Both the position numbers and the translations under genes were made by a program. Source: Pseudomonas fortuita (GTDB lineage: Bacteria; Pseudomonadota; Gammaproteobacteria; Pseudomonadales; Pseudomonadaceae). Taken from it: a DNA stretch of 64,000 nt. Shown here in pieces: positions 1 to 64,000 of this stretch (positions are counted from its first letter, which is position 1; the number at the start of each line of letters is the position of its first letter). Below the pieces are notes generated by a model. It made no database searches. It had not been told where the DNA came from and saw only the letters and a list, made by a program, of their open reading frames with translations. The stretch spans positions 6,247,745-6,311,744 of the forward strand of contig NZ_CP114035.2 in the NCBI RefSeq assembly GCF_026898135.2, given 5' to 3'.

Positions 1-762
1 CATGATCGCGCCAATCAGGAAGGCGCCCAGCACCATGCTGTATTCCAGCTTTACCACCAACAGGCAGAAGCCGAAGCACAGGCCAAGCACGGTAATCAGC
101 AGCATTTCGTTGCTTTCAAATTTGGCCACATAGGCCAGCAGCCGCGGCACCAGCAGAATCCCGATAACCAAGGCAACGATCATGAACAGCGACAGCTTGC
201 CCACTGTGGAGAACACTTCGCCCGAGCTGACCGTGCCGCTGACAGCGATGCCTGACAGCAGGGCAATAATACCGATACCAAGGATGTCCTCCACGATGAG
301 CACGCCGAAGATCAACTGGGCAAAGCGCTCGTTCTTCATCTTCAGGTCATTCAGTGCCTTGACGATGATGGTGGTCGAGGAAATGGCCAGGATCGCGCCG
401 AGGAATAGCGAATCCATGGTGTTCCAGCCGAACCAGCGGCCAATCTCGAAGCCGATCCAGATCATCAGCACGATTTCCAAGAAGGCCGCGATGAACGCCG
501 TGGCACCAACCTTGAAAAGCTTGCGCAGACTGAATTCGAGCCCCAGGCAGAACATCAGGAAGATCACTCCCAGTTCAGCAAGGGTCTTGATGGTTTCTTC
601 GTCATGGATCAGGCCGAATGGCGGGGTGTGCGGGCCGATGATGAAGCCGGCGACGATATAGCCCAGTACGACGGGCTGTTTGAGGCGGTGAAAGAGAATG
701 GTGACCACGCCAGCGACCAGCATGATGACTGCCAGGTCCTGGATAAAGCTGATGGCATGCAT
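1..762 (-). CDS. Cation:proton antiporter, KefB/CPA2 type (partial, N-terminal 254 residues)
   Basis: The frame is open from an ATG at 762 to the window edge, so only the N-terminal 254 codons are present. The translation starts MHAISFIQDLAVIMLVAGVV and continues as alternating hydrophobic helices with the Kef-type signatures LGYIVAGFIIGP, LAELGVIFLMFCLGLEF and LAISSTTIIVKAL. This is the membrane half of a monovalent cation/proton antiporter of the CPA2 family, acting in the inner membrane; a cytosolic RCK/TrkA-N domain would be expected beyond the edge. A GGAG ribosome site sits 9 nt before the ATG. Family assignment is firm; the transported ion cannot be told from this part. Confidence 0.88.
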   Translation of the reverse strand, partial: MHAISFIQDLAVIMLVAGVVTILFHRLKQPVVLGYIVAGFIIGPHTPPFGLIHDEETIKTLAELGVIFLMFCLGLEFSLRKLFKVGATAFIAAFLEIVLMIWIGFEIGRWFGWNTMDSLFLGAILAISSTTIIVKALNDLKMKNERFAQLIFGVLIVEDILGIGIIALLSGIAVSGTVSSGEVFSTVGKLSLFMIVALVIGILLVPRLLAYVAKFESNEMLLITVLGLCFGFCLLVVKLEYSMVLGAFLIGAIM

Positions 763-1045
763 GGCGTGATACTCCTTTTCTCGTCTTTTTTTTGAATGCC
801 TGGGCAGACCGCTCCTCTGCCAAGGCAAACCTGAGCGAGCAGCAAGTACATACTGTATTGAATGCAGGAATGCCCATGTTGCATGGGCGTACTCAGGTTA
901 ACATCGCACCCCGCCGCAAAAAGCCGGTGCAATATGCAGAAACAGATCGGCTGGAAAAGCGCCGCTGATGGCATGATCAGCGTGACGATGGCGCGTCAGC
1001 CAACGTCCCGTACCAACAAGGCAAATTCAAAAGAGGGGAACAGAA

Positions 1046-1591
1046 GTGTCAGCAGATAACGCCCCCCATTCGCCCGATTCAGCGCAACCTCACCGTGAGC
1101 ACACTATGGAACCTGGAAACGCCCAGCTGAGCATGACCGTCCTGATGACCCCGGACATGGCCAACTTTTCTGGCAACGTACATGGCGGCACCCTGCTCAA
1201 GTACCTCGACGAAGTGGCCTATGCGTGCGCCAGCCGCTATGCCGGCAGCTATGTGGTGACCCTGTCGGTCGACCAGGTGATCTTCCGCGAGCCCGTGCAC
1301 GTGGGTGAACTGGTGACCTTCCTGGCGTCGGTCAACTACACCGGCAATACATCGATGGAAGTCGGCATCAAAGTGGTGACCGAGAACATCCGCGAGCGCT
1401 CGGTGCGCCACTCCAACAGCTGCTTCTTCACCATGGTCGCGGTCGACGACAACCGCCGCCCGGTGCCGGTGCCGCCGCGCCAGCCGCACAGCAGCGAAGA
1501 AAAGCGCCGCTTCCTGCAAGGCCAGCAGCGTCGGCAGATCCGCCAAGAGCTGGAGAAGCGCTACCAGGACCTGAAAACCGACGCGATCTAA
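1046..1591 (+). CDS. Acyl-CoA thioesterase, hotdog fold (YciA/BFIT-like)
   Basis: A 181-residue single-hotdog thioesterase that hydrolyses acyl-CoA to fatty acid and CoA in the cytoplasm. Visible family features are the helix-capping sequence [24 protein letters not shown] (active region near residues 44-67), followed by the strand [21 protein letters not shown] and a basic, Gln/Arg-rich C-terminal tail. The start used is GTG 1046, with GGGGAA just upstream; ATG 1106 (residue 21) is an alternative giving a 161-residue protein that begins right before the conserved domain. It converges on pdxY, overlapping it by 4 nt. Substrate chain length is unknown. Confidence 0.85.
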
Positions 1592-2460
1592 AGCGCCAGC
1601 GGCTGCGCCTCAAAGCGCACCCGCGGATGGGCGATGCGGTCCTGGGCCCGCACCAGTTGTAGTTCGTAGCTGGCGCAGGCCTGGGTTTCCAGCAGCACCT
1701 CATGCACGGCTGCAGCGGTGAATTCGAAGGCTTGCACCCAGCTGTCGCCGAGCAGCACACGCGCCAGGAACAGGCCTGAGGTCAGGTCACCCACCCCCAC
1801 CGGCTGCCGCGGGAACGCCAGCAGCGGGCGGCGCAGGTGCCAGCTGTGCTCGGCAGTCACCAGCAGCATTTCGAACTGGTCTTCGGCCCGCCCGGGGTAA
1901 ACCAGGTGCTTGACCAGTACCACCTGCGGGCCACGCTGCAGCAGGCTGCGCGCCATGTTCACGCAATCCTCCAGCGACTGTGCGCGGCGCCCACAGAAGC
2001 TGTCCAGTTCCAGCTGGTTGGGACACAGGATGTCGGCCCGGGCCGCCGCCTCGTCGAGCAGGAACTCGCTCACCTCCGGCGGCACGATGCAGCCCTTCTC
2101 CGGGTGCCCCATGACCGGGTCACACAGATACAGAGCCTTTGGGTTCACCGCCTTGATCCGCTCGACGCCAGCCAGGATCGCCCGCCCCTGCTCGGCACTG
2201 CCCAGGTAGCCGGAAAGTACAGCATCGCAGTGACCCAGCTCGCCAATATTGGAAATACCTTCCACCAACGCAGGAATTTGCGCCGGGGCAAGCACTTCAC
2301 CCGCCCACTGGCCATACTGTGTGTGATTGGAGAACTGCACGGTATTGAGCGGCCAGACATTGACCCCGATACGCTGCATGGGAAACACCGCGGCGCTGTT
2401 GCCGGCGTGGCCGAACACCACATGGGACTGAATGGCGAGCAGGTGCGGGGTACGTTTCAT
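1588..2460 (-). CDS. pdxY: Pyridoxal kinase PdxY
   Basis: A 290-residue ribokinase-like enzyme that phosphorylates pyridoxal to pyridoxal 5'-phosphate in the vitamin B6 salvage pathway. The N-terminus [30 protein letters not shown], the [11 protein letters not shown] segment near residues 112-122 and the C-terminal anion-hole motif [18 protein letters not shown] match PdxY rather than PdxK. The ATG at 2460 gives the usual length; the frame stays open for another 165 codons upstream, but that extension is not conserved-looking and runs through the divergent gene at 2575. Confidence 0.93.
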
Positions 2461-2574
2461 GCGGGAGGTTTCCAAAGCTGTTTCAAGGATTGTGCGCAGC
2501 GCAGTATGAACTCGATTGCCACCTGTACGACAGGCCAGGGACGCAGTTAAGCTGGATCTACCTGTTTGGAGCAT

Positions 2575-2973
2575 ATGCAAATGTTGACCCTGGAGAACGT
2601 CTTCGTCCTGATGCTGTTGGCCACGGCAGGCGGCTGGTTGTGGCACAACCATGGGTTGCGCGAAAAAGCCCTGGAACGGGTCAAACAGCACTGTGCCAAG
2701 CTCGACCTCGAGCTGCTCGACGATGCCGTCGCACTCAAGCGCATCGCCTTTGTCCGTGACGCCAATGGCCGCAAGCGCCTGGCACGCATCTATGCCTTTG
2801 AGTTCACCGTCACCGGCGAGCAACGCCACCCGGGTACTGTGACCCAGTTCGGCGCGCACAGCGTGCAGATCGAGCTGGCGCCCTACCCGTTTGAAATCAA
2901 GACACCACCACGCACCGACAATGTCATCGAGATGCAGCAGTGGCGTCAGGAACACAATCGCTGGCGCAACTGA
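2575..2973 (+). CDS. DUF3301 family membrane-anchored protein
   Basis: A 132-residue protein with one N-terminal hydrophobic helix ([18 protein letters not shown]), then a soluble domain with [23 protein letters not shown] and [17 protein letters not shown], which I recognise as the DUF3301 family. Function is unknown; the topology suggests an inner-membrane anchor with the body outside or inside the cytoplasm. The ATG at 2575 has TGGAG 5 nt upstream, which decides it over ATG 2581. It ends head-on against the GTPase gene at 2974 with no spacer. Confidence 0.8.
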
Positions 2974-3945
2974 TCAGCTGACGCGGCATTCGCTCAACCC
3001 CGCTTGCAGCGTGGGTTGCGATTGCGGCTGATCAAAAATCAGCTCGATACGGCTATCCCTGCGCCATTCACTGGGCTGCCATATCGGCATGTCACCCTTG
3101 AGCCCATTAAATGATTGCCAACCTTCCACGCTGTGGATAACCCCTTTGGCACGCCGCCATGGCAAGGTCCGCAAGAACGCCAGTAGGCGCTGTGGATAAA
3201 ACTGCTGTGCGGGATGCCAGCGCCAGCCAATGCTCCAACCTCCCTCCCCCTCCTGCGCAAGACAGATCGGCTGGCTGGGGTCTGTCCACAATATTGTTGG
3301 GGCTCCCCCAAGATTGTCGACAATCTGGTTTTCCTGAAATGGGCTGTCGACAATCTCTACCAGGGCGCCAGGAAGGCTTGATAGCGGCACCTGGCCCTGT
3401 ACCGACCACATCACATTCTTGTCGTTAAATTTATTAGTTATCAACAACTTAGATTTTTCATCCACAGCCTCCGACTTGTTGAAAAGCACGTATTCAGAGG
3501 CGTTGAAAGCCTGCTGTTGGGCGTCCGGAAGCGGCTCGTTTCGCGCCATGGATTGCGCATCGACAACCATCAACAATGGCTGAATTGTCAGCACTCCAGC
3601 CCACGGAGCCTGTTTCAGCTGAGCAAGCAGCTGCAACGGGTGACCCAGGCCAGACGGCTCGATAAACAGCCGGTCAGGCCGGGATTTGCGCAACAACCGG
3701 CCCAGGCCCACCTGAAACGGCATGCCGTTGACACAACACAGGCAGCCACCTGCAACCTCGCCGATGGCGATGCCATCTTCGTCACGGCTGAGCAACGCCG
3801 CATCCAGGCCAACCAGGCCGAATTCGTTGATCAAGACCGCCCAGCGTTCGTTGCGCGGGCGCTGGGCCAGCAGATGGCGGATCAGGGTGGTCTTGCCGGC
3901 GCCCAGGGGGCCGGCAATGACATGGGTGGGAATGTTCTGCAGCAT
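2974..3945 (-). CDS. COG0523/CobW-family GTPase (YjiA-like metallochaperone), second copy
   Basis: A 323-residue G3E GTPase. The Walker A loop GPLGAGKTTLI lies near residues 12-22, the metal-binding CxCC motif appears as GGCLCCVNG near residue 67, FIEPSGLGHP is the switch region and LFNKSE the NKxD-type base-recognition motif. COG0523 proteins deliver zinc or another metal to client enzymes under metal shortage. It lies 39 nt after the DUF1826 gene in the left arm of the Zur-linked cluster, so zinc starvation is the likely signal. Its DNA carries several DnaA-box matches (see findings). Client unknown. Confidence 0.86.
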   Translation of the reverse strand: MLQNIPTHVIAGPLGAGKTTLIRHLLAQRPRNERWAVLINEFGLVGLDAALLSRDEDGIAIGEVAGGCLCCVNGMPFQVGLGRLLRKSRPDRLFIEPSGLGHPLQLLAQLKQAPWAGVLTIQPLLMVVDAQSMARNEPLPDAQQQAFNASEYVLFNKSEAVDEKSKLLITNKFNDKNVMWSVQGQVPLSSLPGALVEIVDSPFQENQIVDNLGGAPTILWTDPSQPICLAQEGEGGWSIGWRWHPAQQFYPQRLLAFLRTLPWRRAKGVIHSVEGWQSFNGLKGDMPIWQPSEWRRDSRIELIFDQPQSQPTLQAGLSECRVS

Positions 3946-3984
3946 GGGATGGCTTCAGGCGGGGTGAAGGCTCACTATGCGCCG

Positions 3985-4607
3985 TCAGGCTAGCCAGTCA
4001 AGGCTGAGCAGCAGGCGCCCTTGCTGGCCCGAGGGCGAGCGGTGCACCAGCCCTGCACCTTCGTTGCCCTGCCACTTCTCGCCCTTGAGTACAGCCACTT
4101 CACCGACGTGCAGTTTCTGAATGTTATTCACAGGCACTTGAGCTGTGTGTAACTCCCCGCGTGGGCTCTCCTGCTCTCGCAACCACTCGCTACCCGGGCC
4201 CGCATAGGTGGTGAGCAATCGCAACGGCACGTTATCCACATGAAAGCGCGGGCACATGGGCCCGGTCAGCACCCGCAGGCGCAAACCGACCCGCCGCGCG
4301 CCAACCAGGCAGGTATATGCCGCCACCAGCCAGGCTACATCGGCCACGAACGCTTCGTAACCCTGCAGGTCCGCCGCTTCGCGTAGCAAATCCGACATAA
4401 CCGGCATCTGCTGCTCGTCCACATCCATTACCCACTGATCTGACAGGGGTTGCCCAAGGCTGACTACCAGCTCGGCAAAATCCTCCAGCTGTGGCGGCAA
4501 GCGCCGGCGCCAGACCGCCAGGTTCACGCCGTCCTGCAGCACGTCGGTCAACACCAGCGGCGTTTCGCCAAACACCTGGAAGATATCCACAGGCTTGAGC
4601 GCCTGGT

Positions 4608-4611
<4 letters not shown>
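3985..4611 (-). CDS. DUF1826 family protein, zinc-regulon associated
   Basis: A 208-residue protein of the DUF1826 family, which commonly sits beside COG0523 GTPases and Zur boxes. Recognisable stretches are [17 protein letters not shown], a central [25 protein letters not shown] and [25 protein letters not shown], whose H-x-D pair resembles metal ligands of cupin-like enzymes. The ATG at 4611 overlaps the stop of the upstream GTPase in ATGA, so the two are translationally coupled. No biochemical function is known to me; a role in zinc sparing is inferred from context only. Confidence 0.8.
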
Positions 4612-5816
<1,205 letters not shown>

Positions 5817-5861
5817 GGCGAAACCTCTTCAGGCGAGCGCATTCGAAACGATGCATTGCAC

Positions 5862-5880
5862 AATGTTATAAAGTAACAAT
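5862..5880. promoter_or_regulatory. Zur box (zinc uptake regulator operator)
   Basis: AATGTTATAAAGTAACAAT is a near-palindrome of the form GTTATA-N-AGTAAC, the usual core of gamma-proteobacterial Zur boxes. It lies 46 nt before the ZigA-type GTPase start and 52 nt before the small exported-protein start, so one box can control both divergent operons. The call rests on the motif and on the genes it flanks. Confidence 0.72.
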
Positions 5881-5931
5881 ACAATTTCGCCAAGCCGTTC
5901 TCGACAGACGAGTATTCACCGGGGATGAAAA

Positions 5932-6312
5932 ATGAATCTGCTGCGCGCCATGGTGTTGCTGTTGCTCGCCATGCCTACTTCGCTGTTCGCCATGCCAAAG
6001 AACAGCCCGATGGCGATGTGTACACGCAGCGCGACACTGCTTGCCTGCCAGGACGGCAAAGGCAGCTATTACAGCGTGCGCAACGAAGGAAATATGTTCT
6101 ACCTGCGCGGCTACGACTTCACCAGCCGGCGCCTATGGGCACAAACCAACAGCCGCTATGGCACGTTGACCTTTTTTACCGGCCTGGCCAGCGATGGCGA
6201 AGCCTGGGTGGGTTACAGCCGTCGCGTTGGCTGGACCACTCTGAACCGCGTATCCAGCTCCAGTGGGCAGCGCTTCAAGCTGCATTGCAGCCTGATCGGC
6301 GCTTGCCACTGA
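5932..6312 (+). CDS. Small exported protein of unknown function, Zur-box linked
   Basis: A 126-residue protein with a clear signal peptide (MNLLRAMVLLLLAMPTSLFA, cleavage likely before residue 21). The mature part has four cysteines near residues 29, 39, 118 and 124, which could form two disulfides, and is rich in aromatic and small residues in a beta-like pattern (SYYSVRNEGNMFYLRGYDF). I do not recognise the family. It reads away from the Zur box and lies 25 nt before folE2, so it is probably made under zinc limitation and acts in the periplasm. The frame was chosen over an overlapping ATG at 5925 because only this one has a signal peptide. Confidence 0.72.
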   Translation: MNLLRAMVLLLLAMPTSLFAMPKNSPMAMCTRSATLLACQDGKGSYYSVRNEGNMFYLRGYDFTSRRLWAQTNSRYGTLTFFTGLASDGEAWVGYSRRVGWTTLNRVSSSSGQRFKLHCSLIGACH

Positions 6313-6337
6313 TGCCTCTTTTTGTTTGGAAAGCCAG

Positions 6338-7243
6338 ATGACCCAGCTCAAGCTCCCCGACATCGCAGCACAAGCCCTGGAGTACACCTTGCCTTTGGAC
6401 TGGGTGGGCATGTGCGGCATCGCCTTGCCTGTGCAATTCGAAGGGCGCACCGCAGCCGCCAAAATCGATGCAGGCGTAAGCCTGATTGACGGCAGTTCAC
6501 GCGGTATCCATATGTCGCGGCTTTACCTTGCCCTTGAGACATTGGAGCACCAGCCCCTCACTCCGCTGGCAATCAGGCGGCTACTGGCTGATTTCCTGAG
6601 CAGCCATGAGGGCCTTTCTTCGGCAGCCTACCTGCGCCTGCGCTTCGAGCACATGCTGAAACGGCCGGCTTTGATCAGCCCATTGGCAGGCTGGAAAAGC
6701 TATGCGGTAACAGTCGATGCAAGGATAGAAAATGAAATGTTCCACGTGGAACTATCTGTTTCCGTTCCGTACTCCTCCACCTGCCCGTGCTCGGCTGCAC
6801 TTGCACGGCAACTGATTCAGCAGCAGTTCCTGGACGATTTCAGCGAGCAGCAGGTCGAAAAATCCGCCATATTGCAGTGGCTGGGTAGCGCCAAAGGCAT
6901 TGTGGCGACGCCCCATAGCCAACGCAGTACCGCGCAAATTCAGGTACGGCTGCGCGGCACTCAGCAGGATCTACCCATCACCGAATTGATTAACTGCGTA
7001 GAGGGAAGCTTGGGGACCGCTGTGCAGACTGCTGTGAAACGTGCAGACGAACAAGCCTTCGCCTTGGCCAACGGGCAGAACCTGATGTTCTGCGAAGACG
7101 CCGCACGACGCCTGCACCACTCACTGCGGCAAATGGAATGGAGCACGGCCTTCAAGCTGCGCGTGGAACATGCAGAAAGCCTGCATGCCCACGACGCCGT
7201 CGCTACCAGCCAATGGCAATGGGACGTCAGCTGCGCGGTTTGA
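6338..7243 (+). CDS. folE2: GTP cyclohydrolase IB, FolE2
   Basis: A 301-residue FolE2, the non-FolE GTP cyclohydrolase that makes 7,8-dihydroneopterin triphosphate for folate and queuosine when zinc is short, because it accepts other metals. The conserved segments are LDWVGMCGIALPV near the N-terminus, DAGVSLIDGSSRGIHMSRLY, the catalytic-Cys region SSTCPCSAAL near residue 150 and the C-terminal RVEHAESLHAHDAV. The start is ATG 6338. It follows the small exported gene under the Zur box. A perfect parS palindrome lies inside the coding sequence at 6738. Its 3' end overlaps the convergent DUF3617 gene by 17 nt. Confidence 0.95.
   Translation: MTQLKLPDIAAQALEYTLPLDWVGMCGIALPVQFEGRTAAAKIDAGVSLIDGSSRGIHMSRLYLALETLEHQPLTPLAIRRLLADFLSSHEGLSSAAYLRLRFEHMLKRPALISPLAGWKSYAVTVDARIENEMFHVELSVSVPYSSTCPCSAALARQLIQQQFLDDFSEQQVEKSAILQWLGSAKGIVATPHSQRSTAQIQVRLRGTQQDLPITELINCVEGSLGTAVQTAVKRADEQAFALANGQNLMFCEDAARRLHHSLRQMEWSTAFKLRVEHAESLHAHDAVATSQWQWDVSCAV
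6738..6753. promoter_or_regulatory. parS: parS centromere-like site (ParB binding)
   Basis: TGTTCCACGTGGAACT contains the perfect 14-bp palindrome GTTCCACGTGGAAC and matches the Pseudomonas parS consensus in all but the last base. It is embedded in folE2, where it encodes MFHVEL. I found no second copy in the window. It lies about 48 kb from parAB, of which 30.7 kb is the inserted transposon. Confidence 0.8.
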
Positions 7244-7754
7244 CCGTGCCACAGTCATTACCTAGCCACACCGCACGGGTGTTCATGCTGCCTTGCTGCT
7301 GCACACCCGAAGCGTTGAAGGTACCACTGACCTGAGTAGTGAACTCCCGGTCGCTGAGGAAGGTAGCCTGGCCAGTACCTTGTGCCTTGGGGCAGCTGAA
7401 CTGGAACTTCCACACATTACCGGTACGGTCGGTAATCTTTTGAGTGCAGCCCGATTTCGGATCCTGCAGTGGGATATCGTTGGTGGCCACCTGCTCTGGC
7501 GTCAGGCACGAACGCACACCATTGCCACCGACAGTTACCCCCTGTTTCGCCAATACCCCCTCCATCATCGCGCGTTGCTCTGGCGGCAGATTTTTCAACT
7601 GACCGAGCATGAACTGCATGTCGGGTAACGGTTTGCCATCGACCTGCATATTGCTGGTGGTCAGCTCCCACAAACCTGGTTGCAGCATCTGGGCATGCAC
7701 CAGTGGGCTGCTCATGGCCAGGGCCAACGCCAACAGTGGCAGACGAATCTTCAT
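7227..7754 (-). CDS. DUF3617 family exported protein
   Basis: A 175-residue protein with a signal peptide ([21 protein letters not shown]) and the DUF3617 pattern: [16 protein letters not shown] at the mature N-terminus, a central helical [17 protein letters not shown], and paired cysteines in [26 protein letters not shown] and GNDCG. Periplasmic function unknown. The ATG at 7754 was chosen because the signal peptide starts there; the upstream open frame lacks family character. It converges on folE2. Confidence 0.85.
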
Positions 7755-7885
7755 GGACGATCGCTCCTGAAAAAACCGGCCAAGCGGGCCGGGCTGAAAC
7801 TTGGACGCCAAATCCACCTTCAGGTTGCAAGGCGGACCGGGAACGTGTTCTGTTACCTCAAGTGTACTCGGCAAGCAGGATGCAT

Positions 7886-9325
7886 ATGGATTACCACAGC
7901 CCCTACTTTTTTGGTTACCTACTCGGACTGATTCACTTACTGGGTATCGTCGCCGCGCTGCACGCGATCTTTACCGTGCGTACCGCCCAAGGCGCCATCG
8001 CCTGGGCCATGCCCTTGTTTTTCATCCCGTACCTTACCTTGATCCCCTACCTGATCTTCGGCGCCCGCTCGTTCTATGCCTACATCAAGGCCAGGCGCCA
8101 GGCCAACCAGGAAATGCACGTGGCCATGGCCAATCTCAACTGGCGGCCTTGGGTGGAAGAAGCCCTCACCGCCCGGGAATCAGAAAGCTACACAGCCCTG
8201 CGCGCCATGCCCAAGCTGGGCCGCATGCCCTGCCTGGCGAACAACCAGGTGAAGTTGCTGATCGATGGAAAGGCCACCTTCGATGCCATCTTCGCCGCCA
8301 TCGACAAAGCCCGCGATGTGGTGCTGGTGCAGTTCTTCATCATCCATGACGACAACCTCGGCAAGGCACTGCAACAACTGCTGCTCCGTAAGGCCGCCGA
8401 AGGGGTGCAGGTATTCGTGCTCTATGACCGCGTCGGCAGCCATGCCTTGCCAGCCCGCTACAGCCAGCAGCTGCGCGACGGCGGTGTGCAGATTCATGCC
8501 TTCGCCACCCGCCGCGGTTGGTTCAACCGCTTTCAGGTAAACTTCCGCAACCACCGCAAGATCGTGGTAGTGGATGGCCTGATTGGATTCATCGGCGGGC
8601 ACAACGTGGGCGATGAATACCTCGGTGAGCACCCGAAGCTTTCCCCTTGGCGCGACACCCATGTGCAAATCGGCGGGCCGGTGCTGGCCTGCCTGCAGGA
8701 GTCGTTCGCCGAAGACTGGTACTGGGCCACGCGCCAGCTACCGCCGCTGATCCTGCCGGATACCTACCCGGACAACGGCGTGCTGTGCCAGGCCTTGGCC
8801 AGCGGCCCGGCCGACCCGCAGGAAACCTGCTCGCTGTTCTTCCTCGAAGCAATCCACTCCGCTACCCGCCGGGTGTGGATTACCAGCCCCTACTTCATCC
8901 CGGACGAGGCGGTGTTCGCCGCCTTGCGCCTGGCGGTGCTGCGTGGGGTCGATGTACGCGTGCTGATCCCGTCACGACCGGACCATCGTGTGGTCTATGC
9001 CGCCTCAAGCCTGTTCGCCTTCGAAGCGGTGCGCGCGGGTGTGCGCATGTTCCGCTATCAGCCGGGCTTCCTGCATCAAAAGGTGGTGCTGGTGGACGAT
9101 GATGTCAGCGCGATCGGCAGTGCCAACCTGGACAACCGCTCGTTCCGTCTGAATTTCGAGATCACCCTGCTCACCGTCGACCGCAGCTTCGCCGACCAGG
9201 TGGAGAAGATGCTGATCAATGACTTTGAACAGTCGCGGGAAATCACTGCGGAGGACAGCCTGGACACTCATCGACTGCAGCAGTTGGGGATGCGGATTGC
9301 ACGGCTGATTTCGCCAATCCTTTAA
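7886..9325 (+). CDS. cls: Cardiolipin synthase (phospholipase D type)
   Basis: A 479-residue inner-membrane enzyme that condenses two phosphatidylglycerols into cardiolipin and glycerol. Two N-terminal transmembrane helices ([20 protein letters not shown] and [20 protein letters not shown]) precede two phospholipase-D catalytic domains, each with an HKD motif: [10 protein letters not shown] near residue 220 and [11 protein letters not shown] near residue 400. The length equals that of ClsA-type enzymes. ATG 7886 is preferred because AGGA lies 6-7 nt upstream; ATG 7880 is two codons earlier. It stands alone and converges on the cyclopropane synthase gene across a REP hairpin. Confidence 0.95.
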
Positions 9326-9340
9326 GCTAAGCAGTATGAG

Positions 9341-9388
9341 TGTGGGAGCGGCCTTGCGGCCCTCTCGCGACACAAGGCCGCTCCCACA
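9341..9388. repeat. REP-type palindrome between convergent genes
   Basis: A perfect 16-bp inverted repeat, TGTGGGAGCGGCCTTG and its complement at 9373-9388, surrounds a 16-nt loop. GTGGGAGCGGCCTTG is the core of the P. putida repetitive extragenic palindrome. It sits in the 81-nt gap between cls and the convergent cfa gene, where it may stabilise transcripts or end transcription. Confidence 0.85.
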
Positions 9389-9406
9389 AAATCCGCATCT
9401 ACATGC

Positions 9407-10591
9407 TTAGCGATACAGATCTTCGCGCGTCCAGGGCAGGTCATGGTGCCCGTCGGCGTATGGCTTCACTGCCAAGATCTGGTGCAGGTTGATCCAGCCC
9501 TTCTCAAAGGCATAGGCACAACCTGCAAGGTACAGGCGCCAGATGCGCAGGGTTTTTTCCGGCACCAGCGCCGCCGCCTTGTGCAGCTGATTCTCCAGGT
9601 TTTCGCTCCAGTGATGCAGGGTCTTGGCGTAGTGCAGGCGCAGGCTTTCCACGTCTACCACCTCCAGTCCCGCTTCGCAGAGGCTGGCGCTGATCATCGA
9701 CAGGTGAGGCAGCTCGCCATGGGGGAACACGTAGCGGTCGATGAACTCACCTGCGCCACGTCCGACCGGGCGGCCATCGACATGCTTGGCGGTGATCCCG
9801 TGGTTCATCACCAGCCCCCCTTCCCTCACGGCGCCGAACAGTTTCTGGCAATACAGCGCCAGGTTGGCATGCCCGACATGCTCGAACATACCAACGCTGA
9901 CAACCTTGTCGAAGCGACCGTCTTGAGGCAGGTCACGGTAGTCGAGAATCTGCAGGTCGACCTTGTCGGCCAACCCTTCGGCCTTGACCCGCTGCCTGCC
10001 AAGCTTGAGCTGCTCCTTGCTCAAGGTGATGCCGAATACCTTGGCGTCATATTCCCGTGCAGCGAAGCGCGCAAGGCCACCCCAACCACAGCCCACGTCC
10101 AGCAGGTAGTCGCCGGCATTGAGGCGCAACTTGCGACACAGGTGGTCGAACTTGTCCTGCTGTGCCTGATCGAGCGTGTTATCAGGCTCGCGAAAGTAGG
10201 CGCACGAATAGGCCATGTCCTGATCCAGCCACAGCCGATAGAACGCGTTGGAAACATCGTAGTGATAGGAAATGGCTTCAGCGTCAGTGATTTTGTCGTG
10301 AGCAAGCCGCGCCGGCGAAGCCTCTTCAAAATCAGGCAACAGCGCCTCGCTCAGCTCATCACATACCCGGATGGCTTCACCGATGTCGCCTTCCAGCTCC
10401 AGCTTGCCTTCGACGAACGCTGTGCCCAACTGCTCCAGGCTCGGGTGCGTCAACTGGCTGATCAACTGTGGCTCTTTGACCAGGATGGTGACCTGCGGGC
10501 TAGGCCCCAGATCGAACTGGTTACCGTCCCACAATTTCAGCCGCAGCGGCAGATGCAGGCTCTGCAGTGCAGGTGGAAGTTGCGCGAGCAT
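9407..10591 (-). CDS. cfa: Cyclopropane-fatty-acyl-phospholipid synthase
   Basis: A 394-residue SAM-dependent methyltransferase that adds a methylene bridge to unsaturated membrane lipids, typically on entry to stationary phase. Features seen are the CFA N-terminal domain, ISYHYDVSNAFYRLWLDQDMAYSCAYF near residue 108, the SAM motif LLDVGCGWGGLARFAA near residue 165 and FPHGELPHLSM further on. The ATG at 10591 follows GGGAGGG by 6 nt, which decides the start. The gene stands alone, divergent from lpd with a 208-nt shared upstream region. Confidence 0.94.
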   Translation of the reverse strand: MLAQLPPALQSLHLPLRLKLWDGNQFDLGPSPQVTILVKEPQLISQLTHPSLEQLGTAFVEGKLELEGDIGEAIRVCDELSEALLPDFEEASPARLAHDKITDAEAISYHYDVSNAFYRLWLDQDMAYSCAYFREPDNTLDQAQQDKFDHLCRKLRLNAGDYLLDVGCGWGGLARFAAREYDAKVFGITLSKEQLKLGRQRVKAEGLADKVDLQILDYRDLPQDGRFDKVVSVGMFEHVGHANLALYCQKLFGAVREGGLVMNHGITAKHVDGRPVGRGAGEFIDRYVFPHGELPHLSMISASLCEAGLEVVDVESLRLHYAKTLHHWSENLENQLHKAAALVPEKTLRIWRLYLAGCAYAFEKGWINLHQILAVKPYADGHHDLPWTREDLYR

Positions 10592-10727
10592 GAACAACCC
10601 TCCCTATCCGTTTCTGGCTACAACGCCTGATATTTCGAACGTCGTCGGATCAGAGTAGTTCATTGGTGGGAGGTTTCCTCTAAACGAGACCAAGGTCTAG
10701 AACCAACTGATCTTATCCATACAGCAG

Positions 10728-10739
10728 ATTGTATACAAT
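10728..10739. promoter_or_regulatory. Palindrome in the cfa-lpd divergent promoter region
   Basis: ATTGTATACAAT is a perfect 12-bp palindrome of the type bound by FCD-class GntR regulators, and the TATACA within it could be a -10 element for lpd, whose start is 60 nt downstream. No regulator gene is adjacent, so the role is a guess from the motif alone. Confidence 0.3.
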
Positions 10740-10799
10740 TCTCGCATCTCAGCTTAACCTTGTGCCCCTCTCGCGCTTCTACATCCTGGAGTTGAACCC

Positions 10800-12200
<1,401 letters not shown>

Positions 12201-12270
12201 CAGTACCCCTCGCTCCCCAAGGCATTCGAATCATATGTCCTGGGGCGCTATTGCCTGATCATCATTAAGC

Positions 12271-12298
12271 AAAAAGCCCTCCATATGGAGGGCTTTTT
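12271..12298. terminator. Bidirectional intrinsic terminator between lpd and the former glmS end
   Basis: AAAAAGCCCTCC-AT-ATGGAGGGCTTTTT type hairpin: stem GCCCTCCAT/ATGGAGGGC with an A-run on one side and a T-run on the other, able to stop transcription in both directions. The transposon was inserted into the right-hand T-run, so the hairpin stays with lpd and is now 30.7 kb from glmS. Confidence 0.85.
12294..12298. repeat. Left copy of 5-bp target-site duplication
   Basis: TTTTT immediately before the transposon end TGTTGCC, matching TTTTT at 43002-43006 immediately after the other end. Five bp is the duplication length made by Tn7-family transposases. Confidence 0.85.
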
Positions 12299-12308
12299 TG
12301 TTGCCGAT

Positions 12309-12448
12309 TAATAAACTTTGTCACAAAGTCTCTTGCATTTCGCGGCCTAGCGAGGAGGCTGCTTCTAGGGAAGCAAAAATAAAGGTTGTCACAAAGCATA
12401 ATTTTTCAAAATTTCTCGGGCTTTTTCGTTTAATAAAGGTTGTCACAG
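12309..12448. repeat. Left-end TnsB-binding repeats (three)
   Basis: Three copies of the 17-mer consensus AATAAAGGTTGTCACAA in the same orientation: 12309-12325 with CT in place of GG, 12378-12394 perfect, and 12432-12448 ending GTCACAGC. The spacing is about 69 and 54 nt, the loose arrangement typical of a Tn7 left end. Confidence 0.85.
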
Positions 12449-12817
12449 CAAAGGTTCAGCCAGAAAAAATCACAGGAAGGACCCCGTGCTAAAACCCCAA
12501 AAAAATTATGATGGTATCTTTTTGGGGCGTGGTAACCGGTGCGAGCGCTCCTGGCTGGGAGCCCCCTACAAATCGTTGGGTTGGGCATGGATTTCTCTGA
12601 GATACATCTTGGAGGGGTTGCTGCTTTTCCGAGCGCAGACGCGCCAACCAGACTGACTGTTTTCCGCTACCAGGCAGGTTTAAAACCGTCCAAGGATACG
12701 CCTGTATCCTCACTCATGAAGTCGCTCAATCATGCCGGGCCCAGGGCTCGCCATCTTCAGGGCGCCGCAGGACTCAGTGAAATTCGTGGAGGCGAGTTCC
12801 CTGAGGTGACACCGAGT
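12449..12817. other. Non-coding left subterminal region with one hairpin
   Basis: No convincing gene is present. At 12495-12527 CCCCAAAAA and TTTTTGGGG form an inverted repeat around a 15-nt loop that could act as a terminator, shielding the end from cargo transcription or stopping the arsN2 transcript. The rest shows no repeat or promoter I can support. Confidence 0.5.
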
Positions 12818-13267
12818 TCATGTCGCCAGATCCTTCACCATATAGACCGCAGAGGTCGGACAAAGGCTCTTGAACTCCTCCGAACTGGAAATTGCCTTTG
12901 GGGCTTGAGATCGGTCTCTGTGCTCATATCCCCGAGCCTCGAAGAAGTCGGGTGCTGTTGTGGTCAGCAGATGAAGGCTCTGGGCTCCGTCAGCTTCCGC
13001 TATTCGCTCAAGTGCTCTGAGCAGCAGGGTACCGATCCCTGACTTTCGCTGGGCCGGTACGACAACCAGTGAGCGAATCAGACGAGTCCGACCAGTTCCT
13101 TCAATGCCCCCGTATCCCAGCTCCGTTTCTCCCCGATGAAAGGAATAGAACATTCGGTCGGGCTGCAAAAGGTCTTGGGTCGGCAAGCCCGCTGCAGTCA
13201 GATGCGCAGCCAGGCCTTGGATTTGATCGGTACCAAGCAATCGGACAGAGATATCAGACTGGTTCAT
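12818..13267 (-). CDS. arsN2: GNAT acetyltransferase, ArsN2 type (arsenic-linked)
   Basis: A 149-residue GNAT protein. The acetyl-CoA binding motif is RSLVVVPAQRKSGIGTLLLRALERIAE near residues 66-92 (Q/R-x-x-G-x-G/A form RKSGIG), and FFEARGYEHRDRSQAPKAISSSEEFKSLCPTSAVYM is the C-terminal signature of the small ArsN2-like acetyltransferases found in ars operons. It is transcribed away from arsR with the arsR operator region between them, so arsenite induction is likely. Acetylation of an arsenical such as arsinothricin is the presumed role; its substrate is less certain than for ArsN1. Confidence 0.78.
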   Translation of the reverse strand: MNQSDISVRLLGTDQIQGLAAHLTAAGLPTQDLLQPDRMFYSFHRGETELGYGGIEGTGRTRLIRSLVVVPAQRKSGIGTLLLRALERIAEADGAQSLHLLTTTAPDFFEARGYEHRDRSQAPKAISSSEEFKSLCPTSAVYMVKDLAT

Positions 13268-13376
13268 TGGGGACTCTGGGGATGGTATCGACGGCCAGTA
13301 TAGGGCCCAAAGCGAGGGCTTTTTCCAGTTTTATGACGTCCCGTAAGGCGAGGCGAGTGTAAATATCTGCTTTACC

Positions 13377-13403
13377 GTATATTCGAATTGGCATATATTC
13401 GGA
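13377..13403. promoter_or_regulatory. Putative ArsR operator/promoter region
   Basis: Two direct copies of ATATTCGRA (GTATATTCGAA at 13377 and CATATATTCGGA at 13392) lie 42-68 nt before arsR and on the divergent side of arsN2. Similar AT-rich ATATTCG repeats occur at Pseudomonas ArsR sites. It could control both directions. Confidence 0.5.
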
Positions 13404-13444
13404 TTTCCAGATATTGGCCGTACACGCATTCCCCAGGAGGTCAC

Positions 13445-13801
13445 ATGCGGGAAACACTGACTCCCCCCATCGTTTTCAAATGCCTGGCTGATGACACCCG
13501 GGCCCGGATGACCCTGCTGATCGCCCGTGAAGGCGAACTCTGTGTCTGCGAACTTACCCACGCGCTGGAGCTGAGCCAGCCGAAGATCTCCCGGCATCTT
13601 GCCCAGTTGCGCGAGGCTGGAATCCTGATGGATCGCCGCAAGGGTCAATGGGTGTACTACCGACTGCACCCCGAACTGCCGCAGTGGGTGGACGCGATGC
13701 TGAAGGGAGTGGTCGATGCCAACCAGGAATGGTTGAGCCCCGATGCATTGCGCCTTGCCGAAATGGGCGAGCGGCCGCAGAGCCCTGTTGCTTGTGCTTG
13801 A
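13445..13801 (+). CDS. arsR: Arsenite-responsive repressor ArsR
   Basis: A 118-residue winged-helix ArsR/SmtB repressor. The arsenite-sensing ELCVCELTHAL motif (Cys-Val-Cys) lies near residue 34, and the recognition helix LSQPKISRHLAQLREAGIL near residues 43-61. It represses the ars operon until As(III) binds. ATG 13445 follows CCAGGAGG, which decides it over upstream in-frame codons. It opens the operon arsR-B-C-H-phosphatase-O-N1. Confidence 0.93.
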   Translation: MRETLTPPIVFKCLADDTRARMTLLIAREGELCVCELTHALELSQPKISRHLAQLREAGILMDRRKGQWVYYRLHPELPQWVDAMLKGVVDANQEWLSPDALRLAEMGERPQSPVACA

Positions 13802-13830
13802 GAATTCCCTTCGCTGATTGAGTTGTAGTC

Positions 13831-15114
13831 ATGCTGATCGCATTTTTGATTTTCCTGGTGACGATCGTTCTCGTCATCTGGCAGCCCAAAGGCCTGGGCG
13901 TGGGCTGGAGCGCCGCACTGGGGGCCGTCGTGGCGCTGCTGGCGGGCGTCGTGAGCCTGTCCGATATTCCCGTGGTCTGGCAGATCGTCTGGAACGCTAC
14001 CGCCACTTTCATCGCCGTCATCATCATCAGCCTGCTGCTGGATGAGGCGGGGTTCTTCGAGTGGGCGGCATTGCACGTGGCCCGCTGGGGCAATGGCAGC
14101 AGCCGCAAGCTGTTCGCCTTCATCATCCTGCTGGGCGCCGCCGTCTCGGCGCTGTTCGCTAACGACGGTGCGGCACTGATCCTGACCCCGATCGTCATCG
14201 CCATGCTGCTGGCCCTGCGCTTCTCCCCGGCGGCGACGCTGGCATTCGTCATGGCGGCGGGCTTCATCGCCGATACCGCGAGCTTGCCGCTGGTGGTGTC
14301 CAACCTGGTGAACATCGTTTCCGCCGACTACTTTGGCATTGGCTTCAGCGAATACGCCTCGGTCATGGTGCCGGTGAACCTGGTCAGCATCGCCGCCACC
14401 CTGGGAATGCTGCTGTGGTTCTTCCGCAAGGACCTGCCGCGTACCTATGAACTCGACCAACTGAAGGCTCCCGAAGCCGCTATCCGCGACAAGGCGACGT
14501 TCGTTGCCGGCTGGTGGGTGCTTGCGCTGTTGCTGGTTGGCTTCTTCGCCATCGAGCCGCTGGGCGTTCCGATCAGCGCCATCGCTGCTGCCTGTGCGCT
14601 GATCCTCTACCTGATCGCCGCGCGTGGGCACGTGATTTCAACCCGCAAGGTGCTCAAGGACGCGCCTTGGCAGGTCGTGGTGTTCTCGCTTGGCATGTAC
14701 CTTGTGGTGTATGGCCTGCGTAACGCCGGCCTCACCGACTACCTGACGCAGATCCTCAATGTCTTCGCTGGCTACGGAATCTGGGGCGCATCCCTCGGGA
14801 CGGGGCTGCTCGCCGCTGGCCTGTCGTCGGTCATGAACAACATGCCCACTGTGTTGGTAGGGGCCTTGTCGATCCATTCCGCCGAGGCCACCGGCATCGT
14901 GCGCGAGGCCATGATCTACGCCAACGTCATCGGCTGTGACCTCGGTCCGAAAATCACCCCCATCGGCAGCCTGGCCACCTTGCTGTGGCTACACGTGCTG
15001 GCCCGCAAGAACATCGTCATCACCTGGGGTTACTACTTCCGCACCGGCATCGTCCTGACGCTGCCGATCCTGCTTGCCACCTTGGCCGCATTGGCCATCC
15101 GCCTGAGCTTTTGA
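13831..15114 (+). CDS. arsB: Arsenite efflux permease ArsB
   Basis: A 427-residue inner-membrane As(OH)3/H+ antiporter of the ArsB family. Hydrophobic segments run from the N-terminus ([17 protein letters not shown]) to the end, consistent with about 12 helices. The family signatures [16 protein letters not shown] near residue 110, [18 protein letters not shown] and [12 protein letters not shown] are all present. No arsA is nearby, so it should work as a stand-alone secondary pump. It begins 29 nt after arsR and ends 14 nt before arsC. Confidence 0.96.
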
Positions 15115-15128
15115 ACCGGAGATACCTG

Positions 15129-15599
15129 ATGAAAGTCTTGTTCATGTGCACCCACAACAGCTGCCGCAGCATCCTGTCCGAGGCGCTGTTCAATCACCTG
15201 GCCCCAGAGGGTATGGAAGCTGTGAGCTCGGGCAGCTTCCCAAGCGGCAAGGTCAATGAGCGGGCACTGAATACCCTGGAAGCCGCCGGTATCCCCACCG
15301 CAGGTCTTTCAAGCAAGGCCTCGGATGCCTTCGAGAGCTCTCCTCCCGACATCGTTGTCACCGTGTGCGACCGCGCTGCCGGCGAAGCCTGCCCGATCTT
15401 CTTCGGTCCATCGCTCAAAGCCCACTGGGGCCTGGCCGACCCTTCGGCGGTCACCGGGAGTGAGGCAGAAATCGAAGAAGCCTTCCAGACAACACTTGCG
15501 AAGATTGATGAGCGCGTGCGCGCCTTCATTGCGCTGCCTTTCTCGCAACTGAGCCAGGACGAACTGAAAGCCGAACTTGCCCGCATCGGCGCGCTGTAG
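15129..15599 (+). CDS. arsC: Arsenate reductase ArsC (low-molecular-weight phosphatase type)
   Basis: A 156-residue reductase converting arsenate to arsenite for export by ArsB. The phosphatase-like loop CTHNSCR (Cys7 to Arg13, CX5R) opens the protein, and Cys80 and Cys88 in [15 protein letters not shown] provide the disulfide cascade of the thioredoxin-coupled class. [16 protein letters not shown] carries the conserved Asp of the family. ATG 15129 has GGAG about 10 nt upstream. Confidence 0.95.
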
Positions 15600-15622
15600 G
15601 CCCTGGATCAATGGAGACCGAA

Positions 15623-16336
15623 ATGAACGACCACCTGCCCAATGTCCAACCAGAACTTATTGATCTGCCGTCGCTGGAGCGGCTGGCGCCGAAGGATCCT
15701 TCCACACACAAACCGCGCATCCTGCTGCTGTACGGATCGACCCGCGAACGCTCATTCAGCCGCTTGATGGTCCAGGAGGCTGCGCGCCTGCTGGAAGAGT
15801 TCGGCGCCGAAACCCGAATCTTTGATCCTTCCGGCCTACCGCTGCCGGATGACGCTCCGGACTCTCACGAGAAGGTGCTGGAACTCCGCGAGCTGATGCA
15901 ATGGTCCGAGGGCCAGGTGTGGTGCTCGCCCGAGCGTCACGGCTCAATGAGTGCTGTCTTCAAGGCGCAGATCGATTGGGTACCGCTGGCCATGGGCGCG
16001 GTTCGCCCAACCCAGGGCAAGACCCTCGCGGTGATGCAGGTATGTGGAGGCTCGCAGTCCTTTAACGTGGTGAACCAACTGCGCGTGCTTGGCCGCTGGA
16101 TGCGTATGTTTACCATCCCGAACCAGTCGTCGGTGCCGAAAGCCTTCCTGGAGTTCGATGAAGCCGGGCGCATGAAGCCGTCTTCTTTCTACGATCGACT
16201 GGTCGACGTGATGGAGGAACTGACCAAGTTCACGCTCCTGCTGCGTGATCGCCAGGATTATTTGGTAGACCGCTACTCCGAGCGCAAAGAGTCGGCGGAA
16301 GAACTATCCAAGCGAGTCAATATTCGGTCTATCTGA
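15623..16336 (+). CDS. arsH: Organoarsenical oxidase / NADPH:FMN oxidoreductase ArsH
   Basis: A 237-residue flavodoxin-like NADPH-dependent FMN reductase that oxidises trivalent organoarsenicals to less toxic pentavalent forms. Seen are the FMN-binding [20 protein letters not shown] near residue 35, [25 protein letters not shown] in the middle and [33 protein letters not shown], the ArsH signature. ATG 15623 is chosen because GGAG is 6 nt upstream; ATG 15611 would add four residues. It sits 23 nt after arsC. Confidence 0.95.
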
Positions 16337-16346
16337 GGTCATGAGC

Positions 16347-16844
16347 ATGTCGCATCCTTACTCATTGAAATCGTTGCCCCATGCTCCGGGTGTGCTGATT
16401 TTTACGCCTTGTCCGGGCACCCAGACCAGCGGTCTCGCTGAAAGCCTGGATACGCTCAAGAAGGCCGGTGCCGTGGCGCTGGTTACGCTGATGTCGGACG
16501 CAGAGCTTCAGGAAAACGGAGTTGCCCAGCTTGGCGTCGCGGCCAAGCAGCATGGGTTGGAGTGGTACCAACTGCCGATCAAGGATGATCATGCTCCGGA
16601 TAAAAACTTCGAGGTCGGGCTGGGAGAGATCCGCCACCAGTTGAACGCTTTGCTCGCATCCAACAAGGCCCTGGCCATCCACTGCAAGGGCGGCTCCGGC
16701 CGCACCGGGCTGTTCGCTGCCCGTCTGCTGATCGAGTCCGGAATGCCGCGCCGCGAGGCGATTGCATGGGTGCAGGATCTTCGCCCACGGGCGATTCAGA
16801 AGCCTGCGCACATCAACTACATCAACCAGTTCGGCGAAGGCTGA
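16347..16844 (+). CDS. Dual-specificity/tyrosine phosphatase-like protein in ars operon
   Basis: A 165-residue protein with the cysteine phosphatase loop [10 protein letters not shown] near residues 112-121 (HCX5R: Cys then Arg six residues later) and a general-acid candidate Asp in IKDDHAPD near residue 85. The fold looks like a CDKN3/PTP-like phosphatase. Similar genes occur in Pseudomonas ars clusters, but I know of no proven role; acting on a protein phosphotyrosine, on arsenylated compounds, or as a further arsenate reductase are all possible. ATG 16347 has GAGG 8 nt upstream; ATG 16341 is too close to it. It lies 10 nt after arsH. Confidence 0.8.
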
Positions 16845-16869
16845 GCGCTCCAGCCAGACAGGAGAAACC

Positions 16870-17952
16870 ATGGCCACCGAAGGCGAGCTACTCGATGTCA
16901 TCGTGATTGGCGGCGGGCAGTCCGCGCTGACGGTGGCCTATTTTCTCAAGCGGGCCAAGCTCTCGTTCCTGCTGCTTGACGCTGAAGAGGCTGCGGGCGG
17001 GGCGTGGCGCCATGGCTGGCACTCGCTGACGCTGTTCTCGCCCTCCGCTTGGAGCTCCATCGCGGGCTGGCCGATGCCGCCAGTCACCGAAGGTAATCCT
17101 GATAGGGATCACGTGGTCAGCTACCTGGAGCAGTACGAGGCGCGCTACGGGTTTCCTATCGTTCGCCCCGTCAGCATCACGGCGGTGGAGCGGACCGCAC
17201 GTGGTCTTCGTGTGCGCTCGAAGGACCGCAACTGGGAAGCCCGTGCCGTCATCAGCGCAACGGGGACCTGGAGCAAGCCCAATGTTCCGGCCTATCCGGG
17301 GATAGAGCTGTTCCAGGGGCAGCAGATTCACTCCGCCCAGTACCAGTTACCAGAGGCTTTCCAAGGAAAACGCGTGCTGGTCGTTGGTGGTGGCAACTCG
17401 GGGGCGCAAATCTACGCGGAGCTGTCCGAGATCGCCGACGCAACGTGGGTAACCACGAAGGAACCGGCGTTTCTGCCTGATGACGTGGATGGCCGGGTGC
17501 TGTTCGAACGGGCTACCGAGCGCCTCAAGGCTCAACAGGAGGGCCGTGTTATCGACGCACAGGTCGGTGGGCTTGGTGATATCGTCATGGTGCCCTCAGT
17601 AGTCCGGGCTCGCGAGCGCGGGGCCCTTCGTGCTGTAAGGCCTTTCACCTCATTTACGTCGGATGGGGTCGTCTGGCCCAACGGTGAGAAAACCCAGGTC
17701 GATGTGGTGGTCTGGTGTACTGGATTCCGGCCGGCACTGGATCACCTTAAGGCACTGGACGTGCTGGATGACTACGGAAGGGTCGAGGTTGATGGGGGGC
17801 GTTCTATTCGCGAGCCGCGCCTCTGGCTGGTCGGATATGGCGACTGGACCGGCTTGGCCTCGGCGACGTTGATTGGCGTCACCCGTACCGCGCGCAGCAC
17901 AGTTAACGAAGTAGTCGAACACCTGAACAGCTTGGAGCAGTCGGATGCATAG
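16870..17952 (+). CDS. arsO: Flavin-containing monooxygenase ArsO
   Basis: A 360-residue FAD/NADPH-dependent monooxygenase of the ArsO family. It has the FAD-binding [20 protein letters not shown] near residue 11, [21 protein letters not shown], the FMO-like [17 protein letters not shown] near residue 135, NADPH-binding [19 protein letters not shown] near residue 170 and the ATG-type [12 protein letters not shown] near residue 283. ArsO is a regular member of ars islands; oxidation of an arsenical is the presumed role. GGAG lies 6 nt before the ATG. Its last codons overlap arsN1 by 8 nt. Confidence 0.9.
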
Positions 17953-18487
17953 CGGAATCGAAATTCGTGTCGCCAGACCAGAGGATGCAGAAGAGATCCA
18001 GATCATCTACGCGCCCATCGTACTCAACACGGCCATCTCATTCGAAGAGGCAGTGCCGAGCGTGGAGCAAATGTGTGAGCGTATCTCCACGACGCTGCAA
18101 ACCTATCCGTATCTGGTGGCTGTGCGAGAAGGACGGGTAGTCGGCTATGCCTACGCCAGTCAGCACCGGGCGCGTGCGGCGTACCGGTGGGCGGTGGATG
18201 TGACGGTGTATGTCGCCGAGGGGCAGCGCCGCAGCGGAATTGCTCGGCAGCTCTATGACGTGCTGCTGCCGGTTCTGAAGCGTCTGGGATATCGCTCGGC
18301 GTATGCCGGTATCGCCTTGCCGAATGAAGGCAGTGTCGGGCTGCACGAACGACTCGGTTTTCAGCACATCGGTACGTTTCCGCAGGTCGGATTCAAGCTC
18401 GATGCTTGGCATGATGTGGGGTATTGGCGGTTTGAGTTCGGTGACGACGGCCTTCGACCCGAGGCTCCAATGAGCTTCGTATCCTAA
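17945..18487 (+). CDS. arsN1: Arsinothricin N-acetyltransferase ArsN1
   Basis: A 180-residue GNAT enzyme of the phosphinothricin/methionine-sulfoximine acetyltransferase type. ArsN1 N-acetylates the arsenic antibiotic arsinothricin; the homologue I recall as characterised is from P. putida. Seen are [19 protein letters not shown] at the N-terminus, substrate-site FEEAVPS, the acetyl-CoA motif [21 protein letters not shown] near residues 88-108 and the C-terminal [13 protein letters not shown]. It is the last gene of the ars operon and is coupled to arsO by overlap. Confidence 0.92.
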
Positions 18488-18653
18488 ACCCGAATGCCAC
18501 GCTAGAGCGTCCCAGCCCGCGCCGTTGCTGGCTGCGACAGCACTAATCCTCCAACACATGTGAGTAAACCTGAATCGTCCCAGTTTTGTAGACACCTCCA
18601 AACCTAATAATGATGCCCAAAGATTGGTGAAATGGTGCTTGCACTACAGGGGG
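18488..18653. other. Spacer with a possible insertion-sequence end remnant
   Basis: No gene is seen. AATCGTCCCAGTTTTGTAGA followed by CACCTCC (near 18573-18599) resembles the terminal repeat of some IS3-family elements, but no transposase or partner end is nearby. Confidence 0.25.
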
Positions 18654-19535
18654 CTAGTTGAAAAGGGCCAAGAAACGGCTGAAATTGACAGCGGCAATGG
18701 CAAGGCCGCTCAGTACGATAACTGTCGTGTAGATCGGGTGGTCTTTGACGATTTCAATTAACACAACAGGATGCACCCCGTTCCGCTCGTACCATTTGGA
18801 TTTTGTCTTCAAGGACTTTTCATGTGTACGCTCGAAGAAGTTCGCAAACATATCGAGCTTCCTTAGGGTCGATTGATGCATTTTTATGTACTCAGCGTTC
18901 ACAAAGGCGGCAGCCTCATCAGCGCCGGGCAGTGCGTCTTGGTCGCTGGCATTATTGAGTTCAGCCAATGCCATGATCCTGCCTTTCCTTCCCCTACTAT
19001 CGGCATGCGGGGCATAGTTTCTTCCATATAACGCAACCAGCTCACGCGCAAGGTCAACCTTCTTGTCATCCGGCAGCTCTACGGGTTTGCCCCCGAGCAC
19101 CCGAAAGCGATGCTCAAGCGCAAAGAACCCGAAATTTTCGTCTCGCATGTTCCAATGCAGGAACCGACAATCCTTGTGCTTATCAAGCCATTGGAAAAAA
19201 CCTTTCAGCATCGACTTTTCGAATTTATTGAGCTCTGCTTGCATGCTGGAGAGCTGTTTGCTGAGCTCTGCTTCTTTATGGATGGACCACGATTTGGTTT
19301 GGCCGGTTTTTAGGTTCCGTGTGGCGATGGATGTCACACGTTTCGACTCCCCCGTATCATTTTCATAAAACGATTCGCAGGAGTAGTGAATTACGTAAAC
19401 TCGGTTCGCGTCCAGGTAGAGGTCTTCGATTAACGCTCTGCTCCTTTTGCGATCCTTTACCCGATCTAGCTCTGCTCCCACACCTTTCCCCTCAACCCAA
19501 TGCACTGTAGGCGAAGCTGGTGATTTTGCCCTCAA
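18654..19535 (-). CDS. Unrecognised protein, RNase H-like N-terminal region with C-terminal membrane anchor
   Basis: A 293-residue protein I cannot assign. The N-terminal part alternates strands and helices: RVYVIHYSCESFYEN, then VTSIATRNLKTGQTKSWSIH, then FFQWLDKHKDCRFLHWNMRDENFGFFALEHRF and DLARELVALYGRNY. That order and the acidic positions recall DEDD exonuclease/RNase H-like folds, but the DxE motif is not intact (CES). A charged helical stretch follows, then one hydrophobic C-terminal helix (YTTVIVLSGLAIAAVNFSRFLALF), suggesting a tail-anchored protein. The start is uncertain: TTG 19535 is the furthest upstream codon, GTG 19505 an alternative. It stands alone between the arsenic and copper blocks. 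Confidence 0.6.
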   Translation of the reverse strand: MRAKSPASPTVHWVEGKGVGAELDRVKDRKRSRALIEDLYLDANRVYVIHYSCESFYENDTGESKRVTSIATRNLKTGQTKSWSIHKEAELSKQLSSMQAELNKFEKSMLKGFFQWLDKHKDCRFLHWNMRDENFGFFALEHRFRVLGGKPVELPDDKKVDLARELVALYGRNYAPHADSRGRKGRIMALAELNNASDQDALPGADEAAAFVNAEYIKMHQSTLRKLDMFANFFERTHEKSLKTKSKWYERNGVHPVVLIEIVKDHPIYTTVIVLSGLAIAAVNFSRFLALFN

Positions 19536-19994
19536 ATGTGGGTACCCGCTAGATTCACCCCTAGCTTTGCCTTTGACTCTTCCTGAGGGTATACCGCTTG
19601 GGGATAATCAGCCGGCTTTGTCTTGGTGGATTGCCCTACAAATCGACGTGGCCTTCACCAAGCCGCTCCCAATGCCGGCCGTCAGAACGTAGGACCATTC
19701 GCTTCCGCCGAAGCGGGCTGGTGGGCGTGAGCCAACAGGCGTATCCTACAAGTGCTTGCTCCGAGACTTGTTGGCCTACAGCCTCCCCTTGGAGACATCT
19801 GATAGCCCGCCGCTGAGGCGGGCTTCTTTGCTATCGGGTCGCAGCGCCTTTGGTTTGCTAGCTTCCCAAGCTAGGCTCTGCCAGGGCGCATGCCCATCAG
19901 CGGTCTACCCGCCTCCCTAAGCACGACGATTATCGACGTACCCAAATCCTTAATCAGGCGCATGGAAAGCAGGCGGAGGTTTGGCGAAATTCGC
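19536..19994. other. Non-coding spacer between the unknown gene and the copper block
   Basis: I see no supportable gene in these 459 nt. One strong hairpin is at 19804-19824 (AGCCCGCC-GCTGA-GGCGGGCT, followed by TCTTTG). Several short inverted pieces around 19690-19760 suggest residual extragenic repeats or old recombination debris. Confidence 0.45.
19804..19824 (+). terminator. Hairpin, possible terminator
   Basis: An 8-bp perfect stem AGCCCGCC/GGCGGGCT with loop GCTGA and a short T-rich tail. It lies in the spacer beyond the end of the Cys-rich copper store gene (which reads leftward), with the T-rich side to the right. Confidence 0.5.
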
Positions 19995-20321
19995 TTACGC
20001 AGCCATTGCTTCGCAGGATTCTGCGCAGGTCATGCAGGCCTGGGCGCATTGCTGACAGTGGTCTGCCTTATGCTTACCGCACTCCTCCCCGCAGGCCCGG
20101 CAAATTTTGGCGCATAGGGCACAAAGCTCTTTGGCCAGCATGCTTTCTCGTGCCATCAAGGTAGCCGCAAGGTTGCACATATCTGCGCAATCTCTGTCCA
20201 GCTTGATGCAGTCAGCCATCATTTTTACATCTTGTTCTTGTAGGCAGGCTGACGCACAGCCTTCACAGGCCAGCGCACAGCGCAGGCATTCCGAGATGCA
20301 TTCTTCAAAGCGACTGTTCAT
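19995..20321 (-). CDS. Cys-rich four-helix-bundle copper storage protein (Csp family)
   Basis: A 108-residue protein with 19 cysteines, nearly all in CxxxC or CxxC spacings along predicted helices (ECISECLRCALACEGCASAC, ELCALCAKICRACGEEC, HCQQCAQACMTCAESC). This is the Csp/DUF326 pattern in which Cu(I) ions fill the core of a four-helix bundle. No signal or Tat peptide is present, so it is the cytosolic Csp3-like class: a copper sponge rather than a periplasmic store. ATG 20321 has GGAG 8 nt upstream; ATG 20327 is too close to that site. A perfect TTACA-N4-TGTAA dyad lies 92 nt upstream, so CopR control separate from the cus operon is likely. Confidence 0.88.
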   Translation of the reverse strand: MNSRFEECISECLRCALACEGCASACLQEQDVKMMADCIKLDRDCADMCNLAATLMARESMLAKELCALCAKICRACGEECGKHKADHCQQCAQACMTCAESCEAMAA

Positions 20322-20412
20322 GGTCATATCTCCGGTATCGGGTCGATTTGATGCCAGTGCACCGTCTCATGACGGTATGTAGCGTTCGACCTGACGGGGT
20401 CCTGAAGATTGA

Positions 20413-20426
20413 TTACATTTCTGTAA
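20413..20426. promoter_or_regulatory. Putative CopR/CusR box before the Csp gene
   Basis: TTACATTTCTGTAA is a perfect 5-bp dyad with a 4-nt spacer, TTACA-N4-TGTAA. The same dyad occurs before copA and before the DUF2790 gene. It lies between the end of cusF and the Csp start. Confidence 0.65.
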
Positions 20427-20481
20427 GCTTGTCCGAATCCTCTCGGTGTGAAGGCGTGCCCGATCATTTAAGGCTGGAACA

Positions 20482-20835
20482 TCACTGCTTATGAATGCTC
20501 ACGATCTTCGCGACGCTTCCTTCCATACGGAACCCAAATTTCACCTTGTCTCCTACGTTCAAGCCCTTCAGCTGTGCAGGCTCAGCATGGAAACCCATGG
20601 TCATCGCCGGCCATTTGAGCTCTGCTACCGGGCCGTGGGCCAATGTGATTTTTCCGCTTTGAGGATCCAGCGCCTTTATTGCCCCTTCAGCATGCGCGGT
20701 GGGTGCCGCCTGGGTGCCTTGGCCTCCTTCGGCGGAAGCTGGCATGTTCTTCATGTCCATACCATCCATGTCCTGGGCATGCACACTGGCGGCGAAAGCT
20801 GTGACCAGGGCTGCGATGACGATTAGCTTTTTCAT
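20482..20835 (-). CDS. cusF: Periplasmic copper chaperone CusF
   Basis: A 117-residue CusF-like protein with a signal peptide ([20 protein letters not shown]). The OB-fold core [32 protein letters not shown] carries the Cu(I)/Ag(I) ligands: a His after LA, the Trp-x-x-Met-x-Met cluster in KWPAMTM. A Met-rich linker ([11 protein letters not shown]) precedes it. It hands Cu(I) to CusB/CusA. It overlaps cusA by 4 nt and is last in the operon. Confidence 0.92.
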
Positions 20836-23800
20836 TGGTTTTCTCCTGAGGGGTTGGGGGTAGTGACAGTAAGTTCGCGGCGACGGATCAGCCAGTATGC
20901 CGCAGGTATTACAAACAGGGAGAGCAACGGAGCGGTTAGCATGCCGCCGACCATGGGCACCGCGATGCGACTCATGACCTCGCTGCCGGTACCGCTGCTC
21001 CAGAGGATGGGCAGCAGGCCTGCAACGATGACCGCCACGGTCATTGCCTTGGGTCTGATGCGCTGCACCGCACCCTCACGGATTGCGCCGAGCAGCGCTG
21101 CTCGTGTGGTTTCGCCACTGGCCTGACGCTCAGCCCAAGCGTTATTCAGGTAAATGAGCATAATCACGCCAAACTCCGCCGCTACGCCGGCCAAGGCAAT
21201 GAAACCAACGCCTGTGGCCACCGACAGGTTGTAGCCCAGCAAGTACAGCAGCCAAACGCCTCCGGTTAGCGCGAACGGTAGCGTGCCCATGATGAGTAGC
21301 GCCTCACCGAGGCGCCCAAAAGTCAGGTAGAGCAGCACGAAGATGATGGCCAGCGTCGCCGGCACCACCCAGGCCAGGCGTGCGTTAGCGCGCTCCAAGT
21401 ATTCGAACTGCCCGGAGTAACTCAAGCTCATGCCCGGATCTAGCTTTACCTCGGTGTCGATCACCTGCCGCAGGTCTGCCACAACAGACGATAGGTCTCT
21501 GCCGCGCACATCGACGTACACCCAGCCCGAGGGGCGAGCATTTTCGCTCTTGAGCATGGGCGGGCCATCGGCAATACGTATGCGGGCCACGGTGCCAAGC
21601 GTCAGCTGGCCCCCCTGCGACGTGTAGATCGGCAGCTGACGCAACGCCTCCACGGAATCACGCCATTCACGTGGATAGCGCACGCTAATGGGAAAGCGAG
21701 CTAACCCTTCAACCGTTTCCCCAATGGTTTCGCCACCTATGGCACCGGCTACAATAGCCTGTACGTCGGTAATGTTCAGGCCATAACGCGCAGCGGCATG
21801 GCGGTCGATGTCCAAATCAATGTAGCGACCGCCAGTCAAACGCTCTGCCAGGGCCGAAGTCACTCCAGGCACCTTTATCGCTGCCCGCTCTACAGCAAGG
21901 GTAGCCCGGTCTATCTGGTTCAGATCGCTGCCGGCAACCTTGACGCCGATCGGACTCTTGATGCCGGTGGCCAGCATGTCAATCCGATTGCGGATAGGCG
22001 GAATCCAGATATTGGTGAGCCCAGGCACACGCACGATACGGTCAAGCTCTTCGATTAGCTTCTCAGTGGTCATACCTGGACGCCATTCACTCTTGGGCTT
22101 GAGCCGCACGGTGGTCTCGAACATCTCCAGCGGTGCAGGGTCAGTGGCCGATTCGGCGCGGCCGGCCTTACCAAAGACGCTGGCTACCTCGGGGACTGTA
22201 CGAATCAAGCGATCCGTTCGCTGCAACAGCTCTGAAGCTTTCTGCGCGGAGAGTCCAGGCAAGGCTGAAGGCATGTAGAGCAGATCACCTTCATCAAGTG
22301 GGGGAAGAAACTCGCCACCCAGATGGTTCAAGGGCCACAGACTGCTGAGCAGGATGAGCAATGCTCCAGCGAGGGTAAGCAAGGGCCGGCGCAGGACGAC
22401 CTCCAATGCCGGACGGTACAGCCGGATGAGGCCCCGGTTGAGCGGGTTGCGCTGTTCCGCAGGCAGTGGCCCTCTGATCCAGTACCCCATCAGCACCGGT
22501 ATCAGGGTCACCGATAGCGCAGCCGCCGCTGCCATCGCGTAGGTCTTGGTAAAGGCCAGGGGGGCAAAGAGGCGGCCCTCCTGGGCTTGCAGCGTGAACA
22601 CCGGGATGAACGAGAGCGTGATGATCATGAGGCTGAAGAACAGCGCTGGTCCAACCTCGACGGCCGCCTCCGTCATTACGTTCCAATGCGCTTCGCCCCG
22701 CAAAGGTTGACCAGGATGCTGGGCATGCCAGGCCTCTACACGTTTGTGGGCGTTCTCGATCATGACCACGGCAGCGTCCACCATTGCACCGATGGCAATA
22801 GCGATTCCGCCAAGGGACATGATGTTGGCGTTGATGCCCTGATGACGCATGACGATCAGCGCAATCAGGATTCCCACGGGCAGCGACACGATGGCCACCA
22901 GCGACGAGCGCAGGTGCCAGAGAAACGCTGCGCATACCAACGCCACTACCACAAACTCCTCGACCAGTTTGTGACTGAGGTTCTCCACAGCACGGTCGAT
23001 CAGCTGGCTGCGGTCGTAGACGGTGACAAGCTCCACCCCGGCAGGCAGGCCTTTCTTCAGGGTTTCGAGCTTGGCCTTGACGTGCGCGATGGCCTCACGA
23101 GCATTCTTGCCGCTGCGCAGGATAACCACTCCACCTACGGCTTCACCGAGGCCGTCCAGTTCACCTATGCCTCTGCGGGCTTCCGGACCTATCTGCACCG
23201 TAGCGACATCGCCTAAGTTCACCGGCACGCCCTTGGTAGCCAGTCGCAGAGGGATCGCTCTGAAATCGTCCAGCGATCCTAGGTAGCCGGCCGCACGAAC
23301 CATGAATTCTGCTTCGCCTTGCTCCAGCACACCACCGCCGGTCTCCTGGTTGGCCTTACCTATAGCCTCTATCACCTCAGCTTGGGTGATACCGAGGCTG
23401 GCCATGCGAAGCGGATCGAGGAGGACTTGGTATTGCTTGACCATACCGCCGATGGTGGCCACCTCAGCGACATCCGGCAGGGTCTTGAGCTCATAGCGCA
23501 GGAACCAGTCCTGCAGGCTGCGCAGTTGCGACAGGTCATGGCCACCGTTGCGATCGACCAGCGCATACTGAAAAATCCACCCGACTCCGGTGGCGTCCGG
23601 TCCGAGTACCGGCTTGGCTGCCGCAGGTAATCGCGATTGTGCCTGGCTCAGGTACTCAAGAACCCGAGAGCGCGCCCAATACAGATCGGTGCCGTCCTCG
23701 AACAGCACGTAGACGAAGCTGTCACCGAAGGCGGAGAAGCCGCGTACCGTTTTGGCCTCCGGAACCGAGAGCATTGTGGTGGTCAGCGGATAGGTCACCT

Positions 23801-23990
23801 GATTCTCAACGATCTGAGGAGCCTGACCTGGGTAGGACGTGCGGATGATCACCTGTACATCCGACAGGTCGGGCAAGGCGTCGATTGGCAGACTGCGCAC
23901 CGAGACGAAGCCCCATGCCACCAGAAACAGCGTAGCGAGCAGCACCAGTACCCGGTTGCCTACCGACCAGCGGATCAGTTTGGCAATCAT
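20832..23990 (-). CDS. cusA: Heavy-metal RND efflux pump CusA
   Basis: A 1052-residue inner-membrane RND transporter of the HME class, exporting Cu(I)/Ag(I) across both membranes with CusB and CusC. The N-terminus ([27 protein letters not shown]), the HME signature [27 protein letters not shown] near residue 90, the proton-relay helix [19 protein letters not shown] near residue 405 and 12 hydrophobic segments are visible. Periplasmic Met residues in [15 protein letters not shown] match the copper subgroup. It overlaps cusB and cusF by 4 nt on each side. Confidence 0.95.
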
Positions 23991-25447
23991 GGTTGGCCCT
24001 CCAACACTTTGATCTGCTCAACCACCATGCCCTCGTCGCGTTCGCGTATCCCAAAGCGAATCTGTGCACCGACCTTGAGGCCATCAAGGAGCGACTGATC
24101 AGCCACCGGGAAGGTCATGGTCATCCCAGGCATACCCAGGGTGAGGAAGGGACCATGGTCAACGGTGAGCTGGGCTCCGTCTATCTGCACGATACGGCCG
24201 TTCGCTTCATGTAAGGCGGGCCCCGCTTTTGGCTGAGCGTCTTGCGCCGTCGCCGCTTCGATGCCTTTCAAATTAGCTTCGGAGTCCAGTAGGAATTGCC
24301 CCGACGCTACGATGCGCTGACCTGCCTGAAGGCCCTGCAACACCGCAACTTGCCCCTTGCTCTCCTGACCCAACACGACTTCCACCGGTCGGAAGCGACC
24401 ACCTTCTTCAGCCAGCATCACCAGATCCCGCTTGCCGGTACGTATGACCGCCTCGGCAGGCACCAAGAGGCTCTGCTCGGCAGACACGCCGGGATTGAGA
24501 GCCACTTGAGCGGTCATCCCAGGACGAAGCCGTCCATCCGGGTTGGGCAACTCGATACGCAGGCGCAACGTGCGGCTTTGCAAATCGGCATCAGCCAACA
24601 GCGCGGTCAACTTGCCCGGTACCGGATCGCCTGGGAAAGCTGGCAATTGCGCTTGCACAGGCTGGCCTTCGCGCAGGCCTTGAGCCTGGGCTTCTGGCAC
24701 AGCGGCTTCCAGCCAGACGTTGGCCACTCCGTTGATCCTTGCCAAGGTAGTCCCCGGCGTCAGCGTCATGCCGGGTCGCAGATCGAGAACCTGGATGACA
24801 CCGGCAGTGGGCGCGGAAAGTGTGACCGAGAGCTGTACCTTTCCAGTGCTCGCGACCCGGTTGATCAGGTAGACCGGCATGCCGGAGAGCAGGAGCCGCT
24901 GTCGTGCCGCCGCTGTCAGTTGAGCGTCGCCGGAATGCCGCAACGCCAGATATTCCTCCTGCAAACCAGCCCACTCCGGGGTCAGCACATCGGCTAGGGG
25001 AGCCCCTTTAGCAACTATATCCCCCGCCGCCCGGCCATATACGCGTTCGACGTAACCGCCAGTACGGGCCTGCAACACGCTGAAGTCGCGTTCGTCGAAC
25101 GCCAGAACGCCGCTCACGCTCAGGGATCGTTCAAGCCTGCCAGCCATCACCGTTGCCAATCGCATCCCGAGATTTTGCTGGAGCCCAGCCGAGACCTGAA
25201 CCGCAGGCTGCCCCTTGTCATCCGTCTCGCCTGAATACTTGGGCACGAGCGGCATGTCCATGAACGGCGACTTTCCGGGTGCCGGGAAATGCTGCTGGGG
25301 ATACATCGGGTCGTACCAATACAGCGCTTTTTGCTCACCTACTGGCTGCGATGGGGTAACCGTGCCCCGTCCACCTAGCCAGAAGCCCGCGCCTGCTCCA
25401 ATAGCAAGGGCAGCAGCCACAACCAACCCAATCGACCTATTCCTCAT
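23987..25447 (-). CDS. cusB: Membrane fusion protein CusB with fused C-terminal CusF-like domain
   Basis: A 486-residue periplasmic adaptor linking CusA to CusC. An N-terminal anchor ([21 protein letters not shown]) is followed by the heavy-metal-binding segment [30 protein letters not shown] near residues 43-72. Hairpin and barrel domains follow, and then at residues 412-486 a CusF-like OB domain ([19 protein letters not shown] and [12 protein letters not shown]). The operon therefore has two CusF modules, one fused and one free. Four-nt overlaps with cusA and cusC show translational coupling. Confidence 0.94.
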
Positions 25448-26694
25448 GCCCGCACCTCTCCATATACGAAATGCAGACGCGCTGCTGTTGCAGCCAACTG
25501 TCCTTGCAGATCCACATCCTGTAACAGCGCTTCCACGCGTTGCCGACGTGCCGACAGCACTTCACTCAACGGCGACTTACCGGCGCGGTAGTCCGCCAGA
25601 GCGAGGCGTACCCGGTCCTCGGCCAGAGGTAGAAGCGTCTCGCGACTGCGCCGCACCGCCCGCTGCAAACGTTGGTACTCGGCAAGGTCTGTTTCAAGCT
25701 GGGCTTGATGCTCGCGCAGGGCTGCATCCTGCTCATCCTCCAACTGACGAACTTGCGCGCGTCGTGCCGCAATCATCGGGTCTTGCCGGGAGCCGGTGAA
25801 CAACGGCAGCTGGAAGCTGACTTGCAAGCTGACCATGTTGCTGAAGTCCGGGCCACGACGCTGATAATCCACCCCCCAAGACCAATCCGACTTCTTTTCT
25901 GCCTGGGCCTGGTGTACCTGGGCTTGCGCCTCGCGTGTCATGGCGTTGTAGGTATTGAGCTCCGGGTGGGCATGTACGGAGTGCAGGTATTCAGCTGCGT
26001 CTACAGGCCAGAGTGGGAACGTCGGCGCCCCTACTTCGGCGTCCTGCCCAATCCAGCGCTTCAGCGCGGATCGCGCTTGAGCTGCCTGACTCAATAAAAC
26101 ATCCTTCTGCTCGTCCAGCTGCGCCAATTCCTGTTTCGGAGCCAGCGTATCGGTCGTCGAGCCTGCGCCACCGGCCAGGCGCGCCCGCACCGTAGAAGCC
26201 AGCAGCTGGTTTTCTTTGTAGAAAGCGTCGAACTGTTCAAGTTTTCGCTGCACGGTGTACGCATTAACCCAAGCCTGCGCGGTTGCCGCTCGAATCTTCA
26301 GGCGCTCGAAGACCGCCTCAGCATCGGCTCGCTCGACCGTGGCCTGAGCTGTCTCTACGCGAGCTTTACGTTTGTCCCGGTTCGGTACGTCCTGGGACAG
26401 GCCAACCACCTGCATGGTCATGAAGTCTCTGTTCAAGCTCCAGCGATCAGCGCCTTCAATCGGCAGGTTTTGTACTCCAAGATTCAGGCGCGGATCGGGT
26501 AGTTCGCCCGCTGGAATGACCAAGTTGCGCGCAGCTGATGCCTGCTCTTGGCGGGCTTGTAGAGAGGGAGCGTTGCGTTCAGCCAGTTGCAGCGCTTCAT
26601 CCAGCGGCAGCGTTGTCGCCTGTGCTGAGACAGCCGGCAGCAGTATGAAAAGGACGGCAGTGGGAGTTCGTCCCTGAAAACGTTGGGGAGTCAT
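25444..26694 (-). CDS. cusC: Outer-membrane channel CusC (TolC family)
   Basis: A 416-residue TolC-family outer-membrane factor: a signal peptide (GRTPTAVLFILLPAVSAQA), then LPLDEALQLAERNAPSLQARQEQ and two long heptad-rich helical hairpins with the usual internal duplication (AYTVQRKLEQFDAFYKENQLL and ALREHQAQLETDLAEYQRLQ). No lipobox Cys is visible. It completes the CusCBA pump. ATG 26694 has GAGGAAT upstream, which decides it over an open extension of 14 codons. Confidence 0.9.
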   Translation of the reverse strand: MTPQRFQGRTPTAVLFILLPAVSAQATTLPLDEALQLAERNAPSLQARQEQASAARNLVIPAGELPDPRLNLGVQNLPIEGADRWSLNRDFMTMQVVGLSQDVPNRDKRKARVETAQATVERADAEAVFERLKIRAATAQAWVNAYTVQRKLEQFDAFYKENQLLASTVRARLAGGAGSTTDTLAPKQELAQLDEQKDVLLSQAAQARSALKRWIGQDAEVGAPTFPLWPVDAAEYLHSVHAHPELNTYNAMTREAQAQVHQAQAEKKSDWSWGVDYQRRGPDFSNMVSLQVSFQLPLFTGSRQDPMIAARRAQVRQLEDEQDAALREHQAQLETDLAEYQRLQRAVRRSRETLLPLAEDRVRLALADYRAGKSPLSEVLSARRQRVEALLQDVDLQGQLAATAARLHFVYGEVRA

Positions 26695-26780
26695 GAGAAT
26701 GATTCCTCGAAAGATCAGCGCCCAGGCGCGTGCCATCGGCCCGCTGCTAGGCAGAACGATGGTGTGAAATTAAGAGGGAG

Positions 26781-27128
26781 TCAGACGCGGGGAGGACGCC
26801 ATGGATCGGGGGGAGAACCTGTTGCTATGCCTACAGCGTAGGTATCGGCAGGTCGTGGCTTGGCATAGGTCAGTCCAGGCGTCAGGAAGCTGAGCTGCAC
26901 TGTGCTGGCAGTTCTGCACTCCTGGCCTACCTTGCAGGATTTGGCATGGTCACCAGTCTTGCCCGGCTCTTGGTCCTGGCAGCAGTCATGGTCCATGCCC
27001 GCCATCATTTCCATGCCCATGGTCTGCATTGGGCAAGGTTCAGTCGCCGAATCGATGCCCGCCATCCCGTTAAGCGGAAGCGCCACGATAAGCATCAGGA
27101 TGGTGAGCAGTCGAATGAAGCGTTTCAT
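26781..27128 (-). CDS. Small exported Met/His/Cys-rich copper-module protein
   Basis: A 115-residue protein with a signal peptide (MKRFIRLLTILMLIVALPLNGMAG) and a mature part carrying EPCPMQTMGMEMMAGMDHDCCQDQE, a cluster of Met, His and Cys typical of periplasmic copper binders, then a Pro-rich tail. I do not recognise a named family. It lies 36 nt after copS and 86 nt before cusC on the same strand, so it is the first product after the two-component system. Periplasmic Cu binding is an inference from composition. Confidence 0.7.
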   Translation of the reverse strand: MKRFIRLLTILMLIVALPLNGMAGIDSATEPCPMQTMGMEMMAGMDHDCCQDQEPGKTGDHAKSCKVGQECRTASTVQLSFLTPGLTYAKPRPADTYAVGIATGSPPDPWRPPRV

Positions 27129-27164
27129 GATGGGCGAATATAGGTTACCGGGATGAATTCAGCA

Positions 27165-28565
27165 TTAAGAGGCTTCACCAAACAACCGCTTGGAGGCTGG
27201 AAGGCTGATGTAAAAAGTTGTGAATCCCTCCGCTGAAGTACACCAAATTCGTCCGCTGTGAGCCTCGATGATGGAGCGTGTTATCGACAGGCCCAGGCCT
27301 GCATTGCTTGGTCCGCCTTCGCGTCTGGCTGGATCAGCCCGATAGAACCGGTCGAAGATCTTGCCAATGTGCTGAGGATCGATGGTTACTCCGCTGTTAC
27401 GTATGGACAACGTCACGTTTTCACGTGTTTGCTCGATCTGCACTGATATCTCGTTGCCTTCCGGGGTGTAGCGCAACGCGTTCGATAAAAGGTTGGAAAG
27501 CGCTCGGTCAATCATCAAGAGATCGCCACGAACCTTGCCACGACCTTGGAGGGTCAGCTGGATGCCTTGATCCTCAGCCAGAAACTGGTAGTACTCGAAC
27601 AGCTTGGATACGAGTTCGGAGAGCTCCACATCAATCTGCTCAGGCACGATCAGACCGTTATCCGCCTTCGCGAGGAAAAGCATGTCGTCGATCATGCGCG
27701 ACATGCGCTTGAGGTCTTCAAGGTTCGAATAGAGGTTTTCCTCATAGGCATCCAGGTCACGCTTCTTGGTGAGCACCACTTCGGTATGGGTAAGTAGGTT
27801 GCTGACCGGCGTTCTCAACTCATGAGCGATATCGGCAGAGAAGTTGGACAACCGAACGAATGCATCCTCCAACCGTCCCAGCATCCCGTTGAAAGACAGG
27901 ATGAGCTCCTGAAGCTCTAGCGGTACGGGCTCCAGCGGAATGCGCTCGCGGAGCGATCTTGCCGACATCCCGGTGGCCACTTTGGTGATTTGCCCGACAG
28001 GCCGAAGCCCACTCTTGGCAACGACCCAGCCCAAGCCTGCGCTCACAATCGCGCTGATCACCAAGCCGATGCCGAACCACCATTGCAGGGTGACAAAGAA
28101 ATGCGCGTGAGTGGTGACATCGAGCATCAGCACGGCCGTCACCGGTTCCGTTTCGCCCGCGATGGTCATCTGGGCGGTGATACCGCGGAAGTTCTGCGAT
28201 TCATCCTGCCACTCCCAGACCGCACCCTGGCGCGCCTGCTCGAACCGCTGAGGAATTTGGGAGGCTTTGGAGTCTGAAAAAAGGGTCGTTCCGTCAGCCT
28301 TGGTGATTTTCGCCGAAAGATCCTGATGTGCGCCGAGCAATGCCCGCAGCTGCTGCTCCTGATCGCCGAGCTCGCCTCGCGCTGCTGAAATGGACAGAAT
28401 ATGACGCGTTGACTCCAGCTTTTCGGAGAGCGCCTGCTCATCCAGCATCCGGAAATGGTGCTGGCTGAGCCCGTAGAAAGCCACGCCGGCAACGACCAAG
28501 ACAGCAGTCACCGCGAACATGAACATCAGGGTCAGTCGCTTGACGAGCGATGATTGCGGGCGCAT
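27165..28565 (-). CDS. copS: Copper-sensing histidine kinase CopS/CusS
   Basis: A 466-residue heavy-metal sensor kinase: two transmembrane helices (LMFMFAVTAVLVVAGVAFYG and FGIGLVISAIVSAGLGWVVA) flank a periplasmic sensor domain of about 130 residues. HAMP follows, then the H-box FSADIAHELRTPVSNLLTHTEV near residue 255 with the phospho-accepting His, and the ATPase motifs LLSNALRYTPEG and GLGLSITRSIIEAHSG. It should phosphorylate CopR when periplasmic copper rises. The start ATG shares one base with the copR stop (TGATG); a GTG one codon earlier is less likely. Confidence 0.94.
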   Translation of the reverse strand: MRPQSSLVKRLTLMFMFAVTAVLVVAGVAFYGLSQHHFRMLDEQALSEKLESTRHILSISAARGELGDQEQQLRALLGAHQDLSAKITKADGTTLFSDSKASQIPQRFEQARQGAVWEWQDESQNFRGITAQMTIAGETEPVTAVLMLDVTTHAHFFVTLQWWFGIGLVISAIVSAGLGWVVAKSGLRPVGQITKVATGMSARSLRERIPLEPVPLELQELILSFNGMLGRLEDAFVRLSNFSADIAHELRTPVSNLLTHTEVVLTKKRDLDAYEENLYSNLEDLKRMSRMIDDMLFLAKADNGLIVPEQIDVELSELVSKLFEYYQFLAEDQGIQLTLQGRGKVRGDLLMIDRALSNLLSNALRYTPEGNEISVQIEQTRENVTLSIRNSGVTIDPQHIGKIFDRFYRADPARREGGPSNAGLGLSITRSIIEAHSGRIWCTSAEGFTTFYISLPASKRLFGEAS

Positions 28566-29242
28566 CACTCTGCCACATCCATCATGTAGCCCATGCCTCG
28601 GGCGGTATGGATGAGCTTTGGCGCGAAGTCGTCATCAATCTTGGCCCGCAGTCGGCGAATCGCGACCTCGATCACGTTGGTGTCACTGTCGAAGTTCATG
28701 TCCCAGACCTGAGAAGCGATCAGCGACTTGGGGAGCACCTCCCCGCGTCGGCGCATGAGCAGCTCCAAAAGGGCAAACTCCTTGGCAGTAAGGTCGATCC
28801 GCTTGCCGTTTCGCGTAGCCCGGCGCTTGAGCAGGTCAACCTCAAGGTCCGCCATCTTCATGGTGGTTTGAGCAGAACCACCGTTGCCTCTGCGCAGCAG
28901 TGTGCGGACCCGAGCCAACAGCTCAGAGAACGCAAAGGGCTTCACAAGGTAGTCATCAGCACCCAGCTCCAAGCCTTTAACGCGATCATCTACGCCATCA
29001 CGGGCCGTGAGAAAGAGGACCGGCACGTCTTTCCCCGCTGCCCGGATCTTGCGCAGGACCTCCCAGCCATCGAGCCCCGGCATCATTACGTCCAAGATCA
29101 GCAAGTCATACGCTTCGCTCTGCGCCTGTTGCAGGGCGTCAGTGCCTGTCATCACCCGGTCTACAGTGAAGCCAGCCTCTGTTAGGCCTTGCTGGAGGTA
29201 GACACCGGTTTTCGGCTCATCTTCGGCTACGAGTAATTTCAT
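28565..29242 (-). CDS. copR: Copper response regulator CopR/CusR
   Basis: A 225-residue OmpR-family regulator. The receiver domain has the acidic pair in VAEDEPKTG, the phospho-acceptor Asp51 in [13 protein letters not shown] and the conserved Lys in YLVKPF near residue 102. The winged helix carries [13 protein letters not shown] and [14 protein letters not shown]. It should activate the cus and cop genes through the TTACA-N4-TGTAA dyads. It begins the leftward operon copRS-orf-cusCBAF and is divergent from the PtrA-like gene. Confidence 0.95.
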
Positions 29243-29304
29243 CTGCTCTCATCCACGCGGAGTGCATCTCCAGTTTGCAGGAAAAAAGACGCCCAACCAG
29301 AAGC

Positions 29305-29319
29305 TGACGGAAAAGTAAT
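29305..29319. promoter_or_regulatory. Degenerate CopR box in the copR / PtrA-like divergent region
   Basis: TGACGGAAAAGTAAT matches the copA-side box TTACAGAAATGTAAT at 12 of 15 positions. It lies 63 nt before copR and 89 nt before the PtrA-like gene, well placed for autoregulation and divergent control. Confidence 0.45.
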
Positions 29320-29407
29320 GTCGCGATCAGTTTTCTGACAGCACCGCGAGGCTAATTTGACCCTGTACCTGACGCCATGAGGCGCAGAACCCACTGAGGA
29401 TCTCCAG

Positions 29408-29614
29408 ATGAACATGGTCAAAGCAATTGTGGTGGTCGTTACCTTCGGCATGGCAGGCATCGCCCTGGCAGAGGGCGGCGCGGACCGGACCTTTGCGCGG
29501 ATGGAAGCGGCTCGCCAAAACTCCATGCAGGCCTATCAGGTTGCGCAGCAGGAGAAAGAGCAGCCGCCGGTCGCCGCACAGTCCAGCAAGCATGTCGGCC
29601 ACGAGAGCTGCTGA
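29408..29614 (+). CDS. Small exported PtrA-like copper-induced protein
   Basis: A 68-residue protein with a signal peptide (MNMVKAIVVVVTFGMAGIALA) and a mature N-terminus EGGADRTFARMEAARQNSM. That N-terminal module is shared with the Pseudomonas copper-inducible PtrA family and with the DUF2790 protein encoded at 34726. The C-terminal HVGHESC could bind copper. It lies directly upstream of copA, divergent from copR, so it should be strongly copper induced. The molecular role is unsettled. Confidence 0.72.
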   Translation: MNMVKAIVVVVTFGMAGIALAEGGADRTFARMEAARQNSMQAYQVAQQEKEQPPVAAQSSKHVGHESC

Positions 29615-29621
29615 TCCGAGC

Positions 29622-29635
29622 TTACAGAAATGTAA
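29622..29635. promoter_or_regulatory. Putative CopR box before copA
   Basis: TTACAGAAATGTAA is a perfect TTACA-N4-TGTAA dyad, 160 nt before the copA start and just after the stop of the PtrA-like gene. Confidence 0.68.
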
Positions 29636-29795
29636 TCACTCCGGAATCTGAACTATGGCAGTTTCAGACTACGGCCTCTCATCAGCCTCGCGCAGTAGCG
29701 AAAGTCTACGAGACTGGTGAGAGCTCCAACGAACCCAAGGGCTGCGCCATCGAGCAGCCTGGATATCAGCGATCTACCTGACTGGACGCAACGGC

Positions 29796-31613
29796 ATGCA
29801 AAGCAAAACCACGAGACGATCATTCGTCAAAGGCCTGGCCGCTACCGGACTTCTGGGTGGGCTCGGCATGTGGCGCGCGCCGGTCTGGGCTGTGACCAGC
29901 CCTGGCCAACCGAACGTGCTCAGCGGCAATGAATTCGACCTGTATATCGGTGAACTGCCCGTCAACATTACGGGGGCAGCTCGTACGGCCATGGCCATCA
30001 ACGGCTCCGTGCCTGGGCCGATCCTGCGATGGCGCGAAGGCGACACCGTGACGCTGCGTGTACGCAACCGGTTGAAACAGGACACCTCCATTCACTGGCA
30101 CGGCATAATCCTGCCCGCCAATATGGACGGTGTGCCGGGCTTGAGCTTTCACGGCATCGCTCCCGATGGCATGTACGAATACAAGTTCAAGGTCCACCAG
30201 AACGGCACTTACTGGTATCACAGCCACTCAGGCCTCCAAGAGCAGTCTGGGGTCTATGGCGCACTGGTGATCGATGCTAAGGATCCCGAGCCGTTTGTAT
30301 ATGACCGCGATTACGTCGTCATGCTCAGCGATTGGACGGATGAGGACCCGGCGCGGGTGCTCTCCAAACTCAAGAAGCAGTCCGACTATTACAACTTCCA
30401 CAAGCGCACGGTCAGCGACTTCGTTGACGACGTGAGCGAGAAAGGCTGGTCGGCCGCTGTAGCGGATCGGAAGATGTGGGCTGAAATGAAGATGAGCCCC
30501 ACCGACCTCGCAGATGTGAGCGGGTATACCTACACCTACCTCATGAACGGCCAAGCTCCGAACGGCAACTGGACGGGTATCTTCAAGCCCGGCGAGAAGA
30601 TCCGCCTGCGATTCATCAACGGCTCGGCCATGACCTATTTCGATGTCCGGATTCCTGGGCTCAAGATGACGGTTGTGGCTGCCGACGGCCAGTACGTCAA
30701 ACCCGTATCGGTCGATGAGTTCCGGATCGCCGTTGCTGAAACCTACGATGTCATCGTCGAGCCTGAAAACGAACAGGCCTATACGATTTTCGCGCAATCC
30801 ATGGACCGTACCGGGTATTCCCGAGGCACCCTGGCAGTTCGCGAAGGCTTGCAAGCGCCCGTACCGGCGGTAGATCCACGCCCGATCATCGCCATGAGCG
30901 ATATGGGCATGGACCACGGCAGCATGGGCGGAATGGATCATGGCAGCATGGCTGGCATGGACCAGGGCAGCATGGCCGGCATGGATCACAGCAAGATGGC
31001 TGGAATGGACCACGGCAGCATGGCCGGTATGGACCACAGCAAGATGACTGGGATGGGCAATGAAGGCATGGCCGGCATGAGCGGCGCAATGCAAAGCCAT
31101 CCGGCTTCCGAGACCAACAACCCACTGGTCGATATGCAGACTATGTCGCCAACGCCAAAGCTGAACGATCCGGGAATTGGCCTACGCAACAACGGGCGTC
31201 GAGTGCTGACGTACGCCGATCTGCGGAGCACCTTCATCGATCCCGATGGTCGAGAGCCTGGACGGACAATCGAACTGCACCTTACCGGCCACATGGAGAA
31301 GTTCGCGTGGTCGTTCGACGGTATCAAATTCTCCGACGCTGAACCGCTGCGGTTGAAATATGGCGAGCGTCTTCGCATCACCTTGGTCAACGACACCATG
31401 ATGACTCACCCCATCCACCTCCACGGTATGTGGAGTGATCTGGAGGACGAGAACGGCAACTTCATGGTTCGCAAGCACACCATCGACATGCCACCTGGCT
31501 CAAAACGAAGCTATCGCGTCACCGCAGATGCCTTGGGACGTTGGGCCTATCACTGTCACCTACTGTTCCACATGGAAATGGGCATGTTCCGAGAAGTACG
31601 TGTGGACGAATGA
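29796..31613 (+). CDS. copA: Multicopper oxidase CopA/PcoA
   Basis: A 605-residue periplasmic multicopper oxidase, presumably oxidising Cu(I) to Cu(II). A Tat signal (TTRRSFVKGLAATG) sends it out folded. The four copper-site motifs are HWHG in DTSIHWHGIILP, HSH in TYWYHSHSG, HLH in MTHPIHLHGMW, and the type-1 site HCHLLFHMEMGM at the C-terminus. Residues about 365-430 contain a Met/His-rich insert of repeated MDHGSMAG/MDHSKMAG units, as in other CopA proteins, that binds extra copper. It leads the operon with the Met-rich protein, copB, the cytochrome and copG. Confidence 0.96.
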   Translation: MQSKTTRRSFVKGLAATGLLGGLGMWRAPVWAVTSPGQPNVLSGNEFDLYIGELPVNITGAARTAMAINGSVPGPILRWREGDTVTLRVRNRLKQDTSIHWHGIILPANMDGVPGLSFHGIAPDGMYEYKFKVHQNGTYWYHSHSGLQEQSGVYGALVIDAKDPEPFVYDRDYVVMLSDWTDEDPARVLSKLKKQSDYYNFHKRTVSDFVDDVSEKGWSAAVADRKMWAEMKMSPTDLADVSGYTYTYLMNGQAPNGNWTGIFKPGEKIRLRFINGSAMTYFDVRIPGLKMTVVAADGQYVKPVSVDEFRIAVAETYDVIVEPENEQAYTIFAQSMDRTGYSRGTLAVREGLQAPVPAVDPRPIIAMSDMGMDHGSMGGMDHGSMAGMDQGSMAGMDHSKMAGMDHGSMAGMDHSKMTGMGNEGMAGMSGAMQSHPASETNNPLVDMQTMSPTPKLNDPGIGLRNNGRRVLTYADLRSTFIDPDGREPGRTIELHLTGHMEKFAWSFDGIKFSDAEPLRLKYGERLRITLVNDTMMTHPIHLHGMWSDLEDENGNFMVRKHTIDMPPGSKRSYRVTADALGRWAYHCHLLFHMEMGMFREVRVDE

Positions 31614-31627
31614 ACTGGAGATTTGAG

Positions 31628-31951
31628 ATGAGCAAACCAATGAAACGAAGCGCCTTTTTCCTTTCTGCTGCGATGGTAGGCATTCTGGCTGTTTATGCCC
31701 CGTCGTCGTGGTCCAGCGACAATCATGATCAGCATTCCCAGAAAACCACAGAGGCCGGCAAAGCCAAAGGCTCGCAGGACAAGCAGGGCCAGGGGATGAA
31801 CCATGAAGGCATGGACCATGGTTCCATGGAAGGTATGGACCACGGCTCGATGAAGGGAATGGACCATGGCTCGATGGAAGGCATGGACCACGACAAAATG
31901 ATGAAATCGCATGGCAGCGACAAAGCTAAGGCAGGGAAAGATGGCCAATAG
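31628..31951 (+). CDS. Small exported Met/His-repeat copper-binding protein
   Basis: A 107-residue protein with a signal peptide ([25 protein letters not shown]) and a mature part dominated by tandem [17 protein letters not shown] units (about residues 58-88) and a Lys-rich tail. The repeat matches those in CopA and CopB, so the three periplasmic/outer-membrane proteins share one metal-binding motif. It lies 14 nt after copA and overlaps copB by 11 nt. No enzyme domain is present; copper sequestration or hand-over is inferred. Confidence 0.8.
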
Positions 31952-33056
31952 CCTCGGGCGGCCTTCGCTGCTGGCTCTGACCGTTTCGATCAGCATGCTG
32001 GGCGTAACGCCCAGCTTCGCTGCTGAAGAAATGGATCACTCGGGCATGGATCATTCGAAAATGGGGCACGGCTCCATGCAAATGGATGCTGCTCCATCCG
32101 AATCGATGCCGGCGATGGATCACAGCAAGATGGGGATGGGCAAACAGCAGAAAAAGCCTGCCCCTGTTGATCACAGCCAGATGGGGCATGCTCAAAGCAA
32201 GAGTAAATCCAGCCCGGTGGACCACAACAAGATGGACCACAGCAAAATGAACCATGGAAACATGCAGGGCATGGATCACGGCTCTATGAAGGGCATGGAC
32301 CATTCCCAGATGAACCATAGCTCAGCGACTTCTCCGACCACGACGAGCCGCACGCCGATTCCAGTGCTCACTGATGCGGATCGCGAGTCGGCCTTTCCGC
32401 CCCTGGGTGGCCACCAAGTGCACGACAGCGGAATCAACAGCTTCTTCCTGTTGGACCAGCTCGAATACCAGGACGCCGATGAGGGCAGCACCCTGGCCTG
32501 GGACGCATCAGGCTGGATAGGCGGCGACATTAATCGCCTCTGGGTTCGTTCGGAAGGCGAGCGCACCAATGGGGTAACCGAAGATGCTGAGCTGCAACTC
32601 CTGTACGGGCGCTCGGTCAGCCCTTGGTGGGATGTGGTCGCCGGGGTCCGCCAGGATTTCAAACCGGAATCCCCACAGACCTGGGCAGCCTTTGGTATTC
32701 AGGGCATGGCTCTGTATGACTTCGAGGCCGAAGCCACGGCGTTTATAGGCGAGAACGGTCAGACTGCTGCGCGTCTTGAGGGCGAATACGACATCCTGCT
32801 GACCAATCGCTTGATTTTGCAGCCCACGGCCGAGGTCAATTTCTATGGCAAGAACGATCCTGAGCGCGGCGTTGGCTCGGGCCTTGCCAATACCGAAGTC
32901 GGGCTGCGCCTACGGTATGAAATTGTCCGCCAGTTTGCTCCATACATAGGCGTTACCTGGAGCCGCTCCTACGGCAACACCGCTGACTTCATCCGAGACG
33001 AGGGTGGAGATGTTGATGAGGCACGCTTCGTTGCCGGTATCCGGATGTGGTTCTGA
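31941..33056 (+). CDS. copB: Outer-membrane copper-resistance protein CopB/PcoB
   Basis: A 371-residue protein with a signal peptide ([20 protein letters not shown]), a Met/His-rich periplasmic arm ([19 protein letters not shown] repeated to about residue 130) and a beta-barrel domain. The barrel region shows [17 protein letters not shown], the PcoB signature [16 protein letters not shown] and a terminal aromatic (RMWF), as required for outer-membrane assembly. It probably moves or binds copper together with CopA. Start ATG 31941 has GGGAAAG directly before it. Confidence 0.93.
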
Positions 33057-33066
33057 GAATTCCAAC

Positions 33067-33849
33067 ATGAAAAAAACAATTACAACGCTGCTTGGGGCCG
33101 GTGCTGTCGGAAGTGCTGCGGTATTGGGCACAGCCTATTTCGGTCTGGTGAATGTCGGCGCTGATGATCCTCACTTCCCGGCAGTCCATTCCTTTCTCGC
33201 CATGGCTCGTGATCGGTCTATTGAGGTTCGAGCGCGAGACATCGAAGTCCCTGATCTGAAGGAAGCCGCGTTGATCAAAGCGGGGGCGGGCAACTACAAC
33301 GCCATGTGTATAGGCTGTCACCTTGCCCCTGGCGTTGGGAAGACTGAGCTAAGCCAAGCGCTATACCCGTCGCCACCCGACCTCACCAAGGTGGGTGTCG
33401 GAGGCGATCCAGCCGCCGCATTCTGGACAATCAAGCACGGTATCAAAGCCACGGGCATGCCCGCCTGGGGCAAGAGCATGGGCGATGAGTACATCTGGGG
33501 AATCGTCGCGTTCCTGGATCAACTGCCCCAGATGAATGCCGAGCAGTACAAGGCCTTGGTGGCCACGAGCGGCGGCCACCAGCACGGCGGCGGTGAAAGC
33601 GATATGCACAACCATGAGGGCCAGCACGGCGGGAGCGGTCGTGCCGAGCATGGTGATCACGATGAAGCGGCAGACGACGATCATGCCCAGGCAGCTCACG
33701 ACCATGGAGCTGCACCCGCAGGCTCCGCTCAAGCGGCAGATCATCACGGTGACCACAATGCGGCCGAGGCCCATTCGGATGCCCACCCGACATCGTCGCC
33801 AAAGACGCATGTTCACAAAGACGGTAAGGAGCACACTCATGCCAACTAA
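33067..33849 (+). CDS. Monohaem cytochrome c with long His-rich tail
   Basis: A 260-residue exported cytochrome c. After an N-terminal signal/anchor (TTLLGAGAVGSAAVLGTAYFG) comes the haem site CIGCH in NAMCIGCHLAPGVG near residue 82, then the axial Met candidate in GMPAWGKSMGDEYIWGIVAFLDQLP. From about residue 163 to the end the protein is low-complexity and His/Asp/Ala-rich, with some 25 histidines, probably a copper-binding tail. Placed between copB and copG, it could take electrons from CopA-driven Cu(I) oxidation. It overlaps copG by 11 nt. Confidence 0.88.
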   Translation: MKKTITTLLGAGAVGSAAVLGTAYFGLVNVGADDPHFPAVHSFLAMARDRSIEVRARDIEVPDLKEAALIKAGAGNYNAMCIGCHLAPGVGKTELSQALYPSPPDLTKVGVGGDPAAAFWTIKHGIKATGMPAWGKSMGDEYIWGIVAFLDQLPQMNAEQYKALVATSGGHQHGGGESDMHNHEGQHGGSGRAEHGDHDEAADDDHAQAAHDHGAAPAGSAQAADHHGDHNAAEAHSDAHPTSSPKTHVHKDGKEHTHAN

Positions 33850-34294
33850 CCGGATATTCGTTCGGCTAGCCGCTATCGCTGGGCTTCTGGTGACCTCGGC
33901 GGCCTATGCTGCCGAGCCATTGTCCATCGACGTTCACCGAGACGCGAACTGCGGTTGCTGCAAGAAGTGGATCGCGCACCTGGAAGCCAATGGTTTCAAA
34001 GTGACCGACCATGTTGAGACGGACATGAGCGCAGTGAAACAGAAGCTGGGCGTAGCGCCACGGTTAGCGTCCTGCCACACAGCTGTGATCGACGGAAAGT
34101 TTGTTGAAGGTCACGTGCCAGCTGAGCAGATTCGAGAACTCAGGGGGCGGAACGATCTAGTCGGGATCGCCGTACCAGGAATGCCAGCTGGGTCCCCAGG
34201 CATGGAGGTTGATGGCGTAAGCCATGCCTACCAAGTCATTGGTTTAATCAAAAGCGGCGAGGACCAAGTAGTCGCCAACTATCCAGCCAAATAA
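33839..34294 (+). CDS. copG: DUF411 copper-binding protein CopG
   Basis: A 151-residue exported protein with a signal peptide (FVRLAAIAGLLVTSAAYA), the DUF411 thioredoxin-like core VHRDANCGCCKKWIAHLEANGF carrying the CxCC metal/redox site near residue 39, and the conserved SCHTAVIDGKFVEGHVPAEQI. CopG proteins bind Cu(I) clusters and interconvert copper redox states. It ends the copA operon and is translationally coupled to the cytochrome gene. Confidence 0.92.
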   Translation: MPTNRIFVRLAAIAGLLVTSAAYAAEPLSIDVHRDANCGCCKKWIAHLEANGFKVTDHVETDMSAVKQKLGVAPRLASCHTAVIDGKFVEGHVPAEQIRELRGRNDLVGIAVPGMPAGSPGMEVDGVSHAYQVIGLIKSGEDQVVANYPAK

Positions 34295-34308
34295 CGCACC
34301 TACCAGGA

Positions 34309-34334
34309 GGACGGCGGTAGGCTGACTGCCGTCC
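34309..34334 (+). terminator. Possible terminator after the cop operon
   Basis: GGACGGC and GCCGTCC form a 7-bp stem 15 nt after the copG stop codon, followed by CTTATT, a poor T-tract. Confidence 0.45.
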
Positions 34335-34399
34335 CTTATTCCCCCGCTAGAAAGCTTCATCAGCTCAACAGGACGACAGAGAGGGGCTACAAAGGGTAG

Positions 34400-34588
34400 C
34401 TAGTCAGATTCACGGCGCTCGCGGACTGGCTTGAGTACGATATCGCCGTTGATGAGCTCGATGGAGAGTCTGTCGCCCGTCGTGACCCCGAGCTCGCGCA
34501 AAATGTCATCGGGTAATTCCACAATCACATCGCCGGAGCCGTCGCCGGGATCTAGGCACTTTACCGTGGTGCGCGCTGATTGAGTCAT
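34400..34588 (-). CDS. AbrB/MazE-like swapped-hairpin DNA-binding protein (orphan antitoxin-like)
   Basis: A 62-residue protein with the AbrB/SpoVT hairpin pattern: GSGDVIVELPDDILRELGVTTGDRLSIELINGDIVLKPV. Such proteins act as antitoxins or regulators, usually beside a PIN or MazF toxin. No toxin gene is seen on either side, so it is an orphan. GGAG lies before the ATG. Confidence 0.8.
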   Translation of the reverse strand: MTQSARTTVKCLDPGDGSGDVIVELPDDILRELGVTTGDRLSIELINGDIVLKPVRERRESD

Positions 34589-34725
34589 TGGACTCTCCTG
34601 CCTGAGCTACCAGTCCTCATCGTACTCCACCAGTCATGAAAGCCGGTAACCAGGCGATCTATTGCCGGAATTGACGCTTCAACCCGGCGTTTTATCAGAG
34701 TAAGTCCTGTCCACTCGCTCAGTGC

Positions 34726-35058
34726 TCAGTTCTGGCCCCGGCAACCGACTCCAGCGGTCCGGTATTCAAGGATTTTCACGTCTCCGTTGGAATCCTCGTA
34801 ATTCATCTGTGCCGGCATCACGTCACAGCTCGCCTTGGTCGACGTCATGCTGATCACCTTCGCCACGTCGAGCCGCATCCCGTAGCGATAGTGGATCACC
34901 TCCGGTGGGTTCTTTCCCTTGGCAGCGGCATAAGCTCGCATAGCTTGCTCATTGGCCTGAATCATCTTTCCATGCAGACGGTCGGATCCTCCTTCGGCGA
35001 GTACGGCTGACGAAGCCACTAGGGCCAGGATAGCGGTGATACTTTTGATGACTTTCAT
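34726..35058 (-). CDS. DUF2790 family exported protein with PtrA-like N-terminus
   Basis: A 110-residue protein with a signal peptide (MKVIKSITAILALVASSAVLA), the mature start EGGSDRLHGKMIQANEQAM that parallels the PtrA-like peptide at 29408, and then a DUF2790 domain (VIHYRYGMRLDVAKVISMTS and CDVMPAQMNYEDSNGDVKILEYRTAGVGC). DUF2790 genes in pseudomonads are typically metal-induced. A perfect CopR-type dyad lies 68 nt upstream. ATG 35058 has GGAGTG 6 nt upstream; an in-frame GTG three codons earlier lies inside that site. Confidence 0.82.
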   Translation of the reverse strand: MKVIKSITAILALVASSAVLAEGGSDRLHGKMIQANEQAMRAYAAAKGKNPPEVIHYRYGMRLDVAKVISMTSTKASCDVMPAQMNYEDSNGDVKILEYRTAGVGCRGQN

Positions 35059-35125
35059 TTCAATCACTCCAATAAACGTGACTGAAGATTAGGGGTTGAT
35101 CGCTGTCAATTGAGTGATACGGGAA

Positions 35126-35139
35126 TTACAAGGTTGTAA
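35126..35139. promoter_or_regulatory. Putative CopR box before the DUF2790 gene
   Basis: TTACAAGGTTGTAA, the third perfect TTACA-N4-TGTAA dyad in the copper module. Confidence 0.62.
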
Positions 35140-35203
35140 GTCCCGCATGTAAAAAGAGGTAGCGTTGCCTCCTCGCCGCATACCAACCTCGCCCTCAGGC
35201 AAG

Positions 35204-35716
35204 CTACTGGTAGACACCCAAGCGTATACGCTCAAGATAGTCCGCTACGACGCTGAACCCGAGCGACGTGTCGAGCATCTCGAAGGGTACAAACCCCAAC
35301 AAACGGCCGCACGGCCGACAAAGCCACTGCTCCGCGAGCATCTGAGAGCCAAATACCTTCGATGCAAGCTCCAGTCCTTTCGCATACTGGAACGCCACCG
35401 CGCTCTGCTGGGCATCCAGACGATGGGCCTGAGCGGGATGGCTCAGACGGTGAATGCTTCTGGTCGATCTTCCTGTGATTCGCCCGACGAGGTTACGAGC
35501 CTTGAACAGGCTCGATGACTCGACCATGCACTTCACGTCGCTGAAAAAGAATCCTGTTTGGACTAGACTCAGGAGCTCCAGCTGGCTCAACCCGTCGGGG
35601 TGGGTATGAACCAGGTGGAACGTTGGTGGAAAGGCCTGCGATTCAACAGGTGGGCGAGTGCTTGTAGGATTCACTGCATCGACCTCCTCTTGTGCGTTGG
35701 CTGCCAGACTAGCCAT
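35204..35716 (-). CDS. Xre/MbcA/ParS-like antitoxin-fold protein (DUF2384), orphan
   Basis: About 170 residues from ATG 35716 (GGGA 7 nt upstream; GTG 35755 would add 13). The C-terminal half, FQYAKGLELASKVFGSQMLAEQWLCRPCGRLLGFVPFEMLDTSLGFSVVADYLERIRLG, is the toxin-binding domain of the Xre/MbcA/ParS family; the N-terminal half has a helix-turn-helix-like SLVQTGFFFSDVKCMVESSSLF. Partners of this family are RES-domain NADases, but no RES gene is adjacent. It lies 137 nt before the extra tniQ on the opposite strand. A role as a lone regulator, or a remnant of a toxin-antitoxin pair, is inferred. Confidence 0.7.
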   Translation of the reverse strand: MASLAANAQEEVDAVNPTSTRPPVESQAFPPTFHLVHTHPDGLSQLELLSLVQTGFFFSDVKCMVESSSLFKARNLVGRITGRSTRSIHRLSHPAQAHRLDAQQSAVAFQYAKGLELASKVFGSQMLAEQWLCRPCGRLLGFVPFEMLDTSLGFSVVADYLERIRLGVYQ

Positions 35717-35853
35717 TTTGATTCCCAAGCACGTCCGGCGCCCTTCCACCTTCACAATAGCCCAATACGGTCACCAATGTGGATGCGATACCGGTGACTT
35801 CTAACTAAAATGGCATACCGCCCGTCTAGCAACGTGTACAAGCACTTCAATTA

Positions 35854-36777
35854 ATGAGAATTTTCGCACCATTACCTGGAGAATATGTCGCATCAGCGCT
35901 TAAGCGAGGCAATGAGCTTCTAGGTATTAAATCTCTAAAAACTGAAGATTTCTATATAAAACCGATACCTCGTGTTGGCTTTGGGATTAGTAAAACCTTA
36001 AGCACCGTGCAAGCAGAGTGGCGGCCGCATCAAGAATTTTATTACCCAAAACTGCTAGACGACCACAAAATTTCCGAACTAGTCCTAAACGACCACACTT
36101 TGTATCCTATGATAGCTGCGCTTGGTCGTCATCGAGCGACCGCAATCGTCACACCAAAGACTTGGCAGAAAGTTTGTCCAGATTGCGTTCTCGAAGACTT
36201 GAATAACTGCGGAAGCCCCTATATTCATTGCAGGCACGTGTTGGGTTCCGTACAGGTTTGCAGTACTCATGCTTGCACTCTAATCGAAACATGTCCGGCC
36301 TGCTCAATGCCACTGAAAAAGCACGAGATTGGTCACCTAGCCAAGTGCAGCAAGCAGGGCAAATGGTCAAGACGTCAAAAGCGAGAATTCGGATCAACCC
36401 GTCATATGTACGCCAAATTTGTCGCAGATCTTCTGGGCTACCGCGGCCCGATGATACATGATGGAACGGCAGACTTTATCGCATATGCAAGCCTCATGAT
36501 TAATCGCACTAGAGAATTCGAACGCACCGAGCTGGATATGTCCAAACTGATTTACAAAGAAATGGGGATTACGTCGAGACTTACCACGAGCAGTATCTCC
36601 ACCAGTGACAAATTTCCTATGTATGTATTTTTAGGATGTCACACCGCTGAGAATTATTTAAATTTGCTAGCGAACCAAGATGAGCAAGACCTCCTGCGAG
36701 AGAAGAAAAAATCCATATTCAATAAACTCTTGCACGAAGCCAATAGAACTAGTCCATATCGTCACGTATCTGCATGA
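35854..36777 (+). CDS. tniQ: Second TniQ/TnsD-like targeting protein, short form
   Basis: A 307-residue protein with the TniQ zinc-finger pattern: CPDC at residues 108-111, His at 125/128, and CSTH at 136-139, followed by CPAC at 147-150. This mirrors the CESC...H...CPRH arrangement of the TnsD encoded opposite. The N-terminal region lacks the usual LPRPxPDES start, and there is no long helix-turn-helix C-terminal region as in TnsD. It is convergent with tnsD, their 3' ends overlapping by 29 nt, and occupies the place of tnsE in Tn7. Base composition is visibly more AT-rich than the cargo. Presumably it recruits TnsC to a second class of target; no CRISPR partner is present. Confidence 0.78.
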   Translation: MRIFAPLPGEYVASALKRGNELLGIKSLKTEDFYIKPIPRVGFGISKTLSTVQAEWRPHQEFYYPKLLDDHKISELVLNDHTLYPMIAALGRHRATAIVTPKTWQKVCPDCVLEDLNNCGSPYIHCRHVLGSVQVCSTHACTLIETCPACSMPLKKHEIGHLAKCSKQGKWSRRQKREFGSTRHMYAKFVADLLGYRGPMIHDGTADFIAYASLMINRTREFERTELDMSKLIYKEMGITSRLTTSSISTSDKFPMYVFLGCHTAENYLNLLANQDEQDLLREKKKSIFNKLLHEANRTSPYRHVSA

Positions 36778-38227
36778 GGATTTCATCTTCGGATACGCGA
36801 GATATCCGTATTCCGGCATAACGGTAGAGAACACTCATGGCACAGTGTTCAGTCAGAGAGTATTCTCGGATTGCCCACCGGATTTTACGCAGCTGGTGGT
36901 CATGAGTAGACTCAAGCAAATCCGCCATCAACCTTATGCTCCTCGGAAAATGTTCCGGCATTTTAAGGAAAGCGTGGGCGTTTACCACAAGCCTGCATAG
37001 AGCAGCGCGGGTGACCTGCTGAGGCTTTCCGTGTACAGAAAGTAAGATCGCCCTAGCTTTAGCGAGCTCTGACGCAAGGGTGAAGTCCCTGGATTGCCAG
37101 TCGATTCGAATCTTTCGATCTCTGAGGTAGGGGTTTGCAGCAACATAGTTGACCAACCATTCCCTGTCGTGGCGGTACAACCACTGATAGCCCGGCTTGT
37201 CATGACATTTGGGGTTAGCACTGTTTGCAAAGGCTAACCGGCGGGCTTGGAGGTCATTGTCATCAGTAAGGTTATTCGGCCTATCACGACAGACCATAAC
37301 ACCAGCGGATATATCGGCCTCTGGACAGTAGGTCTTGAGGTGTTCCAGCTCCAGATCGAGGAGCCAGCAGAGGAAATAGAACTTGAAGGGCTGCACGATT
37401 CGCTCTCGTCGCCGTATGATCTGCAAAACCCAGTCACAGGACCGAACCATTTCTTCAAACTCGGCAGCGCTAGGACTGCACCGAAGTCGCCTGGTTAAGA
37501 ACTCTCTCAGCATTCCCTCTCTAATTCGACCAGACCTAATAAAACTCATCTCGTCCAAACGGGTCCTGAAAAAATTTCCAGCCTGGATCGCTTTGATCTC
37601 ATCGGGGTGGTCGAGCCCCCATAGCTGCATACGGGCAATCGCAATGGCCGCGCTGTGTTCTCCACAGTCCATAACCGGCGTTCCACCTGATTCGCCCGGT
37701 AGCAACATGCAACGCCAATCTGCCCCTTTGGGAAATCTCATCGCCTGTAGCACTTCGCTGTGGCGCGGACAGACGCAAATGCCCGAAGCTTGATGAATAC
37801 GATGCCAGTAGGCTAAGCCGCACTCCAGCATGTCCTGTCCGACGCAGCTCTCGCAATATCTAAACGAGGCGTGTTGGAGGAAACGCGACGCTGTTATGCC
37901 CAAGGCCATCTTGAGTCCTGTACCCCGATTACCTCCCATTAGAACAACGGCATCGCGGCCCTTCTGTTCATTCAAAAACGGCAAATAAAGCGGTAAAAGT
38001 GTGAAGCGATTGATCAACTCTCCTACGGGAATGGCGCCTCCCAGACGCTCAGACAGAGCCCCTAAGCAGCATGGCAAAATGGAACCACAGGTACGCGAGT
38101 AGCTACCGAAGAGCTCGTGGCTTGACACGCGGTATCCTGGATTGGCCGCTAGCTTGTGATAGCGCACGGCCAGGCTGTAGAGCGACTCATCCGGGAACGG
38201 CTGGGGGAAGAACAGAAGGTTAGCCAC
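36749..38227 (-). CDS. tnsD: Target-site selector TnsD (TniQ family)
   Basis: A 492-residue TnsD, the DNA-binding protein that recognises the end of glmS and recruits TnsC. The N-terminus FPQPFPDESLYSLAVRYHKLAANPG is the TniQ start; the zinc site is CESC (125-128), His 145, and CPRH (153-156). A long C-terminal region with WLYRHDREWLVNY and FTLASELAKARAILLSVHGKPQQVT looks like paired helix-turn-helix domains. Length is close to Tn7 TnsD. GTG 38227 is the start, with GGGAG upstream, 24 nt after tnsC. The insertion point beside glmS is consistent with its activity. Confidence 0.92.
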   Translation of the reverse strand: MANLLFFPQPFPDESLYSLAVRYHKLAANPGYRVSSHELFGSYSRTCGSILPCCLGALSERLGGAIPVGELINRFTLLPLYLPFLNEQKGRDAVVLMGGNRGTGLKMALGITASRFLQHASFRYCESCVGQDMLECGLAYWHRIHQASGICVCPRHSEVLQAMRFPKGADWRCMLLPGESGGTPVMDCGEHSAAIAIARMQLWGLDHPDEIKAIQAGNFFRTRLDEMSFIRSGRIREGMLREFLTRRLRCSPSAAEFEEMVRSCDWVLQIIRRRERIVQPFKFYFLCWLLDLELEHLKTYCPEADISAGVMVCRDRPNNLTDDNDLQARRLAFANSANPKCHDKPGYQWLYRHDREWLVNYVAANPYLRDRKIRIDWQSRDFTLASELAKARAILLSVHGKPQQVTRAALCRLVVNAHAFLKMPEHFPRSIRLMADLLESTHDHQLRKIRWAIREYSLTEHCAMSVLYRYAGIRISRVSEDEILMQIRDDMD

Positions 38228-38251
38228 TGCCTTGAGCTCCCGATCCTCATG

Positions 38252-39700
38252 TCACCAGGAGGAATCCCTATCCACCCAGCCGCGCTGTTCGAGCTGAGCC
38301 TGAAGGTCTTCGTCCTTCGAAAAATGCACGTTAGCTAATGCTCCGTCAGCAACCGGGACCACGGTACGACCCGTAGCCTTCGATGCCGATTTATCCTTGG
38401 CTTGAGGTGGAGGAGTGATCGCGGCCTGGGTAAGTAGCGAAAGATGAGCTCTGTCGGCCCGGCGAGCCAAGTCGTAGTTCATCATCTGGGCGATCTGGTC
38501 TTTTGTAGGCATCATGTCCTCGAAGTCAGCAATCTGAAGAGGATCACCGCTTCGTAGAGCCTCGATGGGCTTGTGTAGAAGCCTCATTTGATTGTCATAC
38601 ACCTGCTGAAGCACCGCTGGCGTAATAGCGTCGAGGCCCTCCCAAATTACATGACGCTGCGCAAGCATAAGCAGTTTCGCTAGGAAATCAGTATTGCCTT
38701 GGGCGAGATCATAGATCTTGGACAAGAGCTCCTTCGTCAGGGGGGCGCATGATGCCGTCCAGTCATAGGCCCAGAGTTGGGACACCAAGTGCTCCCAAAA
38801 CGGATCGTCTTCGCTGAATCGGTCAAAAGCGATGGGTCCCATCCCCGCCGCTCTTCGGGCGTTGCGCAGCACACCAGAAAACAGCGGGAGCATTGCGTTG
38901 GTCCCTACATACACCAGCGGAACGCCTGCATCGTTGGATAAAGTTACGAAGAAATTCAGCAACTTTTCCCGATCCTGTCCCCCCCGCGAGGAGCAAAGAT
39001 GCTGCATTTCATCAATGATCAAAGCACCAATGAAAAAGGTTTTGCACAGCTGACTGATGTGCTGGAGCATTACGCTGATGCTGTTGCCAGAACCGCCCCT
39101 GCGCGAGTATTTGTCGACTCCTAACGCAGCATCCAACGCTGAGAAGAATGCTGCACAGAAACCGCGCAACGAGCCGTCATGAGGGCACTCAATCTTTAGC
39201 CACACGACCTGGGTTTCGATGAGAATGGCGTCTTTATATCTGCTGTGGCTGATCACCTGCGGATAAAGCCTTGCGATGGAATTGAGCGCTGTGGTCTTAC
39301 CCATACCACTCAAGCCGATGAGCGTCATCGTCTCAGCGGTGGACATGAATCCGTGGCCCTTGGCCTCCGCTGAGGAAGGCAGCCGATGCCTAACAGATGA
39401 GGCCAACAGCGGATTGCGTCCCATATATCCGTAGCGAATCAGCTGGCTGAAAAGGTCTTCAAGGCGCAGGTGAATTTCGAATGGAACAACAACATCTTTC
39501 AGCCGGTTGATCCCATGACCGCGAAGCTTCGGTGGCAACGCTCGTTCGGCCTCGTCGGGCTTCGGCGGAAGGTTCCCAACGCGCCTGACCACATCTACAT
39601 CCGACAGAATTCTAGGCAAGCATTCGATCAGCGGGTTGCCATCGTACTGAGGCATGCCTGTAGGAATGTATTCTGCGGGGGAGAACGTCAAATCGTTCAT
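38252..39700 (-). CDS. tnsC: Transposition regulator ATPase TnsC
   Basis: A 482-residue AAA+ ATPase that links target selectors to the TnsAB transposase and confers target immunity. Walker A GLSGMGKTT lies at residues 129-137, Walker B ALIIDEMQHL around Asp230-Glu231, and sensor-type VYVGTNAM near residue 262. The N-terminal 120 residues and the C-terminal Lys/Asp-rich tail would contact TnsD and TnsA/B. It starts within the tnsB stop (4-nt ATGA overlap). Confidence 0.95.
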   Translation of the reverse strand: MNDLTFSPAEYIPTGMPQYDGNPLIECLPRILSDVDVVRRVGNLPPKPDEAERALPPKLRGHGINRLKDVVVPFEIHLRLEDLFSQLIRYGYMGRNPLLASSVRHRLPSSAEAKGHGFMSTAETMTLIGLSGMGKTTALNSIARLYPQVISHSRYKDAILIETQVVWLKIECPHDGSLRGFCAAFFSALDAALGVDKYSRRGGSGNSISVMLQHISQLCKTFFIGALIIDEMQHLCSSRGGQDREKLLNFFVTLSNDAGVPLVYVGTNAMLPLFSGVLRNARRAAGMGPIAFDRFSEDDPFWEHLVSQLWAYDWTASCAPLTKELLSKIYDLAQGNTDFLAKLLMLAQRHVIWEGLDAITPAVLQQVYDNQMRLLHKPIEALRSGDPLQIADFEDMMPTKDQIAQMMNYDLARRADRAHLSLLTQAAITPPPQAKDKSASKATGRTVVPVADGALANVHFSKDEDLQAQLEQRGWVDRDSSW

Positions 39701-41865
39701 GTCTCAGCCTCGCTTCCCTCGCTGACGACTAGTTTCAGAAACGCCGCGCTTCTCGCGGAACTGGGCCTGCCGGTGACTAGCTTAGAATTTTCTGCCACAG
39801 GAGGTATGTTATCCACAACGCGTAGCTGATTCAGATCAGCGGTATGGGAATCGCGCTCGGTCTGAGCTTCGGTAGCACGCTTGGCACGTTTGTCCCGCTT
39901 GAAATCTGCATTCGATTTCGGGTCACCCTGAGCGACACGTTTGGATTTGGCCCGGTCAAAGATTTCCTCTTGCCGCCCCCTTACCAGCGCCGCAGTATTA
40001 TCACTGTCATAACGGGCATCCGGCGAAACTTGGTTCAGGACATGGATCATATCAAGAACCTCCTCCATACGGAGTCCACCATATTTCTGCCGTTGCTGCG
40101 GTACAATAGTTAAAGCCTCAAAACCTGCTTCTGACTTGATCCAACAATTTTCAATAGAGTTAGGATCATAGAATACTCGAACATATTTCGTCCGCAGGTT
40201 GTGCGAGCGCTCCAACCACTCCTCGCGTAACGCTGTTTGACATGTATACTGTACGCCTTGGAAAACAATACCGCCTCGACTTATACGACACTGCTGAGAG
40301 GGCAATAGAGCGATTTTCAACTCAGCCGGCGATACTACTTTTGAATTTATAGGGCTATTATCCTTCGACCAATTCCAAATCGCTATAGGCGTTGCTTCCA
40401 CTCCGCCGGCAATCATCTCGCGATTTAAAAGGTGTGGTATCCGCAGGCTCTTATTGTGAGCCAAGACTCCTACAATAACCATTTCGGTGAACTCGTCGAT
40501 ATCCAAAATGGCATCGAGTTGGTAGTCCCTATCGCCGCGCTCCATTTTACGAGCATCCACTCCGCCTGGAACGAACTTCAAGTCGAGGTGTTCATTGATC
40601 AGACGGAAACGGCTTTCGATGATCCCTTTCCAATCAGGCCTGAAAGGAGGCAAAATTTGCACCCCAAGCCCCAAGCTTTGGGAGAGCGTTGCCCCCGCCT
40701 CGCTTAGAAGTTCAGCCCGGTCAGCCACAATTTCGACTGGCAAATGCGAGCATGGCCAGTCAGCTTCCTCAATGTCTACGTTGTATCGTTTGCAAAACTC
40801 AACCTTTGAGGTGCAAGCGTTGTATATCGCGTGTCTAGCCCCATTCCAGCTGGGCCCCTCAAGGCCCACGTGAATTCCTACAATCATTCTGGTGTAGGTA
40901 TCGACGACTACATAAAGTATCGGACGCCCAATGAGCCACAGCCTATTAACGCGATGCACTAAATAGACATCAGCGATGGTGGAATCTATCTCATATCGCT
41001 GCGTCGCGCCTATCAGGCCTTGGGATGCTGAGCCAACGATAGCCCGATGGTCTTTGTTGTACCTGATAGAACCGCCACGCACCTTGAGCTTATACAGGTC
41101 ATCGAAAAATAATTTACCGTGATATCTAAGCTGTGCAGTAGTCGGGTAACTGCCGCGTACAATATTTCCTTTCGATCCGTCAGGGAGAGTCGCTCTATAA
41201 AATTTGTTTAACATCCACTTATGTGCATCTTTCAGGGTGCCACACTTGCCGCTAGCGACTCGCCCGTAAGCCAAACGGATATGAGAGAGATGGCGCTGTT
41301 CGAGCGGGATGGCACCACCATCATTGACAACGACACCAAGATACTTACGCGGCCGACCGGGGATAATACCTGAGGACCGATCCTTTTTCTTCCCACGTCC
41401 GCCGCAAGCGCTTGTGTTCCAAAGAAACGCGTTAGGTGTCTGACCCATACTCCAATAGCGGTATAGAAGCCGGTATATCTGCTTACGCTCTACCCCTGTC
41501 TCTATGGCATGCGTCGCAACAAGCTTCCCAAAACCAGGACCAAGAATATCCAAGGCAGAGCGATCTTCTACTAAACTTCTTATAAGACTCCAATTTCGAT
41601 TTCGGCTCGCCTTTTCATTTTCACTAATTTCATCGTCGCTTCTGAGCAGATGTAAAGGAACCATTTCTGGACTTAAGACCGCGCGCCCTGAATCAATTTC
41701 GTCAATTAAAACTGACTTATCAATCTGCCACGGCTTGCCTGGATTCATATTCAGCTCAATCACGATAACAGTATCATTATTTATGCCTAAGACCCTAACT
41801 GCCTTTTTTAGTAAGCTCGGTTCTTCGCCGGGAGAAACAATGCTGTTAATTTGAAAATCAAGCAT
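39697..41865 (-). CDS. tnsB: DDE transposase TnsB
   Basis: A 722-residue retroviral-integrase-like transposase that binds the end repeats, cuts the 3' ends and joins them to target DNA. The catalytic triad reads as Asp294 in YEIDSTIADV, Asp382 in VEIVADRAELLSE and Glu417 in WKGIIESRF, with 34 residues between the last two. An N-terminal helix-turn-helix region and a C-terminal basic, TnsC-binding tail are present. It overlaps tnsA by 8 nt and tnsC by 4 nt. Confidence 0.95.
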   Translation of the reverse strand: MLDFQINSIVSPGEEPSLLKKAVRVLGINNDTVIVIELNMNPGKPWQIDKSVLIDEIDSGRAVLSPEMVPLHLLRSDDEISENEKASRNRNWSLIRSLVEDRSALDILGPGFGKLVATHAIETGVERKQIYRLLYRYWSMGQTPNAFLWNTSACGGRGKKKDRSSGIIPGRPRKYLGVVVNDGGAIPLEQRHLSHIRLAYGRVASGKCGTLKDAHKWMLNKFYRATLPDGSKGNIVRGSYPTTAQLRYHGKLFFDDLYKLKVRGGSIRYNKDHRAIVGSASQGLIGATQRYEIDSTIADVYLVHRVNRLWLIGRPILYVVVDTYTRMIVGIHVGLEGPSWNGARHAIYNACTSKVEFCKRYNVDIEEADWPCSHLPVEIVADRAELLSEAGATLSQSLGLGVQILPPFRPDWKGIIESRFRLINEHLDLKFVPGGVDARKMERGDRDYQLDAILDIDEFTEMVIVGVLAHNKSLRIPHLLNREMIAGGVEATPIAIWNWSKDNSPINSKVVSPAELKIALLPSQQCRISRGGIVFQGVQYTCQTALREEWLERSHNLRTKYVRVFYDPNSIENCWIKSEAGFEALTIVPQQRQKYGGLRMEEVLDMIHVLNQVSPDARYDSDNTAALVRGRQEEIFDRAKSKRVAQGDPKSNADFKRDKRAKRATEAQTERDSHTADLNQLRVVDNIPPVAENSKLVTGRPSSARSAAFLKLVVSEGSEAET

Positions 41866-42772
41866 GATGAGAAACCTCGGTTGGCGGAGACAAAGCCGCT
41901 GACCGATGGCTCGGCCATACGTGCAACGGCTGCGACAAGCTTATTATTTTCGAGGTAATATCAGACTCTAAACGGCCGATCCATAGCAGGTGATGGAAGA
42001 GCCGCTTCACGCTCATATAGTCAATATAGATATCACGTGACGCCTTTTCCAAAAGAGCTTTTAAGGGTATTTGATCCGTCTTTGACCCCGCGATGTATTC
42101 AAGTAAGTTCCCTATATTTTTCTCAGTCGGCAACGAGGGATGGATATTGGCATAAGTCCTGAGAACTCTGAGGTTCGCTAATCTAATCTTCGAGAGGTTT
42201 TCGTGCAGGACCAGCTTCCAGTCCACGCCCCTCATTGACCAGTATTTTTCCTCAATAGCGAGCTTTTCAGCTATTCGATTCCGCACATGAAGATCAGCCT
42301 GCTCAAATTCCTTTCTATATTTTACTGAGCGAGCAGCTAACCTCGTTTCACCAGAGGGATCCAAGAAGGTGATGAGAAAGTCCGTCGTCATAACGACAGG
42401 TATCTGCGTCCCAGGATATACAGGGTGACGACAATTTATGCTTGAGGCAATTGCTTGAGTCTCAGCCTGTGTAAGCAGGGGGTACTGCTCTCGGATATCA
42501 ATGATCGAGGCGTCGTGCTCAAGTACAGTGAGGTAATCTCGCTCCGCATTGGACAGCAGGTGATGAGTGCGGAAAATCTTAACTCCCGCAATCATATGGG
42601 AGACACCCTTTGATTTGATTTCCCACACCTTGATCCATGGTTTATAGGAATCTCTCACTCCACTTCCACGGCCTGATTTAATTTTTTTATCTATTTTTGA
42701 TTGGGTCATCAGCTGGCGGTGGGCAGCCTTGACCGGAGCTACGGGCGCAGATGCCATGTTCAAGTCGCTCAT
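41858..42772 (-). CDS. tnsA: Transposon endonuclease TnsA
   Basis: A 304-residue restriction-endonuclease-like protein that cleaves the 5' ends, giving cut-and-paste transposition with TnsB. The catalytic residues appear as Glu77 in SNAERDYL, Asp131 in VMTTDFLITF and Lys151 in ARSVKYRK, spaced much as in Tn7 TnsA (Glu63, Asp114, Lys132). The C-terminal half is the winged-helix, TnsC-contacting domain. ATG 42772 is preferred to GTG 42787; GAGTGGG lies upstream. It is the first tns gene, 162 nt from the innermost right-end repeat, reading away from glmS. Confidence 0.92.
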   Translation of the reverse strand: MSDLNMASAPVAPVKAAHRQLMTQSKIDKKIKSGRGSGVRDSYKPWIKVWEIKSKGVSHMIAGVKIFRTHHLLSNAERDYLTVLEHDASIIDIREQYPLLTQAETQAIASSINCRHPVYPGTQIPVVMTTDFLITFLDPSGETRLAARSVKYRKEFEQADLHVRNRIAEKLAIEEKYWSMRGVDWKLVLHENLSKIRLANLRVLRTYANIHPSLPTEKNIGNLLEYIAGSKTDQIPLKALLEKASRDIYIDYMSVKRLFHHLLWIGRLESDITSKIISLSQPLHVWPSHRSAALSPPTEVSHHA

Positions 42773-42933
42773 GATTGGGCGACCCACTCGAACGGAACGA
42801 GGCTGGTGTGTCGTGTAAAGAGGACATGCCAGCGAGCGGGCTCAGCCAGGACAACAGTCACAGCGGTGCGTAGAGGATTGTCACCCAAATCTCCAAGGCC
42901 TGGCTCCGGCCTGATGTGCGGTCGGGGCCAGCC

Positions 42934-42990
42934 TTGTGACAACCTTTATTACGTTGTGACAACCTTTATTGTTTTGTGACAACCTTTATT
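42934..42990. repeat. Right-end TnsB-binding repeats (three, 20-nt period)
   Basis: Three perfect copies of TTGTGACAACCTTTATT at 42934-42950, 42954-42970 and 42974-42990, separated by ACG and GTT+T-type 3-nt spacers. They are the reverse complement of the left-end repeats. The tight packing is the hallmark of a Tn7 right end and probably overlaps the tnsABCD promoter, allowing TnsB autorepression. Confidence 0.9.
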
Positions 42991-43001
42991 AATCAAAAAC
43001 A

Positions 43002-43006
43002 TTTTT
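43002..43006. repeat. Right copy of 5-bp target-site duplication
   Basis: TTTTT directly after the terminal CAAAAACA of the element. It lies 19-23 nt beyond the glmS stop codon (43025-43027), the standard Tn7 insertion distance. Confidence 0.85.
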
Positions 43007-43024
43007 ACCGGTCATGACAGCCTC

Positions 43025-44860
43025 TTACTCAACAGTCACCGACTTGGCCAGGTTACGCGGCTGATCCACGTCGGTGCCTTTGAGCACGGCCACGTAGTAC
43101 GACAGCAGTTGCAGTGGAATGGTGTACAGGATCGGCGCCAGCGCATCGGCGATGTGCGGCACCTTGATCACGTGAGTGCCTTCACCATTGGTCATGCCAG
43201 CGTGCTCGTCGGCGAACACTACCAACTCGCCACCACGGGCACGCACTTCCTGCAGGTTGGACTTCAGCTTTTCCAGCAGTTCGTTGTTCGGGGCAACGGT
43301 AACCACCGGCATGTCGTTATCCACCAATGCCAACGGGCCGTGCTTCAACTCGCCTGCCGGGTACGCTTCAGCGTGGATGTAGGAGATTTCCTTGAGCTTG
43401 AGCGCACCTTCCATCGCCACCGGGTACTGTGCACCCCGGCCGAGGAATAAGGTGTGGTGCTTGTCGGCGAACAGCTCGGCGATTTTCTCGACAGTAGCGT
43501 CCATGGCCAGGGCTTCACCCAGGCGGGTCGGCAGGCGACGCAGCTCTTCAACCAGCTCGGCTTCGACGCCCTCTTCCAGAGTACCGCGCACTTGGCCCAG
43601 GGCCAGGGTCAGCAGCATCAGCGACACCAGCTGAGTGGTGAAGGCTTTGGTCGAGGCCACACCGATTTCCGGGCCGGCCAAGGTCAGCAGAGTCAGGTCC
43701 GACTCACGCACCAGCGAGCTGATGCCCACGTTGCAGATTGCCAGGCTGCCGAGGAAGCCCAGCTCCTTGGCGTTACGCAGCGCGGCCAGGGTGTCAGCAG
43801 TTTCGCCCGACTGCGAGATGGAGACGAACAGGGTATCCGGCTGCACCACGACCTTGCGGTAACGGAATTCGCTGGCCACTTCCACCTGACACGGGATGCC
43901 AGCCAGGCTTTCCAGCCAGTAACGGGCAACCATACCGGCGTGGTAGCTGGTACCACAGGCAACGATCTGCACGTTGCGCACTTTGGCGAACAGTTCGGCG
44001 GCCTGCGGGCCGAAGGCCTGTACCAACACGTTGTCCTTGCCCAGGCGGCCTTCCAGGGTGCGCTGGACCACACTTGGCTGCTCGTGGATTTCCTTGAGCA
44101 TGAAGTGGCGATAGTTGCCTTTGTCGGCAGCTTCAGCACCTTCATGGTACTGCACGGTTTCGCGTTGAACCTTGTTGCCTTGCTGGTCCCAGATGGTGAC
44201 CTGGTCACGACGGATTTCAGCGATATCGCCTTCCTCCAGGTACATGAAGCGGTCGGTGACTTGGCGCAGCGCCAGCTGGTCGGAGGCCAGGAAGTTCTCG
44301 CCCAGGCCCAGGCCGATGACCAGCGGGCTGCCGCTGCGTGCAGCTACCAGGCGGTCAGGCTGCCCGGCGCTGATCAGTGCCAAGCCATAGGCGCCATGCA
44401 GGCGTTTCACCGCGGCTTTCAGGGCATCGGCCAGGTCCGGGATGCTCTTCAGGGTGTGGTGGATCAGGTGGACGATGACCTCGGTGTCAGTCTGCGAACT
44501 GAAGACGTAGCCCAGGCCTTTCAGCTCTTCGCGCAGCTCTTCGTGGTTTTCGATGATGCCGTTGTGCACCACAGCCACTTCATCGCCCGAGAAGTGCGGG
44601 TGGGCGTTGCCTTCGGTCGGCGCACCGTGGGTCGCCCAACGGGTGTGGGCAATACCCAGCTGACCTACCAGCGGGTCAGCGGCGACAGCAGCTTGCAACT
44701 CGCTCACCTTGCCGATACGGCGACGGCGCTCAAGTTCACCCGCCTGGGTCAGAACGGCCAGGCCGGCGCTGTCGTACCCACGATACTCAAGACGCTTGAG
44801 ACCCTCGATCAGGATGGCCGTGATATTGCGCTCGGCGACAGCACCGACGATTCCACACAT
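43025..44860 (-). CDS. glmS: Glutamine--fructose-6-phosphate aminotransferase GlmS
   Basis: A 611-residue enzyme making glucosamine-6-phosphate from fructose-6-phosphate and glutamine, the first step to UDP-GlcNAc. The catalytic Cys2 begins the glutaminase domain ([12 protein letters not shown]). Two SIS sugar-isomerase domains follow, with [14 protein letters not shown] near residue 300, [13 protein letters not shown], and [13 protein letters not shown]. The C-terminus [11 protein letters not shown] contains the DNA that TnsD reads as attTn7. It lies 3 nt after the DeoR gene. The reading frame is undamaged by the transposon. Confidence 0.98.
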
Positions 44861-44863
44861 GGT

Positions 44864-45640
44864 TTATTTCTCCTGGCTGATCGCGGCGCAGATCAGGTTG
44901 ATGCCGCGGGCTTGAATGTGTTCGCGTGCCGCGGCGGGCAGGCGTTCATCTGTAATAAGGGTGTGCACGCTGCTCCAGGGCAGCTCAAGGTTAGGGATCT
45001 TGCGCCCCACCTTGTCCGACTCGACCATTACGATCACTTCACGGGCGACTTCGGCCATGACCCGGCTCAACCCAAGCAACTCGTTGAAGGTGGTGGTCCC
45101 CCGGCCAAGGTCGATGCCGTCCGCACCGATGAACAGTTGGTCGAAATCGTAGGAGCGCAATACCTGCTCGGCGACCTGCCCCTGGAATGATTCAGAATGA
45201 GGGTCCCAGGTGCCACCGGTCATCAGCAGCACAGGCTCGTGTTCGAGGTCGCAAATGGCTCGGGCCACGTTCAGCGAATTGGTCATCACCACCAGGCCGG
45301 GCTGGCGCCCCAGTTCGGGGATCATGGCTGCCGTGGTGCTGCCGCTGTCGATGATGATGCGCGCATGTTCGCGGATACGCCCGACGGCGGCACGCGCAAT
45401 GGCCTTCTTGTAGGAAGACACAGGCTGGGCCGGCTCACCGAGCAGTTCTTGCGGCACCGGTACCGCACCGCCATAGCGCCGCAGCAACAGGCCATTGGTT
45501 TCGAGGGCAGCGAGGTCTTTGCGAATGGTCACTTCCGAAGTTTCGAAACGCTTGGCCAAGGCGTCCACGCTCACCTCACCCTGTTCGCTGAGCAAAGCCA
45601 GGATATTGTGCCGCCGCTGGGGTGTATTTCGTTTCGACAT
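44864..45640 (-). CDS. DeoR/GlpR-family transcriptional regulator (glmS-linked)
   Basis: A 258-residue DeoR regulator: N-terminal helix-turn-helix RRHNILALLSEQGEVSVDALAKRFETSEVTIRKDLAALE (residues 9-47), then a sugar-phosphate sensing domain with SSYKKAIARAAVGRIREHARIIIDSGSTTAAMIPEL and the effector-site IGADGIDLGRG. Adjacent to and cotranscribed with glmS, it probably senses an amino-sugar phosphate and adjusts cell-wall precursor supply. Direct repeats around its start look like its own operator. Confidence 0.9.
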   Translation of the reverse strand: MSKRNTPQRRHNILALLSEQGEVSVDALAKRFETSEVTIRKDLAALETNGLLLRRYGGAVPVPQELLGEPAQPVSSYKKAIARAAVGRIREHARIIIDSGSTTAAMIPELGRQPGLVVMTNSLNVARAICDLEHEPVLLMTGGTWDPHSESFQGQVAEQVLRSYDFDQLFIGADGIDLGRGTTTFNELLGLSRVMAEVAREVIVMVESDKVGRKIPNLELPWSSVHTLITDERLPAAAREHIQARGINLICAAISQEK

Positions 45641-45662
45641 TTGCTCTTAAGTTTCGTTTCGA
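45627..45662. promoter_or_regulatory. Putative DeoR-family operator (direct repeats)
   Basis: TTTCGTTTCGA occurs twice in the same orientation, at 45627-45637 (inside the first codons of the regulator) and 45652-45662, start-to-start 25 nt. TTTCG repeats are typical of GlpR/DeoR operators, suggesting autoregulation of the regulator-glmS operon. Confidence 0.6.
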
Positions 45663-45775
45663 AAGATAATGGTTGCAATCAAAACCTAACACGCCCGTTT
45701 CGTCAAGCAGTTGCTGCCCTGTGGATAGTTTTGTCAGATTTGGCGCGGTCCCACTGGATTACCGATCGGCCAATA

Positions 45776-45806
45776 AAAAAGCCGACTTATTCGCATAAGT
45801 CGGCTT
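45776..45806 (-). terminator. Intrinsic terminator after glmU
   Basis: A 10-bp perfect stem GCCGACTTAT/ATAAGTCGGC at 45781-45806. On the minus strand it is followed by a T-run (AAAAAA at 45775-45780 read in reverse), so it ends the leftward glmU transcript. Confidence 0.85.
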
Positions 45807-45830
45807 TCGATCGAAGCAGCTGTGGGTAAC

Positions 45831-47198
45831 TCAGCTCTTCTTGATTTTCTCCGGCCGCTTCCAGCCCGAGATATTGCGCTGGCGCGCACGGCCTACAGCC
45901 AGGTCGGCAGCTTCGACGGTCTGGGTGATGGTTGAACCGGCTGCGGTGGTCGCACCGGCCTTGATTTCCACAGGCGCCACCAGCGAGTTGTTCGAGCCGA
46001 TAAACACGTCCTCGCCCATTACCGTCTTGAACTTGTTGGCGCCATCGTAGTTGCAGGTGATGGTGCCAGCGCCGATATTGGTGCGTGCACCGATTTCAGC
46101 GTCGCCCAGGTAGGTCAGGTGACCTGCCTTGGCGCCTTCACCCAGGTGGGCGTTTTTCAGTTCGACAAAGTTACCCACATGGGCCTTGGCGTCCAGCACG
46201 CTGCCCGGGCGCAGGCGGGCGAACGGGCCGGCATCGCTGCACTCGCCCATCACGGCGCCTTCAAGGTGGCTGTTGGCTTTGACCACCGCGCCTTTGCGCA
46301 GGGTGGTGTTCTTGATGACGCAGTTAGGGCCGATCTGCACATCGTCCTCGATGACCACTTTGCCTTCGAGAATCACGTTGATGTCGATCAGCACATCACG
46401 ACCAACGGTCACTTCACCCCGTACGTCGAAGCGGGCCGGATCGCGCAGGGTCACACCCTGGGCCATCAGGCGGCGGCCTTCACGCAGCTGGTAGTGACGC
46501 TCAAGCTCGGACAGCTGACGACGATCGTTGGCGCCCTGCACTTCCATCGGGTCGTGTGGCTGTTCAGTGGCCACCACCAGGCCGTCAGCCACTGCCATGG
46601 CGATGACGTCGGTCAGGTAGTACTCGCCCTGGGCGTTGTTGTTCGACAGGCGGCCCATCCAGTCGGCCAGGCGCGCGGCTGGCAGGGCCAGAATACCGGT
46701 GTTGCCTTCCTTGATCGCTTTCTGCGCGTCGTTGGCGTCCTTGTGCTCAACGATGGCAGTCACCTTACCCTGCTCGTCACGCACGATGCGGCCATAGCCG
46801 GTCGGGTCATCGAGCGCGACGGTAAGCAGACCCAGTTGCTCAGCATTGGCCTTGGCCAACAGACGCTGCAAGGTCTCCACTTCGATCAACGGTACATCGC
46901 CGTACAGTACCAGCACGGTGTCGGCGGTCACGGCTGGCAGAGCCTGAGCTACCGCATGGCCGGTGCCCAACTGTTTTTCCTGCATGACGAAGTTCAAGTC
47001 GTCAGCGGCCAGACGCTCGCGAACCAGCTCCGCACCATGGCCAATGACCACGTGGATACCTTGCGGCTGCAGTTGGCGCGCACTGTGGATAACATGGCCA
47101 AGCATGGAGTTGCCGGCTACCGGGTGCAGCACCTTGGGCAGCGCCGAGCGCATGCGAGTGCCTTGGCCCGCGGCGAGAATAACGATATCGAGTGACAT
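45831..47198 (-). CDS. glmU: Bifunctional UDP-GlcNAc pyrophosphorylase / glucosamine-1-phosphate acetyltransferase GlmU
   Basis: A 455-residue bifunctional enzyme completing UDP-GlcNAc synthesis. The N-terminal nucleotidyltransferase starts [24 protein letters not shown] (GXGTRM loop). The C-terminal left-handed beta-helix with hexapeptide repeats runs from about residue 250 ([28 protein letters not shown]) and ends with the acetyl-CoA site and a basic tail. It sits between the ATP synthase genes and the glmS operon, the usual Pseudomonas order. Confidence 0.97.
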
Positions 47199-47253
47199 TA
47201 CTGGCTACCAATCCTGGGTGGTCAGTGAAATGACCGGGGAAATCAGAAAAAGA

Positions 47254-47279
47254 AAAAGGGTAGCCGAGGCTACCCTTTT
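47254..47279 (-). terminator. Intrinsic terminator of the atp operon
   Basis: GGGTAGCC-GA-GGCTACCC stem flanked by AAAA and TTTT, 36 nt beyond the atpC stop; it can work in both directions. Confidence 0.88.
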
Positions 47280-47314
47280 ACTCAATCGCAACAGAAGTTA
47301 TCAGCCGAGGCCGA

Positions 47315-47734
47315 TTACTTGCCTTTGCGCATTTGCTGGACGGTACGCAGCTGGGCTGCGGCCTCGGCCAGACGTGCGGCGGCGGCACCGTAGTCGAAGT
47401 CCGCGCCTTTCAGATTCAGGGCGTTCTCAGCAGCCTTGAGGGCTTCCTGAGCTTGCGCTTCATCCAGGTCTGCAGCACGTTGCACGGTATCGGCAAGCAC
47501 CTTGACCATGTTCGGCTGAACCTCGAGGAAGCCACCAGAGATGTAGAACACCTCTTGGGCGCCACCCTGCTTGGTCAGCGTGATCGGACCTGGCTTCAGA
47601 TTGGTGATCAGCGGCGCGTGGCCTGGAGCGATACCAAGATCACCCAGGTTACCGTGCGCAACCACCATCTCGACCAGACCGGAGAAAATTTCTCCTTCCG
47701 CGCTGACGATATCGCAATGGACTGTCATAGCCAT
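47315..47734 (-). CDS. atpC: F1Fo ATP synthase epsilon subunit
   Basis: A 139-residue epsilon subunit: N-terminal beta-sandwich ([40 protein letters not shown]) and C-terminal two-helix hairpin rich in Ala/Arg. It inhibits and couples the rotor in the cytoplasmic F1 part. Last gene of the operon, 43 nt after atpD. Confidence 0.96.
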
Positions 47735-47777
47735 CTGCTTGCCTCAACCTGATAGCGCCCCTTGCGGGGCGCAGGAA

Positions 47778-49181
<1,404 letters not shown>

Positions 49182-50042
49182 TTAAACCGCGGCAGCGCCG
49201 CCGACGATTTCCGAGATCTCCTGGGTGATCGCAGCCTGACGCGCCTTGTTGTAGATCAACTGAAGCTCTTTGATCAAATCACCGGCGTTGTCTGTGGCGT
49301 TCTTCATCGCGATCATCCGGGCCGCTTGTTCAGCAGCGTTGTTCTCGACCACCGCCTGGTACACCTGCGACTCCACGTAACGCACCATCAAGCCGTCCAG
49401 CAGCTCTTTTGCGTCGGGTTCGTACAGGTAATCCCAGTGATGCTTGAGATCCTGATCCGGGGTTGCCACCAACGGTACCAATTGCTCGACCGTTGGCTTC
49501 TGGGTCATGGTGTTGATGAACTTGTTCGAAACCACGGAGAGGCGATCGATACGGCCGTCCAGGTAGGCGTCCAGCATCACTTTGACGGAGCCGATCAGAT
49601 CGTTGATCGATGGCTCTTCACCCAAGTGGCTGATCGCTGCTACGACGTTACCGCCAAAGATGCGGAAGAAAGTCGCACCCTTGCTGCCGATCACGCACAG
49701 GTCGATTTCCACGCCCTGTTCGCGGTTTGCGTTCATGTCCTTGACCAGGGCCTTGAACAGGTTGGTGTTCAAGCCACCGCACAGACCACGGTCACTGCTC
49801 ACCACGATATAACCGGTGCGCTTTACAGGGCGCTCGATCATGAATGGGTGGCGGTATTCCGGGTTGGCGTTGGCCAGATGACCGATCACCTGGCGGATAC
49901 GCTCCGCGTAAGGACGGCTAGCAGCCATGCGCATTTGTGCCTTGCGCATCTTGCTGACCGCCACTTTCTCCATGGCGCTGGTAATTTTTTGCGTGCTTTT
50001 GATGCTCGCAATCTTACTGCGAATCTCTTTTGCGCCTGCCAT
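49182..50042 (-). CDS. atpG: F1Fo ATP synthase gamma subunit
   Basis: A 286-residue central stalk. The N-terminal helix [35 protein letters not shown] and the C-terminal helix [39 protein letters not shown] form the coiled coil turning inside alpha3beta3; [10 protein letters not shown] is the conserved internal motif. Confidence 0.97.
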
Positions 50043-50090
50043 GTATCACCTATCAGGTTAGCAAGCGGGGGCCTGAGCCCCCGCTGCGGC

Positions 50091-51635
50091 TTACCAGGTC
50101 TGGGTGGCCTTGAACTTCTCGATACCGGCTTTCAGGCCTGCGTCGATTTCGTCGTTGAAGTCACCCTTCACGTTGATCTTCGCCATCAGTTCAGCGTGAT
50201 CACGGTTGAAGAAGGCGATCAGTGCTTGCTCGAAGCTGCCGATCTTGGAGACTTCTACGTCAGTCAGGAAGCCACGCTCAGCGGCGTACAGCGACAGAGC
50301 CATGTCCGCAATGGACATCGGCGCATACTGCTTCTGCTTCATCAGCTCGGTAACGCGCTGACCATGCTCCAGCTGCTTGCGGGTCGCCTCGTCCAGATCG
50401 GACGCGAACTGGGCGAATGCAGCCAGTTCACGGTACTGAGCCAGCGCGGTACGAATACCACCGGACAGCTTCTTGATGATCTTGGTCTGAGCGGCACCAC
50501 CCACACGGGATACCGAAACACCGGCGTTCACTGCAGGGCGGATGCCCGAGTTGAACATGGCCGATTCCAGGAAGATCTGACCGTCGGTGATGGAAATCAC
50601 GTTGGTCGGAACGAACGCGGAAACGTCGCCTGCCTGGGTTTCGATGATCGGCAGAGCGGTCAGGGAACCGGTTTTGCCAGTGACAGCACCGTTGGTGAAC
50701 TTCTCGACGTACTCTTCCGAAACGCGCGATGCACGCTCCAGCAGACGGGAGTGGAGATAGAACACGTCGCCTGGGTACGCTTCACGTCCTGGTGGACGGC
50801 GCAGCAACAGGGAGATCTGACGGTAGGCAACGGCCTGCTTGGACAGGTCATCGTAAACGATCAGTGCGTCTTCACCGCGGTCACGGAAGAACTCGCCCAT
50901 GGTGCAACCGGCGTATGGCGCCAGGAATTGCAGTGCGGCGGATTCCGAAGCACTGGCAACAACCACGATGGTGTTGGCCAGGGCGCCGTTTTCTTCCAGC
51001 TTGCGAACGATGTTGGCAACGGTGGAACGCTTCTGGCCGACAGCTACATAAACACAGAAAATACCGGAGTCTTTCTGGTTGATGATGGCGTCGATGGCCA
51101 TGGCGGTCTTGCCGATCTGACGGTCGCCAATGATCAGCTCACGCTGGCCACGGCCGACAGGGATCATGGCGTCGACGGATTTGTAGCCAGTCTGTACAGG
51201 CTGGTCTACCGACTTACGCCAGATCACGCCTGGAGCAACTTTTTCGACCGCGTCGGTCTGGGTGTTGCCCAGAGGACCTTTGCCGTCGATCGGGTTACCC
51301 AGTGCGTCGACGACGCGACCCAGCAGTTCCTTACCAACCGGAACTTCCAGGATGCGGCCGGTGCACTTGGCGCTCATGCCTTCGGCGAGGGTGTCGTAGG
51401 CACCCAGGATCACTGCACCTACGGAGTCTTGCTCCAGGTTCAGTGCCATGCCGTAGACGCCGCCCGGGAACTCGATCATTTCGCCGTACATGACGTCGGC
51501 CAGACCGTGGATCCGCACGATACCGTCGGAAACCGAAACGACGGTACCTTCGTTACGGGCTTGGGAGCTCACATCGAGGTTGTCGATGCGGCCCTTGATG
51601 ATTTCACTAATTTCGGAAGGATTGAGTTGCTGCAT
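50091..51635 (-). CDS. atpA: F1Fo ATP synthase alpha subunit
   Basis: A 514-residue nucleotide-binding, non-catalytic F1 subunit with P-loop [13 protein letters not shown] near residue 170, [16 protein letters not shown] and the signature [17 protein letters not shown] near residue 365. Confidence 0.98.
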
Positions 51636-51656
51636 TGCTCTGCTGCCCCTTCAAAC

Positions 51657-52193
51657 TCAAGATTTCAATGCTTCGGCCAGTTTCGCGATTTTGCCGCGAA
51701 CAGAGCCATCGATTACCAGGTCACCAGCGCGGATGACGACGCCGCCAATCAGGCTGGCATCCTCCGACGCGTGCAGGCGCACTTCCTGGCCTAACCGTGC
51801 ACTGAGAACCTTGGCGAGTTTGTCTTGCTGTTCTTGGTTCAACGCGAAGGCACTGGTGACTTCCACGTCCACGGATTTCTCTTGTTCTGCCTTGTACAGG
51901 TCAAACAGAGCGGCAATCTCCGGCAGAAGCAGGAGACGGTCGTTTTCCGCGGCAACATGAATGAAATTCTGTGCCTGTGCATTGAACTTGTCACCGCACA
52001 CGTCAATGAACGTGGCGGCCTTTTCTGCGCTCGTCAGTCGCGGGGCCTTGAGCAGGCGCTGCATGGTGTCGTCTTGCGACACCGCAGCAGCCAGGCCGAG
52101 CATGGCTGACCAATTGGCCAGTTGCTGATGGGCCTGGGCATGCTCAAAGGCAGCCTTAGCGTAAGGTCGGGCCAACGTGGTCAGTTCTGCCAT
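51657..52193 (-). CDS. atpH: F1Fo ATP synthase delta subunit
   Basis: A 178-residue delta subunit tying F1 to the peripheral stalk: helical N-terminal bundle ([25 protein letters not shown]) and the C-terminal signature [32 protein letters not shown]. Confidence 0.96.
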
Positions 52194-52205
52194 GATCGCC
52201 CTCGC

Positions 52206-52676
52206 TTAAATTTCAGCGGCCAGTTTGTTAACCAGCTCCGCATGCGCGTTTTGATCGATTGTGGCGCCAAGGATCTTTTCAGCACCGCCAACGGCCAGAG
52301 CACCCACTTGGGCACGCAGGGCGTCTTTAGCGCTGTTCAGTTCCTGTTCGATCTCGGCCAGAGCCTGAGCCTTCACACGGTCAGCTTCGACGCGGGCCTG
52401 TTCACGGGCTTCCTCGACAAGCTGAGCAGCGCGTTTCTTGCTTTGCTCAATGATTTCGGCTGCCTGGGCTTTAGCTTCACGCAGTTGCTGGCCCGCTTTC
52501 TCTTGGGCCAGCTCCAGGTCGCGAGCTGCGCGGTTGGCAGCGTCCAAGCCGTCGGCAATCTTCTTTTGGCGCTCTTGCAGGGCAGTGATGACCGGAGGCC
52601 ATACATACTTCATGCAGAAGAGTACAAAAATCAGGAAAGCAACGGATTGGCCAATCAGGGTTGCATTAATGTTCAC
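52206..52676 (-). CDS. atpF: F1Fo ATP synthase b subunit
   Basis: A 156-residue peripheral-stalk subunit: one N-terminal transmembrane helix ([25 protein letters not shown]) and a long charged coiled coil rich in Ala, Glu, Gln and Lys. It lies 12 nt before atpH. Confidence 0.97.
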
Positions 52677-52732
52677 GCCAACACCTCGCTCGGTCTTAAT
52701 TCATACAGCCATCAACTCGTGGTGACGAGTGA

Positions 52733-53005
<273 letters not shown>

Positions 53006-53134
53006 TTACGTCGTATTGGTTAGGTTTTTAGTTTGAAGCGGTAAAACAAATCGTTTGGTACAGCATGCCCTTGCGGACTTTTTAAGCCCTCCCCCCGAAC
53101 GGGCGGGGAAGGCTATCAGACACGCCAGGCGGTC

Positions 53135-54428
<1,294 letters not shown>

Positions 54429-54576
54429 CACAACTGCTCCTCGGAAGTCGACCAACAAGTCAGCTATGACTTGGCATAATTTGTGCCGACAAAATGCGCG
54501 CAGAGTATAGGGGTGGATTAACCCCTATTCAACTCTTCGTAGTGATTTCCGACTGCGCGCTACAACAGGAATTGTT

Positions 54577-55449
54577 TCAGCGGATGTGAGCAAGCACGCC
54601 TTGCAACTCGTCAAGCGAGTTATAACGAATAACCAACTGCCCCTTGCCCTTGTTGCCATGACGGATCTGAACGGCCGAGCCCAGGCGCTCTGCGAGCCGC
54701 TGTTCAAGGCGTGCGATATCCGGATCAGGTTTGCTCGGTTCGACCGGATCAGGCTTGTCACTGAGCCACTGACGAACCAGTGCCTCGGTTTGGCGCACAG
54801 TGAGGCCACGTGCGACAACATGACGCGCCCCCTCCTCCTGACGATTCTCGTCCAGGCCGAGCAATGCGCGTGCGTGCCCCATCTCCAGGTCGCCGTGGGC
54901 GAGCATGGTCTTGATCGCCTCAGGCAAGGTGATCAGGCGCAGCAGGTTGGCCACGGTTACCCGCGACTTGCCAACGGCATCAGCCACCTGTTGCTGGGTA
55001 AGTTCGAATTCCTGCTGCAGACGCTGCAGGGCCATGGCCTCTTCCAACGGGTTGAGGTCTTCGCGCTGGATGTTCTCGATCAGCGCCATGGCAATGGCGG
55101 CTTCATCGGGCACTTCGCGGACCATGGCCGGAATCGTGTCCAGGCCAGCCTGCTGGGTCGCGCGCCAGCGGCGCTCACCGGCGATGATCTCATAGCGGTT
55201 GTCGCCAATCGGGCGGACCACGATCGGTTGCATCACGCCATGGCTGCGAATCGAGTGCGCGAGCTCTTCCAGCGCCTGCGGATCCATGTCCCGACGTGGC
55301 TGGTACTTGCCACGCTGAATCAGCTCGACCGGCAGGTGTTGCAGTTCTTTCTGGTCGATCTTCACAGCCTGCTCTTCGAGCGCGCTGACGGAAGGACCAC
55401 TGAGCAGTGCATCCAACCCACGTCCGAGACCCCGTTTCTTGACGGCCAT
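54577..55449 (-). CDS. parB: Chromosome partitioning protein ParB
   Basis: A 290-residue CTP-dependent clamp that loads at parS. The N-terminus KKRGLGRGLDALL is the ParA-contacting tail; GERRWRATQQAGLDTIPAMV (near residues 90-110) is the CTP/arginine motif; the helix-turn-helix is LTQQQVADAVGKSRVTVANLLRLITLP near residues 155-180; a dimerisation domain ends the protein. Its likely target, a perfect parS, is in folE2 at 6738. Confidence 0.97.
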   Translation of the reverse strand: MAVKKRGLGRGLDALLSGPSVSALEEQAVKIDQKELQHLPVELIQRGKYQPRRDMDPQALEELAHSIRSHGVMQPIVVRPIGDNRYEIIAGERRWRATQQAGLDTIPAMVREVPDEAAIAMALIENIQREDLNPLEEAMALQRLQQEFELTQQQVADAVGKSRVTVANLLRLITLPEAIKTMLAHGDLEMGHARALLGLDENRQEEGARHVVARGLTVRQTEALVRQWLSDKPDPVEPSKPDPDIARLEQRLAERLGSAVQIRHGNKGKGQLVIRYNSLDELQGVLAHIR

Positions 55450-55458
55450 ACGGATTCC

Positions 55459-56250
55459 TTAAGTTGTCTGTGCAGTGCGTGATTGACGGCGTTGACGGCG
55501 AACCAGTTCCCCCGCCAGGGCCAGGTAAGCCAGCGCGCCGCGCGATTGCTTGTCGTAAGCCAGGGCCGGCATGCCAAAGCTGGGGGCCTCGGCCAGGCGA
55601 ATGTTGCGCGGAATGACCGTGTCGTACAGCTGCGGGCCAAAGTGTTCTTTCAGCTGCGCCGAAACATCGTTGTTCAGGCTCAGGCGAGGATCGTACATGG
55701 TCCGCAACAGGCCCTCGATCTTCAGCTCCGGATTCAACCGGGCGGCGATGCGCTTGATGTTATCCACAAGGTCGCTAAGACCTTCCAGTGCGTAGTACTC
55801 GCACTGCATGGGGATGATCACGCCATCGGAAGCGACCAGGGCGTTTAACGTGAGCATCGACAGCGACGGCGGGCAGTCGATGAGGATGAAGTCGTAGTTC
55901 TCGCGGATTGGCGCCAGGGCGTTACGCAGACGGCTTTCCTTGACCTGCATTTCCAGCAGCACCACCTCGGCGGCGGTCAGGTCGCGGTTGGCCGGCAGCA
56001 ACTGGAACCCGCCGTGCTCGGAGTAATGCATGGCCTGAGCCAGGTCGCACTCCCCGATCAGCAGGTCGTAGACCGAGTGCTCGAGCTCGTGCTTGTCCAC
56101 GCCGCTGCCCATGGTGGCGTTGCCCTGCGGATCGAGGTCGATCAGCAGGACACGACGCTTGGTCGCGGCCAGCGAGGCGGCGAGATTGATACAGGTGGTG
56201 GTCTTGCCTACACCACCTTTCTGGTTCGCGATTGCGAATACCTTAGCCAT
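55459..56250 (-). CDS. parA: Chromosome partitioning ATPase ParA/Soj
   Basis: A 263-residue deviant-Walker ATPase: KGGVGKTT at residues 11-18, Walker A' and B regions in LLIDLDPQGNATMGSG and FILIDCPPSLSMLTLNALVASD. It drives origin segregation with ParB, whose gene begins 9 nt downstream. A perfect DnaA box lies within it at 55760. Confidence 0.97.
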   Translation of the reverse strand: MAKVFAIANQKGGVGKTTTCINLAASLAATKRRVLLIDLDPQGNATMGSGVDKHELEHSVYDLLIGECDLAQAMHYSEHGGFQLLPANRDLTAAEVVLLEMQVKESRLRNALAPIRENYDFILIDCPPSLSMLTLNALVASDGVIIPMQCEYYALEGLSDLVDNIKRIAARLNPELKIEGLLRTMYDPRLSLNNDVSAQLKEHFGPQLYDTVIPRNIRLAEAPSFGMPALAYDKQSRGALAYLALAGELVRRQRRQSRTAQTT

Positions 56251-56268
56251 TGATGCGCGTGTTCCCAG

Positions 56269-56919
56269 TCATGCCTTGCGGCGCAGTATCAGCAGATGGC
56301 GCTGGCCCTGGCAACCCGGAACGGTCAGGGCCTGTTCGCTTTCCACTGTGAAGTCTGCGGGCAATGCTACCAGTTCATCGGCAGGATGCAGCCCCTTCAT
56401 TGCAAGCCATTGCGTCCCGGTGTCGCCCAGATGGCGGGTCCAGTTGGTGAAGTTCTCCATGCTGCTGAAGGCGCGGGAGATGATTCCGTCGAACGGCTGA
56501 GCCGGCTGAAAGGCTTCGACCCTGCTGTGGATAACCGTGAGGTTGTCCAGTTTGAGTTCCATTTTCACCTGGGTGAGGAAGCGGGTCTTCTTGCCGTTGG
56601 CGTCCAACACCGTCACGCGCTTGTGCGGATGCAGGATAGCCAACGGGATACCCGGCATGCCACCGCCGCTGCCGACATCCAGCCAGTTTTGACACTCGCT
56701 GTGGATAAACGGCATGACGCTCAGGCTGTCGAGCAGATGGCGCGACACCATCTCGTCCGGGTCGCGCACAGCAGTGAGGTTGTAGGCTTTGTTCCATTTG
56801 ATCAACAGGGCCAGGTAGCCGAGCAATTTCTCGTGATGCTCTGCGCTCAGCTCTACACCAAGCTGGCGCGCACCTGTGGACAACTCTTCAGCGTGTTGCG
56901 GGGTGACCAGGGAACTCAA
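56269..56919 (-). CDS. rsmG: 16S rRNA (guanine-527 N7)-methyltransferase RsmG
   Basis: A 216-residue SAM methyltransferase that modifies G527 of 16S rRNA. Motif I is [18 protein letters not shown] near residue 78, and [14 protein letters not shown] is the GidB signature. It overlaps mnmG by 4 nt; two perfect DnaA boxes lie within it (56526, 56700). Confidence 0.97.
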
Positions 56920-58811
56920 GCGCTTTGCTCCAATTCGCGGCCAGCGCCGCGTTTTTTCAAGTAAATCAGCAACAGGGAAATCGCCGCCGGGGTCACGCCG
57001 GGAATGCGCGAAGCCTGGCCCAGGGTTTCCGGGCGGGTCTGGCCAAGCTTGCCCTGGATCTCTTTGGACAAGCCAGAAATCGTCGAATAGTCGATATCCA
57101 CAGGCAGACGGGTGTCTTCACTGGCGCGCAAGCGAGCGATTTCATCCTGCTGGCGGTCGATGTAGCCCGCGTACTTGGTGCGGATCTCGACCTGCTCGGC
57201 GACCTGTGGATCGATCGCTTCACCGCCGGTCGCCTCGATCAGCCCCGCGTAGTCGATCTCCGGGCGCGCCAGCAGGTTGAGCAGGCTGTACTCGTGGCTG
57301 AGTGGCGTGCCGAACTTATCCACAATGGCCTGGCCTTGGTCGGTGTTCGGCCGAACCCAGGTCGACTTCAGGCGCTGTTCCTCACGCTCGATGCCGTCAC
57401 GCTTGGCGCAGAAAGCGGCCCAGCGCTGGTCGTCGATCAGGCCCAGTTCACGGCCTTTCTCGGTCAGACGCAGGTCGGCGTTGTCTTCGCGCAGGATCAG
57501 GCGGTACTCGGCGCGCGAAGTGAACATGCGGTACGGCTCCTGGGTACCCAGGGTGATCAGGTCGTCGACCAGCACACCGATGTACGCCTCGTCGCGGCGC
57601 GGGCACCAGCTGTCGCGGCCCTGTGCGCGCAATGCGGCGTTGGTCCCGGCCAGCAGGCCCTGGGCACCGGCTTCTTCGTAACCGGTGGTGCCGTTGATCT
57701 GCCCGGCGAAGAACAGGCCGGCGATGACTTTGGTCTCGAGGCTGTACTTGAGGTCACGCGGGTCGAAGTAGTCGTACTCGATTGCGTAACCCGGGCGGAC
57801 GATGTGGGCATTTTCCATGCCGCGGATCGAACGCACCAGCTCCAGCTGCACGTCGAACGGCAGCGAAGTGGAAATACCGTTGGGGTACAGCTCATGGGTG
57901 TTCAGGCCTTCCGGCTCGATGAACACCTGATGGCTTTCCTTGTCGGCGAAGCGGTGGATCTTGTCTTCGATCGATGGGCAATAGCGCGGACCGACGCCTT
58001 CGATCACGCCCGAGTACATCGGCGAGCGGTCAAGGTTCGAGGCGATGATCTCGTGGGTACGCGCATTGGTGTGGGTAATCCAGCAGCTCACCTGCCGTGG
58101 GTGCATCTGGGCATTGCCCATGAACGACATGACCGGGATCGGCGTATCACCTGGCTGTTCGGTCATCACCGAGAAGTCCACCGAGCGGCCATCGATGCGT
58201 GGCGGCGTCCCGGTTTTCAGGCGGCCGACGCGCAGCGGCAGTTCACGCATGCGGTGGGCCAGGGCGATCGAAGGCGGATCACCGGCGCGACCACCGGAAT
58301 GGTTTTGCAGGCCAATGTGGATAAGCCCGCCCAGGAAGGTGCCGGTGGTCAGTACTACGGATTCTGCGAAGAAACGCAAACCCATCTGGGTAACCACGCC
58401 CTTGACCTGATCCTGCTCGACGATCAGGTCGTCGCAGGACTGCTGGAATATCCACAGGTTCGGCTGATTTTCCAGGATTTCACGCACGACCGCCTTGTAA
58501 ATGGCGCGGTCGGCCTGTGCACGGGTGGCACGTACCGCCGGGCCCTTGCGGTTGTTCAGAACGCGGAACTGGATGCCGCTCTTGTCGGTAGCCATTGCCA
58601 TGGCGCCGCCAAGGGCATCGATCTCTTTGACCAAATGGCTTTTGCCAATACCGCCGATGGCGGGGTTGCAGCTCATGTGACCGAGGGTTTCCACGTTATG
58701 GGTCAGCAGCAGGGTTTTCACACCCATGCGTGCGGACGCAAGCGCAGCCTCGGTACCGGCATGGCCGCCGCCGATGACGATCACTTCAAAACGGGAAGGG
58801 AAATCCACCAC
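56916..58811 (-). CDS. mnmG: tRNA uridine-34 5-carboxymethylaminomethyl synthase subunit MnmG
   Basis: A 631-residue FAD protein that with MnmE modifies wobble uridines. FAD-binding [21 protein letters not shown] starts near residue 10; signatures [12 protein letters not shown] near residue 270 and [25 protein letters not shown] near residue 365 are intact. It starts at GTG 58811 and follows a long DnaA-box-bearing spacer, as gidA does beside oriC in E. coli. Confidence 0.97.
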
Positions 58812-58859
58812 GCACCTCGTGCCTGTTTTTGCGAATAGAGAAGGTAAGCCGACAAGTAT

Positions 58860-59300
58860 AGGGACTTCACCCCCTTTAAAGAAACCGTCTGAGCAAATTT
58901 TGACCAGTCTGTGGATGAGTGGCAGACAACAGAAATCAACAAGAAGAAATTTATAAAAGCTTTGTTTTTATGTTTATTCTTATGCACAACGATATCTGTG
59001 GATAAAGCTTTGTATCCCTTGAATATCGCTGTGTAGAGAGAAATTAAACCCTGTGTCTGGAGTGCCATGAGGGCTATGGATAACGTCATTTAGCCTGTGG
59101 ATTAAATGGCCTTTTACCCACAGGCGGGTTTGTCCTCAGAAAAAAAGCCTGTTTATCAACTGAGCTGAAGGGGAGTTTTCCACAGGGCTCCTGAGTACAC
59201 ATTTCAGGCTGAGCAGGAAAATTTTGTCGAGCCAGCGACCAGAGAGGGTCAAGGCGGAGCGGGCAAGCCCGCTAAAGGGGGGTTATATCCACAGAGGTTC
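58860..59300. other. Origin-like spacer between mnmG and mnmE with DnaA boxes
   Basis: A gene-free region holding one perfect DnaA box (TGTGGATAA at 58997) and near-matches at 58910 (TGTGGATGA), 59075 (TATGGATAA), 59096 (TGTGGATTA), 59114 (TTACCCACA), 59176 (TTTTCCACA) and 59285 (ATATCCACA), next to an AT-rich stretch at 58930-58985. A DnaA-box region before gidA/mnmG is known in pseudomonads; whether it fires is not shown by sequence. Confidence 0.6.
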
Positions 59301-59393
59301 AGGCTTGTAATGGCCTCTTCACGGGCATGCGCGCTCCCCACAAGTGCTTCGTTCGCCTGGCCGAGGTCATCTCCTGCAACGAATTTCAGGCAA

Positions 59394-59420
59394 AAAAAAG
59401 CCGCTCCCGAAGGAGCGGCG
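59394..59420 (-). terminator. Intrinsic terminator after mnmE
   Basis: GCCGCTCC-CGAA-GGAGCGGC stem at 59400-59419; on the minus strand a run of eight T follows. It closes the leftward mnmE transcript. Confidence 0.88.
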
Positions 59421-59442
59421 CTTGGTTTTGCCGGGCTGTGGA

Positions 59443-60813
59443 TTACTTGCCGATGCAGAAGCTGGAGAAAATCCGCCCCAGCAGGTCATCCGAGCTGAAT
59501 GCTCCTGTGATTTCCCCCAGCGCATGCTGTGCCTGGCGCAAATCCTCAGCCAGAAGCTCCCCTGCGCCCGCCAATGTCAGCTGAGCACGGCCATGCTCCA
59601 GGTGCTCGCTGGCCTGGCGCAAAGCATCCAAATGGCGCCTGCGGGCGCTGAAACCGCTCTCTGAGGTCTGTTCGTAACCCATGCAGGCCTTCAGATGGTC
59701 ACGTAGCAGTTGCAACCCTGTGTCGTCGCCCTTGGCGCTGAGAGTAATGGTCACATGGCCATCCTCGCACTGTTCCAGCGCTACCCGCTCACCACTCAGG
59801 TCGGCTTTGTTGCGAATCAGCGTGACCTTGGCCGGGTCCGGCCGCTGAGCGAGAAACTCGGGCCACAAGGCGAACGGGTCGCTGGCCTCGGGCGCAGTGG
59901 AGTCGACCACCAGCAACACACGATCAGCCTCGCCAATGGCCTTCAGGGCGCGTTCTACGCCGATCTTTTCCACATGATCGTCGGTGTCACGCAACCCGGC
60001 AGTATCGACCACGTGCAGCGGCATGCCGTCGATGTGGATATGTTCGCGCAGGATGTCCCGGGTGGTGCCGGCGATATCGGTGACAATGGCCGCTTCGCGG
60101 CCAGCCAGCTGGTTCAGCAGGCTCGACTTGCCGGCATTCGGTCGCCCGGCGATCACCACGGTCATGCCGTCACGTAGCAAGGCACCCTGCCCGGCCTCAC
60201 GTTGCACGGTGGATAACTCGCCGCGCACTGCATCGAGCATCGACAGGACGTGGCCATCGGCGAGGAAGTCGATCTCCTCTTCGGGGAAGTCGATTGCTGC
60301 CTCGACGTAGATGCGCAGGGCGATCAGCGCCTCGGTCAGGCTGTGCACACGCTTGGAGAATTCCCCTTGCAGTGAGCGCAGGGCGTTGCGTGCCGCCTGA
60401 CTGGAGCTGGCCTCGATCAGGTCGGCAATGGCTTCGGCCTGGGCCAGGTCGAGCTTGTCGTTGAGGAACGCGCGTTCGCTGAATTCACCTGGGCGGGCCA
60501 GGCGACAGCCAACTTGTACACAGCGCTGCAGCAGCATGTCCAGGACCACCGGGCCACCGTGGCCCTGCAGTTCAAGCACATCTTCGCCGGTGAACGAGTT
60601 CGGCCCAGGGAAGAACAACGCAATCCCCTCGTCAAGCACCAGCCCTTCATCGTCGCGGAACGGGCCGTAATGGGCATGGCGAGGGGTCAGCGTACGACCG
60701 GTGATCAACTGCCCGGCCTTGCCAGCCAAAGGGCCGGACAACCTGACAATACCCACACCACCGCGGCCTTGGGCGGTAGCGATGGCGGCGATGGTTTCAC
60801 GCACAGTGTTCAT
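59443..60813 (-). CDS. mnmE: tRNA modification GTPase MnmE
   Basis: A 456-residue GTPase partner of MnmG. The N-terminal folate-binding domain starts [23 protein letters not shown]; the G-domain has [14 protein letters not shown] near residue 225, DTAGLRDT and RNKADL; the C-terminal CIGK tetrapeptide carries the conserved Cys. It is separated from mnmG by the origin-like spacer. Confidence 0.97.
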
Positions 60814-60848
60814 GCTCGAAAGCCTCTACGACAAAAACGACAGATAGC

Positions 60849-60876
60849 AAAAACGCCCCACTAGGGGGCGTTTTTT
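60849..60876. terminator. Intrinsic terminator between yidC and mnmE
   Basis: CGCCCC/GGGGCG stem flanked by AAAAA and TTTTTT, 25 nt after the yidC stop codon; it may act both ways. Confidence 0.85.
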
Positions 60877-60901
60877 ATTCACAGGCTAGCGTACTAGCCC
60901 G

Positions 60902-62584
60902 TCAAGCAGCAGCTTTTTTGGTGGCTGCTTCGATACGGCGAGTGATGTACCACTGCTGCGAAATCGACAGGCAGTTGTTCACAACCCAGTACAGCACCAG
61001 ACCAGCCGGGAACCACAGGAAGAAGAAGGTGAAGATGATCGGCATCATTTTCATCACCTTGGCCTGCATCGGATCCGGCGGCGTCGGGTTCAGGCGCTGC
61101 TGGATGAACATGGTGGCGCCCATGATGATCGGCAGGATGAAGAACGGATCCTTGATCGACAGGTCGGTAATCCACAGCATCCATGGGGCCTGGCGCATTT
61201 CCACGCTTTCCAGCAGTACCCAGTAGAGGGCCAGGAATACCGGCATCTGTACCAGGATCGGCAGGCAGCCGCCCAGCGGGTTGATCTTCTCTTTCTTGTA
61301 CAGCTCCATCATCGCCTGGGACATCTTCTGGCGATCGTCACCGAAGCGTTCCTTCAGCGCAGCGAGCTTGGGCGCCACAGCACGCATGCGCGCCATAGAG
61401 CGGTAGCTGGCAGCCGACAGCGGGAAGAACAGGCCTTTGATCAGCATGGTCAGCACGATGATCGACCAGCCCCAGTTACCCAGCAGGCTGTGGATATGTT
61501 GCAGCAGCCAGAAGATCGGCTGGGCGATGAACCACAGGAAGCCGTAGTCGACGGTCAGTTCCAGGCCTGGGGACAACTCTTTGAGCTTGGACTGGATCTT
61601 CGGGCCGGCGTACAGCATGGCGCTGGTTTCGACCTTGCCACCAGCAGGGACGCTGAGGGCTGGGCCGGTGTAGCCGATGATGTAGTTGCCCTGGCTGTCC
61701 TTGCGAGTCTGGACAACGTTGTTGTCCGACTTGGCCGGAATCCAGGCGGTCACGAAGTAGTGCTGCAGCCAGGCAACCCAGCCGCCGGACACATTTTCTT
61801 TCAAACTACCTTTGTCGATGTCCTTCATCGAGACCTTTTTGTAAGGCTCGGAAGCTGTCCACAGGGCTGCGCCCAGGTAGGTGGCAGTGCCAGTGGCAGT
61901 GCTCGAGGACGGATCGCCGCTGGCGTCGCGCTTGAGCTGGGCAAACATGTTGCCGCTCCAGGCCTGGTCGCTCTGGTTGTCGATCAGGTAGCTGACGTTC
62001 AGGTCGTACTCACCGCGCTTGAAGCTGAAGCGCTTGATGTAGTTGACACCGTTGTCGCTGAACTTCAGATCGACCACCAGTTGTTCCTGGCCGTCGGCCA
62101 ACTGGTAGCTTTTCTGTTCGGCGGCATACAGCGGACGGCCGCTGGCGCGGGCATCCGGGCCGTTGGCACCGGTCAGGCCGCTTTGTGCCAGGTAAACGCG
62201 CTCACCACCGTTGTCGAACAACTGGAATGGAATGTTCGGGTGGTCTTGACGGCGCGGGTACTTCGGCAGGTTCAACTGGACAATGTCACCACCGACCGGA
62301 TCGATAGCCAGTTCCAGGACGTCGGTCTTGACTCGGATCAGGTCCTTGCTGAGTGCAACCGGTGCCAGTTCGGCGGGGCTCGATTCGGCGTTGGCGCTTG
62401 GTACATCGGCGCTGGCGCCGTTGTTACCAGCCGGCACGCCATCAGGCAAACCCGGAGCAACAGTGCTGGCAGCAGTATTCTGAGTCGGCAGGGCAGCCTG
62501 ACCGTAGTCATCGTTCCACTTCAGGACCATGACGTAGGACACGACTGCCAGCGCGGCGATCAGGATCGTGCGTTTAATATCCAT
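60902..62584 (-). CDS. yidC: Membrane protein insertase YidC
   Basis: A 560-residue inner-membrane insertase: an N-terminal helix (TILIAALAVVSYVMVLKW), a large periplasmic beta domain (about residues 60-340), and the five-helix core with GNWGWSIIVLTMLIKGLFFPLSAASYRSMARMR carrying the groove Arg, and NPLGGCLPILVQMPVFLALYWVLLESVEMR. It lies 2 nt after yidD. Confidence 0.97.
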   Translation of the reverse strand: MDIKRTILIAALAVVSYVMVLKWNDDYGQAALPTQNTAASTVAPGLPDGVPAGNNGASADVPSANAESSPAELAPVALSKDLIRVKTDVLELAIDPVGGDIVQLNLPKYPRRQDHPNIPFQLFDNGGERVYLAQSGLTGANGPDARASGRPLYAAEQKSYQLADGQEQLVVDLKFSDNGVNYIKRFSFKRGEYDLNVSYLIDNQSDQAWSGNMFAQLKRDASGDPSSSTATGTATYLGAALWTASEPYKKVSMKDIDKGSLKENVSGGWVAWLQHYFVTAWIPAKSDNNVVQTRKDSQGNYIIGYTGPALSVPAGGKVETSAMLYAGPKIQSKLKELSPGLELTVDYGFLWFIAQPIFWLLQHIHSLLGNWGWSIIVLTMLIKGLFFPLSAASYRSMARMRAVAPKLAALKERFGDDRQKMSQAMMELYKKEKINPLGGCLPILVQMPVFLALYWVLLESVEMRQAPWMLWITDLSIKDPFFILPIIMGATMFIQQRLNPTPPDPMQAKVMKMMPIIFTFFFLWFPAGLVLYWVVNNCLSISQQWYITRRIEAATKKAAA

Positions 62585-62586
62585 GA

Positions 62587-62832
62587 TTACTCGGCTATCG
62601 AAGAAGTTCGGGAGGAAGGAGCGGGGGGAACGGGGTCGAAACCGCCGTCATTCCACGGATGACAACGCCCCAGGCGACGAACGGCCAGCCACCCACCACG
62701 CCAGAGGCCATGGTTTTCGATGGCTTCATACGCGTAACAGGAGCAACTGGGGAAAAAACGACAGTGATTGGCCATCAGAGGACTAATGGCGTAACGGTAA
62801 AACTGGATCGGAACGAGCGCCAGTTTACGCAT
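62587..62832 (-). CDS. yidD: Membrane protein insertion efficiency factor YidD
   Basis: An 81-residue protein with the YidD signature: [49 protein letters not shown]. The cysteines and basic amphipathic helix fit a membrane-surface helper of YidC. It overlaps rnpA by 8 nt. Confidence 0.95.
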
Positions 62833-63229
62833 CTTGGCTGTCTACCCCTACGGAATTGGCGGTGACTGCTGGGGTCGGCCGGCTACGTGCCAGGCGTTTC
62901 CAGAGTTTGCCAAAGTGTTGGTGCAATTCCGGGTTTTCTACCTCACCCAATCCCTTGCGCGCGACGATCACGATGTCCAACCCGGCAAGCAATTGCTGGT
63001 TCAGACGAAAGGAATCGCGCATCAAGCGCTTGAGGCGGTTGCGTTGAACGGCGAGCTTGACGCTCTTCTTGCCAATCACCAGGCCTAGACGTGGGTGATC
63101 GAGACCGTTCTCGCGAGCAAGGATCAGCAGGTTTTTCCCTGGAACCTTGCCGGTTGGGGAGTCGAAGACCGCTTTGAAGTGTCGGGGTGTAAGCAGTCGC
63201 TTTTCCCGACTGAAGTCCTGACTCACCAC
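62825..63229 (-). CDS. rnpA: Ribonuclease P protein component
   Basis: A 134-residue basic protein of RNase P, which matures tRNA 5' ends. The RNR motif is [23 protein letters not shown] near residues 55-77. Start GTG 63229 gives the length I expect for Pseudomonas; the open frame continues upstream through rpmH but only as out-of-frame overlap. It lies 13 nt after rpmH. Confidence 0.92.
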
Positions 63230-63242
63230 CTGTGCCGAAAAA

Positions 63243-63377
63243 TCAAATGGCCAGACGCTTACGGCCTTTGGCACGACGACGCGACAGAACAGCACGGCCG
63301 TTCTTGGTAGCCATACGGGCACGGAAACCGTGGGTGCGGGCGCGCTTGATGGTGCTTGGTTGGAAAGTACGTTTCAT
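63243..63377 (-). CDS. rpmH: Ribosomal protein L34
   Basis: A 44-residue, very basic protein: [20 protein letters not shown] through [12 protein letters not shown] is the complete L34 sequence. The ATG is at 63377 and the stop at 63243. It heads the rpmH-rnpA-yidD-yidC operon, transcribed away from dnaA. Confidence 0.97.
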
Positions 63378-63549
63378 GGCGTGTTACCTGGTTTGTCGAC
63401 GACGGGCCGGGATGGCCCCCTTTTTAAGAGACCGGCGATTCTAGAGAAAGCAAGCCCATAGGTCAATTTCCAACCAGCTATTCCCTATAGGGCGTGTGAT
63501 GGACGGTGCCTGCTCGGTCATCCTCCAGAGGGTGGTTGATCGGACACAC

Positions 63550-63910
63550 GAATCGGGGACAACATGAAAAAAAAGAAGAGACATATAAAAAGCTTTTCTG
63601 AATAACTTATAAATCTTAGGTGGATAACCTTCTGTGGATAACATCCTGTAGGCCAGTAATCACGCGCTGTACAGAGTTTCAAAACCTTGTTCTCATCCCG
63701 TGCTGCGCTTGTTTTCATCGTGGTCGAAACCTGTGGATTAAAATGCCGCTTATCCACAGCAGAGTTATCAACAGATTTGAGCCCAGGGTTGTGCGTAGCC
63801 CTCATGGTCGCTTATCCACAGAGCTTATGCACAGTGAGGCAAAGCCTTTTTGGTCGATAAATGGCTGTTTTGTCATGGTTCCTAACGTGTCCACATGTGG
63901 ATAACTGAAC
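63550..63910. other. oriC: Chromosomal replication origin oriC (rpmH-dnaA spacer)
   Basis: Four perfect DnaA boxes at 63633-63641, 63750-63758, 63812-63820 and 63896-63904, plus TGTGGATTA at 63732, TTATCAACA at 63765 and TTATGCACA at 63825. An AT-rich tract at about 63563-63620 (A-rich then TTATAAATC) could be the unwinding element. The rpmH-dnaA spacer is the functional origin in P. putida as I recall. The rest of the 63378-63973 gap holds the divergent rpmH and dnaA promoters; no gene is seen. Confidence 0.9.
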
Positions 63911-63973
63911 GCTCGACCGGTACAATGGCGGTTTGCTTTTGCCTCATCCGGCTTTCAAACTCAGGGGATATCC

Positions 63974-64000
63974 GTGTCAGTGGAACTTTGGCAGCAGTGC
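63974..64000 (+). CDS. dnaA: Replication initiator DnaA (first nine codons)
   Basis: GTG TCA GTG GAA CTT TGG CAG CAG TGC reads MSVELWQQC, the N-terminus of Pseudomonas DnaA, cut by the window edge. It follows the oriC boxes, with GGGGAT 7 nt upstream. Confidence 0.93.

Follow-up and report, generated by a model that had tools for sequence, protein, structure and literature searches.

A short TniQ protein as a probable plasmid-targeting selector of Tn7-like elements in Pseudomonas

With regard to the closest described systems, Tn7 shares with the element described here the tnsABCD genes, a 5-bp target-site duplication (TSD), attTn7 by glmS, a fifth gene distal to tnsD and two kinds of target. 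The fifth gene of Tn7 is tnsE, whereas here it codes for a TniQ protein (TniQ2) and faces tnsD tail to tail. Dual tniQ-tnsD elements and CASTs, as described by Faure et al. 2023 (PMC10293859) and in the Peters review (PMC11406308), also combine a long TnsD for the chromosomal site with a short TniQ of ~300 aa, but no Cas domain was found among the ORFs scanned in the present element, and its plasmid site looks sequence-defined in three of five cases. Faure et al. 2023 report 1,048 dual tniQ/tnsD loci and mention short TniQs without a partner, and plasmid-borne elements without tnsE are mentioned by Benler 2021. Tn6022 (TniQ+TnsF, TnsE) likewise exhibits a short TniQ, together with an additional gene that runs the other way, but it targets comM and has a TnsF operon, whereas the present element targets glmS and no TnsF-like gene lies in an operon with tniQ2, whose neighbours, an Xre-like gene and tnsD, are both on the opposite strand. 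Members of the Tn5053/Tn402 family are res-site hunters, which insert at the resolution sites of resolvases. Their TniQ, as here, is presumed to guide the transposon to sites on plasmids; in contrast to them, the present element has TnsA. Res-site hunting appears less likely for its family, as the stretches viewed around the plasmid insertions of this family contain no annotated resolvase. Dual tniQ/tnsD loci and tnsE-less plasmid insertions are thus known in general; the tniQ2 clade with its candidate plasmid site adds a variant to these, and no description of either was recognised among the open-access papers listed.

The window, which is the whole stretch of 64,000 nucleotides that was analysed, contains a complete Tn7-like element of 30.7 kb (12299-43001) at attTn7 adjoining glmS, with the 5-bp TSD TTTTT on either side. 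Its main features are the following.

12294..12298, unstranded: left copy of the TSD TTTTT, inside a T run, which leaves its frame uncertain by one base
12299..12448, + strand: left end, beginning TGTTGCC..., with repeats at 12310 (2 mismatches), 12378 and 12432 (1 mismatch)
35204..35755, - strand: Xre/MbcA/ParS-type antitoxin-like gene, divergent from tniQ2
35854..36777, + strand: tniQ2, short TniQ protein, 307 aa, without C-terminal DNA-binding extension
36749..38227, - strand: tnsD, 492 aa, TniQ and TnsD Pfam matches, presumed glmS selector, 29-nt overlap with tniQ2
38252..39700, - strand: tnsC, 482 aa, AAA_22/TniB
39697..41865, - strand: tnsB, 722 aa, sub-threshold Mu-transpos_C match; in pKF715A the equivalent gene bears the annotation Mu transposase C-terminal domain protein
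41858..42787, - strand: tnsA, 309 aa, Tn7_TnsA-like_N
42934..43001, - strand: right end, three 17-bp AATAAAGGTTGTCACAA repeats (42934, 42954, 42974) and terminal TGT at 43001
43002..43006: right copy of the TSD TTTTT
43025..44860, - strand: glmS, chromosomal attachment gene, stop codon 23 bp from the right end

The end repeats AATAAAGGTTGTCACAA gave six matches with at most two mismatches against 0.03 expected, three of them at 42934-42990 (- strand) and three in the opposite direction. The features by which a Tn7-like element is recognised, namely tnsA, tnsB, tnsC, a TniQ/TnsD selector, repeated end motifs and a 5-bp TSD, are all present. The cargo comprises arsenic genes (arsB, arsC-like LMWPc, arsH-like FMN reductase), copper and other genes (cusF, cus-type efflux genes, a cusRS-like pair, multicopper oxidase, copB, cytochrome c, DUF2790) and a DUF411 gene, which was named from pKF715A.

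The original prediction described tniQ2 as encoding a 307-residue protein with a TniQ-type zinc pattern, and this agrees with the profile match to PF06527 (31 bits, curated cut-off 27) and with the ligands C108, C111, C136, H139, C147, C150, H157 and C165, which are invariant across 36 alignment rows. The predicted lack of the C-terminal DNA-binding region of TnsD is borne out as well: tniQ2 has no match to the TnsD family PF15978, which the neighbouring tnsD does match, and TniQ2 exhibits no evident DNA-binding domain. The tail-to-tail arrangement with tnsD over 29 nt is confirmed. The structure comparison with TnsD, which had been proposed, shows that the fold of TniQ2 resembles TnsD(1-318). 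TniQ2 can therefore be likened to the TnsC-binding half of TnsD without the DNA-binding tail, and would probably bind TnsC itself. The claimed absence of tnsE and cas genes also holds among the ORFs scanned, where TnsE_C (PF18623) matched neither tniQ2 nor any other ORF; a search of 199 Pseudomonas genomes with the TnsE model gave one sub-threshold match, without a positive control (the E. coli control region had no annotated tnsE).

Among 398 Pseudomonas genomes, tniQ2 matches were found in 65 at E<=1e-3 and in 24 at E<=1e-16, and 44 genomes have a TnsC match at E<=1e-60. A close TnsC (E<=1e-140) is present in 22 genomes, every one of which has a tniQ2 match at E<=4.8e-17, whereas in the other 22 TnsC-positive genomes (TnsC E 1.6e-120 to 2.9e-74) the tniQ2 match is never better than 4.3e-10. 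The two genomes by which the 24 at E<=1e-16 exceed the close-TnsC set are G107, with a tnsC fragment, and G214, with an orphan tniQ2-like ORF. The four plasmid records with TnsC of >60% identity all have tniQ2, with a matched frame free of stops. In the fetched loci holding both, tniQ2 and tnsD are convergent, with ~13 kb between them in G300; in G227 they lie on separate contigs. Between G045 and the window, identity is 96% for tnsC, 94% for tnsB, 88% for tnsA, 82% for tniQ2 and 81% for tnsD. The two selectors thus diverge fastest, but nonetheless exhibit dN/dS values of 0.24-0.28: in two pairwise comparisons the ratio was 0.245 and 0.280 for tniQ2, 0.236 and 0.246 for tnsD, and 0.059 and 0.080 for tnsC. 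Judged by these ratios, tniQ2 is under purifying selection at a TnsD-like level, and this, together with its presence in 22 of 22 close-TnsC genomes, indicates that it is no accident in the element. The AT-rich composition of tniQ2 had been taken as a sign of an origin separate from the cargo, which is a weak argument: GC is 44.8% in tniQ2 against 58.6% in the cargo, but tnsA (48.0%) and tnsB (49.0%) are low too, and as tniQ2 also tracks the tns core across the clade, it belongs with that core. Since the close clade members examined hold both tnsD and tniQ2, there is no natural knock-out separating the two.

The 33 element copies comprise 25 beside glmS, five on plasmids or a megaplasmid-like contig, two abutting other Tn7-like end repeats and one without a right end; G214, pXWY (a decayed element) and ten loci duplicating G genomes were left out of this set. 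In the 25 glmS loci, the glmS 3' end lies 36-60 nt past the last right-end repeat; they include G149, which was counted from a right-end remnant adjoining glmS. In G149 (L037) the right end is split, the remnant being at glmS and tnsA 5.7 kb away, which points to DNA entry or rearrangement. The repeats abutting the G087 and P. mandelii copies look, on our reading, like another Tn7-like end; a contig break hides the glmS context of the latter. On G087 contig 13 (L056, L138, L139), a second tnsABCD set lies on one side and end-like repeats on the other, glmS is ~26 kb away and a 5-bp ATAGC duplication is present; this is apparently an array at attTn7. A tnsA search in 392 relatives of G038 added one locus, G158, in which the right end was not found. 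No clear non-glmS chromosomal site was seen among the 33 loci, the two array cases and the copy without a right end being unassigned. No relative of the element was found in viral contigs and no right end in phage records.

The distribution that the original prediction had named as speaking against it, i.e. relatives at attTn7 alone, is not the one observed, as five copies lie elsewhere: on pKF715A, pCF39S, pNY5709-IMP, a P. veronii plasmid and G038 contig C11. At these five sites the glmS 3'-end pattern is absent from the 130 bp searched past the last right-end repeat. The only glmS of G038 is on contig C44, and the left flank of its element is ~66-70% identical to Pseudomonas megaplasmids, in an hfq-containing region. 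Four of the five insertions exhibit 5-bp duplications: CTTGC on both sides in pCF39S, with an empty site in CP104568, GTTAG in pNY5709-IMP, with an empty site in NZ_CP118678, CGAAC in the P. veronii plasmid and AGAGC in G038. The fifth, pKF715A, is without a left end, no left-end repeat being found, and plasmid DN1 provides an uninterrupted homologue of its site, with AATGC at the insertion point. The pCF39S insertion falls within an ORF annotated in the empty plasmid. As read from these junctions, the plasmid-type insertions are genuine transpositions. Rfam gave no match in the five plasmid loci.

Three of the five sites share a box at positions 54-63 outward from the right end with the TSD included (49-58 after the TSD): ATGATGGTAT in pKF715A, ATGATGTTAT in pNY5709 and ATGTTGTTAT in G038. 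In this triple, 26 of 30 pairwise letters agree, a value reached in 0 of 2000 trials with slid flanks (22 at most); at W 14 the agreement is 31 of 42 against a null maximum of 26. The box was found post hoc and the slid null covered the best triple alone. The three insertions are taken as independent, because their tniQ2 genes are diverged (99.7%, 44% and 47% identity to that of the window in pKF715A, pNY5709 and G038, respectively), their TSDs differ, and a conserved block to the left lies 40 bp away in pNY5709 but 104 bp away in G038, with equal box distance. The box is missing at positions 54-63 of the pCF39S and P. veronii sites, and the five own flanks together are not significant (p 0.26, 0.066 and 0.070 at W 8, 10 and 12, with the pCF39S flank misplaced).

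Inverted pairs of the box, spaced by 280-600 bases, are also present in DN1, P108, G063 and the pNY type, and pQBR103 contains related copies. Inverted TTCTTATGATGGTAT pairs in plasmid intergenic DNA lie at the following positions.

L135: 5949 (- strand) and 6548 (+ strand)
L191: 4417 (- strand) and 5008 (+ strand)
L237: 241 (- strand) and 829 (+ strand)

The 15-mer TTCTTATGATGGTAT occurs in one of 199 Pseudomonas genomes, as an inverted pair on one contig. In DN1 and G063 the pair is bordered outward by AATAAAAACTGTCG, and in P108 a right-end remnant lies ~2 kb from the pair, which counts against the box as the target. As we read it, the DN1 box lies upstream of a gene whose start is preceded by what looks like a ribosome-binding site, hence the name promoter-like; the box region would be a conserved divergent promoter-like region, as yet unnamed. 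The AATAAAGTCTGTC repeats beside G038 look like ends of another Tn7-like element, but DN1 contains a comparable pair facing outward where no transposase is annotated nearby, so they may belong to the plasmid region. A single-strand promoter hairpin at the own-family site was rejected, with z from -0.93 to 1.12 in six folds (both strands of pKF715A, pNY-type and G038); two folds of the DN1 flank gave -0.72 and -1.17, and those of L194, a sister-family site, -2.1 and -2.2.

The sister elements have a TnsC ~41-44% identical, and two TniQ/TnsD genes are annotated in L192, L194 and L197. Of 13 non-own right-end records, ten were used, all but H129, H130 and H135; L191 (a remnant) and L199 (end unclear) were dropped from the ten, and eight plasmid flanks were retained. 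Four of these (L192, L194, L195, L198) have CCTTCTACNNCCTCGGCC beginning at 43-45 nt from the right end, CCTTCTAC being common to the four and spotted by eye. Stretches similar to the L194 flank (E<=0.1) number 100 in 79 plasmid records, and one of them adjoins an ardR gene. The eight flanks together give p 0.043, 0.028 and 0.055 (W 8, 10 and 12), and the best triple is L196/L197/L200 (p 0.017) rather than the four with CCTTCTAC. This register test is weak; the flanks suggest that reading of a plasmid site may not be peculiar to the tniQ2 clade.

TniQ2 probably takes the place of TnsE as a plasmid-targeting selector, its gene being the fifth of the core in a Tn7-like Pseudomonas clade that yielded no tnsE. 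TnsABC with TnsD would place the element downstream of glmS, a safe reservoir, while TniQ2, with a TnsD-like core able to engage TnsC, would send TnsABC to large plasmids and hence to new hosts. In part of the clade, the plasmid target would be a conserved promoter-like region between genes, in which a ATGATGTTAT-type box stands at 54-63 bp on the right-end side and which TniQ2 may read directly or via a plasmid- or host-encoded protein bound there. The simplest account is thus the two-route life of Tn7, with a TniQ replacing TnsE. The predicted second targeting route is supported as far as a second target class goes, i.e. large plasmids with TSDs, two empty sites and the box in three of five cases; that TniQ2, rather than TnsD or TnsABC alone, would cause these insertions is an inference from the relatives being on large plasmids, several at the same kind of control region. 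Transposons may also come to be overrepresented on plasmids because copies there are selected for their spread.

It is rather unlikely that TniQ2 works like TnsE, as a selector indifferent to sequence that would read a feature of incoming or replicating plasmid DNA, the box being a favoured structure or chance. All five sites being on plasmids or a megaplasmid-like contig would fit such a selector, as would the two sites without the box and the pCF39S insertion inside an ORF, but it would not account for the equal box spacing in three diverged elements, unmatched by the nulls, or for a different motif at similar spacing in half of the sister plasmid flanks. A role of TniQ2 as a TnsD accessory or regulator, for instance in TnsC loading or titration, with the plasmid insertions as rare TnsABCD off-targets, appears improbable. 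The precise TSDs, the common non-glmS box in three of five cases and the glmS pattern, seen in 25 of the 33 loci but at none of the five plasmid-type sites, argue against off-targets, even though tniQ2 occurs with tnsD and overlaps its 3' end in the window. Two TniQ/TnsD proteins can interfere with each other, since, according to PMC10293859, deletion of TnsD in CAST I-D raised the TniQ-dependent route ~2.5-fold.

We consider it highly improbable that TniQ2 serves a further chromosomal site or a selector encoded in trans, such as CRISPR-Cas, a TnsF-like protein or the neighbouring Xre-like protein, in the way put forward for other short TniQs. The loci surveyed offer no clear chromosomal site of this kind and the scanned ORFs no Cas domain, whereas the same paper (PMC10293859) has the short TniQs of CASTs and Tn6022 acting with a partner. 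The Xre/MbcA/ParS-type protein is a possible regulator or partner of TniQ2, its gene being near tniQ2 in part of the clade, but several members, e.g. L046 to L053, gave no tblastn match to it.

In this clade, in which no tnsE was found, a short TniQ occurs together with TSD-flanked insertions in plasmids and a candidate site for them. If TniQ2 is indeed a plasmid selector, islands of this type, which here carry arsenic and copper genes, would spread on Pseudomonas plasmids by way of a defined docking site, and short TniQs would be adaptors with searchable partners. More tentatively, short core-only TniQs without Cas or TnsF might be sequence-guided plasmid selectors: this clade would gauge a fixed distance from a ATGATGTTAT-type box in a divergent promoter-like megaplasmid region, possibly through contact with a DNA-binding protein encoded by the plasmid, and the sister families would do likewise with CCTTCTACNNCCTCGGCC. 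The genome of the window has two more TniQ-domain genes, at G000:C1:10668-10994, near distant tnsB- and tnsC-like matches, and at 3678869-3679255, near a distant tnsB-like match.
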